43,485 nucleotides of DNA from NCBI RefSeq assembly GCF_017982655.1, contig NZ_JABXYX010000064.1, positions 1 to 43,485 on the forward strand. The letters are read 5' to 3'. Numbering within the stretch: the first letter of the stretch is position 1; each line of letters starts with the position of its first letter. The position numbers were made by a program, and so were the translations under genes. The notes under the pieces were generated by a model. That model saw only the letters and a program-made list of their open reading frames with translations. It was not told where the DNA came from and searched no databases. Shown here piece after piece: positions 1 to 43,485 of the stretch. This DNA comes from Brasilonema sp. CT11 (GTDB taxonomy: Bacteria > Cyanobacteriota > Cyanobacteriia > Cyanobacteriales > Nostocaceae).

Positions 1-228
1 TCCAATATAATTTTCTTGTTTCAACCGCCGCATACACCGGAGGTTAATCCAATTGAACGTTTCTGGGAAGAAATCAAAAAACCTTTGAGTTGGGAATGCT
101 TTGAGACGTTGAATGAGTTGCGAGAAGCTGTCTGGAAACAGCTAGATAAATTTACTCCATCTCAAATTAAATCTATCGCTGGATGGAATTTCATTTTAGA
201 AGCTTTATTTGTATCAGGCTTTTCGTGA
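1..228 (+). CDS. IS630-family transposase, C-terminal end (5' cut by window edge)
   Basis: The frame is open from the first base and ends at 228. The visible part reads FQPPHTPEVNPIERFWEEIK, the typical C-terminal block of IS630/Tc1-like DDE transposases, in which PEVNPIERFW carries the last acidic residue (E) of the catalytic triad. About 75 residues are visible and the rest lies upstream of the window. No terminal inverted repeat could be assigned after the stop, so I cannot say whether the element is complete. Confidence in the family is high from the motif alone. Confidence 0.85.
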   Translation, partial: SNIIFLFQPPHTPEVNPIERFWEEIKKPLSWECFETLNELREAVWKQLDKFTPSQIKSIAGWNFILEALFVSGFS

Positions 229-1007
229 AATGGTATTACTTATCAGTATTCATCCAGACACAAGCATGAACTATCGGTTGATTACTGGCTTAACAGCCGA
301 TCGCCTGTTACAGGCTTGATCTTCTTTTTTTTTGTAGTTAAAGATACTTCTTACTGACATCTGAGTTCCGCCCTCTATATAATTACGATATTATCGGACA
401 TGATATAACAGACGCGAAACACGACAACATCGTGGCGATACGCGCCCCTTGCGTCTGCCCTTTGGGCAATCGCAACAGTACCCATACCTGAAGTCAAGGC
501 CTGGGCTTTGGAATCATGATTATTTGGTACTTGGTCGAGTCCATTAGTAATAAAGTCACACCAAATATGGAAAATAGTAATGGTACCCAAGGTTACGTGT
601 CGGGTTAAAATTCACATTGATTTGTTAGAAATAGTTGTGTGTATCTACCAGCTTTCGGTGTTAGCAAGGAATGAAAGTATCCCTGCTAGCAACGAAAGCT
701 TTTTGTTCTTGCAGTGTCAATCACGGTTAAGTCTTTAAGTAGATCCTTGTTAATTCGCGATACGCCCTTGGCCTGTGCGCTCCGCGCAATCCCTTGAAAA
801 TTTCCTTCTTACGATTCATATATTGCCTATTTTGTCAATGCATAAGTTCTAAAAGTTTGAACGCTCAAAAAATCAAATACTATTTATATAGTGTTGAGAG
901 CTTGTGATAGTTCATCTATCATTTGGTAGAGTTAAAATCCTACTTGAAAGGAAACTACTGTAAAAGCAAGCGTCAAACCAAATATAGGTGTAACTATAAT
1001 TCTCAGC
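229..1007. other. Gene-free stretch downstream of the transposase
   Basis: No convincing coding sequence is visible. A short minus-strand ORF at 375-590 has no recognisable motif. The stretch holds GC-rich palindromic bits around 430-480 and 765-800 and a strong hairpin followed by a T-run at 650-705, listed separately. The last ~150 bases presumably contain the promoter of the SpoIID gene, but I see no clear promoter boxes. Confidence 0.5.
650..705 (+). terminator. Long imperfect hairpin followed by T5 (terminator-like)
   Basis: Left arm 650-669 and right arm 681-700 match at 17 of 20 positions when one is reverse-complemented (shared core AGCTTTCG...TAGCA), with an 11-base loop, followed by TTTTTGTTCTT. 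This has the form of a Rho-independent terminator on the plus strand. There is no obvious protein gene just upstream, so it may end a small RNA or a long transposase transcript. Confidence 0.5.
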
Positions 1008-2153
1008 ATGAAATCCCAAGTGTTCCTAGCCTCTTTCTTTTCCAATGTCAAAGGACGCCATTGGTGGCTTGGTATCCTCATATGGATAGCTATGGTTGCC
1101 CCATCTCAAGCATCGTCTGTCATCCTGCGTGTGGCAATTCAAAGGGACGTCAATCAGGTGAAAGTTGGTAGTTCTACCACTGCGGTGATCAAGGATAGTA
1201 GTGGTCGTACTCTAGGAGAGTTACCAGCAATGAGTCCTTACTCTGTTCAAGCGGTTCCTGGTGGAATTGCTTTGGATAAGTGGCGCTCTAATCTGTTTTG
1301 GGTTGAGCCAACGGGTAAGGGATTTGTTTATATTGGCGATCGCTGGTATCGCGGCAGAACTCTTGTTGTTCCTTCACAAAAAGGTTTATCTGTTGTTAAC
1401 TGGGTTGCTTTGGACGAATATCTCTACAGCGTTATCGGTGGCGAAATGGACCCCCGGTGGCCCAGTGAAGCTTTGAAAGCTCAGGCGATCGCCGCTCGTA
1501 CATATGCTCTTTACGAGCGTCAGAGACAGCGCAATAATCCCCTTTATGATTTGGGTGCTTCACCAGATCGTTGGCAAATTTACCAAGGTGTTAGCAGTGA
1601 ATCTCCTACTACTTACGCTGCAGTTGATGCTACAGCTGGCGAAGTACTGACTTACAAAAATAGAGTTATTCTCTCTGTCTTCCACGCATGTTCTGGCGGA
1701 CACACTGAAAACTCGGAAGATGTTTGGGGAAGCACTCAACCATACCTGCGTGCTGTTCCAGACTTTGACCAAAATATCAAGGAATGTAACTGGAGCAGAA
1801 CTTTTTCCCCGGCAGAAATTAGCACTCAAGTTCCAGAAGTTGGAAATGTCAAGCAAATCATTCCTGCAAGTACATCGCCTTTCGGAAGCGTGAAAGCTTT
1901 GAAAATAGTTGGTGACAAGGGTGAGAAAGTGCTAACAGGTGAGGATGTGCGTACAGTTCTTAAGCTAAAAAGCACCCGCTTTACCGTCAGCAATGCGAAT
2001 GGAAGCTTTACATTCACAGGGCTTGGTTATGGTCATGCTTTAGGCATGAGTCAATGGGGAGCTTATAATCTAGCATCGCGTGGATACAACCACCTGCAAA
2101 TTTTGAATTATTATTACAAAGGTGTTGCTTTAGCACCTATTCGGGTGAAGTAG
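1008..2153 (+). CDS. SpoIID/LytB domain protein (probable lytic transglycosylase/amidase enhancer)
   Basis: This 381-residue protein has an N-terminal signal/membrane segment (residues ~19-36, WWLGILIWIAMVAPSQA) and a SpoIID domain from ~130 to the end. It shows the family blocks YLYSVIGGEMDPRWP (Glu146 aligns with the acidic residue needed in SpoIID), KAQAIAARTYAL, FHACSGGHTENSEDVWG and the C-terminal GYGHALGMSQWGAYNLA. SpoIID cleaves glycan strands denuded of stem peptides in sporulating bacteria. Cyanobacteria do not sporulate, so a role in periplasmic peptidoglycan remodelling is inferred. The ATG at 1008 places the hydrophobic leader correctly; no good ribosome binding site is visible. 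It stands alone on this strand. Confidence 0.88.
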   Translation: MKSQVFLASFFSNVKGRHWWLGILIWIAMVAPSQASSVILRVAIQRDVNQVKVGSSTTAVIKDSSGRTLGELPAMSPYSVQAVPGGIALDKWRSNLFWVEPTGKGFVYIGDRWYRGRTLVVPSQKGLSVVNWVALDEYLYSVIGGEMDPRWPSEALKAQAIAARTYALYERQRQRNNPLYDLGASPDRWQIYQGVSSESPTTYAAVDATAGEVLTYKNRVILSVFHACSGGHTENSEDVWGSTQPYLRAVPDFDQNIKECNWSRTFSPAEISTQVPEVGNVKQIIPASTSPFGSVKALKIVGDKGEKVLTGEDVRTVLKLKSTRFTVSNANGSFTFTGLGYGHALGMSQWGAYNLASRGYNHLQILNYYYKGVALAPIRVK

Positions 2154-2190
2154 ATGAGGAGGAGGATGAAGGGGTATTTTCTCCCCTACT

Positions 2191-2271
2191 CCCCTTCGGG
2201 GAAGACCTCCGGTCTCGCTGCGCTAACGCAGTCGCCTGCGGAGGGAAACCCTCCCGCAGCGCTGTCTCACC
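2191..2271 (+). repeat. GC-rich dispersed repeat, copy 1
   Basis: This block begins CCCCTTCGGGGAAGACCTCC and goes on through CGCAGTCGCC and GGGAAACCCTCCCGCAGCGC. The same string recurs in reverse orientation at 29157-29312 (with an extra insertion) and a diverged form at 24136-24237. It lies just after the SpoIID stop and before the convergent membrane-protein gene, and is made of short palindromes. It is followed by degenerate CTCCCGACTCC tandem units (2274-2300). Confidence 0.75.
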
Positions 2272-2291
2272 TGCTCCCGACTCCCGACTCC

Positions 2292-3584
2292 CTACTCCTC
2301 ACTTTCTTGCTGCAAGCGCTTTTGCCACTCAGCGTCAGTTTTTTGAGAACGTTCAACCTCCTGTTCTAATAAGTCAGTTTCAGTAGAGTAGACCAAATCT
2401 TCATCACCAAGGACTTTTTCTGCTGCAAACTGTTGAGCATAAGCTATTTTCTGCTGCAACGCAGAGTCTGGATCTGCTACTTGTCTGGCGCGGGACAGGC
2501 GATCGCCGTTACGTTCAGCAATTTTACTATTTCGCCACTGAATCCAAAAATACCGTATTAACGGAACAACTAAAAAACCTATTCCGTAAGCCAATAATAG
2601 CCAATAAATTCCGTGTGCAAAAGCAACGAGTCCACCTATTTGGGCAGCTACTGCACCATCTCTCAACAAACTTCCTAGCACTAATGCGCCAACAAAATTT
2701 GCAACACCCAATCCTGCACTCAGCAGAATTTGTCCTGAACTTGCCGCACTAAAACGCCAAGGAAATTCTTCCAAATAAGCTGACATAGACGGACGACGAC
2801 GGTTTTTTTTGGCTGCACTCACCTGCAACTCTGGAAAGTCATAAACAATCTCTCCTTCGGGACTAACTTTGGGTTCTCCATTGAAGCGAGTCAGAACAGG
2901 TAGCATATAGTCTTCGTACTCTTTTGCAGAACCCTCCCCTATATCATCAAGATACGGTGCAATTTGTTCTGCAGCGATCGCACCTCGGTTATGACGAATC
3001 ACCGCAGCAATTTCTTTCCACCGGCGTTCTTCTAATTTGGTATTGGGGTTACCATCGCCAAACAAAAACGAAAATACGGCTTCAAAGAAATTGAGATTGC
3101 TTTTCTCGCGGCGTCTTTTCCTCTGACGGGCGTCGTAATCTGGACTGAGATACCAAAAGAAATCTGGAAAATAGAAGAAGCCACCACTAAAATCGCCTCC
3201 TCTATTGTCGCTATCACGGTCTGAGTTAAGCGCCAACATAATTAAAATGATGCTAATAGTTATTAAAACGATGGAAACAATTAAGAAAATTCCAAAGGAT
3301 ATCCGAATTAGGTAAAATAGAATACCCCAAACTTTGTTCCACCATTCCTGCAATTGTAATTGCAAATACTTATTCCGTAATATTGACCGGAAGTCTTTTG
3401 GAAATAAATAAATAATGTCACCCGTATCACTCACTTGCATATGTCCGCCAGCATCAGACGCAAGAGCTAATAACCCTTGACTTGCCTGAGCGACATTTAG
3501 TCCAGCCTGAGTTGCCACATCTCCAACAGTGACGCGGTAACCCAATTGTTCCACAGCTTGCATGATGGTGGGATTTGGAGCCAT
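2292..3584 (-). CDS. Conserved cyanobacterial multi-pass membrane protein
   Basis: A 430-residue protein. Residues 1-60 look like a small winged-helix-type domain (GYRVTVGDVATQAGLNVAQA...), then there is a long transmembrane stretch at ~88-118 (very Ile/Leu/Val rich), a soluble middle part (~170-280) containing a second similar predicted helical domain, and two or more membrane helices at ~285-350. The C-terminus is charged. It resembles a family shared by cyanobacteria and chloroplasts that I know only as conserved hypothetical, so I assign no function. The start at 3584 is supported by an upstream GGGAAGAG ribosome binding site about 3 bases from the ATG. It converges with SpoIID and diverges from the gene at 3842. 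Confidence 0.7.
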   Translation of the reverse strand: MAPNPTIMQAVEQLGYRVTVGDVATQAGLNVAQASQGLLALASDAGGHMQVSDTGDIIYLFPKDFRSILRNKYLQLQLQEWWNKVWGILFYLIRISFGIFLIVSIVLITISIILIMLALNSDRDSDNRGGDFSGGFFYFPDFFWYLSPDYDARQRKRRREKSNLNFFEAVFSFLFGDGNPNTKLEERRWKEIAAVIRHNRGAIAAEQIAPYLDDIGEGSAKEYEDYMLPVLTRFNGEPKVSPEGEIVYDFPELQVSAAKKNRRRPSMSAYLEEFPWRFSAASSGQILLSAGLGVANFVGALVLGSLLRDGAVAAQIGGLVAFAHGIYWLLLAYGIGFLVVPLIRYFWIQWRNSKIAERNGDRLSRARQVADPDSALQQKIAYAQQFAAEKVLGDEDLVYSTETDLLEQEVERSQKTDAEWQKRLQQESEE

Positions 3585-3841
3585 TGCTCTTCCCTCATAG
3601 CGAAAAAACTCTTCTTCCAGTATAAAGTTTGATTTTTAAGAACTTGGAAAGATTGTACCAGGGGGGATAAAGAAAAACCTTTATATCGCTCTCTTAATTT
3701 TTCTTAAGTGAGGAAAATTATTCCGATCCTGTTCAATAAACAACTATTGTTGCACACTGGATCATTTAATGGTCTTAAAGCTTGATTTCGCGTTAAGATT
3801 ATTACCCTGGCTTGGTTTACTTGCAAATTTTCTGCCTAATT

Positions 3842-4321
3842 ATGGTTCAGTACACTCTTGCTCAAAGTCCAGAAATTATCCTCACCGTTGCTGGTAAAGA
3901 TTCAGCCAAAGCTCGCGACAAAGCGATGGATCAGTTAATGAAACTGATGGATGAAGGGAAATTACCTACGGAACTGGAAGATGGATTTGGTCCCAAACAA
4001 CTGATTGAAGTCAAAGAAACACCAACAGATACTGCTGGGGATGAAGACGCTATTACACAGGCTGTCCAAGTTTTGAGCAACTTAGCCACGCTCAAGTTGA
4101 AAGTGCAGGAGTCACGCACTGAAGCTATGGAAGTTCGTAAGGCGGTTGACGTTTTATTTTCGGATAATGCTGTGACTGAGGAGGAAATTACTCGCCTAAA
4201 AGAAGGTTTTAAAATTCTCAAAAATTATGCTCAAGCTAATCTGCGTTATCAAGAAGCAAGAGCAAAAGCAGAACAAGCCCGACAAGTTCTAGATGAGGCT
4301 TTGAAATCTCCTGAGAAATAG
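3842..4321 (+). CDS. Conserved cyanobacterial helical protein of unknown function
   Basis: 159 residues from the ATG at 3842; the frame is open further 5' to a TTG at 3812, but that extension does not look like coding sequence. The N-terminal ~60 residues are mixed (SPEIILTVAGKDSAKARDKA), the middle is acidic, and residues ~75-155 are strongly helical and coiled-coil-like (KLKVQESRTEAMEVRKAV, then RYQEARAKAEQARQVLDEA). No signal peptide, membrane helix or catalytic motif is visible. I do not recognise a named family. Divergent from the membrane protein at 2292-3584, with which it shares a ~257-base upstream region. Confidence 0.65.
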   Translation: MVQYTLAQSPEIILTVAGKDSAKARDKAMDQLMKLMDEGKLPTELEDGFGPKQLIEVKETPTDTAGDEDAITQAVQVLSNLATLKLKVQESRTEAMEVRKAVDVLFSDNAVTEEEITRLKEGFKILKNYAQANLRYQEARAKAEQARQVLDEALKSPEK

Positions 4322-4400
4322 TTGAGTCTTGACTGAAGTTGATTCAAAATATAGCCGTTATTCCTAAGAATCACGGCTCACTTCGGCTGCGTATGAGACG

Positions 4401-5447
4401 TCACTTTGTGACAAAATTTGACTTGCTACTGAACTCAGGGCTGACTGTTTTTTGTCTGCGTTTGAGCATTGCTGCTGCACTCAAAGCAGCAAGCGGTAAT
4501 ACAGCTAATGCTGTGGAGGATTCAGGAACGGACTTAGCCCTAATTCCCGCCAGCACTGCTTCTGCTACGATCTTATGAGCATTTGTAGTGGGATGAACCT
4601 CATCAAAAAACAAATAATCATTAGGATTATTACAGTTTTTCAATACTTGGTTGCTTCTAATGTCATACACTACACAAGAAGTGTTGACATCTTTGAATCC
4701 AAATTCTCCTGGATTGGCGATTATCCTATTAAACCCAGAATAAATATCAACAGGAATGATGTTAACACTAGGGTTGTTGTTACTTAATTGAAGTAACGCT
4801 GACGCCAACGCTGCATTGTGAGCATTCGTTAAAGTCGTTAAATTGCTGGAATTTCCTGTTCTCAGTGCAATTGGAGTCTTGCCTAAATCTGGCAAGTTAA
4901 AGACCAAAATATTTTTGGCACCAGCTTGGGTTAGTTCTCCAATCGCATTTGATAAATTACTAACTGTTTGATTAACATTAGGATTCTGACCAAACAAGTA
5001 ATCATTTCCACCTCCCCATACAGCATAGAGTGCATTTGGATCTGCCTTTTTGTTGTTTGCTAAAAAGGTGTCAACTTGCTTGAGGACTCCTGGTACGCCT
5101 GGAACGAAAGCATTGTCTTGACCAGAGAGAGAACCTCCAAAGGCAAAATTAATACCTTGAGTTGGTATTTGAGTACTTAGATTAGCAAATAATGTAGGAG
5201 TTAATCCGATATCTTGTCCAAGATAGTCCACCCAAATCTTATTATTGGAAAACCGTCCTTGAAAGTAGGGTGGATCTGGGGGAATCGGACCTGTAGGTGA
5301 GTTTTGCCCAGAAACAGTGAAGACATTACCAGTATCTGACAGGCTGTCACCAAATACGTTAAATTGACTAAAACCTGCAGCCGAAGCTTTTAGCGGTAAA
5401 CTCAAAGATAAAAAGACAAATCCAGCAGTTACGAGTTCTTTTTTCAT
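4401..5447 (-). CDS. Secreted SGNH/GDSL-type esterase with PEP-CTERM sorting tail
   Basis: 348 residues from the ATG at 5447, chosen over the ATG at 5474 because it starts directly with a signal peptide (MKKELVTAGFVFLSLSLPLK...ASA). The GDSL blocks are clear: VFGDSLSDTGNVF (nucleophile Ser), GGNDYLFGQ (block III with the oxyanion Asn) and FFDEVHPTTNAH (catalytic Asp and His). The C-terminus carries VPESSTALAVLPLAALSAAA followed by MLKRRQK, a PEP-CTERM signal (Pro-Glu-x, hydrophobic helix, basic cluster) recognised by exosortase for surface processing. Unusually, ~16 residues follow the basic cluster. Likely an extracellular lipase/esterase; substrate unknown. No exosortase gene lies in this window. 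Confidence 0.9.
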   Translation of the reverse strand: MKKELVTAGFVFLSLSLPLKASAAGFSQFNVFGDSLSDTGNVFTVSGQNSPTGPIPPDPPYFQGRFSNNKIWVDYLGQDIGLTPTLFANLSTQIPTQGINFAFGGSLSGQDNAFVPGVPGVLKQVDTFLANNKKADPNALYAVWGGGNDYLFGQNPNVNQTVSNLSNAIGELTQAGAKNILVFNLPDLGKTPIALRTGNSSNLTTLTNAHNAALASALLQLSNNNPSVNIIPVDIYSGFNRIIANPGEFGFKDVNTSCVVYDIRSNQVLKNCNNPNDYLFFDEVHPTTNAHKIVAEAVLAGIRAKSVPESSTALAVLPLAALSAAAMLKRRQKTVSPEFSSKSNFVTK

Positions 5448-5804
5448 GCCGACTCTACCCCTTGTATTCCTCATAAACTATTAAGCTTTATGATATTAAT
5501 ATAGCTTTTGTTGAACTCTAACTTTGTGTGTATTTATTAAAAAAAATTCTTTAACTAGATTTTATTTAAATGTTTTGGTGCTCAATGCACGAAGCCTTAA
5601 TTCTAAAGCTATGATAGACAATTACTATTATCTAACTTCACCAGTTCTTTATAGTTACCAGGAATTAAGTCAAGAAACTTTAACTCATCCCACAGCTTCA
5701 AGCGGTGGAATTTCCAGTCATTAGTTTTTAGTACATTTTTACGGTATGAGCGTTTTTAACAGTACTAAAAACTAATGACTGTTACTTGTAAGTGCTTAAG
5801 TAGA
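5448..5804. other. Gene-free stretch upstream of the GDSL gene
   Basis: AT-rich, with no supported coding sequence; an ORF at 5524-5724 (+) has no motif and an unlikely composition. It contains the perfect 20-bp inverted repeat listed at 5715-5781. The promoter for the minus-strand GDSL gene should lie in 5450-5550. Confidence 0.4.
5715..5781. repeat. Perfect 20-bp inverted repeat with 27-bp spacer
   Basis: Left arm 5715-5734 (CAGTCATTAGTTTTTAGTAC) is the exact reverse complement of 5762-5781. The outer halves contain the ATTAGTCAT-type words common in cyanobacterial short repeats. No T-run follows on either strand, so a simple terminator is less likely than a small mobile or palindromic element. 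Confidence 0.85.
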
Positions 5805-5984
5805 TTATCCTAGCTTTTGTTCTTGTCTAGTGTTAACGATATTCCAAATTTCATCCCAGCGATCGCCAATCAAATTTCTCAGTTTTTCGACATAAGTATC
5901 ACTGAGAGAACCCGTCATCTTATTCTTTAGTCTTCTGGAATGAAATACATACCTACGAGGAATGCCTAAGTTGATGAAAATCAT
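5805..5984 (-). CDS. Possible small protein, unrecognised
   Basis: 59 residues from the ATG at 5984 (an in-frame TTG lies at 6002). The sequence is basic in the first half (PRRYVFHSRRLKNKMTG) and then amphipathic (LRNLIGDRWDEIWNIVNT), with an in-frame HIP1 octamer in the second half. No known domain and only a weak ribosome binding site, so it may be a chance ORF or the remnant of a longer gene. Confidence 0.3.
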   Translation of the reverse strand: MIFINLGIPRRYVFHSRRLKNKMTGSLSDTYVEKLRNLIGDRWDEIWNIVNTRQEQKLG

Positions 5985-6002
5985 ACCTAACTTAAAATCC
6001 AA

Positions 6003-6538
6003 TCATATAATTATCGAAATATTTTATCAATAATTTTGAGAGTCTGAAATTTAAGAAAAGCGCATCGAGTATAAATTTTAAGTATTTATACTTAAAATTT
6101 TAGCAAATTGACCGCTTCAACCTTTATATATATAGTGTTTCAGAAATTAATCTGTAAACTCACCAGCAGTTTGTTCTAAATATTTTTTACCAAAATCATA
6201 AAAATCTAACAGATTTACTGGAAAAGAGTGCTAACATACTTGCAATATAGACTCAATAAGCTAGCATACGAACAATTAATACCAAATCATTAAGTCGCAC
6301 CAAAGCGTAAGGTCGGTTAGTTTGTCTTGCTTAATATTTTCACTATTCTCATTGGTGTAAAAAATATCTTTTACGTAAGAGTTTTTCACTCTGATCCCTA
6401 TCGTTGGAAGTCATTAGCTGCGGGTTATGAAAAGGGTATAGGGATGTAAAAAAGTAGGAGATTTATTGGCTTTACACTCTTACACCCATTCCCCGAAGCG
6501 GGCTTGGTCATTGTTTGCAATATTTTTGAGGATGAATA
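6003..6538. other. Gene-free stretch, AT-rich
   Basis: No coding sequence supported. It holds a perfect 13-bp AT-rich palindrome at 6073-6100 and a CCCCGAAGCGGGC mini-hairpin at ~6490. The last bases provide the GAGGA ribosome binding site for the gene at 6539. Confidence 0.4.
6073..6100. repeat. Perfect 13-bp AT-rich palindrome with 2-bp centre
   Basis: 6073-6085 (AAATTTTAAGTAT) is the exact reverse complement of 6088-6100. The centre is only two bases, so it could act as an operator or a cruciform-prone site rather than a normal RNA hairpin. It lies ~440 bp before the next gene. Confidence 0.7.
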
Positions 6539-6829
6539 ATGCTAGCTATATTTTTTATCTGCCTCTGGGTTTCAATGTTGATCGGATTTGCTTGTAGTGT
6601 TGTCCTAGCTTTCAAACAAGGCGCTGCTCAAGTAAAAAGAATGCATCAAATTCCTTGCCACCGCTGTGATTTCTTTACGAATGATCACCGCCTTAAGTGT
6701 ACGGTAAACCCTATGATTGCTTGGTCGGAAGAAGCGATAACTTGTCGAGATTTTGAACCAAAAACCGCTAACTCTAATGCTGCTCGCAAATGCCAACGAA
6801 AGAAATGTGATGGCATTTCACTCAATTAG
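6539..6829 (+). CDS. Small membrane-anchored Cys-rich protein, cyanobacterial
   Basis: 96 residues. The N-terminal membrane helix (residues 1-27, LAIFFICLWVSMLIGFACSVVLAF) is followed by a cysteine-containing domain: CHRCDFF, then KCTVNP, then CRDFEP. These cysteines could bind a metal or form disulfides, a pattern seen in a small cyanobacterial family without a named function. The start is supported by GAGGA 7 bases upstream of the ATG. It precedes the antenna cluster on the same strand but is separated by ~400 bp, so co-transcription is doubtful. Confidence 0.7.
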   Translation: MLAIFFICLWVSMLIGFACSVVLAFKQGAAQVKRMHQIPCHRCDFFTNDHRLKCTVNPMIAWSEEAITCRDFEPKTANSNAARKCQRKKCDGISLN

Positions 6830-7235
6830 TGGCTCTTGCCAGGTTTTGGTGATGATTTTAGCAAGGTCTTTAAGGTAAAGGGCAGAAGAAGGATGGTGAC
6901 GCATTGTCTAATCGCAAAGCTTAAGAGCGTTTTGCACCCAAAAAATCTAGATTAAGTAACAAAATCCAAATTAATGTAACGAAATTTTGAGTTTAGATTG
7001 TGCAAATCCTCTCAACCTGCATAATAAAATTTATCGCGATAAAATCTCATTAGATAATTTTATTTTCTTGATGTCTGATATCTAAATACTTGATGTCTGA
7101 TATCTAAATATCTGGGAGAAAGCGAGTGACACCAGTGAGAACACACGATCCTTTAAGAGACGGAACCAGTTAGAAAAAGCAACGGTTGGTCATTCCAATC
7201 GGCTGTTTTTGATGCTCATCAAAAAGGAATACTGC
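6830..7235 (+). promoter_or_regulatory. Upstream region of the isiA-type antenna cluster
   Basis: A 406-base gap without a gene. It contains a 14-bp palindrome TTTATCGCGATAAA (7030-7043), an AT-rich stretch with a partial Fur-box-like word (TTAGATAATTTTATTTT, 7050-7066), and the tandem 22-bp repeat listed separately. The AAGGA at 7224-7228 is the ribosome binding site of the ATG at 7236. IsiA-family genes are generally induced by iron limitation through Fur, so a regulatory region here is expected; the exact sites are inference. Confidence 0.5.
7067..7110 (+). promoter_or_regulatory. Two perfect tandem copies of a 22-bp sequence
   Basis: 7067-7088 and 7089-7110 are identical and contiguous (each copy contains TTGATGTCTGATATCTAAATA). 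They lie 126 bp before the ATG of the first antenna gene. Head-to-tail repeats with a period of about two helical turns are a typical layout for dimeric activators such as response regulators. No known cyanobacterial box matches exactly. Confidence 0.6.
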
Positions 7236-8324
7236 ATGACCGTTTCAATTTTTTGGAAGCCTGTGTTTCGTACTCTGGGCTGGTCTTCTGATGAAAAAGC
7301 CGAGGGGGAATCGGGCGCACCGCTATTAGCTGGTAACGCTCGGTTTATTAATCTTTCTGGGCGATTATTGGGGGCACATGTCGCCCATGCTGGGCTAATT
7401 GTGTTGTGGGCAGGTGCGATGACTCTGTTTGAGATTTCGCGCTTTGACCCGGCTATTCCCATGTACGAGCAGGGTTTGATTCTACTACCACATCTTGCAA
7501 CGCTGGGTTTTGGGGTGGGTGAGGGCGGTCAAATCGTGGATATTTATCCCTACTACGTTATTGGAATGCTGCACCTTATCAGTTCAGCCGTTTTAGGTGC
7601 AGGGGGAATTTATCATGCCGTATTAGGACCGCAAGTACTGGATGAGAAAGGGTTTGGCTATAACTGGCAAAACGGCAATAAGATGACCAGTATATTAGGA
7701 ATTCATCTCATCATGCTGGGTCTTGGAGCATTGCTGCTGGTCTTGAAAGCCACGCGTTTTGGAGGAATATATGACCCCATAACAGAGCAGGTACGCCTGA
7801 TTCAGCCTAATTTAGACCCAACTCGAATCTTTGGCTATTTATTTGGGTTCAGTCCAAATGGCTGGACGATAACTGGCATGGCTAGCGTGGATAATTTAGA
7901 AGATGTGATTGGGGGACATGTATGGGTTACCGTTCTTTGCATAGCTGGCGGAATCTTTCACATTGTCTCACAGCCTCTTGATTGGGCGAAACGAGCTTTG
8001 GTGTGGTCGGGTGAAGCTTATCTTTCCTATAGTTTAGGAGCTTTAGCGATCGCCGGTTTTAGTGTTGCTTGTTTTGTCTCAGTAAACGAGATTGCCTACC
8101 CGAGCGTATTTTATGGACCTATCAATGGCGGAACTGTGTCAGTACGTGCAGCTTTGTCGAGCGTTCATGCTGCCTTCGGATTTCTCGCATTAGTCGGTCA
8201 TATCTGGCACGCTTATCGAGCACGTAAAGCAGCCCGTGGTATTTACTTCAATACTTTCTTTGACTTCATCGCCAAGGATGTAAGACCTGCTGTTATGGCA
8301 AGTGTTGTCAATCCGACTGCTTGA
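7236..8324 (+). CDS. isiA: IsiA/CP43'-family chlorophyll-binding antenna protein (paralogue 1)
   Basis: 362 residues from the ATG at 7236, preferred over the TTG at 7209 because AAGGA sits 7 bases upstream. It has six transmembrane helices and the family's His chlorophyll ligands in their usual settings: [54 protein letters not shown] and GHIWHAYRA. The large lumenal loop between helices V and VI of true CP43 (PsbC) is missing, which marks IsiA/Pcb proteins. IsiA forms chlorophyll antenna rings around photosystem I, mainly under iron stress. It has a distinctive ~40-residue N-terminus ([20 protein letters not shown]). First of four same-strand antenna genes, but separated from the next by 468 bp. 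Confidence 0.9.
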
Positions 8325-8417
8325 GTTGGGAGTCTATAAATTTCAATTCACTTCATGACCTCATTCAAACAGTGAACGGTTAACAGTTAACAGGGGAAGC
8401 GATTTCTTGACCCGCCT

Positions 8418-8449
8418 GATAACTGGTAACTGATAACTGATAACTGATA
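8418..8449 (+). repeat. Short tandem repeats of TAACTGA type
   Basis: Head-to-tail units of TAACTGA, three in perfect register with one variant unit (TAACTGG). Heptanucleotide tandem repeats of this kind (STRR) are widespread in filamentous cyanobacteria and mostly intergenic. Confidence 0.75.
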
Positions 8450-8544
8450 TTGTGGTCGGTCTCATATGCGTATGGCAAATCCTTTGGTGCTATGCGGGAA
8501 GTAGCGAGTGAATTTCATGTCCGGACTTATAAAACACGAAGAAC

Positions 8545-8589
8545 CTCACCCGCCTACCACACTCTTTCCTTATCAAGGAGAGAGTTAGG
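8545..8589. repeat. Imperfect palindrome, CTCACCC...GGGTGA type
   Basis: Outer ends CTCACCC and AGGGTGA flank a stem ACTCTTTCCTT (8561-8571) / AAGGAGAGAGT (8575-8585) with one G:T pair and a 3-base loop. It probably belongs to a dispersed palindromic family rather than being a terminator, since no T-run follows on the plus strand. Confidence 0.6.
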
Positions 8590-8792
8590 GTGAAGTAACG
8601 CAGAAATTATAAGTCATTCGGCTGACTTGATATATAGCAGGGAACTCTTAACTCTTAACAGGCGTGTGAAAATCTCGTGGTGTCAGTGTTTTTTCATGAG
8701 TTCATGTCCTACTGGCAACTGCTATAAGTCCTAACTTCTTTGCTCAAAACTCAGCACGACAAAATTAAATTTTTCAAGGAGCAATTCGACGA

Positions 8793-9845
8793 ATGACTGC
8801 AACAACTGCAACAACTGTAACCACAAATGGAAGAACCGAGGAGATTCCCTGGAGAGCGGGGAATGCCCGTTTAGTTAACCTTTCGGGACAATTACTCGGT
8901 GCTCATGTTGCCCATGCGGGGTTGATTGTACTCTGGGCAGGAGCGATGACGCTATTTGAAGTTGCTAATTTCGACGTAACACGCCCAATGTATGAGCAGG
9001 GTTTGATTCTACTGCCAAACTTGGCTCGCTTAGGGCTAGGTGTTGGTGAAGGTGGTCAAATTGTAGATACCTACCCGTACTTTGTAGTTGGTGTGATTCA
9101 TTTGATCAGCTCTGCGTTTTTGGGAGCGGGTGGACTTTTCCATACCTTCGTTGGCCCCAAACAGCTAGAAACAAAATTTCCAAGTTTTGGCTATAGATGG
9201 GATGATGCCAACAAAATGACAAGTATTCTTGGCATTCATTTGATGCTGTTGGGGATAGGTGCATTCTTGTTAGTGGCGAAAGCAATGGCTTTTGGGGGAA
9301 TTTACGACCCACTCATTAAAAGCGTTCGCTTGATTACAAACCCGACTCTAGATCCAGGAGTTATTTTTGGCTATTTATTCGGTACGCATGGCAAGCTTTG
9401 GTTAGCGAGTGTCAATAACCTGGAGGATGTGATCGGTGGTCATATTTGGGTAGGTGCCATGTGTGTGCTGGGTGGATTGTGGCATATTCGCACTCAACCA
9501 TTCCCATGGGCAAAGAACTTATTTGTCTGGTCCGGTGAAGCCTATTTATCCTACAGCATTGGAGCCGTAAGCTTGATGGCATTTGTGGCAACGCTGTTTG
9601 TATCAGTGAATACAATAGTATTCCCAACAGAGTTTTATGGACCGACTTTAACATTGATATTTGATCGCTTCCCCCTCTTTGCTAGTACAGATGGAGCATT
9701 AACTAGTCGAGTCTGGCTAGCGAATGCTCATTTTTGGTTGGGCTTCTTCTTTTTGCAAGGACATCTGTTCCATGCACTGCGGGCTGCAGGTTACAGCTTC
9801 ACAGAAGGTAAAGTCATCACATCCACACGCGGACAGGTGAAATAA
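8793..9845 (+). CDS. isiA: IsiA/CP43'-family chlorophyll-binding antenna protein (paralogue 2)
   Basis: 350 residues, six predicted membrane helices. It carries the same ligand blocks as its neighbours ([57 protein letters not shown]) and lacks the CP43 lumenal loop. It differs from paralogue 1 by a short polar, Thr-rich N-terminus and a 10-residue Lys/Arg-containing C-terminus. The start is backed by AAGGAG about 10 bases upstream. The stop (TAA, 9843-9845) is one base from the next ATG, so it is almost certainly co-transcribed and translationally coupled with the IsiA::PsaL fusion. Which of the three copies is orthologous to classical IsiA cannot be decided by eye. Confidence 0.9.
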
Positions 9846-9846
9846 T

Positions 9847-11412
9847 ATGACATCAACAAATGTAAGTCCTTTGAAACCCCTTGGGTTTTCTGACGATCCA
9901 ACAGTTGCGATCAACTACGTCGCCCAGTCTCAAGACCCCTATTCTTGGTGGGCTGGAAACCTCCGCTTTGTCAATCTTTCAGGTAAACTCCTGGGTGCCC
10001 ACGTTGCACACGCTGGATTGATTGTGCTGTGGGCAGGTGGAATGACCTTGTTTGAACTGTCCCGTTTCGATCCAAGTATACCTATGTACCAACAGGGGTT
10101 AATTTTGTTACCCCATCTCGCAACATTAGGTTTGGGTGTTGGTGCGGGCGGTCAAATTGTCGATACTTATCCCTATTTTGTAGTTGGGATTTTGCATTTG
10201 ATTAGTTCTGCTGTGTTAGGAGCAGGTGGTATTTACCATGCGGTGCTAGGTCCAGATAAGTTAGATGAGAAGGGTTTTGGTTACCGTTGGGAAGATGGTA
10301 ACAAAATGACGACGATTCTCGGTATCCATTTAGTATTGCTCGGTCTGGGAGCGCTGTTATTAGTTGCCAAAGCTGTGTTGTTTGGTGGATTGTACGATGC
10401 AGTCGCTCAGCAAGTCCGGCTCATTTCTCATCCAACCTTGAATCCAGCGGTGATTTTTGGCTATTTAGTTGGCTTTAGTCGTGATGGCTGGACACTCAAG
10501 GGAATGGCTAGTGTTAATAACCTAGAAGATGTGGTTGGTGGTCATATCTGGATTGGAACAATCTGTATCTTGGGCGGAATCTGGCATATCAACACCGCAC
10601 CAAAAGAATGGACGAAAGGGTTATTTGTTTGGTCGGGTGAAGCATATTTATCCTATAGTCAAGCGGCTCTTGCTTATATGGGATTCTTTGCTGCCTTTTT
10701 TGTTTGGGTAAATGACACCGTTTATCCAAGTGTGTTTTATGGTCCGGTTGGAACGACAACTGTAGACGGGATTATCACTCCCCGTACCTGGTTGATGTTG
10801 TTCCATATTATCTTTGCAAGCTTATTGCTAGCGGGACATTTTTGGCACGCTCTGAGAGCAAGAGCGATCGCTGCTGGGTTTGTATTCAGCGAGATGAAAT
10901 TTGATGCCGATGCTTTGTTTGGGGATATTCAATTTAGCGATCGCGCCGTGTTTGAAGGGATTGTACAGCCCTACAAAGGCGACTTTTATTTAGGAAACTT
11001 GGCTACTCCCGTCAACAACAGCAGTGTCAGCCTCGGTTGGCTCAAAAATTTACCTATTTACCGTGATGGGTTGTCACCAATTACACGCGGGTTAGAAATT
11101 GGTATGGCGCACGGTTATTTCTTGCTGGGTCCGTTCTTGAAACTTGGTCCCCTGCGCGATACAGAAATTGCACTTCCAGCCGGATTAGCCTCTGCATCCG
11201 GGTTAGTGGTGATTTTAAGTCTTTGCCTGTATTCTTACGGTCTTTCTGTGTTTGGCAAAAGACAAAAACCCGTTGGGGTTTTACCTGAGAACCTCCAAAG
11301 CAAAAGGGGTTGGAGCTTCTTTTCTTCTGGCTTTCTCGTTGGTGGGATCGGAGGTGTGATTTTTGCTGGCTTCATCCTACTTGAAGTTGCACGAGCAGGT
11401 ATTGGCTCGTAA
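9847..11412 (+). CDS. IsiA::PsaL fusion (CP43'-like antenna joined to a PSI subunit XI domain)
   Basis: 521 residues. Residues ~30-345 are a complete IsiA-type six-helix antenna ([53 protein letters not shown]). Residues ~365-521 are a PsaL domain: [59 protein letters not shown], then two further helices. PsaL sits at the centre of the PSI trimer and normally is a ~150-residue separate protein. Such fusions are known in some cyanobacteria (to my recollection called IsiA4-type in a far-red strain). The fusion could place a CP43'-like antenna at the PSI oligomer interface or replace PsaL; this is inference. The ORF is continuous with no frameshift. Confidence 0.93.
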
Positions 11413-11585
11413 GTAATGGGTATTGGGTGTTGGGTGATGGACTATAACTTCCGAAGCAGCAAAATATTACCGATTTTAAAACCGCACCAGGCGCTCCAGA
11501 ACGCAGAGAAAATACGCAACGCTTTGGCAGAGGTAATTTTAGAGCACCGAAGAGAGTCATTCCCAATTCCCAATCCCCAATCCAA
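11412..11585. repeat. Short-repeat segment between the fusion gene and cpcL
   Basis: It begins with GTAATGGGTATTGGGTGTTGGG and ends with the roughly complementary TCCCAATTCCCAATCCCC, so the ~130 bases between are flanked by degenerate GGGTATT/AATCCCC repeats. This resembles the TTGGG/CCCAA intergenic repeats common in filamentous cyanobacteria. No T-run terminator is apparent, leaving read-through into cpcL possible. Confidence 0.5.
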
Positions 11586-11619
11586 TTAAAAAATTCATTA
11601 ATTAACAAAGATTTCAACC

Positions 11620-12333
11620 ATGACTATTTCCCTTCTGAGTTATCCATTATCGAGCCAGAATCAACGTGTAAATGGTTATGAAATTCCGGGTGATGAACAA
11701 CCTAGGGTATATACTACGGATAATTTGCCCAAAGGTACGGAAGTAGATGAAATTATCCGGGCAGCATATCGACAAATTTTCAATGAGCAACAACAAATTG
11801 CAAGCCATCGCCAAATCGCTTTGGAATCTCAACTTCACGCCAGTCAAATTACTGTGCGAGACTTTATTCGAGGGTTAGTTTTATCTGATTCTTTCCGTCG
11901 GTTGAACTACGAGACAAACAATAACTACCGCTTTGTTGAAATGTGCATTCAGCGTTTGTTGGGACGGAATGTGTATGACAACCGTGAAAAATTAGCTTGG
12001 TCAATTGTTTTAGCAACTAAGGGACTGCGGGGTTTTATTGATGAGTTATTAAACAGCGAAGAATATCTAAACAACTTTGGGTTTTCCACCGTTCCTTACC
12101 AACGACGACGAATTTTACCGCAGCGATCGCAAGGCGAACTTCCCTTTGCCCGTATGGCACGCTACGATGATAACTATCTGAAGCAAATGCGAAAAATTGG
12201 TCAACTGCGACCTTTTTATTATGGCGTCGCAGATAAAAGTGCTTCTGTTTATCGAAAGGTGATATTTGCAGTTCCAATTCTTGCACTTGCCATGTTATTT
12301 TTGACGTTGATAGCTGTTGCGACTCCTAAGTAA
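11620..12333 (+). CDS. cpcL: CpcL: membrane-anchored phycobilisome rod linker (PSI-type CpcG)
   Basis: 237 residues. Residues ~10-180 form a phycobilisome linker domain (EVDEIIRAAYRQIFNEQQQI, TVRDFIRGLVLSDSFRR, RFVEMCIQRLLGRNVYDNRE, GLRGFIDELLNSEEYLNNFG), followed by YQRRRILPQRSQGELPF. The C-terminus is a single hydrophobic helix (~212-235, VIFAVPILALAMLFLTLIAV). Rod-core linkers (CpcG1) end in a soluble segment; the hydrophobic C-terminal helix defines CpcL/CpcG2, which attaches rod-only phycobilisomes to the thylakoid membrane and passes energy to photosystem I. The position behind three IsiA-type genes supports a PSI-antenna role. No clear ribosome binding site. Confidence 0.92.
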   Translation: MTISLLSYPLSSQNQRVNGYEIPGDEQPRVYTTDNLPKGTEVDEIIRAAYRQIFNEQQQIASHRQIALESQLHASQITVRDFIRGLVLSDSFRRLNYETNNNYRFVEMCIQRLLGRNVYDNREKLAWSIVLATKGLRGFIDELLNSEEYLNNFGFSTVPYQRRRILPQRSQGELPFARMARYDDNYLKQMRKIGQLRPFYYGVADKSASVYRKVIFAVPILALAMLFLTLIAVATPK

Positions 12334-12370
12334 CTCATTCCCAGTTATGAAACTATTCTCCATACGAATT

Positions 12371-12480
12371 CTATTTGATTTGTGTTGGCGCAGCCTGCGC
12401 GTAAGCGCATAAGTCGCGTATACTCAGATTCCCGATTTCTTTTAGAAGTCGGAAATCTTGTTGTTTCTAAATAATTGGAG
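12371..12480. repeat. Dispersed ~110-bp element, copy A
   Basis: It starts CTATTTGATTTGTGT, contains GCCTGCGCGTAAGCGCATAA and a hairpin AGATTCCCGATTTC/GAAGTCGGAAATCT, and ends TTTCTAAATAATTGGAG. The same order of blocks recurs at 30851-30963, so this is a mobile or repetitive unit of MITE-like size. It lies between convergent cpcL and mrr genes. Confidence 0.6.
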
Positions 12481-12601
12481 TTTAGACTAAACAATGTAAA
12501 ACGACCCAGCACCGCTCTCGTTAAGAAAAGACCTGCTGGAAGCATGAACAATCTTTGATATTAGATGGCAACATTTGTATGTTCCTAATGAGCTAGTATA
12601 C

Positions 12602-13507
12602 CTATTTATCAAGCAACTCAAAAAAATCAGTGTCGATGTTTTTAACCTCATATTGGTACGACATACTAACACCTAGATTTAACCTAAACATTAAATTCAC
12701 CAGTTCTTGACCGTTAATTAAAACAACTTTCTCGTTTCTCTTGCTCAGATAGGTGTAAATAGAACTAGTAAAATCGCTAGTTGTAATGAATAAACCCTTA
12801 TCATTGTTGTTTATGGAGGCAATAAAGTGCTTAATTTCTGAGAGTTGAACATTGTTTTCTTTATACCTCTTAGCTTGGATATATATTTTCTCAAATCCTA
12901 GCGTGTCTCCTTTAACTACTCCATCTATCCCTCCATCTTTTGAGTATTGAGTTACTTCACCGACTCCATAACCTAGCTTTTCCAGTAGTTTGATGACAAG
13001 AAACTCAAATTTGCGTGGTTCAATTTCTTTTAAAGTAGATAAAATTTCGTTTTTAGTATTTATTTCTAATTTTTGAATTTCTGTTTCAATTCTCTGCTCT
13101 GGCGGTACATCACTTATTACAAGATTATCTACAACTAAAGTGTCAACATCAGATTTAGCATTAACTTTCCAAAAGTTTTGGGCTTTGAGTTCGGGATAAC
13201 TACTTAGAATAAATTTTTTGTCTATAAATGTCGTTTTCTTTAAAACCTCCTTACCTCTCTGAGTGATGGTGTAGTTACCTCTTGACTCTCTATTGAGAAA
13301 TTCAGCGTTAAATAAGTAAGTATTAGCCCAGTAAAGATTGTTGATGAACTGGGACTGGCCTGATTTTATTTTGACATTTACAATATCCTCAGAAAGTTTT
13401 AGTTTTTGGATAATTTGAGAGCTAAATTCTTTGTAGTTGTGAGTTTTATCATCGTTGTACAAACTGAGGAGCGGATACATCAGTTCATCGTACTTTGGAA
13501 TCGTCAT
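12602..13507 (-). CDS. Mrr-type restriction endonuclease (PD-(D/E)XK)
   Basis: 301 residues from the ATG at 13507; the frame extends 5' with low-quality codons to 13576. The N-terminal ~95 residues match the Mrr N-terminal winged-helix region (KYDELMYPLLSLYND, WANTYLFNAEFLNRESRGNY, ITQRGKEVL). The C-terminal ~110 residues are the nuclease domain: FEFLVIKLLEKLGYGVGEV, SKDGGIDGVVKG (catalytic Asp) and IYIQAKRY (QxK motif), then SEIKHFIASI. Mrr enzymes cut methylated or foreign DNA, so a defence role is likely. No methyltransferase is adjacent, consistent with a type IV (modification-dependent) enzyme. The region is AT-rich compared with neighbours. Confidence 0.85.
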   Translation of the reverse strand: MTIPKYDELMYPLLSLYNDDKTHNYKEFSSQIIQKLKLSEDIVNVKIKSGQSQFINNLYWANTYLFNAEFLNRESRGNYTITQRGKEVLKKTTFIDKKFILSSYPELKAQNFWKVNAKSDVDTLVVDNLVISDVPPEQRIETEIQKLEINTKNEILSTLKEIEPRKFEFLVIKLLEKLGYGVGEVTQYSKDGGIDGVVKGDTLGFEKIYIQAKRYKENNVQLSEIKHFIASINNNDKGLFITTSDFTSSIYTYLSKRNEKVVLINGQELVNLMFRLNLGVSMSYQYEVKNIDTDFFELLDK

Positions 13508-13757
13508 ATACTTGATGTTCAACAGGAAAATACAAAAATTATTAAATAGAAACAAACTACACTCACCACCAACCAATCATCTTTACTAAAATCCCTATTT
13601 GTACTTCCTGGTACAGTAATTGCAGCAAGCACTCCATCGAGATTTCAAGCACCAATTACAGCAATTTTTAGGTATTTAAAATGAGAAAAATCTTGTAGAG
13701 ACGTTGCCGGCAGCGTCTCTACAAACTATCAAAATTAATGAGACAAATCACTACGTA

Positions 13758-15266
13758 TTAATTTCTTGTTGCTTGTGTTGGTGAACCAGGAATAGTCACA
13801 TCTATTGGTGTCACTTGCGTTGCCAACTGTGTTAGTGGTGGTTTAATAGTGCTTTGATTTCCGACTATCAAAGTCACCGAATTATCTGGTTTGAGATATT
13901 TGCGCGCTACCCGCCTGACATCAGCAGCTGTTGTTGCGGCTACTGCTTTTTGATAGCGAAACAGAAAATCAGACGGATAGCCATAATATTCGTACCGCAT
14001 CAAGCGTGATAAAGTTTGCCCAGGATCTTCAAAATTAAAAACAAACGAGTTGAGGGTAGAGTCTTTCGCAAAAGCTAACTCTTTAGGCGTGACGTTTTGA
14101 GTTTGTATACGCTTGATTTCTTGCTGTAGCGCTCTAACGAATTGCACTGTCGCATCGGAGCGTGTTTGTCCACCAGCAATGAACATTCCAGGGTAGTCGT
14201 ATCGGGGACTCCAAGCACCGGAAACTGAGTAAGCTAAACCTTGACGCGATCGCACTTCATTAAACAAGCGTCCACCAAAGCCATTTAACACTCCATTCAA
14301 CACATTCAGCGCTGGATAATCAGGACTATTAAACTGTCCTCCCAAATGCCCAATCAAGATATTGCTTTGAGTCAGTTGTGGCTGATTGACAAAAAACACA
14401 CCACTTTGTTTATTTTCTGACACTTTGGGTAACTGAGGTTTAACCAAATTGGGATTGGGTTTCCAGTCAGCAAATTGGGCTTGAATGAGCGATCGCATTT
14501 TCTTAGAGTCAAAATCCCCCACAATTCCCAAAATCATATTATTGGGATAAAAAGACTGCTGTTTAAACTTGATCAAATCCTCACGGGAAATATTATTCAG
14601 CGTTGCATACTCCTGAGTGCGAGCATAAGGACTTTCTTTGCCATAAATTAGTTTGTGAAATTCCCGACTTGCAATATCATCTGGATCGTCATTGCGACGA
14701 GCAATAGAACCCCGCAACTGTGTTTTCGCCAAATCCAACTTTTCCTGCGCGAAAACTGGCTCCCGGAGAACTTCACCAAACAACCCAAAAACCGTTTGCA
14801 AATCTTCACTGAGTGACTGAAAACTAGCATTACCAGCAGTTTCACCAATGCCAGTTTCAACCATTGCCGCGCGTTGCTCCAAGATCTGATTGAGTTGATC
14901 GGGTGTATGCTTGGTTGTTCCTCCAGAACGCATCACAACACCTGTCAACCCAGCCAACCCAACTTTATCTGCGGGTTCAAAGCGATCGCCCGTACGCACT
15001 ATAGCCGAACCACTCACCAATGGTAGCTCATGATCCTCCATCAAATACACAACCATGCCATTGTTCATCACATACCGTTCGTACTTCGGTATCTTCACCT
15101 GAGGTAGTGGTGGAAGTTGCAACTCTGTATAATGCTTTGCCGCCGTTGCCGCCCAAGATGTGTTGTATACTCCAAAGCATAACAATCCAACCAACACAAA
15201 ACAAACCAGCAACGAGTAAAGACGTCTCATCCTTATCTTATTCCTTCTGCCCCTAAATCTCTTCAT
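13758..15266 (-). CDS. M16-family peptidase-like protein, non-catalytic partner
   Basis: 502 residues with a signal peptide (LYSLLVCFVLVGLLCFGVYN...SWAA; mature part from ~40). It has the two-lobed M16B fold: N-lobe with YVMNNGMVVYLMEDHELPLV, C-lobe with RSRQGLAYSVSGAW, the Arg/Tyr substrate-binding motif. Where catalytic members have HxxEH, it reads KVGLAGLTGVVMRSGGT, so the zinc ligands are gone. In heterodimeric M16B enzymes one subunit supplies the metal site and the other the R/Y pair, and the catalytic gene lies directly upstream (80 bp). The ATG at 15266 has AAGGAA five bases away; an internal ATG at 15230 has no such spacing. Probably periplasmic. Confidence 0.88.
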   Translation of the reverse strand: MKRFRGRRNKIRMRRLYSLLVCFVLVGLLCFGVYNTSWAATAAKHYTELQLPPLPQVKIPKYERYVMNNGMVVYLMEDHELPLVSGSAIVRTGDRFEPADKVGLAGLTGVVMRSGGTTKHTPDQLNQILEQRAAMVETGIGETAGNASFQSLSEDLQTVFGLFGEVLREPVFAQEKLDLAKTQLRGSIARRNDDPDDIASREFHKLIYGKESPYARTQEYATLNNISREDLIKFKQQSFYPNNMILGIVGDFDSKKMRSLIQAQFADWKPNPNLVKPQLPKVSENKQSGVFFVNQPQLTQSNILIGHLGGQFNSPDYPALNVLNGVLNGFGGRLFNEVRSRQGLAYSVSGAWSPRYDYPGMFIAGGQTRSDATVQFVRALQQEIKRIQTQNVTPKELAFAKDSTLNSFVFNFEDPGQTLSRLMRYEYYGYPSDFLFRYQKAVAATTAADVRRVARKYLKPDNSVTLIVGNQSTIKPPLTQLATQVTPIDVTIPGSPTQATRN

Positions 15267-15346
15267 ATCTCTTCCTTCATGCCCTATGCGCTAAGGCGCA
15301 CGCTTCAAGGGACGTGTCTTAGCGGTTCATTCCTCTTATTTGTTAA

Positions 15347-16927
15347 TCAACCCTGCTTCGACAATATCTTACCAACTGTACGATTTTCCGTTGTGAACGT
15401 CGCTGTCGCCACCCGTTGAATATCAGCAGGCGTCACAGCTATAATTTTATCCAACTGCTTAAACAAATTCCGCCAAGAGCCAGTTTTCACTTCATACTCC
15501 AACAACTGCTGCGCCATTCCCATATTGGAATCAAGTATGCGTAACAAACCCGCCCGCGCTTGTGTTTTCACGCGCTGCAACTCAGCATCAGACACTGGCT
15601 CAGTCTTTAACCTATCAATTTCTTTGCGCAGAGCGATCGCCACCTCATCAACCGTATGACCCGGAGCTGTGAGAGTATAGAACAACATCAAATTTGGATA
15701 CTTATCTCCAGGAAACCCACTGAAACCCTGTGCCGTAAGTGCTAACTGTTGCTGTTCCACTAAAGACTTATACAGCCGCGACGTACGCCCATTACTCAGT
15801 AAGCTACCGATTATGTCATAAACCGCCTCATCTGGATGAGTCATTGCGGGACGATGGTAACCTTCCAGATACCAGGGTTGAGAACGTAGTTCAACAGTTA
15901 CTTCCCGCGTTTGTGTCTGATTTGGTTCTACAGAGATTTGAGCGACTGCTTTTTCTTTTGCCTTATAACGCCCAAAGTAAATTTGTGCTAGTTTTCTTAC
16001 CTGTTCGGCGTTGACATCACCAACAACGGCAATTGTCAAATTATTGGGGACATAGTAGGCATTGAAAAACTTCTGCACATCTTCCCGTGTTAAGTTACGG
16101 ATATCTTGGTCGTAACCAATCACTGGACGCTTGTAGGGATGGACTTTGAAAGATGTATCAATCAACTTTTCCATCATGATTCCGATGGGAGAATTTTCCA
16201 CCCGCATACGTCGCTCTTCTAAAATGACATCTTTTTCCTTGTAAAACTCCCGAAACACAGGATCAAGAAATCTTTCTGATTCCAACGACATCCACAGTTC
16301 TAATTTATTAGAAGGAAAACTATAAAAATAACGAGTCGCTTCGGTGGAGGTATTGGCATTTAAACCCACGCCTCCCGCCTGTTCCACAATTCGTCCTAAT
16401 TCGTTTTGCTTGGCAACTTTTGTTGCTTGTGCTTCTGTTTTCTTGAACTGGGCTTCTAACTGAGCAACTTCATCTTTTTTATTAGCCGCTTTTGCTGCTA
16501 TAATTTGCTGTGCCAATTGATCCAAACGTTCAAGTAATGGTTTTTCCGCTTGGTAATTAGAAGTACCGATGCGCGTCGTACCTTTAAAAGCCAAATGCTC
16601 CAGAAAGTGAGCTACACCAGTCTTTCCATCTGGTTCATCCACACCGCCAACATCAGCATAAGTCAGAAAAGAAACTATAGGCGCTTGATGTCTTTCCAAG
16701 ACAATGAACTTCATCCCATTGTCGAGGCGAAACTCACTCAACTGCTTCATCACCCGATTCAAATAAGGTTGAATCGAATTTTCAGCAGGCGTTGCAGTCT
16801 GAGTTTGTGCTAAAGCAACTCCCGGTAGTAATTCCCACCAAAGAAGAACTGCTATAACAAAAGATACGAAAAGTTGACTTGCCTTATTTTTAACTTTTCT
16901 TTGGTATAAGTAATTGGGCTTGTTCAT
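15347..16927 (-). CDS. M16-family zinc metallopeptidase, catalytic subunit
   Basis: 526 residues with a signal peptide (~16-41). The zinc motif is intact: GVAHFLEHLAFKG (His107, Glu110, His111), and the distal glutamate lies in LWMSLESERFLDPVF. Between these is a coiled, Lys/Ala-rich insertion (~130-165, QQIIAAKAANKKDEVAQLEA), common in cyanobacterial members. The C-lobe contains LLSNGRTSRLYKSLVEQQQ. First gene of a two-gene minus-strand unit with the inactive partner, so the product is likely a periplasmic heterodimeric peptidase. The 5' end of this gene (reversed) lies at the edge of a repeat copied at 18425-18679. Confidence 0.92.
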   Translation of the reverse strand: MNKPNYLYQRKVKNKASQLFVSFVIAVLLWWELLPGVALAQTQTATPAENSIQPYLNRVMKQLSEFRLDNGMKFIVLERHQAPIVSFLTYADVGGVDEPDGKTGVAHFLEHLAFKGTTRIGTSNYQAEKPLLERLDQLAQQIIAAKAANKKDEVAQLEAQFKKTEAQATKVAKQNELGRIVEQAGGVGLNANTSTEATRYFYSFPSNKLELWMSLESERFLDPVFREFYKEKDVILEERRMRVENSPIGIMMEKLIDTSFKVHPYKRPVIGYDQDIRNLTREDVQKFFNAYYVPNNLTIAVVGDVNAEQVRKLAQIYFGRYKAKEKAVAQISVEPNQTQTREVTVELRSQPWYLEGYHRPAMTHPDEAVYDIIGSLLSNGRTSRLYKSLVEQQQLALTAQGFSGFPGDKYPNLMLFYTLTAPGHTVDEVAIALRKEIDRLKTEPVSDAELQRVKTQARAGLLRILDSNMGMAQQLLEYEVKTGSWRNLFKQLDKIIAVTPADIQRVATATFTTENRTVGKILSKQG

Positions 16928-17157
16928 ACACGAAAATAAAAGTAAAGTTTTTTTGACAAGAGAAACAATTTAGTATACCAAAAGGGTTTTAGTCTTGTAT
17001 TAAGCTTTCCGTCGTTCTTGCATTAAACCTTAGACAATAATGCGACACGTCCTGTTCCAGATATCTCACAAGTTTTTGATTCTGGGAATTTTTATTCCTC
17101 TCTATTCTTATAAACACAAACATGCGTCCGCATTCCTGATGCGATAAAGTGGCTGAT
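16907..17157 (+). repeat. Direct repeat R1: M16 5' end plus decayed tetR promoter and 5' end
   Basis: About 250 bp matching 18425-18679 (R2) almost end to end and 19721-19912 (R3) in its right part. In a central block of ~100 bp (17038-17137) I count six differences from R2. The right part corresponds to the upstream region and first ~25 codons of the intact tetR at 19838, but the ATG is replaced by CTG and a two-base length change breaks the frame. The left ~20 bp overlap the start of the M16 gene (GGGCTTGTTCATA). Confidence 0.85.
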
Positions 17158-17318
17158 AGTTATGATATTCAGAAGGGGAAAAGGTAGTCTACGACGAAAC
17201 TAATTGAGTTCAAGAAACAATGATTGTTTTTTTGTTTCCGTTTTTTAGTGCTCGCCTGTTTTTAGTCTAAACTCCAAGTCAGGGATGATCTCGCAGTTAT
17301 TTGACTTTGGAGATACAG

Positions 17319-18383
17319 ATGGCTAGCAGCAATATTGAAGTAGTCTTCAGCTTTGATACTACAGGGAGCATGTATCCCTGTTTGACTCAAGTTCGCCGCA
17401 ACCTCAAAAGCACTGTCACTCGGTTGCTTGATGAAATTCCTGGCATTCGTATTGGCATTATCGCTCATGGTGACTATTGTGATGCTGAGTCTACTTATGT
17501 CACAAAACACATGGATTTATCCGGGAATGTCGATACCATATGCAATTTTGTGCAAACTGTCGAAGCCACAGATGGTGGCGATGCTCCTGAATGTTATGAA
17601 CTCGTCCTGCACGAAGCCCAATCCTTTTCCTGGTCTGCTACCAGTAGCAAAACCCTTGTCGTGATTGGGGATGACATTCCCCATGCACCGGCTCAAACGC
17701 CTCAAAAGCTGAATTGGCGAAAAGAACTGGAGAAGTTAACGCAATTGGGCATTAGCGTCTATGGTATTCAAGCGCTTGATCGTTCTCATGCAACACTTTT
17801 TTACAAGGAATTAGCAGATCAATCTGGAGGTTTTCACCTCAATTTGGATCAGTTTTCCTACATCACCGATTTCTTCCTATCCGTTTGCTACCAACAGTCG
17901 TCTCAAGATCAACTCCAGGCGTATGAACAAGAAGTCGCAAAGGAGGGGCGGATGAATCGCGGTTTGAACAGCATGTTTAACACGCTTCTGAAACGCGATG
18001 TTTCTGATGAGTTTGGGGAAGCAGATTTACGAGCAGTACCACCTGGACACTTTCAAGTTTTGGACGTGGATCAAGACATTTCCATCAAAGCTTTTGTTTT
18101 AGAGAATGGTTTGACGTTCAAAGTCGGACGAGGGTTCTACGAATTCACGAAGACAGAAAATATTCGAGGGAGCAAAGAAATTATTCTCATGGATCGCAAA
18201 ACGGGCGATTTATTTGAAGGGGAAGCAGCACGAGACATGCTCGGTTTACCTGCTGGAACAACTGTGCGAATTAAACCAAGCAACCTGGAAAAGTACGTTG
18301 TGTTTGTGCAAAGTACTTCTGCTAATCGCAAACTGATGGGGAAAACACGATTTCTGTATGAAGTGGAAGATTGGGGACGTTGA
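17319..18383 (+). CDS. von Willebrand factor A (vWA) domain protein
   Basis: 354 residues from the ATG at 17319 (GGAG six bases upstream; a TTG at 17301 is less likely). Residues ~5-195 are a vWA domain with the metal-ion-dependent adhesion site intact: FSFDTTGSM (DxTxS), a conserved Thr in VEATDGGDAPE, and LVVIGDDIPH (Asp). No signal peptide or membrane helix, so probably cytosolic. The C-terminal ~150 residues (HFQVLDVDQDISIKAFVLEN onward) are beta-rich and unrecognised. The layout recalls vWA regions of alpha-kinase partners, but there is no kinase here. The gene lies between direct repeats R1 and R2, as if inserted with them. Confidence 0.8.
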   Translation: MASSNIEVVFSFDTTGSMYPCLTQVRRNLKSTVTRLLDEIPGIRIGIIAHGDYCDAESTYVTKHMDLSGNVDTICNFVQTVEATDGGDAPECYELVLHEAQSFSWSATSSKTLVVIGDDIPHAPAQTPQKLNWRKELEKLTQLGISVYGIQALDRSHATLFYKELADQSGGFHLNLDQFSYITDFFLSVCYQQSSQDQLQAYEQEVAKEGRMNRGLNSMFNTLLKRDVSDEFGEADLRAVPPGHFQVLDVDQDISIKAFVLENGLTFKVGRGFYEFTKTENIRGSKEIILMDRKTGDLFEGEAARDMLGLPAGTTVRIKPSNLEKYVVFVQSTSANRKLMGKTRFLYEVEDWGR

Positions 18384-18424
18384 TTGGGGTTGAACCAACA
18401 ACATTCTCGTTCAGTTATGACAAC

Positions 18425-18679
18425 ATAAGTCACTGGGCTTGTTCATAGGCGAAAAGATAAAGTAAAGTTCACTTGACAACATCAAATAATTTATTGAGTC
18501 AACAGGGTCTTAATCTTATTTTAAGCTTTCTGTCGTTCTTGCATTTAACATTAGACAATAATGCGAGACATGCTGTTCCAGATATATCACAAGCTTTTGA
18601 TTCTGGGAATTTTTATTCCTCTCTATTCTTAAAAACACAAACATGCGTCCGCATTCCCGATCCGATAAAGCGGCTAATA
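18425..18679 (+). repeat. Direct repeat R2: decayed second copy of the tetR 5' region
   Basis: It starts 42 bp after the vWA stop, with ATAAGTCACTGGGCTTGTTC matching the M16 gene edge seen in R1, then runs through the tetR-like promoter block to AACATGCGTCCGCATTCC. Relative to the intact tetR the start codon is lost and TAA codons are in frame, so it cannot encode a protein. It separates the vWA gene from the acetyltransferase gene. Confidence 0.85.
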
Positions 18680-18742
18680 TAAGAATCCAGTTTGATTTAT
18701 GAAATTACTTGCCTAGGGAGGCAACACAGATAGGGACTGCTA

Positions 18743-19627
18743 TTAATACAGGACGGAGGGTAGAAAGGCCCCAGCCGGTTCGTTATACAGGCCGAGGCTC
18801 ATCAACGTCGCGGTCTGCCTGACACGCAGATCACGGTTCAAACACCAACGGAACAGGTCGGCGTTGCGCATCGGAAGCAGAAAGCCCGACTCAGTGAACG
18901 CTGGAGCTGCGCCGATCAGCGCCTTTAAGTCCTCATTGTTCTCGCCAACAGCGTGACCGAAGAAGCTAATTTCGCTGGCGTAGCCCGATACACGCCCATT
19001 ACGCTCGACAAGCGTTGCCGTGCCCCGCCCGACAGCTCCCTTTAGTTCGCTCGCTCGGTCATGACCATGAATGCGATAGCAGAGTTGATTACACGCAGCA
19101 AGATCGGCTTCAGTTACCGGACGAACAGTGTGGCCGGGTATTGTCAAGCCGAGAGGCTGTCCTTGAAGGTTCGCCAGTGGCTCGCGCGGATCAAAACCAA
19201 GTTTTGTATACAGGGAAAGCGAGCGGCTGTGATACCCAGCTTGAACGAGCCGCACACCGGCGAACCGTTTTTCGTGTGCCCGCTGTAAAACATGTTCCAT
19301 CAGGCGGCGACCAAGCGACCTGTTTTGCGCGCCAGGATCTACGGTAATGGGGCCGATCCCGGCGATAGTGTCGCCTTCCCACAAAAAGTTGCTACCGATG
19401 ACGCGCCCATCCTCACCCTCAGCCACCACCGAATAAACCGCCGGATCAGCTAAAATTTCGGTCAACATAGCCGCCGCCAACTCCGCAGAAGGAAAGTCGG
19501 GTACGAAGCCGTGCTGTTCTGCAATCACACGGAACCCTTGATACACAATGGTGCCACAGGCGAGTGCGTCCTCGGGTCGTCCCGCACGCAGCATCCCCGA
19601 AGATGTTTGTTCAAATACTTTGTCCAT
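18743..19627 (-). CDS. Tandem GNAT-family N-acetyltransferase
   Basis: 294 residues with two GNAT domains. The first (~12-150) has PITVDPGAQNRSLGRRLMEH (acetyl-CoA pyrophosphate loop, here QNRSLG) and SRSLSLYTKLGFDP; the second (~165-290) starts TVRPVTEADLAACNQLC and is weaker. Substrate unknown. Composition is unlike its surroundings: in 18781-18840 I count 35 G+C of 60 (58%), while 18481-18540 just outside has 17 of 60. Rare HIP1 content and its position between repeats R2 and R3 suggest acquisition by transfer. It runs opposite to vWA and tetR. Confidence 0.85.
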   Translation of the reverse strand: MDKVFEQTSSGMLRAGRPEDALACGTIVYQGFRVIAEQHGFVPDFPSAELAAAMLTEILADPAVYSVVAEGEDGRVIGSNFLWEGDTIAGIGPITVDPGAQNRSLGRRLMEHVLQRAHEKRFAGVRLVQAGYHSRSLSLYTKLGFDPREPLANLQGQPLGLTIPGHTVRPVTEADLAACNQLCYRIHGHDRASELKGAVGRGTATLVERNGRVSGYASEISFFGHAVGENNEDLKALIGAAPAFTESGFLLPMRNADLFRWCLNRDLRVRQTATLMSLGLYNEPAGAFLPSVLY

Positions 19628-19720
19628 GATGAAAAACCTTTCAAGTGTTCCGTTTGCAACTTTTTTTATCTGGATTCGGCAAGGGCTTTGCTTGCGATCG
19701 CGCTGGTGCGAATCTTATAA

Positions 19721-19912
19721 AAATAATTTACAGAATCAACAGGGTCTTAATCTTGTATTAAGCTTTCCGTTGTTATTGGATTTAATATTAGACAATAATG
19801 CTACATATTCTATTCCAGCGATATCACTATAACTTTTATGCGAATTTTTAATGCTCCTCCATCCTCAGAAACACAAACACGCACCCGCATTCTAGATGCG
19901 GCAAGACGACTG
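19721..19912 (+). repeat. Direct repeat R3: intact tetR promoter and 5' end
   Basis: This is the third copy of the block seen at R1 and R2, here continuous with the functional tetR (ATG 19838). It contains the palindrome CTTAAT-N5-ATTAAG (19745-19761), also recognisable with one or two changes in R2 and R1, and a possible -10-like TTAGACAATAAT. The palindrome is a good candidate for the TetR autoregulatory operator. Confidence 0.75.
19745..19761 (+). promoter_or_regulatory. Candidate TetR operator palindrome
   Basis: CTTAATCTTGTATTAAG is a perfect 6-bp inverted repeat with a 5-bp centre, 77 bp before the tetR ATG. TetR-family repressors bind inverted repeats of about this size near their own promoters. 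Its survival in the two decayed copies supports function, but no binding evidence is available here. Confidence 0.45.
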
Positions 19913-20452
19913 TTTGCGTCTCAAGGATTTGATGGCACAACCACCCGCGACTTGGCACAAGCTGCAGGAGTTGCTGAAGGCACCCTGTTTCGTCATTTTT
20001 CCAATAAAAAGGCAATTTTGATAGAGGTTGCAACTCAAGGGTGGGTGGAAATTCTTACAGACTTATTAACAGAACTGAGTGAAATGGGCAGTTATAAGGC
20101 TGTTGCTCAGGTTATGCGTCGCCGGATGTGGAATATGCAAAAAAACGCCGACTTAATGCGGGTTTGTTTTATGGAGGCACAGTTTCACCCAGATTTGCGC
20201 GATCGCATTCAATCTGAAGTCATTGCCAAAATGACTGATGTTGGCGAGGCATTCTTTCAAACTGCGATGGATAAAGGAATCTATCGCCGCATGGATGCCA
20301 AACTTGTCGCCAAGGTTTTTCTAGGAATGTTTGCTGTTGCAGGCTTTTCCAACAACACCCTTATGGAACCCAACGCCTCACCCCAACAAATGCAGCAAAT
20401 GGCAGAAGGATTGGCTGATATCTTCCTAAATGGAGTCTTGGCAACAGAGTAA
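19838..20452 (+). CDS. TetR/AcrR-family transcriptional regulator
   Basis: 204 residues. The N-terminal DNA-binding domain is canonical (residues ~13-60: RTRILDAARRLFASQGFDGT, TTRDLAQAAGVAEGTLFRHF, SNKKAIL). The C-terminal ligand domain (~70-200) is all-helical and ends with an NNTLMEPNASPQQMQQMAEG segment. Ligand and targets are unknown. It is the only intact member among three copies of its 5' region in this window. The neighbouring high-GC acetyltransferase is oriented away from it, so the two share the 19628-19837 intergenic region and may be regulated together. Confidence 0.93.
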   Translation: MRIFNAPPSSETQTRTRILDAARRLFASQGFDGTTTRDLAQAAGVAEGTLFRHFSNKKAILIEVATQGWVEILTDLLTELSEMGSYKAVAQVMRRRMWNMQKNADLMRVCFMEAQFHPDLRDRIQSEVIAKMTDVGEAFFQTAMDKGIYRRMDAKLVAKVFLGMFAVAGFSNNTLMEPNASPQQMQQMAEGLADIFLNGVLATE

Positions 20453-20492
20453 TGAGTTAACAGTTAACTGTTTCTTGTTTTGCGTACTAAAT

Positions 20493-20942
20493 TCATCGCT
20501 CATCACTCAGGACTTTTTTCGCTTGTTGACTCCACTGTTGAACTTGCTCAATCGAAGGACACAAATCGCGTCGTTGCATTGTTGCTACAACCAAGCGCAG
20601 AAGTTGTTGGTGCAATCTGTGAATGGGGGTAGCTGCTAACTGTACCACAGAAGCAATACCCGCATGCAGCAATAATCCACAATATTGTGTTCCTACACTG
20701 GGGATACGAGCTAAATCAGCCAATGCTACCCATTTATTGACATACTGAAGATGAATCTGTAGTTTATTTGCCAGCACTAGCCTATCCGCAGGTGTTTTCC
20801 CTTGTTTAACGAGTGCGGCTGTGGTTGTAATTCCACAGTTTTGCAGTTGTGCTTGCTCTTGTTGACTCAATCCAGGCAATTGCTCAATAGACCAATTAGA
20901 GGATGAGCTAGGACTGACGCTTACTTTTTGTTTAAGAGACAT
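20493..20942 (-). CDS. DUF4332-type helix-hairpin-helix protein
   Basis: 149 residues from the ATG at 20942 (a TTG at 20957 is less likely). It contains two helix-hairpin-helix-like segments: IEQLPGLSQQEQAQLQNCGI with TTTAALVKQGKTPADRLVLA, and LADLARIPSVGTQYCGLLLH with AGIASVVQLAATPIHRLHQQ. This matches the DUF4332 pattern, found mostly in cyanobacteria and thought to bind nucleic acids by analogy with other HhH proteins. Function unknown. It converges with tetR (41-bp gap containing the GTTAACAGTTAAC palindrome) and diverges from pepP. Confidence 0.75.
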   Translation of the reverse strand: MSLKQKVSVSPSSSSNWSIEQLPGLSQQEQAQLQNCGITTTAALVKQGKTPADRLVLANKLQIHLQYVNKWVALADLARIPSVGTQYCGLLLHAGIASVVQLAATPIHRLHQQLLRLVVATMQRRDLCPSIEQVQQWSQQAKKVLSDER

Positions 20943-21102
20943 TTTTTCAAAAAACAAATACGCTATACAAATATAGTGATAAACACACTCATTGATATCT
21001 TTATTTCAACGTAATCTTAAGCAAAATTTTGGCTGTTGAAAAATCTTCATTTGCTCTGGAAACTGACAAAAATTTGAAACATTTGCTTTAATTTCCAAGA
21101 TT

Positions 21103-22482
21103 ATGATATTGAAAACCTCTAGCTCCCTCATCGAAACTCTACGCGACAGACGCCAACGACTCGCCAACCTAATTGATTTTCCGGCAATTCTTTGGTCAGG
21201 AACTACCAGTCCGCGTAATTATCCAGCAAACGTCTTTCCATTTCGTGCAAACAGTCATTTCCTCTACTTTGCAGGACTTCCACTGCCAAACGCAGCAATT
21301 CGCCTGAGTGCAGGTAAGCTAGAACTGTTTATGGATGATCCTCAACCAGAAAGCGCTCTTTGGCATGGAGAAATGCCTGATCGTGAGGAGATTGCTCAGA
21401 TAATTGGAGCAGATGCTGCTAAACCAATGGCAGAATTAGAATTGTGGACAGAAGAAGCCGCAACAATTGCCGTACAGGACGCTGCCACTTGGACACAACA
21501 GTCGCAACTTCTGAATAGATGGGTTTTGCCGCTCAAGTCACCACAAGACATTGACTTGGAGTTAGCCAAAGCAATCATCTCGTTACGCCTGATTCACGAC
21601 GATGGCGCATTAGCTGAATTACGCAAAGCTGCGGCTGTGACTGTAGAAGCACACAAAGCTGGCATGGCAGCTACAACTCATGCTCAAATTGAAGCACAAG
21701 TTCGTGCCGCGATGGAACAAGTGATCATCGCCAATAACATGACGACTTCCTACAACAGTATCGTCACTGTTCACGGAGAAGTTCTACACAACGAGCAATA
21801 TCACCACTCATTGCAACCGGGCGACTTGATACTTGCTGATGTAGGCGCTGAGACAGAGACAGGCTGGGCAGGTGATGTCACACGTACTTGGCCAGTGGGT
21901 GGTAAGTTTTCATCTACCCAAAGAGATATTTATGATATTGTGTTAGCGGCTCATGATGCTTGTATTGCCAAAGTGCGCCCTGGTGTTGAGTATCAAGATG
22001 TACATTTACTCGCTTGTACTGTGATTGCAGAGGGCTTGGTCAATTTAGGCATTTTGCAAGGAAATCCGCAAGACTTAGTGGAAATGAACGCCCACAGCCT
22101 CTTCTTCCCCCACGGAATCGGTCATTTGTTGGGTTTAGATGTTCATGATATGGAAGATTTGGGAGATTTAGCAGGTTATGAAGAGGGACGTACAAGGAGC
22201 AATCATTTTGGTTTAAGCTACCTGCGTTTAAATCGCCCCTTACGTCCGGGAATGTTAGTCACAATTGAACCAGGATTTTATCAAGTTCCAGCGATTCTAA
22301 ATAATGCGAATGTACAGTTACAGTATCAGGATGTTGTAAATTGGGAGCGCCTATCTGAATTTAGCGATGTGCGAGGAATCCGCATTGAAGATGATGTTTT
22401 AGTCACACAAGAAGGTAGCGAAGTTTTAACTACAGCATTACCAACACAAGCCACTCAGATAGAGAATTTAATTTTGGATTAA
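21103..22482 (+). CDS. pepP: Xaa-Pro aminopeptidase (aminopeptidase P, M24B)
   Basis: 459 residues. The N-terminal creatinase-like domain (~1-165) begins with FPAILWSGTTSPRNYPANVF and FRANSHFLYFAGLP. The C-terminal pita-bread domain has all five metal ligands in recognisable motifs: Asp246 (LILADVGAETE), Asp258 (GWAGDVTRTWPV), His in FFPHGIGHLLGLDVHD, Glu in VTIEPGFY and Glu in GIRIEDDVLVT. It binds two metal ions (usually manganese) and removes the N-terminal residue before proline; cytosolic. The length is typical. A short 3'-flanking hairpin (CCCTGTTGC/GCAGCAGGG, ~22522-22555) may end the transcript. Divergent from DUF4332. Confidence 0.93.
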   Translation: MILKTSSSLIETLRDRRQRLANLIDFPAILWSGTTSPRNYPANVFPFRANSHFLYFAGLPLPNAAIRLSAGKLELFMDDPQPESALWHGEMPDREEIAQIIGADAAKPMAELELWTEEAATIAVQDAATWTQQSQLLNRWVLPLKSPQDIDLELAKAIISLRLIHDDGALAELRKAAAVTVEAHKAGMAATTHAQIEAQVRAAMEQVIIANNMTTSYNSIVTVHGEVLHNEQYHHSLQPGDLILADVGAETETGWAGDVTRTWPVGGKFSSTQRDIYDIVLAAHDACIAKVRPGVEYQDVHLLACTVIAEGLVNLGILQGNPQDLVEMNAHSLFFPHGIGHLLGLDVHDMEDLGDLAGYEEGRTRSNHFGLSYLRLNRPLRPGMLVTIEPGFYQVPAILNNANVQLQYQDVVNWERLSEFSDVRGIRIEDDVLVTQEGSEVLTTALPTQATQIENLILD

Positions 22483-22612
22483 TTTTGTTCTTGTGTGATG
22501 TAAACACATAAAAAATGTTAGCCCTGTTGCACAACTTCAGGTTATTGGCAGCAGGGATAAAACTAACAAACTCTCGGAGCTTGTTTAACAGCAGGGGGTG
22601 AATTACACAACT

Positions 22613-22912
22613 TTAGGCGCTACCTGTAAAGGCAACTTCAGGAAACTTTAACTGAGCTTCAGCCATCGGGCGGTTTCTGCCTTCTTCTTGCCAGTAGTTA
22701 ATAACTTCTGTAGCTTTATTGAGCAACTCCACCCGATCTAGTTCAGTAATCCAGTGTTTGGATTCTAGCTCCTTTTTTAATTCTTCCCAGGCATCATTCC
22801 TCGGCCAGAAAAAGTACTTAGTCAAAGGACTTGTGCCTTTGCCTACAACTTGATCAACCGCCAAGGCTACGTTTTCATCTAGCCACAGTATTTTCAAAAT
22901 AAATTTCGACAA
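22613..22912 (-). CDS. ycf65: 30S ribosomal protein PSRP-3 (Ycf65)
   Basis: 99 residues matching the plastid/cyanobacterial-specific ribosomal protein PSRP-3: [60 protein letters not shown] and TEVINYWQE. It is a peripheral small-subunit component whose exact role is unclear. The last ~15 residues ([16 protein letters not shown]) form a variable tail. Convergent with pepP. Confidence 0.93.
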
Positions 22913-23064
22913 TCACACCTCCGGGGAGTATCCGGGCAACACTCACTAACTTTGCGATCGCCTATTGTAACGCAATATCTACCAGATTTCCAAACAAGAG
23001 TGGAAAGTCGCAAGTCAAGAGAATGAAATATGAAAAGGAAAATTGCTTGTTGTAACTAATAGCT

Positions 23065-23096
23065 ATTGACTAATGACTATTGACTAATGACTAATT
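23065..23096 (+). repeat. Short tandem repeats of TTGACTAATGAC type
   Basis: ATTGACTAATGACTATTGACTAATGACTAATTAA: two near-identical 14-bp units plus a partial unit, in the 262-bp gap upstream of the HAD gene. Typical cyanobacterial STRR-class sequence. Confidence 0.7.
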
Positions 23097-23174
23097 AACG
23101 GCAGGTGCTACAAAACGCTTAACCCGCGTTGAGTGCACAGCCTCCTAATAACTCATCAACAATCTCCGCATTTT

Positions 23175-24002
23175 ATGACTGAACAACTCTCACCAAAGGC
23201 GATAGTGGTTTTCGATATTGATGGTGTTATACGTGATGTCAGTGGTTCTTATCGACGGGCTATCGCAGATACTGTAGAGCATTTTACAGAAGGAGCGTAT
23301 CGCCCAACACAACTCGATATAGATCGGCTCAAGTCTGAAGGTGTTTGGAATAACGATTGGGAAGCATCTCAAGAATTAACTTACCGCTATTTTGAAACTC
23401 TTTCTTACACGCGCGAGCAATTACAACTCGATTACAATGCCATTGTCACCTTTTTTCAATCACGTTATCGAGGATGTGATCCCGACAAATTCACAGGATA
23501 TATCTGCAATGAACCATTATTGCTAGACTCTAAATATCTAGAAGAATTAACAAAAGCTGAGATTCCCTGGGGATTTTTCAGTGGTGCAACTCGCGGTTCT
23601 GCTACTTACATTTTGGAACAACGCCTTGGGTTGAAGTCTCCAGTCTTAATCGCAATGGAAGATGCACCAAGTAAACCAAACCCGACTGGACTTTTTGCCA
23701 CTGTGCGCTCCTTAGAGTCTTCCGACAATAAAAATGATAAGCATTTAACGCCAGTAGTGTATGTAGGAGATACAGTAGCTGATATGTACACGGTGAAGCA
23801 AGCGCGTTTGCAAGAACCTTCTCGGACTTGGATTGGCGTTGGTGTTTTACCACCTCATGTACAGCAAATACTAGCACGTCGGGATGCGTATGCTGAAAAA
23901 TTGATAGACGCAGGAGCATCTATGGTTTTCACGAATGTACAACACCTGAGTCTGCTTAGGATTTCGGAACTAGTGAACGAAACAGGTTTTGAACAAGTGT
24001 AG
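23175..24002 (+). CDS. HAD-superfamily hydrolase (subfamily IA)
   Basis: 275 residues from the ATG at 23175 (a GTG at 23133 is less likely). Motif I is VVFDIDGVIRD (nucleophile Asp and acid/base Asp), motif II PWGFFSGATRGS (Ser/Thr), the Lys of motif III in SKPNP, and motif IV VVYVGDTVADM. The cap is helical (FTEGAYRPTQLDIDRLKSEG). A cyanobacterial subgroup of HAD IA (TIGR01548-like, by recollection); the phosphorylated substrate is unknown. Followed by a strong hairpin at 24042-24078. Confidence 0.85.
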   Translation: MTEQLSPKAIVVFDIDGVIRDVSGSYRRAIADTVEHFTEGAYRPTQLDIDRLKSEGVWNNDWEASQELTYRYFETLSYTREQLQLDYNAIVTFFQSRYRGCDPDKFTGYICNEPLLLDSKYLEELTKAEIPWGFFSGATRGSATYILEQRLGLKSPVLIAMEDAPSKPNPTGLFATVRSLESSDNKNDKHLTPVVYVGDTVADMYTVKQARLQEPSRTWIGVGVLPPHVQQILARRDAYAEKLIDAGASMVFTNVQHLSLLRISELVNETGFEQV

Positions 24003-24041
24003 GTGTTATTTTGTTGAGGTAGAGTGCAAGTCATTGCACCT

Positions 24042-24078
24042 CAGTTTCAGTTGGGGTTTAAATCCCCAATTGAAACTG
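24042..24078 (+). terminator. 15-bp hairpin after the HAD gene
   Basis: Left arm 24042-24056 and right arm 24064-24078 pair over 15 bp with a single G:T wobble and a 7-base loop (TTTAAAT), followed by TCTTTCATTTTG. A likely transcription terminator, with only a weak U-tract. Confidence 0.7.
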
Positions 24079-24135
24079 TCTTTCATTTTGAATTTTGCTT
24101 CGACTGCGCTCAGCAACCATGAATTTTGAGAGAAG

Positions 24136-24237
24136 TTTGAGCGGAGAGCAGCGCCTTGCGGGGGTTCCCCCCGTTGTGGCGACTGCGGGAGGTTTCCTCC
24201 GTAAGCGATAGCTCCTCGCGGAGCGAGGCTCAAATCT
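24136..24237 (-). repeat. GC-rich dispersed repeat, copy 3 (diverged)
   Basis: Read on the minus strand it contains CGCAGTCGCC, then GGGGGGAACCCCCGC and GGCGCTGCTCTCC, in the same order as the copy at 2191-2271. The arms are more G/C-rich and the spacing differs. It lies immediately upstream of the Tab2 gene. Confidence 0.6.
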
Positions 24238-24280
24238 TCGGTGATGAGCGAATTTTGAATTGTTATGATGCGTACCTTTC

Positions 24281-25072
24281 ATGAAAATTTGGCAAGCTGA
24301 TTTTTATCGTCGTCCCCAGACTGAAGCATCTGGACAAGTGATGTGGGAGTTGCTGATTTGCGATCCGACTCGTAGTTTTGAGTATCAAGCAACTTGTCTA
24401 CAGTCACAAGCTTCTTCAAGTTGGGTTGGTTCTCAACTTCACAAAGCCGCGCTTGAACAACTACCAGATGTCATTCAAGTGTTTCGTCCTCAGTCTTTAA
24501 GTTTAATAGAACAAGCTGGACGCAGTTTAGGCATTTGTGTTGAACCAACGCGCCGCACCTTAGCATTAAAACAGTGGTTGCAAGAAAAGCAATATCCTAT
24601 ATCTTTGGACAAACCACCCCCAATGCCATTACCAGAAAATCTTTGGGGAGAAGAATGGCGTTTTGCTTCACTCACTGCTGGTGATGTGGCAGAAATATTT
24701 GGCGATCGCCCCATCCCGATTCTAGAAATGCCAGAATATCTCCTACCTATTAATCTCGGTTTAGCATCAACAACACCCGTTCCCGGTGTTGTCATTTATG
24801 GTGGAAGGCAATCAATGCGTTTGGCACGCTGGTTGCAACAAGTCCATCCTGTGGCGTTGAATTACGTTGCTGGCGCACCTGATGGTTTGGTATTAGAAGC
24901 TGGCTTAGTTGACAGGTGGATTGTTGGCACATTTGAAGATAAAGAAGTGACAACTGCTGCCAAAGTCTATGAACAACGAAAGCAGCAAAGCCGTGGACTA
25001 CATTTTTTCTTAGTACAACCTGATGATTCTGGGATGACTTACACTGGCTTTTGGTTGTTACGTGAGGAGTGA
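24281..25072 (+). CDS. Tab2/Atab2-family RNA-binding protein
   Basis: 263 residues covering the whole family domain (formerly DUF1092): IWQADFYRRPQTEASGQVMW, FRPQSLSLIEQAGRSLGICV, EPTRRTLALKQWL, LPENLWGEEWRFASLTAGD, the conserved tail WIVGTFEDKEV, and the C-terminal TYTGFWLL. In chloroplasts Tab2/ATAB2 binds the psaB/psaA leader and promotes translation of photosystem I core subunits. The cyanobacterial protein probably has a related RNA-binding role, which fits the PSI theme of this window but is not adjacent to the antenna genes. Confidence 0.92.
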   Translation: MKIWQADFYRRPQTEASGQVMWELLICDPTRSFEYQATCLQSQASSSWVGSQLHKAALEQLPDVIQVFRPQSLSLIEQAGRSLGICVEPTRRTLALKQWLQEKQYPISLDKPPPMPLPENLWGEEWRFASLTAGDVAEIFGDRPIPILEMPEYLLPINLGLASTTPVPGVVIYGGRQSMRLARWLQQVHPVALNYVAGAPDGLVLEAGLVDRWIVGTFEDKEVTTAAKVYEQRKQQSRGLHFFLVQPDDSGMTYTGFWLLREE

Positions 25073-25252
25073 GTTATTACCTCTGGCACTGTACCAAGCG
25101 CCAGATCGCTTTCACATCTGTGAGTTTATTGTTTGCCATAATACAACGGTATTTACTCACAGCGAGTTAAAGTGGTTATATACGCTTACTTGAATGAGTC
25201 GCAATGGTATTAACATTTATGTTTATGAGCTTTTTTTAGCCATATTTACGAA

Positions 25253-25312
25253 ATGAACCGGGCTGACACTGTAGCACCAGTATTAGGTAAAGTTATCCAA
25301 CCAAAAAGCTAA
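25253..25312 (+). CDS. Possible 19-residue upstream peptide overlapping the phosphatase start
   Basis: ATG at 25253 opens a 19-codon frame (MNRADTVAPVLGKVIQPKS) ending in TAA at 25310-25312, whose last A is the A of the next gene's ATG (TAATG). The overlap would allow translational coupling or leader control of the phosphatase. It may be a chance ORF; no ribosome binding site is obvious. Confidence 0.25.
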   Translation: MNRADTVAPVLGKVIQPKS

Positions 25313-26073
25313 TGAGCGCAACTAGCTACCGTCGAATTATTATTGGGGATATACATGGTCATTATGAAGGTTTAATGACATTGTTGGAAGCGATTGCTCC
25401 CACATCAGATGATCAAGTCTACTTTCTTGGAGACTTAATTGATCGTGGTCCTCAAAGTTCACAAGTCGTGAGTTTTGTCAAGAATAGTTGCTACCAGTGT
25501 TTGTTGGGGAATCATGAGCAAATGTTATTAAACATTTTTACCAACAGACACGTTTCCACCTCGCTCGTACAAGGATGGCTATGCAGTGGAGGGCAAGCAA
25601 CGGTAGCCAGTTATCAAGAAGCCACAATACCTGATGAGCATCTGGAATGGTTGAAAACTTTACCTACACATCTGGATTTAGGAGATATTTTCTTGGCTCA
25701 TGCGGGTGTTGATCCCTCAATTCCGATGGCAGAACAAACTGTAGAACAGCTTTGCTGGGTGCGCGATAAATTTCACAGTATGGAAAAACCCTATCTTCCT
25801 GATAAGCTAATTATTGTTGGTCATACTATGACATTTACGCTACCTGACGTGAATCCTGGTAAATTAGCACAAGGACAAGGATGGTTAGATATTGATACTG
25901 GCGCTTATCATCCCCGAAGCGGGTGGCTGACAGGACTAGACATTACAAATCAACTTGTTTATCAGGCAAATGTTTATAATCATCGTTTCCGCACCTTGCC
26001 TTTAAAAGAAGCAGTGACTGTTGTCAATCCAGCGAAAGTCGAGGTTAGAAGTTCCGCTAAGCAACGAGTCTAG
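25312..26073 (+). CDS. PP1-like bacterial metallophosphoesterase (Ser/Thr phosphatase)
   Basis: 253 residues with the five metallophosphoesterase motifs in order: GDIHGHYEGL, FLGDLIDRGPQS, LLGNHEQML, LAHAGVDP and VGHTMT...DTGAY. The dinuclear metal site (Asp/His, Asp, Asn-His, His, His) is complete. The length fits the PrpA/PrpB-type protein phosphatases or diadenosine tetraphosphatases of bacteria. A HAWVRDKF-like block (WVRDKFHS) is typical of bacterial protein phosphatases. Substrate cannot be assigned. The start is the ATG that overlaps the stop of a short upstream ORF. Confidence 0.85.
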   Translation: MSATSYRRIIIGDIHGHYEGLMTLLEAIAPTSDDQVYFLGDLIDRGPQSSQVVSFVKNSCYQCLLGNHEQMLLNIFTNRHVSTSLVQGWLCSGGQATVASYQEATIPDEHLEWLKTLPTHLDLGDIFLAHAGVDPSIPMAEQTVEQLCWVRDKFHSMEKPYLPDKLIIVGHTMTFTLPDVNPGKLAQGQGWLDIDTGAYHPRSGWLTGLDITNQLVYQANVYNHRFRTLPLKEAVTVVNPAKVEVRSSAKQRV

Positions 26074-26109
26074 TAGCAAACAAACGACATGAGGAGCACT
26101 CATAATAAC

Positions 26110-26976
26110 TTATCTGAGCAAAGCTTTGATGTTTGCCTGATAATTAGAACTATCCAAACCGGCACTCCCACTTCTCGGTTGGTCGTTAATAGCACTCTGC
26201 AAAGCTTTGATGCGATCGCCTGTTCCAGGGTGAGTACTCAAAAATGAGGGAACATTAGAACTCTTATTCAGTAGCTTTTGCATGAAGTCAACCATCGCTG
26301 ACTGAGGGTAACCAGTGCGTGTCAAAGTTCTTAATCCTCTTTGATCAGCTTCAAATTCATTTTGACGACTGCGCGGAAGATTTCGTGCTACTTGTACTCC
26401 AATTTGTACGACTTGGTTGCGATCTAAGCCAGCTGCTGTCAATAGACCACTTTCGAGCGCTTTTTGCTGCATCTGTTTAATAACATGCCGTCCACCAATG
26501 TGACCAATTTCATGAGCGAGGACACTTGCCAATTGCGCTTCATTGTCTGCGGTTTTCAGCAAACCAGTGTGGACATATACAAACCCCCCTAAGGTAGCAA
26601 AAGCATTAATACTCTCATCCTCAACTATCTGGAAAGTATAGGGGAGATTGGGGCGATCGCTATTAGGTATTAAACGCCGACCAACTTGCGTTACATAATC
26701 ATTCACTGCAGAATTGCGGTAAAGCCGCACTTGACCACTCATCAACTGTTTATTGATCTGTTTGCCAAGATCAACTTCCTGGCTAGGAGAGATATTAGAC
26801 AGCTCAATAGCTTGGACTCCTTGAATAAGAAAAGGCAACAACTGCCCTGCATCTATCGCTCTTGCCGTCACAGGTGTTACTAAGCAGATGAGTGTGGCGA
26901 TAATTACCGAAATGAATGGGTAAAACCAGGGTTTTTGAGAAAAACGGGGATTGATAGAAAAGCGTTTCCTATTCAT
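26110..26976 (-). CDS. M48-family zinc metalloprotease, exported
   Basis: 288 residues from the ATG at 26976. An N-terminal hydrophobic segment (~16-38, PFISVIIATLICLVTPVTARA) is a signal peptide or anchor. The zinc motif is LAHEIGHIGGRH (HExxH), with the third ligand in NEFEADQRGLRTL. It resembles the periplasmic BepA/LoiP-type M48C proteases that handle misfolded outer-membrane proteins: SINAFATLGGFVYVHTGLL is the substrate-binding edge strand, and STHPGTGDRIKAL is typical near the end. No TPR domain follows, so it is of the short form. Convergent with the phosphatase (36-bp gap). Confidence 0.92.
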   Translation of the reverse strand: MNRKRFSINPRFSQKPWFYPFISVIIATLICLVTPVTARAIDAGQLLPFLIQGVQAIELSNISPSQEVDLGKQINKQLMSGQVRLYRNSAVNDYVTQVGRRLIPNSDRPNLPYTFQIVEDESINAFATLGGFVYVHTGLLKTADNEAQLASVLAHEIGHIGGRHVIKQMQQKALESGLLTAAGLDRNQVVQIGVQVARNLPRSRQNEFEADQRGLRTLTRTGYPQSAMVDFMQKLLNKSSNVPSFLSTHPGTGDRIKALQSAINDQPRSGSAGLDSSNYQANIKALLR

Positions 26977-27245
26977 CACAAATCCGGATTGAAAAGAGGC
27001 TTGAAAGAATATAAAACAATCAGACGGATTTCTAAGCGTGTAAGTTGCATAGGGAGATATGTTCTGTGGGACAGCAACTTAAAATAGCAAAAAGTCCATC
27101 TAAAACTAGGAACTTGTGATACACTGTCGCATGATCGTAACGCCTAAGCACATTCACTGCTAACGCAGTCAGTGAGAATCGTCTGTGCTTTAACAAAGCA
27201 TACTGTCACAATCACGAACTTTACTCTTATTTGGAAAGATTTGTT

Positions 27246-27785
27246 ATGGCTATTATAGATTCCAAAGGTCGTTTATTCGGTAAGATTAACATCCTGGATT
27301 TAGGTGCTGCACTTGTTATTCTGCTAGTGATAGTTGGCATCTTTATTTTTCCTGGCGGTTCCGGTTCCGTTGCTCAAGTTGGTGGTAAAACAGTACCTAT
27401 CGAGGTGGACTTAATCGTTCGGGGATTAAACGTAGCGGATACGAAACAGTTATACACACAAGGGGGGTTTGAAAAAGGCGGCAAAACTAAAGTTATTATC
27501 CGCAATCAACCTCATGGTCAAATAGATATTAAATCTGTGGAAGAGTTACCCAGAACTGTATTAGTTCCTCAACCTGATGGTTCAATTAAACAATTGCCAG
27601 AACCAGACAGATCAAACAACTTTAGTAAAGATTTACGTTTGACTTTAGCAGGCAAAGCACAAATCACTGACGAAGGACCAGTTCTAGGTAATAGTAAAGT
27701 AAAAATTGGAATGCCAATTGAGTTAGATGGTTTCAACTACAACTTTAATGCCACTGTTATTGATGTCAGATTAAAAGAAAATTAA
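27246..27785 (+). CDS. DUF4330-type membrane-anchored protein
   Basis: 179 residues from the ATG at 27246 (the TTG at 27231 is unlikely; GGAAAG lies ~8 bases upstream of the ATG). The N-terminus DSKGRLFGKINILDLGAALV runs into a single membrane helix (ILLVIVGIFIFPG), then a mostly beta soluble domain with a Gly-rich turn (TQGGFEKGGKTKVIIRN) and a conserved GKAQITDEGPVLGN...KIGMPIELDG block. The family is common in cyanobacteria and some Firmicutes; function unknown. A short hairpin (27823-27852) follows. Confidence 0.75.
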   Translation: MAIIDSKGRLFGKINILDLGAALVILLVIVGIFIFPGGSGSVAQVGGKTVPIEVDLIVRGLNVADTKQLYTQGGFEKGGKTKVIIRNQPHGQIDIKSVEELPRTVLVPQPDGSIKQLPEPDRSNNFSKDLRLTLAGKAQITDEGPVLGNSKVKIGMPIELDGFNYNFNATVIDVRLKEN

Positions 27786-27822
27786 CTTACATTTGTTAGT
27801 TAGGACAAGACAGTCCAGTTAT

Positions 27823-27852
27823 GAGGAGCCTGTGTGCCTTTGGAGGTTCCTC
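27823..27852 (+). terminator. Short hairpin after DUF4330 gene
   Basis: GAGGAGCC (27823-27830) pairs with GGTTCCTC (27845-27852) with one G:T pair. No U-run follows, so it may be a weak terminator or RNA end-protecting hairpin. Confidence 0.4.
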
Positions 27853-28146
27853 TATGAGCGACTGCCGCTTCAGAAAATATGAACCGAATATGCCTGCCAT
27901 GAGCTTTTGTGGTCAGTCGCCCTTATCATTAAGCTACAAATCTAACTAAACCAGAGCGACTGACCACCAACTTAAAGAGAAATATTTCTTGGGTATGAAT
28001 GGGTAACGCAGTCGGGGTTGTCTATTTCAAACCCAACCCCCTACTTTTTTATCTTCTTATCTTCCAATTTCCAAATTTATTATCAGTAGTTCACCAACGC
28101 TTACAGATAACATTCACACACTCCTCATTCCGACGTCTCATGAAGT

Positions 28147-28169
28147 GTCTGTAAAATCTACAGACTTTT
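28147..28169 (+). terminator. Terminator-like hairpin in a gene-free region
   Basis: GTCTGTA (28147-28153), 5-base loop, TACAGAC (28159-28165), then TTTTAATAATTT. A perfect 7-bp stem with a short T-run, on the plus strand, ~330 bp upstream of the next gene and ~360 bp after the last one. Confidence 0.5.
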
Positions 28170-28499
28170 AATAATTTATGTAACTATTTTTACTTTTTAA
28201 TTTTTTTGTGCTTTTAGATATCTGGAAAAATAGACTCTGAAAACAGATCTCTTACTGATAGCAAATATAACTCTAGTGTCATAACTGACATTAATTTGTG
28301 GTAGTGCTCTATCAGAAACATCACTGATATGAGTAAGCGTCCAGAAAAGTGTAAACACTCATTGAATATATTAAGTAAGTAAACCTGGGTGTGCTTCATG
28401 CTGCTAGCTGGGCAACTAGTTTTTGTACCTAGAATCCTATGCAGCTGATCAAAACCAATGAATTTTTATGTCGTTAATCATCTAACTGTTCTCTAGATA

Positions 28500-29102
28500 A
28501 TGACAAAGCGGGGTGTCGTGGCAAAGCAGGCTAGTCTTCAATCCCAGACAAAATCAACCATAAAAGACCATAAATTCTCTCGTAATGAATTTGATTCTAA
28601 AAATCAAAATCAATTTCCAGTTTCGCAAACCCAAGTGGAAAAAGTTCTTGACACCAAAGTCGTATCAGTACCCACGTGCGTCTACTTAACTTTGGAAGAA
28701 TTGAGATGTTTTGAAGCAGTGGAGCGACAGTATGAGCAATGGGGAGTTTTTTTTAAGAATTGTATCGCAATACAGCCTTCAAACCCAGCATTTCCTACCC
28801 ATTCTGGCCTGGTAGTGTTAATGGCAGCACCTAAAAATGGATATATAGAAGCAACTTTTCTACGTCCTGTCCATTTTGTCAGTGCTTTTGTCACCAGTTC
28901 ACAGCGGCTTGTGCTTTCAGCATACGCTCGCGATCAGCAACTGCTGACACAAACGGTACTACCAGGAGCAAATCTTGCTAATTCTGACTCTACTGGATCT
29001 CCGAACACTTTATTATCAGTATCAGCAAAGGAAATTCACCGTATTACCTTCTCCGCTTTTGATGCTCAATTCACCATTGATGATTTTAGTTTCTGTTATT
29101 AA
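28500..29102 (+). CDS. Hypothetical protein with predicted beta-sandwich C-terminal half
   Basis: 200 residues. The first ~55 are polar and low-complexity (KQASLQSQTKSTIKDHKFSR, many Gln/Ser/Lys). The remainder looks like a compact beta-rich domain: GVFFKNCIAIQPSNPAFPTH, GYIEATFLRPVHFVSAFVTS, LVLSAYARDQQLLTQTVLPG and HRITFSAFDAQFTIDDFSF. The last part resembles carbohydrate-binding or NPCBM-like beta-sandwich proteins, but I cannot name a family. No signal peptide. The start ATG at 28500 follows TCTAGATA without a good ribosome binding site. Confidence 0.6.
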   Translation: MTKRGVVAKQASLQSQTKSTIKDHKFSRNEFDSKNQNQFPVSQTQVEKVLDTKVVSVPTCVYLTLEELRCFEAVERQYEQWGVFFKNCIAIQPSNPAFPTHSGLVVLMAAPKNGYIEATFLRPVHFVSAFVTSSQRLVLSAYARDQQLLTQTVLPGANLANSDSTGSPNTLLSVSAKEIHRITFSAFDAQFTIDDFSFCY

Positions 29103-29156
29103 CAACTCAATCTATAGCAGTTTGCTTTTGGTGCAATACACTCTCTAATTAAGTAG

Positions 29157-29312
29157 GGGAGCCAGCGCGCATTAGGAGGGTTTCCGCTCTCACGGCATCT
29201 GGTGAGACCAGCGCTGCAGGAGGGTTTCCCGACAGAGGCGACTGGCGTATGCGCTTTGCGCACGCCCAGAGGTCTAAAGCGCAGCGAGACCGGAGGTCTT
29301 CCCCGAAGGGCG
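29157..29312 (-). repeat. GC-rich dispersed repeat, copy 2 (with insertion)
   Basis: Reverse-complemented, it reads CCCTTCGGGGAAGACCTCC, then GGTCTCGCTGCGC, an extra ~35-bp palindromic insert (GGGCGTGCGCAAAGCGCATACGCC), then AGTCGCC, GGGAAACCCTCC and GCAGCGCTGGTCTCACC. The order matches 2191-2271. It sits downstream of the hypothetical gene at 28500. Confidence 0.75.
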
Positions 29313-29492
29313 TTGAGCATTGCAATGCCCGCCCTACACTAGATGTGTATTTCATTCAAAAGATCAACGCTATAAAAACTTTTGTGTGCAATTGATGGAA
29401 GTGTTTTATTAAAACGGAATATAAATGTAAGGATGTAGGACATCTGATCAATTTTTCTGCTTGATCTATCTCCTTACATCTTTATTTCCTTA
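29313..29492. other. Short AT-rich gap after the repeat
   Basis: No gene. GCATTGCAATGC (29327-29338) is a small palindrome. The remainder is AT-rich without clear signals. Confidence 0.3.
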
Positions 29493-29861
29493 TTAAGAAC
29501 CGCCAGAGTTCTGGGGGTCTTGGCTGCAGGTAGATCGTTGGTAAATGGGGGAGCGATATCCAAAAATTTTCTCTCGAATTTGTTTAAAGATAAAATCAGC
29601 TTTCATGGTGTTCCCGACTAAGCAGGACACATAACAAACAACTAAAACAAGGCTGGCTTTGTCGTGGCTACGACTGCGTAACCAGTTTCCCATATAGCGC
29701 ACATACAGAGGAAGATAACTGAGGTTTTGCCAAATTCCTGGGAACAACAACAGCAAATGTGCAATCATAGTATTTGGCGGAAATGGGCCTAAATATTGAG
29801 TCAAGTGTCTTTTTAGAACAAAGCCAGCCTGAGCCTGTTGATTCGACGAACGTTGGCACAT
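29493..29861 (-). CDS. Doubtful ORF downstream of ftsE
   Basis: 122 residues from ATG 29861. It starts MCQRSSNQQAQAGFVL, vaguely like a prepilin leader, and has a hydrophobic stretch (HLLLLFPGIWQNLSYLPLYV) and another (ASLVLVVCYVSCLVGNTM). No family recognised, and the neighbouring frame is also open (29668-30021), which makes coding less certain. It could be a decayed gene. Confidence 0.3.
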   Translation of the reverse strand: MCQRSSNQQAQAGFVLKRHLTQYLGPFPPNTMIAHLLLLFPGIWQNLSYLPLYVRYMGNWLRSRSHDKASLVLVVCYVSCLVGNTMKADFIFKQIREKIFGYRSPIYQRSTCSQDPQNSGGS

Positions 29862-29966
29862 AACGAACAGTTGCGGCTCTTGTAGAGCTTTTTTCCACTG
29901 GACTGTTGGAATCCCTCACCAAACTTCGGTTCGCTTGAGAGAGGATGTCAATAGAAAACTCTACTT

Positions 29967-30716
29967 TTAAATTCTTGGATAAAGCCGCCCATTTTGCATT
30001 TGCATCACTCGATGATTGCACCTGCGGACTAACTGTTCATCATGGGTTGTCACTATCACTGTTGCTCCAAAAGAATTTAACTTTTGGAAAATCTGCATAA
30101 TTTGCCAAGAATTATCTGGATCAAGGTTTCCAGTTGGTTCATCTGCTAAAAGAATGGGTGGTGTTCCCGCGATTGCTCGTGCAATACCTACTCGTTGTTG
30201 CTCTCCACCCGAAAGCTGTTTTGGAAAGCATTCTGCTTTGGAATGTAAACCCACCAGTTTCAAACTAGGTTCTAAACGCCTTTGAATTTCCTTGCGCGTG
30301 TATCCTTGAGCTTTTAGCGCGAGACTAATATTTTCCGCCACTGTCCGCCGAGAAATAAGTTTATAGTCTTGAAACACAACACCAATGCGTCGGCGGAAAA
30401 ATGATAAGCGATGGCCCCTCAAAGGTACCATATTGTACTCATTAACAATCACATCTCCCTGTGTTGGTAACTCATCCCCATACAACAGCTTTAAAAGCGT
30501 CGATTTACCAGAGCCGCTTGCTCCTGTGACAAACAAAAATTCACCCTTTTTGACTTCCAAGTCTATATTGGCAAGAGCATGACAGCCATTGGCATAAGTT
30601 TTCGACACAGAGCGCAATTGCACCATGAATTCAACATTACCATTTTGCTGTTTTGTTTCGCTGTTTTGAGTCAGGACGGATTTTTCAGGAGCTTTTCGCT
30701 TGGTTAATAGTAGCAT
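29967..30716 (-). CDS. ftsE: FtsE-type ABC transporter ATPase (cell division)
   Basis: 249 residues from the ATG at 30716; a TTG extension to 30767 and an internal ATG at 30626 are alternatives, so the ~30-residue polar N-terminal extension is uncertain. ATPase motifs: Walker [11 protein letters not shown]-loop VVFQDYKLI, signature [10 protein letters not shown], Walker B ILLADEP, H-loop [25 protein letters not shown] and [15 protein letters not shown] are characteristic of FtsE, which with the FtsX membrane partner activates peptidoglycan hydrolases at the division septum. FtsX is not in the window. It runs in the same direction as the upstream glycosyltransferase, ~270 bp away. Confidence 0.88.
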
Positions 30717-30850
30717 TGGAGGAATAATAGTTCTAGATTTGATATTGAATACAATCAGTATTCCCAAGTGAAATCTAGCAACCTTGAATTCAAAACAAGT
30801 TTGTTGGCAGTAGAAAATTTTTCTGAGTACTTAATCGTTGGTAGGTATAG

Positions 30851-30963
30851 CAATTTGATTTGTGTGAAAGTGCCTGCGCGTAGCGCATAAATTGAGAGAC
30901 ACAGATCTCTGACAACTTTTACGAAGTCGGAGATCTTATTTTTTACAAATGATTTAGGATTGG
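30851..30963. repeat. Dispersed ~110-bp element, copy B
   Basis: Begins CAATTTGATTTGTGT, contains GCCTGCGCGTAGCGCATAA and a hairpin AGATCTCTGAC/GTCGGAGATCT, and ends ACAAATGATTTAGGATTG. Ends are imperfect inverted repeats of each other (CAATTTGATTTGT vs CAATCCTAAATCATTTGT when reversed). Same block order as 12371-12480, consistent with a MITE-like family. Confidence 0.65.
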
Positions 30964-30986
30964 GATGGTGGACAACTAACAATAGT

Positions 30987-31757
30987 TTACAAATTTGACG
31001 TTATACCAACTCCTGACACTTGAAAAAACCGATAAATTAAGGCTTTCAAGGCAAATTCAGGCAATGCCAACATTCTTCGCCAGCGCCAAGGTTCTTTATA
31101 TAGCCGATATAGCCATTCTAAATTGTTATCCCCCAGCCAACTAGGAGCACGAGTTTTTATCCCCGACCAAATATCAAAACTCCCTCCAACACCAATCCAT
31201 ATTGCTTGAGGACACAAATGGCGATTATTAGCAATCCATAACTCTTGACGTGGAACTCCTAAACCAACAAAAATCACTTGTGGCTGTAGTTGCACAAGAG
31301 TTTGTCGCAATTGTTCTTCCTCTTGTTGTGAATGAAAGCCAGAGTGAGTACCAACTACGACCAAATCTGGAATTTGAGAGAGCCAAAACTCTGATGCTTT
31401 TGCGGCTACACCCGGCGCTCCTCCGTAGAAAAATACCTTTGCCTTAGTCTGTGTCTGTCCAAGTTTTTGCAAAAGTTTTTCTGCTAATTCAATTCCGGGA
31501 GTTCTCTGGACTTTTTGCTGCAACAGCCATTGCAGGTAGAGAACAACCCCCGCTCCATCTGGAACCACTAACTCAGCAGTCTGTATGATCTTTGCTAGGG
31601 AGGAATTCCGCTCTGCTTGCATGGTCATTTCTGCATTCAGAGTGACGACATGAACTCCTGTACCCTGCTGCAAACCTTCTAGCAACCAGCTTGGATAGTC
31701 AGTTGTCACATGAACTGGTAACCCCAAGACTGAAAACTTTCTAGGCAGTTTAGACAT
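30987..31757 (-). CDS. WecG/TagA/CpsF-family glycosyltransferase (GT26)
   Basis: 256 residues, full-length for the family. Recognisable blocks: VVTLNAEMTMQAERNSSLAK (donor-binding region), AELVVPDGAGVVLYLQWL (VPDG motif with the catalytic Asp), GIELAEKLL, KVFFYGGAPGVAAKA, VIFVGLGVPRQELWIA and VGGSFDIWSGIKTRAPSWL. GT26 enzymes transfer sugars (e.g. N-acetylmannosaminuronic acid) to lipid-linked intermediates for extracellular polysaccharide or teichoic-acid-like polymers; membrane-associated. Donor and product unknown here. Upstream of ftsE on the same strand, a pairing I recall from other cyanobacteria. Confidence 0.92.
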   Translation of the reverse strand: MSKLPRKFSVLGLPVHVTTDYPSWLLEGLQQGTGVHVVTLNAEMTMQAERNSSLAKIIQTAELVVPDGAGVVLYLQWLLQQKVQRTPGIELAEKLLQKLGQTQTKAKVFFYGGAPGVAAKASEFWLSQIPDLVVVGTHSGFHSQQEEEQLRQTLVQLQPQVIFVGLGVPRQELWIANNRHLCPQAIWIGVGGSFDIWSGIKTRAPSWLGDNNLEWLYRLYKEPWRWRRMLALPEFALKALIYRFFQVSGVGITSNL

Positions 31758-32510
31758 AGCCTATTCTTTATGAGCCTCGCACCAACTACATAGATAGAAC
31801 AATAGCTTATCAAATTGTTTCCAGAAGTTTAAGTGAGGGAATTTTACAAAATAGATGTTGCGAGGGCACTCTCCGGTAAATTACGGAGATTCCAAAAAGT
31901 AGATCAAAACTCAGCATTGTAACTTACGCACTGTACAAATAAATCATGATATGTATCTAGGACTTGCGCCGGAAAAAACTTATGAGTCAGAGTTATAAAT
32001 CTTGCCGTAGCAAAAAAACTTCATAAGAGGTGAAACTCGCGCTTTTACAAAGATTGATGCTGTCCGGCAGACTTCACGCGTAACCTAGTGCAGGCTGGCA
32101 AGGAACTCCTGTTAAGTTTCAAGAAAAATGAAGCAGCATAACTTGTGGTATCTATTTAGATGTTAGGCTACTCCCTATAGAACTCAGGATGCACAATACA
32201 ATCTATCTATATCAGGTACTACTCTTAAGCAGAAGAAACATTTTGCGTTTTTGTTTTTCTTGTTAAAGCTAATGTTTCAGAAGCATAATTATAAACTCCG
32301 GTGTTTTTTTATCTAACACAGAAGCTGTGGAGGCTTAAGCGGGCAAGTATCTTATCAAAGACCTGTGGCAAAAAAGGGGATGCCTTTATATGTTAGTCTA
32401 ACTCAAAAAGCTCTGTTATATTTTTCCACAGGCATCTTTACACTGCATCTTCTGAGACTTTTTTGTAAACTCAATTTTATAGCTTTTGAGTATAAGGGCG
32501 GTAATAGACT
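31758..32510. other. 753-bp gene-free region upstream of the response regulator
   Basis: No coding sequence supported on either strand. The right half contains the competing inverted repeats listed at 32362-32436, and presumably promoters in both directions. The left half (31760-32330) shows no feature I can name. Confidence 0.4.
32362..32436 (+). promoter_or_regulatory. Possible leader element with mutually exclusive hairpins
   Basis: CCTGTGG-C-AAAAA (32362-32374) can pair with TTTTTCCACAGG (32421-32432), and GATGCCT (32379-32385) can pair with AGGCATC (32430-32436). The two right arms overlap by three bases, so the hairpins compete. Such a design is typical of attenuators and riboswitch-like leaders, ~75 bp before the ATG. 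It may be coincidental. Confidence 0.35.
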
Positions 32511-33248
32511 ATGGCTAAAATTCGTGTTGTTTTAATTGAAGATCATGATTTGACCCGTGTGGGTATTCGGACAGCGCTCCAGCAAAAGGAAGAAATTGAA
32601 GTTGTAGGCGAAGCGACCAATGGTGTCGAGGGTTTAAAAATGTTAAATACACTACAACCAGATATTGCCATTGTAGATATTGGTTTACCAGACAAAGATG
32701 GAATTGAACTGACACGCGAGATCAAATCTACAGATGATGGGGAAGAATTAGCAACAAAAGTATTGATTTTGACGCTACAGGATAATAAAGAAGCGGTGCT
32801 AGCTGCTTTTGCAGCAGGAGCCGACTCTTACTGTATGAAGGATATTAAGTTTGACAATTTACTTGAAGCGGTACGAGTCACGTATAACGGTAATGCTTGG
32901 ATTGATCCAGCGATCGCCCGAATTGTATTGCAACAAGCTCAACAAACTCCGTACTCGCCTGAAGTCACAAAATTAGACAATAAGACTAGTTTACAGATGT
33001 CTATTGATAGTAGCCCAGATAAAGAAAATCAGCCCCTGGATACAATTGATCCTTATACTTTAACAGAAAGGGAATTAGAAGTTTTGCAATTGATTGTAGA
33101 AGGTTGTAGCAATGCGCTAATCGCGGAAAGGCTTTACATCACAGTTGGAACTGTCAAAACACACGTCCGAAATATTTTGAACAAGCTATGCGCCGATGAC
33201 CGTACACAAGCAGCGGTTCGCGCATTACGTTCTGGACTAGTGGGATAG
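32511..33248 (+). CDS. NarL/FixJ-family response regulator (Rre1-like)
   Basis: 245 residues. Receiver domain (~1-125): acidic pocket EDHDLTRVG, phospho-acceptor Asp56 in IAIVDIGLPDKDG, Thr in VLILTLQDN, Lys in SYCMKDIKFDN. A ~50-residue Gln/Ser-rich linker follows, then a LuxR-type HTH (~180-240: LTERELEVLQLIVEGCSNAL, TVGTVKTHVRNILNKLCADD). The sequence, especially AAFAAGADSYCMKDI and ILNKLCADDRTQAAVRALRS, resembles the cyanobacterial Rre1/Ycf29 group, which acts with Hik2 in stress signalling. No histidine kinase is adjacent. Confidence 0.85.
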   Translation: MAKIRVVLIEDHDLTRVGIRTALQQKEEIEVVGEATNGVEGLKMLNTLQPDIAIVDIGLPDKDGIELTREIKSTDDGEELATKVLILTLQDNKEAVLAAFAAGADSYCMKDIKFDNLLEAVRVTYNGNAWIDPAIARIVLQQAQQTPYSPEVTKLDNKTSLQMSIDSSPDKENQPLDTIDPYTLTERELEVLQLIVEGCSNALIAERLYITVGTVKTHVRNILNKLCADDRTQAAVRALRSGLVG

Positions 33249-33443
33249 AGTTTACATTCAGCGGTGGAAAACTCTTAGGGGACTTACTAGAATTTCGATA
33301 AAATTTTGATAAATTAGAGAAATCATGAGTTTAAAGTGGATGAATTTTATTTACTTTTGCTTTTGTCGAGTGTTCTTTAATGATCAGATGGCAACAGCAA
33401 ATTGTTGGGTTAGTATCAAAGTCTTTGGAAAGTCAAATTAAGT

Positions 33444-35117
33444 ATGACTGAGATAGAGACAGGAAAGCTCAAGCTCATGGTGGTGGATGATGAGCCTGAC
33501 AACCTACATTTACTCTACCGTACTTTTCGGCGAGATTTTCAGGTATATCAAGCAAGTGATGCCCTCACTGCCTTAGACATCTTGGATAAAGAAGGCGAGA
33601 TGGCTGTGATTATCTCTGATCAAAGAATGCCAGAAATAAATGGCACAGAATTTCTGGGTAGAACTGTGAAGCGCTTTCCTGATACAATTCGGATTTTACT
33701 CACTGGTTTTACTGATGTCGAAGATTTAGTAGAGGCGATAAACTCTGGTCAGGTCTTCAAGTATATTACTAAACCTTGGAAACCAGAGCGACTCAAAGCG
33801 GTTGTTGAGCAAGCAGCGGATATATATCGAGTCGTCAAAAAACGTACACAAGAGTTGAGTCGCGCTTTGCGGAGAGAATCTTTATTTAATGCAGTTACAA
33901 CAGCTATTCGAGAGTCTCTGGACTACAACAGTATGCTACAAAGAATTGTCGCAACAGTAGGACAGACTTTTGAAGCCAGTTATTGCGTGCTCAGACCTGT
34001 GGAGGGCGATCGCCTAACACAAGACCAGTTCTGCTACCAAGATCCAAAATTCCCAGATTCGAGTTGTGATTTCGGCCTAAATCTTTTGATTCGCGAAGTT
34101 CTTGAAACTCGTCAATCACAAAAAGTCCTAAGTATACACGATGAGAAAGCTTGTCAGAAATTGGTTGTGCCTCTAACATGGCAGCAAAATCTGCTTGCTG
34201 TTCTTGCTCTCAAGCAACATTACCACGCTCGTTCTTGGCAACAAGAAGATATCGAGCTTATTACAGGTGTTGCTGAACAAGCAGCTCTTGCGCTCTCTCA
34301 AGCAAAACTTTACCAACGTCTTCATCACAAGCAAGAGCAAATCCGCGCTGAGTTGGAAGTTGCTCGCCAAATTCAAAACAACCTACTCCGTCAAACGATG
34401 CCGGACATCAAGGGTGTGAGGGTACAAGCCTGTTGCTACCCTGCTCGTGAAGTGGGAGGCGATTTTTTTGAAGTGTTTGTCCATCCTAAAGGAGATTTGT
34501 GGTTAGCTGTGGGAGACGTTTCTGGTAAGGGTGTCCCAGCGGCTTTGTTCATGGCTAGTGCTATCTCAGTGTTGCGCCGAGAGTTGTCCCAGGAATCACC
34601 GCCTCTACCAAATGTGGTAATGCAAAATCTCAACCATACTCTCAGCGATGATTTGATCAGTAACAATTGTTTTATCACCGTCGTCTTAGCTCGCTATACT
34701 CCCAATACCAAGGAACTAGTTTATGCTAACGCAGGACATATATATCCCTTGGTTTGGTCATACCGAGAGACTGTAGAAACAAAACCCAAATATCTCAAGG
34801 TACGTAGCGTTCCTCTGGGTATCTTGCCTGCATGGCAGGTGATGTCTAGTCAGTTGATTCTTGCTCCCGGAGATATCCTGCTGCTAGCTAGTGATGGTGT
34901 TACTGAAGCAGAAGTATTAAATACTAAAGATTTTGGTGCACAATTCGTCGATAGCGCCCAGCGAGTCAAGCGTTCTATGCTGAATCAAGAGGGTCTGTGG
35001 CAACTACTTAAGATGGAAGCTCAACCACTTCATCTTAACCACTTACTAGCGCGTATTCAAGCAGACAACCGAGTCCAAGAAGATGACCAAACTATACTTT
35101 CGCTGGAGATTTTGTAA
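33444..35117 (+). CDS. REC-GAF-PP2C (SpoIIE/RsbU-type) phosphatase
   Basis: 557 residues. Receiver domain ~10-125 (VVDDEPDNLHLLYR; Asp59 in VIISDQRMPEI; Thr in ILLTGFTDV; Lys in YITKPWKPE). A coiled linker with RRESLFNAVTTAIRESLDY leads to a GAF domain (~155-300). A second coil precedes the SpoIIE-type PP2C domain (~315-557): CCYPAREVGGDFFEVF, LAVGDVSGKGVPAALFMA, VYANAGHIYPLVW-like block and LLASDGVTEA, giving the metal-binding Asp residues. Such RsbU-like proteins dephosphorylate STAS-domain anti-sigma antagonists when the receiver is phosphorylated. Its stop is 3 bases from the next ATG, the RsbW-like gene, so the two are an operon. Confidence 0.92.
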   Translation: MTEIETGKLKLMVVDDEPDNLHLLYRTFRRDFQVYQASDALTALDILDKEGEMAVIISDQRMPEINGTEFLGRTVKRFPDTIRILLTGFTDVEDLVEAINSGQVFKYITKPWKPERLKAVVEQAADIYRVVKKRTQELSRALRRESLFNAVTTAIRESLDYNSMLQRIVATVGQTFEASYCVLRPVEGDRLTQDQFCYQDPKFPDSSCDFGLNLLIREVLETRQSQKVLSIHDEKACQKLVVPLTWQQNLLAVLALKQHYHARSWQQEDIELITGVAEQAALALSQAKLYQRLHHKQEQIRAELEVARQIQNNLLRQTMPDIKGVRVQACCYPAREVGGDFFEVFVHPKGDLWLAVGDVSGKGVPAALFMASAISVLRRELSQESPPLPNVVMQNLNHTLSDDLISNNCFITVVLARYTPNTKELVYANAGHIYPLVWSYRETVETKPKYLKVRSVPLGILPAWQVMSSQLILAPGDILLLASDGVTEAEVLNTKDFGAQFVDSAQRVKRSMLNQEGLWQLLKMEAQPLHLNHLLARIQADNRVQEDDQTILSLEIL

Positions 35118-35120
35118 GCG

Positions 35121-35552
35121 ATGAAAAGCGAGCTTCATGTACCAAGTGACTTAAAGTTTTTAACCATCGTAGAAAACTGGTTGGTCGGTTGCTTGGAAGT
35201 TCAGTTTAAAGGTTCAGTTGATTGGTCAAAGCAATCAAGTCGCCTGCGCTTAGTTTTGGTGGAAGCCTACTCTAATGTGGTACGTCATGCCCATAAGGAT
35301 CAACCACTATTACCAGTTCTCATTCGTTTAGAATTGAAAGACCAGGATATTGCATTGGAAGTTTGGGATCATGGCAAAGGCTTTAATTTATCAGATTATT
35401 CGCCCCCAAATCCTACTGATCAACAAGAAGGTGGCTACGGTTGGCTAATCATGCATCGTCTGATGGACAACGTGGAGTACCAGCTACAGGTTGAAGGTGG
35501 TAACTGTTTGAAGCTAGAAGTCACCTTGCCGAAAATTACCACTACAGCATAA
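35121..35552 (+). CDS. RsbW/SpoIIAB-like anti-sigma serine kinase (HATPase)
   Basis: 143 residues. GHKL ATPase boxes: N-box LVLVEAYSNVVRHAHKD, G1 EVWDHGKGFNL, G2 GGYGWLIMHRLMDNVEY. It belongs to the HATPase_c_2 family, which phosphorylates STAS-domain partners on serine and may bind a sigma factor. Translationally close-coupled to the PP2C phosphatase, so the two probably act antagonistically on a STAS protein encoded elsewhere; no STAS gene lies within the window. Cytosolic. Confidence 0.9.
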   Translation: MKSELHVPSDLKFLTIVENWLVGCLEVQFKGSVDWSKQSSRLRLVLVEAYSNVVRHAHKDQPLLPVLIRLELKDQDIALEVWDHGKGFNLSDYSPPNPTDQQEGGYGWLIMHRLMDNVEYQLQVEGGNCLKLEVTLPKITTTA

Positions 35553-36097
35553 ATAATAACTGCTCTAGCTCTGCCACAAAAGATGAGTGTGCCGATTACC
35601 ACCAAAGTCAGCGCTTAACAATAACACTCTGTGTGCTATAGCATAGATCAGGCAATTTTAAATCCTAAATTCATAAATTTTTAAAAATATTAACAATAAT
35701 TAGAATTTTTGCTACCTTTATTTAATTTCTTGCTTGTAATCATTTAGGAATTGAAATTTGACCAAGAAACTTTAGATCGTCTGTTGAAGACGACATCTTA
35801 ATTGGGAATACGCCTAATGAGTCGGGCAAGTGGCGTACAACCCTGTGTTCGCTGGTGTCTACAGCACTAACTGAATCGACCGCAAAAAACGGAGCTGAGC
35901 CTTTGCTTAACTAATTTTCTGCCAAAGTCTCTCGTAGAGGCTGTCAAGCGCCGGTTTGCCCTGGGCGTGCCGTATCTCAATAGCCCTGCCTTGCCCGCAC
36001 TCGCTTTCGGAGACGCTGCGCGTATGCCGTGGCGTTAGCCATAGGCATAGAGCGCAAGACAAGACTCAGTTCGGTTTTTTTATGTCTATGTGCTTAC
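35553..36097. other. Gene-free region holding a MITE-like element
   Basis: AT-rich up to ~35770, then a small hairpin TCGTCT-N5-AGACGA (35778-35794) and the element at 35884-36080. No coding sequence supported. Confidence 0.5.
35884..36080. repeat. ~197-bp MITE-like element with 20-bp terminal inverted repeats
   Basis: The left end (AAAAAACGGAGCTGAGCCTT) and the right end (36061-36080, reverse-complemented) match at 17 of 20 positions. The interior contains several GC-rich palindromes (e.g. AGACGCTGCGCGTATGC, GGCGTTAGCCATAGGCAT). No ORF. This size and layout suggest a non-autonomous mobile element. No target-site duplication was confirmed. Confidence 0.55.
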
Positions 36098-36520
36098 TCA
36101 TCGCCTCAAATTGAGTAATTCTTTGGGAGAGGCTAAAAGTTTTATTCTTGTATAATGGATTTCTTTTTGTTTATTGAGGATAAATATCCACAAGACATTA
36201 ACACTACACCAAGAAGTTTGTGCTTTGCCTGTCACCTGATATTGAATTTGCTCCTCCTCTAAAGTCTCGACGACACCTTCACGGGGGTAAGCTTTCACGT
36301 TTTGAGCCTCTTGTTGTAAATATCGAGTAATAGCATCTCGTCCCACAATCCCAGATTCAAATGGAGGATGCATAACACCATCTTCTGCAAACAAAGCAGC
36401 TGTTTCCTCAAATTTTCCTGCATTCAAACTTTGAAAGTAATGCAGCACAGTTGGTTCTGTAATTCCCGAAATCTGGAAATTTTCCTCTACTTTTGTGGGT
36501 GTAGATTCATGACCTGTCAT
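36098..36520 (-). CDS. CTDH: stand-alone OCP C-terminal-domain homologue (carotenoid-binding, NTF2-like)
   Basis: 140 residues, matching the C-terminal domain of orange carotenoid protein with no N-terminal helical domain: ITEPTVLHYFQSLNAGKFEE, TAALFAEDGVMHPPFESGIV, GRDAITRYLQQEAQ, QYQVTGKAQTSWCSVNVLWI and IKLLASPKELLNLRR. CTDHs bind canthaxanthin or other keto-carotenoids as dimers, and can deliver carotenoid to HCPs or quench singlet oxygen. A single cysteine, Cys105 (TSWCSV), lies close to the disulfide-forming Cys103 reported for a Nostoc CTDH. Tyr28 and Trp111 are where I would expect the carotenoid-contacting Tyr/Trp of OCP. The HCP partner is at 39085-39615. Confidence 0.88.
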   Translation of the reverse strand: MTGHESTPTKVEENFQISGITEPTVLHYFQSLNAGKFEETAALFAEDGVMHPPFESGIVGRDAITRYLQQEAQNVKAYPREGVVETLEEEQIQYQVTGKAQTSWCSVNVLWIFILNKQKEIHYTRIKLLASPKELLNLRR

Positions 36521-36723
36521 AAATTTACCTGTATCACGATAGCTAACAATTCATTCATTGAAATACAAAAGCAACCAGACTCGAAAGCAACTTTTGAGGT
36601 ATATTTTCTAGGCGATCACAAATCATGTAGCGTGTTAGTAGACCAACCCCCATGTCAGTCACAACTTTGACTCAATAGGGTAGAATAGGAAAACTATCTA
36701 TAGGGCAAATTAAAAGAAAGTAA

Positions 36724-37682
36724 ATGAATAAATCCCCCCGAACAAATAGCAGTGAGGTGAAAAAAAAGCCCTAGAGTTGGGATTCCAAAAGGTTGGGATT
36801 GCTGCGATAGATGGAGAAAGTACAACACACGAGATCCAAAAATTGCAAACTTGGCTAAGGTTGGGTTATCACGCTGATATGGAATGGATGGCAAATCCTA
36901 AGCGCCAAGATATTCGTAAGGTTATGCCAGAGGTGCGAACGATCATTAGTGTCGCCCTCAACTACTACACAGATCATCAACGTCCTGGAACAAGGGAATA
37001 CGCAAAAATTTCTCGGTATGCTTGGGGACGAGACTACCATAAAGTCATGCACAAAAAACTTAAGGCAATGACAACCTGGCTGCAAGGACTTGATGAAGGA
37101 ATTCAAGCACGATACTATGCAGACACTGGTCCTGTGCAAGATAAAGTCTGGGCGCAAAAAGCTGGACTTGGTTGGATTGCAAAGAACGGAAACGTGATAA
37201 CCCAGGAGTATGGCTCTTGGATCTTTTTAGGGGAAGTGCTGACGAATTTGGAGTTAGAGAGCGATCGCCCACATGCAGAACACTGTGGTACTTGTACTCG
37301 TTGTATTGACGCTTGTCCAACGGGTGCTATTACTCAACCGTTTGTCGTCGATGCTAATCGCTGCATTGCTTACCATACGATTGAAAATCGCAATGAAACA
37401 TTGCCCCAAACAATGACATCCCACTTACAAGGCTGGGTTGCTGGTTGTGATATTTGCCAAGAAGTTTGCCCTTGGAATCAGCGTTTTGCCAAACAAACAG
37501 ATGTTGCAGAGTTTGAACCGTATCCTGGGAATCTTGCGCCCAAGCTGGTAGAATTAGCCCAAATCTCAGATCAAGAGTGGGATAGACAATTTTCGGCATC
37601 AGCGTTGCGACGGATTAAGCCAGATATGTTGCGACGGAATGCCCGTGCTAATTTAGACGCATTTTCACAGGCTAAAGAATGA
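36724..37682 (+). CDS. queG: Epoxyqueuosine reductase QueG, with apparent N-terminal frameshift
   Basis: The main frame (36777-37682) encodes all QueG landmarks: QKVGIAAIDGES, ISVALNYYTDHQ, RYAWGRDYHKVMHKKL, YADTGPVQDKVWAQKAGLGW, two [4Fe-4S] motifs (CGTCTRCIDACPTGAI; CDICQEVCPWN). The enzyme reduces epoxyqueuosine in tRNA to queuosine with a cobalamin cofactor. It opens only at a TTG. An in-frame TGA lies at 36753-36755. The expected N-terminus is in another frame: ATG at 36724 gives MNKSPRTNSSEVKKK, joining to ALELGFQKVG only if an A8 run (36760-36767) had nine A's. So one base is missing: sequencing error, mutation, or slippage. The stop overlaps the next ATG (ATGA). Confidence 0.88.
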
Positions 37683-38320
37683 CCCAGAAAGTAATCATTT
37701 TTGATTTTGATGGCACAATTGCTGATACAGTAGATGCCTTGGTAAGTATTGCCAATCGTTTAGCTGGAGAGTTTGGATATATACCAATTACCCAAGACGA
37801 GCTTAGCCTTTTGAGAAACTTAAGCTCTAGGGAAATCATTAAATACTCAGGAATTTCAATTTTAAAAATACCTTTTTTGGTCAAAAAAGTAAAAACTGAG
37901 TTAAAAACTAAAATTAAAGAATTAAAACCAATTTCAGGAATTAAAGAAGCTTTAGTTGCGCTTAACAATGAAGGTTATAGGCTAGGAATTATAACCTCTA
38001 ATTCTTTAGAAAATGTGACAGCTTTTATTAAAGTCAATGATTTAGATAACTTATTTGAGTTTATCTCTTCAGGAGTGACAATTTTCGGTAAAACAACAAT
38101 AATTAATAATGTATTAAAGCAAAAACAGATTAAACCTCAAGAAGTTATCTATGTAGGAGATGAAACCAGAGACATCGAAGCATCAAAGAAAGCAAATATT
38201 AAGGTGATTGCAGTGACTTGGGGGTTCAACTCACAGGAAGTATTAGCAAAACAAAATCCAGATTTTATAATTCATCACCCAAGTCAACTGTTAGAGGTGA
38301 TAAATTGCATTAATTTTTAG
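37679..38320 (+). CDS. HAD-IA phosphatase (phosphoglycolate-phosphatase-like)
   Basis: 213 residues. HAD motifs: IFDFDGTIADTVDAL (both Asp), ITSNSLENV (Ser/Thr of motif II), a Lys near FGKTTII, and EVIYVGDETRDIEASK (motif IV). The cap is small and helical. The length and GDETRDIEAS pattern resemble Gph-like phosphatases; substrate unknown. The ATG overlaps the queG stop (ATGA), so it is translationally coupled to queG. The coding sequence is more AT-rich than queG. A perfect hairpin at 38373-38393 likely ends the transcript. Confidence 0.87.
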   Translation: MTQKVIIFDFDGTIADTVDALVSIANRLAGEFGYIPITQDELSLLRNLSSREIIKYSGISILKIPFLVKKVKTELKTKIKELKPISGIKEALVALNNEGYRLGIITSNSLENVTAFIKVNDLDNLFEFISSGVTIFGKTTIINNVLKQKQIKPQEVIYVGDETRDIEASKKANIKVIAVTWGFNSQEVLAKQNPDFIIHHPSQLLEVINCINF

Positions 38321-38372
38321 TTGAATTGTGAACTAACTGCTTAATATAAACTATTATTTATATCAGAAATAT

Positions 38373-38393
38373 CGGGAGGTAGCAATCCTCCCG
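38373..38393 (+). terminator. Hairpin after queG-HAD operon
   Basis: CGGGAGG (38373-38379) pairs perfectly with CCTCCCG (38387-38393) across a 7-base loop, with weak ATAT extensions on both sides. The T-rich tail is poor (AATATCTTCCC). Confidence 0.6.
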
Positions 38394-38503
38394 AATATCT
38401 TCCCATATGATGTATAGGAATGAGAAAAGAGTAAAATAACGCTGAATACAGATTGAACACTTATCTTAGTTGATTTTGTTATCAAATCCAGCCAATATTA
38501 GTT

Positions 38504-38869
38504 TTATTGACCCTTTTCCTTGGCTTTTTCTACCAAATCATCACTAACGTTGGCTACAGCTTCAGTTTTAGAACCACCAACATCTTTTGCCATATCTATG
38601 TAATCACCAGGATTACTAGTTTCCTTGGCTTGTGTTTTTGTCTATTCCGATTCACGCACTTCCTGCTTAGGTGCAGTCGCCTCTTCAGCCGCTTTGGCAC
38701 CTTCACCTGTGCGATCAATTCCACTGACGCTCAATTGCTGCGCAGCTTGATAATCTTCTTCTATATCCACGCCTGGTGCTTTTTCTTCACCACTAGCGAT
38801 GTTTTCAGCGGCTAATTGTGCATCCTGGGTAGGAGCTTCTGATGGATTGGGCTTCACTTCGTCAGGCAT
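38504..38869 (-). pseudogene. Small acidic cyanobacterial protein gene interrupted by an in-frame TAG
   Basis: From ATG 38869 (AGGAG six bases upstream), 75 residues run to a TAG at 38642-38644. The same frame then continues without a stop for 45 more codons to TAA at 38504-38506. The composition stays similar across the stop (Lys/Glu/Ala-rich; e.g. AEEATAPKQEVRESE before, then GDYIDMAKDVGGSKTEAVAN after, ending LVEKAKEKGQ), suggesting one ~120-residue protein broken by a recent nonsense change, or one with read-through. The family is unknown to me. The upstream part has DAQLAAENIASGEEKAPGVD. Between the HAD gene and the HCP gene, on the opposite strand. Confidence 0.6.
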
Positions 38870-39084
38870 GACTAACTCCTGCAAGTATTTCTTTATCAAT
38901 CTGGTATTATATCAAAGGCAACTCTTCAATTATTGGCATCTGTGGATAGATTTGTACCTCTATTAAAAGGCAGATAAAAGCCTATTTTGGCATTTTTTAA
39001 AACTCTTTCTCTTGGTGGTCGATATTGATGATCAAACTCTGATACGCCTAAGTTTGATCTGTAAAATAATCTTGGAGAAAAATT

Positions 39085-39615
39085 ATGACATCAAGTTACG
39101 ATCAAAATGTTCCTCAAGCCCTAAGCGATGAAACTCAAAAAGTGGTAGAGACATTTAACCGCTTAGATACAGATGCCAAACTGGCTTGGTTGTATTTTGT
39201 GTATGAAAAAATGGGTGACTCAATTACTCCCGCTGCTCCCCCTGCCGCAGAACCAGAACTAGCACCAATACTCTTGGGCGATTACTATAAATTGTCTAAG
39301 GATGAACAATTGACAATTATGCGACAAATTGTCAACCGTGAAGATTCTGAATCTTCTCGTGCATATGGTGCAATCAAAGAAAACAACCAGCTATTCGTCT
39401 GGTTTGCTTGGGCACAAAACATGGGTGATCAAGTCGTTGACATCCCAGGAAACTACAAACCAACTGACGCAGTTAACAATGTGCTTTCTCAAATAGAAAC
39501 ACTGGATTTTGAAGAACAAATGTCTGTCTTGCGGACAGTTGTCGGTGAAATGGGTTACAGCGACGTTAAGCCAATTGAAACTCAAGCCCAAACTGGCAAA
39601 ACCTCAAGCCTTTAA
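39085..39615 (+). CDS. Helical carotenoid protein (HCP): OCP N-terminal-domain homologue
   Basis: 176 residues that match the helical N-terminal domain of orange carotenoid protein: ALSDETQKVVETFNRLDTDA, LAWLYFVYEKMGDSITPAAP, LSKDEQLTIMRQIVNREDSE, RAYGAIKENNQLFVWFAWAQ, NMGDQVVDIPGNYKPTDAVN and ETLDFEEQMSVLRTVVGEMG. No C-terminal NTF2 domain follows. HCPs bind one keto-carotenoid and act in singlet-oxygen quenching or, in some clades, phycobilisome quenching. The clade cannot be decided by eye. GGAGA lies 8 bases before the ATG. With the CTDH 2.6 kb away, the window contains both halves of an OCP as separate genes. Confidence 0.9.
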   Translation: MTSSYDQNVPQALSDETQKVVETFNRLDTDAKLAWLYFVYEKMGDSITPAAPPAAEPELAPILLGDYYKLSKDEQLTIMRQIVNREDSESSRAYGAIKENNQLFVWFAWAQNMGDQVVDIPGNYKPTDAVNNVLSQIETLDFEEQMSVLRTVVGEMGYSDVKPIETQAQTGKTSSL

Positions 39616-39630
39616 TCACTAGGGGGTGAT

Positions 39631-39656
39631 GGTGCGTTAGGCAAGCTTAACGCATC
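39631..39656 (+). terminator. Hairpin after the HCP gene
   Basis: TGCGTTA (39633-39639) pairs perfectly with TAACGCA (39648-39654) over an 8-base loop, extended by a G:T and a G:C pair. A GTGCGTTA...TAACGCAC-type hairpin is a common dispersed sequence in cyanobacteria and can serve as a terminator. No T-run. Confidence 0.5.
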
Positions 39657-39679
39657 CTAGCGAATTAATAGCAAAGTCT

Positions 39680-39901
39680 ATAACTGAGGCGTTACGTGCT
39701 ATTTTGCAATTTGGGTTCGAGACAATAGGCTTACGGTTCATTATTGCCGAGGTCATGCTAGACAACATTGCTTCTAAAAAGTTGCTAGAAAACTTAGGTT
39801 TTCAGAGCCAAGATGTTCTGAAACAGTATGGTTTTTGGAAGGGAAAGTATCACGATTTGGAGGAATTTGTATTGACTAGAGCTACGACCGATGCAGTCTA
39901 G
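39680..39901 (+). pseudogene. C-terminal fragment of a GNAT (RimJ/RimL-like) acetyltransferase
   Basis: The frame 39680-39901 reads ITEALRAILQFGFETIGLRF, then AEVMLDNIASKKLLENLGFQ, SQDVLKQYGFWKGKYHDLEE. This is the C-terminal ~75 residues of a RimJ-type acetyltransferase, containing the conserved N-x-x-S-x-x-L-L-E-x-L-G-F block. The acetyl-CoA-binding loop and N-terminus are missing; the sequence before 39680 is a hairpin and the HCP 3' end. Probably a gene remnant. Confidence 0.7.
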
Positions 39902-40069
39902 ACCATGCTTGTGGTGTTCGATTTACAACTATCAAAAAAAGGCGATAAGTTGATAGCGTTTGCGCAGCGTCCCTCTTAGGGACTAGCGTGACGTTAGTCA
40001 TAGACTTGACGCTCCGCGTATCGCGATTGTAGATAAGCTCAATGCTATTGATGGAGTAGTATTCACAAG
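39902..40069. repeat. GC-rich palindromic repeat segment
   Basis: 39956-40026 contains nested palindromes: GTCCCT (39969-39974) with AGGGAC (39978-39983), and GCGCAGCGTC / GACGCTCCGC as outer arms. Similar CGTTAGTCATAG/CGTTAGCCATAG words occur in the element at 35884-36080. No coding sequence. Confidence 0.55.
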
Positions 40070-40834
40070 CTAAGACACCGCCAAATGACCAAGATCAGAA
40101 GGACTCAGGTGAGAGTGTACAACATCACCGTCACGAAACCAAACAACACGCTGTGTTTGACGAGCAACTTCTGGTTCATGGGTTACCATCACAACAGTGA
40201 TACCACTGGCATTGAGTTCACCAAAGATATCCAATACTTCTTGGGTTGTGCGCGAGTCGAGTGCGCCTGTCGGTTCATCGGCAAGCAGTAAGACTGGACG
40301 GTTTACAATAGCACGAGCTATAGCCACCCGTTGCTGCTGTCCACCAGACAGTTGAGTTGGTTTATTATTCAGACGCTTTTCTAAGCCTACTCGCTTCAGG
40401 GCTTCTGCTGCTCTATCACGTCGTTCCTTACCGTTCACACCAGCGTAGATCATCGGCAGCATGACATTTTCTAAAGCGCTCAGCTGAGGTAAAAGGTGAA
40501 ATTGTTGGAATACAAATCCCAGTTTTTTGTTACGAATTTCTGCCAACTCTGTATCTTTCATTTGAGCGACATCAAGCTTATCCAGGTAATAATGTCCAGA
40601 ACTGGGGCGATCCAAGCAACCAATGATATTCATTGCTGTGGATTTACCAGAACCAGATGGTCCCATGATTGAACAGTATTCACCCTCCTCTATAGTGAGG
40701 TCAACACCATTAAGTGCTCGCACTTCAGCTTCGCCACTACCGTAAACTTTAAAAACATTTTCTAAACGAATAATCACTGGTTGATTTCCCGGATTGGGAA
40801 CGCGGGAGTCAGTCAGTGATAAAGTATTTGGCAT
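40070..40834 (-). CDS. MacB/LolD-type ABC transporter ATPase
   Basis: 254 residues. Walker A MGPSGSGKST, Q-loop GFVFQQFHLLPQLSA, signature LSGGQQQRVAIARAIV, Walker [16 protein letters not shown]-loop VTHEPEVA. The FVFQQFHLLPQ block and GALDSRTTQEVL are typical of the MacB/LolD/DevA group that drive mechanotransmission-type permeases. The permease lies 90 bp upstream in the same direction, with the adaptor before it: adaptor, permease, ATPase, i.e. a DevBCA-like order. It probably exports a lipid, peptide or small molecule across the envelope with an outer-membrane TolC that is not in the window. Confidence 0.9.
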   Translation of the reverse strand: MPNTLSLTDSRVPNPGNQPVIIRLENVFKVYGSGEAEVRALNGVDLTIEEGEYCSIMGPSGSGKSTAMNIIGCLDRPSSGHYYLDKLDVAQMKDTELAEIRNKKLGFVFQQFHLLPQLSALENVMLPMIYAGVNGKERRDRAAEALKRVGLEKRLNNKPTQLSGGQQQRVAIARAIVNRPVLLLADEPTGALDSRTTQEVLDIFGELNASGITVVMVTHEPEVARQTQRVVWFRDGDVVHSHLSPSDLGHLAVS

Positions 40835-40924
40835 ATAAATTTTTAACCGAATTTAACCTAACCCACTATCAGTTTACCTAATAGGGCAATGCTGCTCTAG
40901 TCACCTGCTCAGTTTTAAATTCTT

Positions 40925-42142
40925 TTAAGCACTTCTTAACGCCACAATTGGATCGAGTTGAGCCGCACGACGCGCTGGAACAACACCAAAGAATAAACCA
41001 ATCCCACCAGAAACACCAACTGCAAGGGCAATTGCTACAGGAGAAATTCCTGCTTTTAGTGGAGTCAAGGCTGATACTACCATAATGCCGCTCACACCAA
41101 TCGCAGTGCCAATTAACCCACCTGCTGCTGAGAGAATGATCGCTTCTATGATGAACTGTGACAGAACATCCTGCTGAGTTGCACCAATAGCTTTACGTAA
41201 ACCAATTTCTTGAGTGCGTTCAGTCACGGAGACGAGCATAATATTCATGATGCCGATACCGCCGACAAATAGGGAGATACCTGCTACAGCAGCCAGCATA
41301 ATTGTCAAAGCACCTGTGATTTGACCAACAGTTTGCAAAGCATCCTTCTGAGTGCGGATGGTAAAGTCATCTTCGCTGATAATTTTGTGCCGCAGGCGTA
41401 GCAAATTGGTGACTTGAAATTCTGCCGCATCAACACTGTTGCTATCACGAGCAGAAGCAACAATGTAATCTAATGCAATGCCATAGGGAGAATTCCGTCC
41501 GACAAGTCGATTTGCTGAGGTTGTGATTGGTACCAATGCTGCTTCGTCATAATCAGATCCCAAGCTTGAGCCTTTAGCTTCTAAGACACCAATAACTTGA
41601 AAGCTAGCATTTTTGATTCGCAACTGCTGACCTATGGGGTTACTAGTACCAAATAATCTTTCTGCTAAATTGGCACCTAGTACAACAACTTGATTATTGC
41701 GCTTTATATCAATGTCGGTAAAAAACCGACCTTTTGCAGTATCAAACTCCCGTACTTTCGGAAAGCTGGAAGTTGTGCCAATGATATTGACATTGGTATT
41801 TCTGTTACGGTAATTGGCTACATATCTGCCGTTTAACTCCGGCGCGACTCCTGCTACTGTTGGCACTTGAGAGGCGATCGCCTCCGCATCTTCCAGCACT
41901 AGATTTTTCGCCACTTTCCTGCTGATACGCTGAGTCTCACGATTACCAGGAATGACAAACAAGACGTTTGATCCTAGGGAATTTAGCTGGTTTTTGACAA
42001 ACTTTTGCCCTCCTTCACCAACCCCAATCATGGCTATCACTGAGGCATTGCCGATCACAATACCCAGCATGGTGAGGGCGCTACGTAACTTATTCGACAC
42101 CAGGGTTTTCCCTGCCATCTTGATACTTTCTAGGATGTTCAT
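40925..42142 (-). CDS. MacB/DevC-type ABC permease (FtsX-like)
   Basis: 405 residues. An N-terminal helix (SALTMLGIVIGNASVIAMIG), then a periplasmic MacB_PCD domain (~45-270, NVLFVIPGNRETQRISRK, IIGTTSSFPKVREFDTAKGR), then the three C-terminal helices of an FtsX domain: ISLFVGGIGIMNIMLVSVTE, RTQEIGLRKAIGATQQDVLS, and IALAVGVSGGIGLFFGVVPA. The cytosolic RTQEIGLRKAIGA loop is the family hallmark. The ATG at 42142 overlaps the adaptor stop (ATGA), confirming an operon. Substrate unknown. Confidence 0.92.
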   Translation of the reverse strand: MNILESIKMAGKTLVSNKLRSALTMLGIVIGNASVIAMIGVGEGGQKFVKNQLNSLGSNVLFVIPGNRETQRISRKVAKNLVLEDAEAIASQVPTVAGVAPELNGRYVANYRNRNTNVNIIGTTSSFPKVREFDTAKGRFFTDIDIKRNNQVVVLGANLAERLFGTSNPIGQQLRIKNASFQVIGVLEAKGSSLGSDYDEAALVPITTSANRLVGRNSPYGIALDYIVASARDSNSVDAAEFQVTNLLRLRHKIISEDDFTIRTQKDALQTVGQITGALTIMLAAVAGISLFVGGIGIMNIMLVSVTERTQEIGLRKAIGATQQDVLSQFIIEAIILSAAGGLIGTAIGVSGIMVVSALTPLKAGISPVAIALAVGVSGGIGLFFGVVPARRAAQLDPIVALRSA

Positions 42143-43485
42143 TTCTTTTCCTGTTCCTGCTTTTTGTGAATCATGTAATCTGCAGGTGGGTTGAGAAAGA
42201 TGCGATCGCCCCCTTTAACTCCTTCTAAAATCTGAGTTTGGTCTTTGACCTGTGCTCCAATTGTGACAGGACGAAACTGGGGTTTATTTTTTGCATCTGG
42301 TACTAAGACACCTGTGTTACCCTTCTCAGTCACAATTGCTACAGTTGGCACTAGTAAGGCATCTTGTACTTTATCACCTAAAAAGGTCATGTCCACATTC
42401 AAGCCAGAACGCAGTTTGTCTCTACCAGTATCAATTGCCACCCGGGTCTGGAACAATGTGACACCTTCTTCCTTGACTGCTTCAGGAGCAATCAAGCGCA
42501 CATGACCTTTAAATACTTGATCAGGATAGGCATCGGCGACAATTTCTACCTGCTGCCCCTGCTTAATTCTACCTATATCAGCTTCTGGGACACTCGCCAG
42601 AACTTCTAAGCCGCGTGCGACAGCAACAACAGAACTAGAAGTTGCCGATGCACTTGAGGAAGCGGAAGTTGTGGGTGTGACGTACGCACCAACATTGGCG
42701 TACTTCTGGGTGACAACTCCGGAAAACGGAGCGCGGATAATCGTATTGTCTAAATTTACTTGCTCTGTTTTTAACTTAGCTTGAGCAGCCCCAACAGCTG
42801 CTTTACGTTGGGCAATTTCCTCAGGACGGGAACCCGCTTGTGATAATTGCAAAGCTGCTCGTGATTCAGCAACTGTTGCTTCTTTTTGGGAAATTTCTTC
42901 AGAACGAGTGCCAATTTGTTGTAGAGATAGGCGTTTTTCAGCTTCTAGCAAACTCGCCTTAGCAGCATTATCTTCACTTATGGCTTGGTCGAGCAATTGT
43001 TTTTTCTCGGCTCCCTGCTGGTAGAGAGATTGATAACGCTTGAGTTGTTCGGTTGTATATTTCGCCTTTGCTTGAGCGGCATCTACTTGAGCTTGTGCCT
43101 GAGCAATTTCTTGAGGACGATTTCCTGCACGCGCTTGAGCAAGTTGCGCCTCTGCTTGTGCTAAACGTGCTTTTGCTTGAGCAATTTCTTGAGGACGATT
43201 CCCTGCAACGACTTGATCCAACTGTGCTTGGTTCTGTGCTAAGTTTGCACGAGCCTCAGCGATTCGTGCTTGAATATCTGCGCTATCCATCTTGGCAATA
43301 ATTTGCCCTTGGGTGACCTTATCGCCTTGTTCAACATACAACTGTACCAGAGTTCCAGAGTTTTTCGGGCTGATGTTCACGCTTTGAACAGGCTGCACTA
43401 TACCACTGGCAGAAATTCGCACAGTCACATCTTTCGCTTCAACTGGCACAGTCAGTGCAGTTATGTCTTGTTTGGTTGTCCCCCG
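42139..43485 (-). CDS. HlyD/MacA-type periplasmic adaptor (membrane-fusion protein), 5' cut
   Basis: The frame is open through the window's right edge, so the N-terminal signal or membrane segment is missing; ~448 residues are visible. Domains: first biotinyl-lipoyl half with VRISASGIVQPVQSVNISPK and VEQGDKVTQGQIIAKMD; a long coiled-coil hairpin (~55-225) with four repeats of an (A/I)GxRxxEI(A/S)Q motif; second lipoyl half IRAPFSGVVTQKYANVGAYV; then a Ser/Ala-rich loop, the beta-barrel domain and a membrane-proximal domain (ALLVPTVAIVTEKGNTGVLV). It links the permease to an outer-membrane channel. First gene of the three-gene operon. Confidence 0.9.
   Translation of the reverse strand, partial: RGTTKQDITALTVPVEAKDVTVRISASGIVQPVQSVNISPKNSGTLVQLYVEQGDKVTQGQIIAKMDSADIQARIAEARANLAQNQAQLDQVVAGNRPQEIAQAKARLAQAEAQLAQARAGNRPQEIAQAQAQVDAAQAKAKYTTEQLKRYQSLYQQGAEKKQLLDQAISEDNAAKASLLEAEKRLSLQQIGTRSEEISQKEATVAESRAALQLSQAGSRPEEIAQRKAAVGAAQAKLKTEQVNLDNTIIRAPFSGVVTQKYANVGAYVTPTTSASSSASATSSSVVAVARGLEVLASVPEADIGRIKQGQQVEIVADAYPDQVFKGHVRLIAPEAVKEEGVTLFQTRVAIDTGRDKLRSGLNVDMTFLGDKVQDALLVPTVAIVTEKGNTGVLVPDAKNKPQFRPVTIGAQVKDQTQILEGVKGGDRIFLNPPADYMIHKKQEQEKK

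Follow-up and report, generated by a model that had tools for sequence, protein, structure and literature searches.

The window analysed here, a 43,485-nucleotide stretch of Brasilonema sp. CT11 (contig NZ_JABXYX010000064.1), carries at positions 7236-12333, on one strand and in this order, two isiA genes, an in-frame isiA::psaL fusion and a gene for a phycobilisome linker, cpcL (Table 1). All four frames are intact and a single base pair (position 9846) separates the second gene from the third, as the first-pass annotation had noted; the fusion and cpcL are 207 bp apart. The gene identities proposed there were right as well: Pfam finds PF00421 in genes 1, 2 and 3 (E 8e-74, 2e-72 and 3e-75), PF02605 in the third and PF00427 in the fourth (E 6e-46), and the idea of a dedicated photosystem I (PSI) antenna cluster holds. 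A TTG codon at 7209, upstream of the ATG of gene 1 at 7236, offers an alternative start that would extend the protein to 371 aa.

Table 1. Genes and other features in and around the cassette (positions in the window).
Feature	Position	Strand	Remarks
Segment lacking an equivalent in congeners G408 and G404	5448..13756		498 and 478 bp there instead
Companion ORF, 96 aa	6539..6829	+	A hydrophobic helix at the N terminus, followed by HQIPCxxCxFFTNDxRLKCTVxPxxAxSEEAIxCxDFEPKT
Tandem repeat, two perfect 22-bp copies	7067..7110	+	Repeat search; leader before the first isiA gene
isiA2-like, cassette position 1	7236..8324	+	PF00421; 362 aa from ATG 7236
Dispersed genomic repeat, gap between positions 1 and 2	8630..8725	+	35 matches in this genome
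isiA3-like, cassette position 2	8793..9845	+	PF00421; 350 aa
isiA4-like fusion, cassette position 3	9847..11412	+	PF00421 + PF02605; 521 aa
cpcL (cpcG2 in published clusters)	11620..12333	+	PF00427 + C-terminal membrane helix; 237 aa
Terminator-like hairpin	12432..12452	+	About 100 bp 3' of cpcL; pattern scan only
Mrr-type restriction gene	12602..13576	-	PF04471, PF14338; no match in L117 or L118

IsiA domains and the IsiA::PsaL fusion

In the genome search, the PF00421 alignments of genes 1 and 3 skip profile positions ~273 to 445, so that these CP43-like proteins lack the large lumenal loop, the hallmark of the IsiA family; in gene 2, the match covers positions 3-272 only, in a protein of 350 aa. 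The conserved histidines of IsiA include chlorophyll ligands. His occupies three or more of the six alignment rows in 11 columns, of which the three proteins retain 11, 10 and 11, respectively, in agreement with the putative ligand blocks reported for all three from the sequence. The fusion combines, in one frame, an IsiA domain (residues ~1-350), an interdomain linker and the full PsaL domain recognised earlier (373-512; E 3e-54), and its best solved relative is chain 1 of 7y3f, the top PDB match. Altogether, the genome has five isiA genes, the other two being located on contig C254, where an isiA5-type gene lies beside an isiA1-type gene (labels assigned here by gene order and length).

A single predicted membrane-anchored linker in the assembly

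CpcL linkers are held by a C-terminal anchor. The best 19-residue hydropathy within the last 60 residues of the cassette linker is 2.81, compared to -0.16 to 0.44 in the other linker frames of the genome, and AlphaFold predicts a helix at 206-234 (pLDDT 80-87 over 211-230, lower at the helix ends), in agreement with the C-terminal helix claimed initially. With PF00427 and this predicted membrane helix, the protein qualifies as CpcL; it is a phmmer match to the CpcL of 8hfq, with 66% identity over 196 columns of the Foldseek alignment, whereas NCBIfam returned only CpcG1-4 models, all below their cut-offs. Among the ten PF00427 proteins of the genome, it alone has a membrane helix, and no other membrane-anchored antenna linker was found in this assembly. 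Accordingly, docking of phycobilisomes on PSI might be confined to iron starvation in this organism.

The cassette is inherited as one block

Position by position, the isiA genes group with their counterparts across relatives from Leptolyngbya, Okeania, Trichodesmium, Richelia, Calothrix and Brasilonema, as do the complete fusion and CpcL (together with two lone copies), and each cassette gene falls with the same-position gene of the Trichodesmium and Leptolyngbya cassettes. The isiA genes of positions 1, 2 and 3 form one clade each (16 rows; support 100, 99 and 99), and the CpcL clade consists of 28 rows, 26 from cassettes and two lone (support 99); these are quick trees with support by SH-aLRT only. 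In the fusion tree, a single branch (support 100) splits 24 fusions with a neighbouring cpcL from 34 without one. This tree omits L192, with its broken frames, and L193 and L199, which are the same records as L120 and L119; the JSC-1 locus is not among the tree loci. A topology that unites the three Brasilonema fusions with the Nostocaceae-type clade of 10 rows can be rejected (p-AU 1e-44); a first test (p-AU 1.5e-52) used 13 Nostocaceae fusions that are not themselves one clade and was rerun with the 10 monophyletic ones. The trees thus indicate that the cassette is a single inherited block. The cassette loci were mostly gathered by CpcL similarity, so the association of cassette fusions with cpcL is partly a matter of selection; in the sample drawn by the fusion (35 loci, the window included), three have cpcL and 32 do not.

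Insertion site and native remnant

The cassette lies within an insertion of ~8 kb between GDSL-lipase and M16-peptidase genes, which are directly joined in three of the four non-carrier congeners, the fourth being uninformative; in G406, the inserted stretch is represented by its first ~235 bp alone. At the G408 junction, nothing matches the insertion significantly. A ~100 bp match of the G404 junction (E 3e-23) to the gap between the first two isiA genes was considered as a cassette remnant and rejected: it is a dispersed repeat, present in 26-41 copies in this genome and each of four congeners, absent from the same gap in the carrier G405, and within a segment of the window (8616-8723) that has no counterpart in locus L117. 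In the genus, the cassette is found in three species, a different, Nostocaceae-type fusion in two, and neither fusion in two; all that is left of the native, Nostocaceae-type operon in the carriers is a broken fragment. The left-flank DNA tree unites the three carriers (100/100); the right-flank tree does not unite them all and places G405 apart from the other two.

Composition gives no sign of transfer (GC 44.1% in the cassette vs 42.3% in the window). Among ORFs of at least 100 aa, the insertion contains no mobile-element gene, only the four cassette genes and the Mrr-type gene, which does not adjoin the cassette in either of the other two carriers and is a separate insertion rather than a part of the cassette. 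At the borders, the repeat search returned only short hairpins (5715-5781 and 13693-13724) that are not interpretable. Overall, the cassette appears to be of external origin.

Upstream of the cassette, a small ORF becomes recognisable through comparison with relatives; like the insertion site, the native remnant and the absence of a further CpcL, it does not feature in the first-pass annotation. Its family was matched in 24 of 37 isiA loci (L057-L093), with no convincing Pfam match for 16 members and no NCBIfam match for four, and by these comparisons is an undescribed family of small, putative four-Cys membrane proteins often found beside isiA clusters.

Iron regulation

A Fur box is not demonstrated upstream of the cassette, the best match to the Anabaena FurA consensus being 14/19 (p 0.13). 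This consensus reaches p < 0.05 upstream of 6 of 22 cassettes, and also at the control psbC (p 0.047); with the Escherichia coli Fur consensus, the window gives p 0.98, and two of the 22 cassettes are at 0.05 or less. After five near-copies were dropped, 17 upstream regions remained, and FurA-like 10-mers such as TTATTGATAA and TTCTCAATAA each occur in four of them, compared to a maximum of 2-3 in 20 shuffles; neither was seen in the upstream stretch of the window that was examined. The Rfam model of the antisense RNA IsrR (RF01419) matches all three isiA genes of the cassette, both isiA genes on C254 and psbC. Because psbC (161 bits, the highest score) and the C254 genes match as well, these hits probably follow the coding sequence and were not taken as evidence of a separate IsrR transcript. 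Neither the promoter scan (10 sites vs 14.7 expected) nor the count of terminator-like sites (10 vs 7.6, sd 3.0, in shuffles) was used as evidence.

In Trichodesmium, isiA2-isiA4 are more than 300-fold and cpcG2 30-fold lower at high iron, as described in PMC12090762. Iron induction and co-regulation of the cassette genes, demonstrated elsewhere, would extend to Brasilonema by homology.

Origin and function of the cassette

The distribution of the two fusion types might also be explained by old paralogy, whereby a common ancestor possessed the cassette as well as the Nostocaceae-type operon, one of which was then retained in each lineage. The presence of the cassette within the same family, in Richelia UBA3308 (L119/L199) and Calothrix rhizosoleniae (L120/L193), the separate position of G405 in the right-flank tree and the ordinary GC content are compatible with such a history. 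We nevertheless regard it as unlikely: it would require a clean loss at the same junction, where the G408 sequence matches nothing in the insertion significantly and the sole match in G404 is the dispersed repeat; a supported branch separates the cassette fusions from the others; and 32 of the 34 loci fetched by the fusion are without cpcL in the available stretch, which in L071 extends only 0.4 kb downstream.

Alternatively, cpcL could be a mere neighbour, expressed separately and serving CpcL-phycobilisomes unrelated to IsiA-PSI particles. The gap between the fusion and cpcL ranges from 33 to 1541 bp in 20 other cassettes, so that spacing does not settle co-regulation, and two of the 28 CpcL of the clade have no isiA in the available stretch. 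The Trichodesmium responses differ in magnitude (PMC12090762) but have the same direction for cpcG2 and isiA; in addition, 26 of the 28 CpcL adjoin isiA::psaL, although most of these were retrieved for their resemblance to CpcL and near-copies occur among them, and the pattern scan detects no plus-strand terminator-like site in 11413-11619. Independence of cpcL therefore appears improbable. It is even harder to believe that the fusion occurs free, as a chlorophyll or quenching protein, or competes with PsaL without forming IsiA arrays. IsiA can indeed work on its own as a pigment protein in photoprotection (PMC8545134), but the Anabaena homologue occupies the PsaL site of PSI (PMC9938196), and IsiA2, IsiA3 and IsiA4 go with monomeric PSI according to work cited in PMC12090762.

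It seems likely, then, that the locus is a PSI antenna cassette for low iron, of the kind already published, which was gained as a block by the ancestor of three Brasilonema-like species, with decay of the native isiA3-isiA::psaL operon. By analogy with homologues, a fall in iron would switch on the cassette genes; the PsaL-like domain of the fusion would occupy the PsaL site of the PSI core, yielding monomeric PSI, while its IsiA domain would fix one end of an IsiA array built of the other IsiA proteins, those of the cassette and the two from C254. CpcL, held by its C-terminal helix, would dock rod-type phycobilisomes on PSI.

More tentatively, and perhaps no better than plausible, the native isiA3-isiA::psaL operon could have been swapped for a foreign cassette with its own membrane linker, making the low-iron PSI antenna a transferable module. 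As no cpcL other than that of the cassette was found in the genome, such a swap would have brought a rod-to-PSI linker, lacking in three of the four non-carrier congeners, that is available only in iron starvation. Scytonema tolypothrichoides VB-61278 is without the cassette and has another CpcL. The genus amounts to a natural experiment, with the cassette in three species, the Nostocaceae-type fusion in two and neither in two, and comparison of congeners under iron starvation would separate the roles of the fusion, the extra IsiA and CpcL in the antenna size and oligomeric state of PSI. Given that the 'cpcG2' of the published clusters is a CpcL, PSI docking of phycobilisomes may belong to the iron-starvation response.

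Comparison with known systems

The first-pass annotation placed the novelty of the locus in the combination of genes. This does not stand: the identical order, isiA2-isiA3-isiA4(PsaL)-cpcG2, strongly induced by low iron, has been published for Trichodesmium and Leptolyngbya sp. JSC-1 (PMC12090762), and the synteny search, carried out in named genomes, found isiA::psaL next to cpcL at 22 of 80 cpcL loci. Within the open-licence PMC literature, no report on Brasilonema with isiA was found, and the cassette is absent from the titles and abstracts on horizontal transfer of isiA and PsaL; the accessible part of PMC12138183, on CpcL, phycobilisomes, PSI and iron, does not concern the cassette.

In Trichodesmium erythraeum IMS101, the cluster (Tery_2483-2486; PMC12090762) has the same four genes in the same order with PsaL on the third, and the sequences of a Trichodesmium MAG (L206) share the clades of the Brasilonema genes, both at each of the three positions and in the tree of complete fusions, although its fusion and cpcL are 1541 bp apart, compared to 207 bp here. 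The Trichodesmium linker is called a rod-core linker, cpcG2, in PMC12090762, where 'CpcL' has no occurrence in the main text, whereas the linker here is predicted to be membrane-anchored. The JSC-1 cluster, isiA2-isiA3-isiA4-cpcG2-isiA5 (Shen, Gan and Bryant 2016, via PMC12090762, PMC12214013 and PMC9938196), shares the gene order and the fusion, and both genomes have five isiA genes (PMC9938196 for JSC-1). However, isiA5 adjoins cpcG2 in JSC-1 only; here, the isiA5-type gene is on C254 and cpcL is followed by the Mrr-type gene. The published Trichodesmium cluster also ends at cpcG2, without isiA5, so this neighbour is not required of the family.

The suggestion that the fusion sets the oligomeric state of PSI or anchors an IsiA array is borne out for the homologue from Anabaena sp. 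PCC 7120, for which the question had already been answered by cryo-EM: the PsaL-like domain replaces PsaL and PSI stays monomeric (PMC9938196). This IsiA2 (7y3f chain 1) likewise joins IsiA to a PsaL-like domain but has 476 aa, compared to 521 aa here, and a spacing of ~3 residues between the aligned domains, compared to ~25; three of four key residues of the Anabaena paper (W426, N451 and W454) differ. Nostocaceae-type fusions of the IsiA2 layout lie on the opposite side of the fusion tree, the Anabaena chain itself being outside the tree. The CpcL of Synechocystis PCC 6803 (8hfq chain n, 197 residues in the matched chain) resembles the cassette linker in its PF00427 domain and sequence; the latter differs in being encoded in an isiA cassette, within a CpcL clade that is nearly cassette-only. 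What the present analysis adds on the Brasilonema locus is the inheritance of the cassette as a single block, its ~8 kb insertion, the native remnant, the sole CpcL with a membrane helix, and the companion family.

Organization and distribution of the cassette

We analyzed the four-gene isiA-cpcL cassette of the window together with its neighborhood and a remnant of a related native operon. The gene identities and gene order of the first-pass annotation hold up: all four plus-strand frames are intact, the fusion follows its neighbor after 1 bp, and by Pfam the first three proteins belong to the CP43/IsiA family, the third also has PsaL at residues 373-512, and the fourth matches PF00427. The closest solved relative of the fusion is Anabaena IsiA2 (7y3f chain 1), likewise IsiA plus PsaL. 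The linker matches CpcL of 8hfq, one among many phycobilisome linkers matched; its AlphaFold model (21 rows; mean pLDDT 70, pTM 0.55) combines the helical PF00427 domain with a helix at the C-terminus (206-234), and rod-core linkers and 8hfq CpcL took the top three places in Foldseek, with TM-scores of about 0.6.

Features of the cassette region and the native isiA3 remnant
Feature	Coordinates	Strand	Remarks
Companion ORF, small membrane protein	window 6539-6829		hydrophobic helix and four conserved Cys (CxxC...C...C)
isiA-type gene, position 1	window 7236-8324	+	intact frame
Dispersed-repeat member	window 8630-8725		in gap between positions 1 and 2; 26-41 listed matches in 5/7 genus genomes, G406 none, G407 one
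isiA-type gene, position 2	window 8793-9845	+	intact frame
isiA::psaL in-frame fusion, position 3	window 9847-11412	+	intact frame; 1-bp gap from preceding gene
PBS-linker gene (cpcL)	window 11620-12333	+	intact frame; PF00427
Native isiA3 remnant	G000:C254:29556-29838 (L185 9557-9839)		broken; before isiA1- and isiA5-type genes

In the phylum survey, 183 of 386 genomes match the fusion protein at E <=1e-30, psbC matches counted in. Among 38 loci fetched from the higher-scoring matches, 34 contain a fusion, with cpcL in the fetched stretch in two (G320, G123) and not in 32, so that 3 of 35 fusions have cpcL once the window is added. When named genomes were scanned with the cassette CpcL, 525 loci were confirmed; among the 80 best of these, isiA::psaL adjoined cpcL in 22, including those of Leptolyngbya PCC 6406, Vasconcelosia, Nodosilinea, Okeania, Trichodesmium, Hydrocoleum, Oscillatoria CS-180, Richelia, Calothrix rhizosoleniae, and B. 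angustatum. Two of the 22 (L187, L192) have broken frames. In Okeania hirsuta (L204 4316-7090), a 924-aa frame encodes most of IsiA::PsaL followed by a second, near-identical IsiA::PsaL, either a true duplication or an assembly artefact.

Shared ancestry and probable gain in Brasilonema

In quick trees with SH-aLRT support only, a single branch (support 100) of 58 fusions separates 24 with cpcL from 34 without. Among 82 IsiA domains, cassette positions 1, 2, and 3 each form one clade (100, 99, 99) that includes the window, and among 105 CpcL-type linkers, 26 cassette CpcL and two lone CpcL form one clade (99). Judged by these trees, the cassette is one block. Position-1 IsiA is the sister of the IsiA domain of the cassette fusion (support 90), with other fusions outside, and may derive from a fusion by loss of the PsaL part.

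Within the genus (seven genomes), the cassette is present in the window genome (8.8 Mb, 411 contigs), G405, and G403; G404 and G406 carry a Nostocaceae-type fusion elsewhere, and G407 and G408 carry none. At 5447 to 13757 the window has 8.3 kb where G408 has 498 bp and G404 478 bp, with the same lipase and peptidase genes on either side. G406 has a diverged lipase and about 235 bp resembling window 5452-5683, directly followed by the peptidase; G407, with the two sides on separate contigs, is uninformative. Nothing at the G408 junction matches the insertion significantly. The single ~100-bp match at the G404 junction was ruled out as a cassette trace, being a member of the dispersed repeat. 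An Mrr-type restriction gene (window 12602-13576) adjoins the cassette and was not found at the same site in the two other carriers.

The cassette was probably gained by transfer; the rival is old paralogy followed by losses. Grouping the three Brasilonema fusions with the 10-row Nostocaceae-type clade was rejected (p-AU 1e-44). The left-flank tree unites the three carriers (100/100), and the right-flank tree leaves G405 without placement. The isiA3 remnant on C254, another contig of the window genome, retains residues 8-100 split over two frames, comparable pieces occur in G405 and G403, and G408, without the cassette, keeps part of isiA3 and the final 34 residues of the native fusion. These remnants show that the native isiA3-isiA::psaL pair decayed, including in one non-carrier species, and the cassette sits elsewhere.

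CpcL as the sole predicted membrane-anchored linker found in the genome

The 13 PF00427 stretches of the window genome belong to 10 proteins, ApcE among them, of which only the cassette CpcL has a hydrophobic C-terminus (best 19-residue hydropathy 2.81 vs -0.16 to 0.44). At E <=1e-40, the cassette CpcL is accompanied by one helix-less linker in both G403 and G405; G404, G406, and G407 have the helix-less one only, and G408 has the helix-less one and a different CpcL. The absence of a further CpcL is firmest for G405, which is 99% complete in 3 contigs, compared with 96% for the window assembly and only 89% for G404. Should iron control the cassette as it does in Trichodesmium, docking of phycobilisomes through CpcL would in this lineage be limited to iron starvation. 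The helix-less linker (L023 709-1461; ~250 aa), which ends in VPYRRR in this genus and forms its own clade (21 rows), lies directly downstream of cpcL in many Calothrix-type loci (e.g., L213, L217, L220).

Control regions and companion ORF

Consensus scans demonstrated no Fur box upstream of the window cassette, and a scan listed no plus-strand terminator-like sites in 8325-8792 or 11413-11619. Rfam IsrR matches in the cassette genes were rejected as evidence of antisense RNA, the psbC match scoring higher. The fusion-cpcL gap, 207 bp in the window and 33-1541 bp in 20 other cassettes, fits one or separate transcripts. The first intergenic gap is long partly because the dispersed repeat, absent from the corresponding gap in G405, lies there. 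Ahead of the first isiA gene, the leader contains two perfect 22-bp tandem copies (7067-7110), present also in G405 and altered in G403.

The companion ORF lies between the lipase and the cassette in all three carriers. Its family, with members in 113 of 386 genomes (isiA-linked or elsewhere), is a frequent isiA-cluster neighbor (24 of 37 isiA loci, L057-L093), and another member is encoded at L185 12579-12854. The four cysteines are conserved, one being lost in 1 of 16 rows. With no convincing Pfam match (16 members) and no NCBIfam match (4 members), this is a predicted, undescribed family of small membrane proteins. Elsewhere in the window, a minus-strand ORF (18743-19627) has a third-position GC of 57.6% vs 25-43% in other ORFs of >=200 aa.

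Comparison with known clusters

The first-pass annotation placed the novelty in the gene combination and its control, and suggested that the fusion could set PSI oligomeric state or anchor an IsiA array. The combination and the fusion's role are both already known, because the clusters described in PMC12090762 have the same order and, according to PMC9938196, the C-terminal domain of Anabaena IsiA2 occupies the PsaL position, blocking oligomerisation, which answers the question of role for that homologue. In the former source, high iron lowers Trichodesmium isiA2-4 over 300-fold and cpcG2 30-fold; the paper describes a striking resemblance, in both sequence and synteny, between this cluster (isiA2-isiA3-isiA4-cpcG2, Tery_2483-2486) and the isiA2-isiA3-isiA4-cpcG2-isiA5 cluster of Leptolyngbya JSC-1, which is up about 500 times under iron limitation. 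As far as that account goes, Tery_2483-2486 has the gene order of the window, with the PsaL domain on the third isiA (IsiA4 in Trichodesmium) in both.
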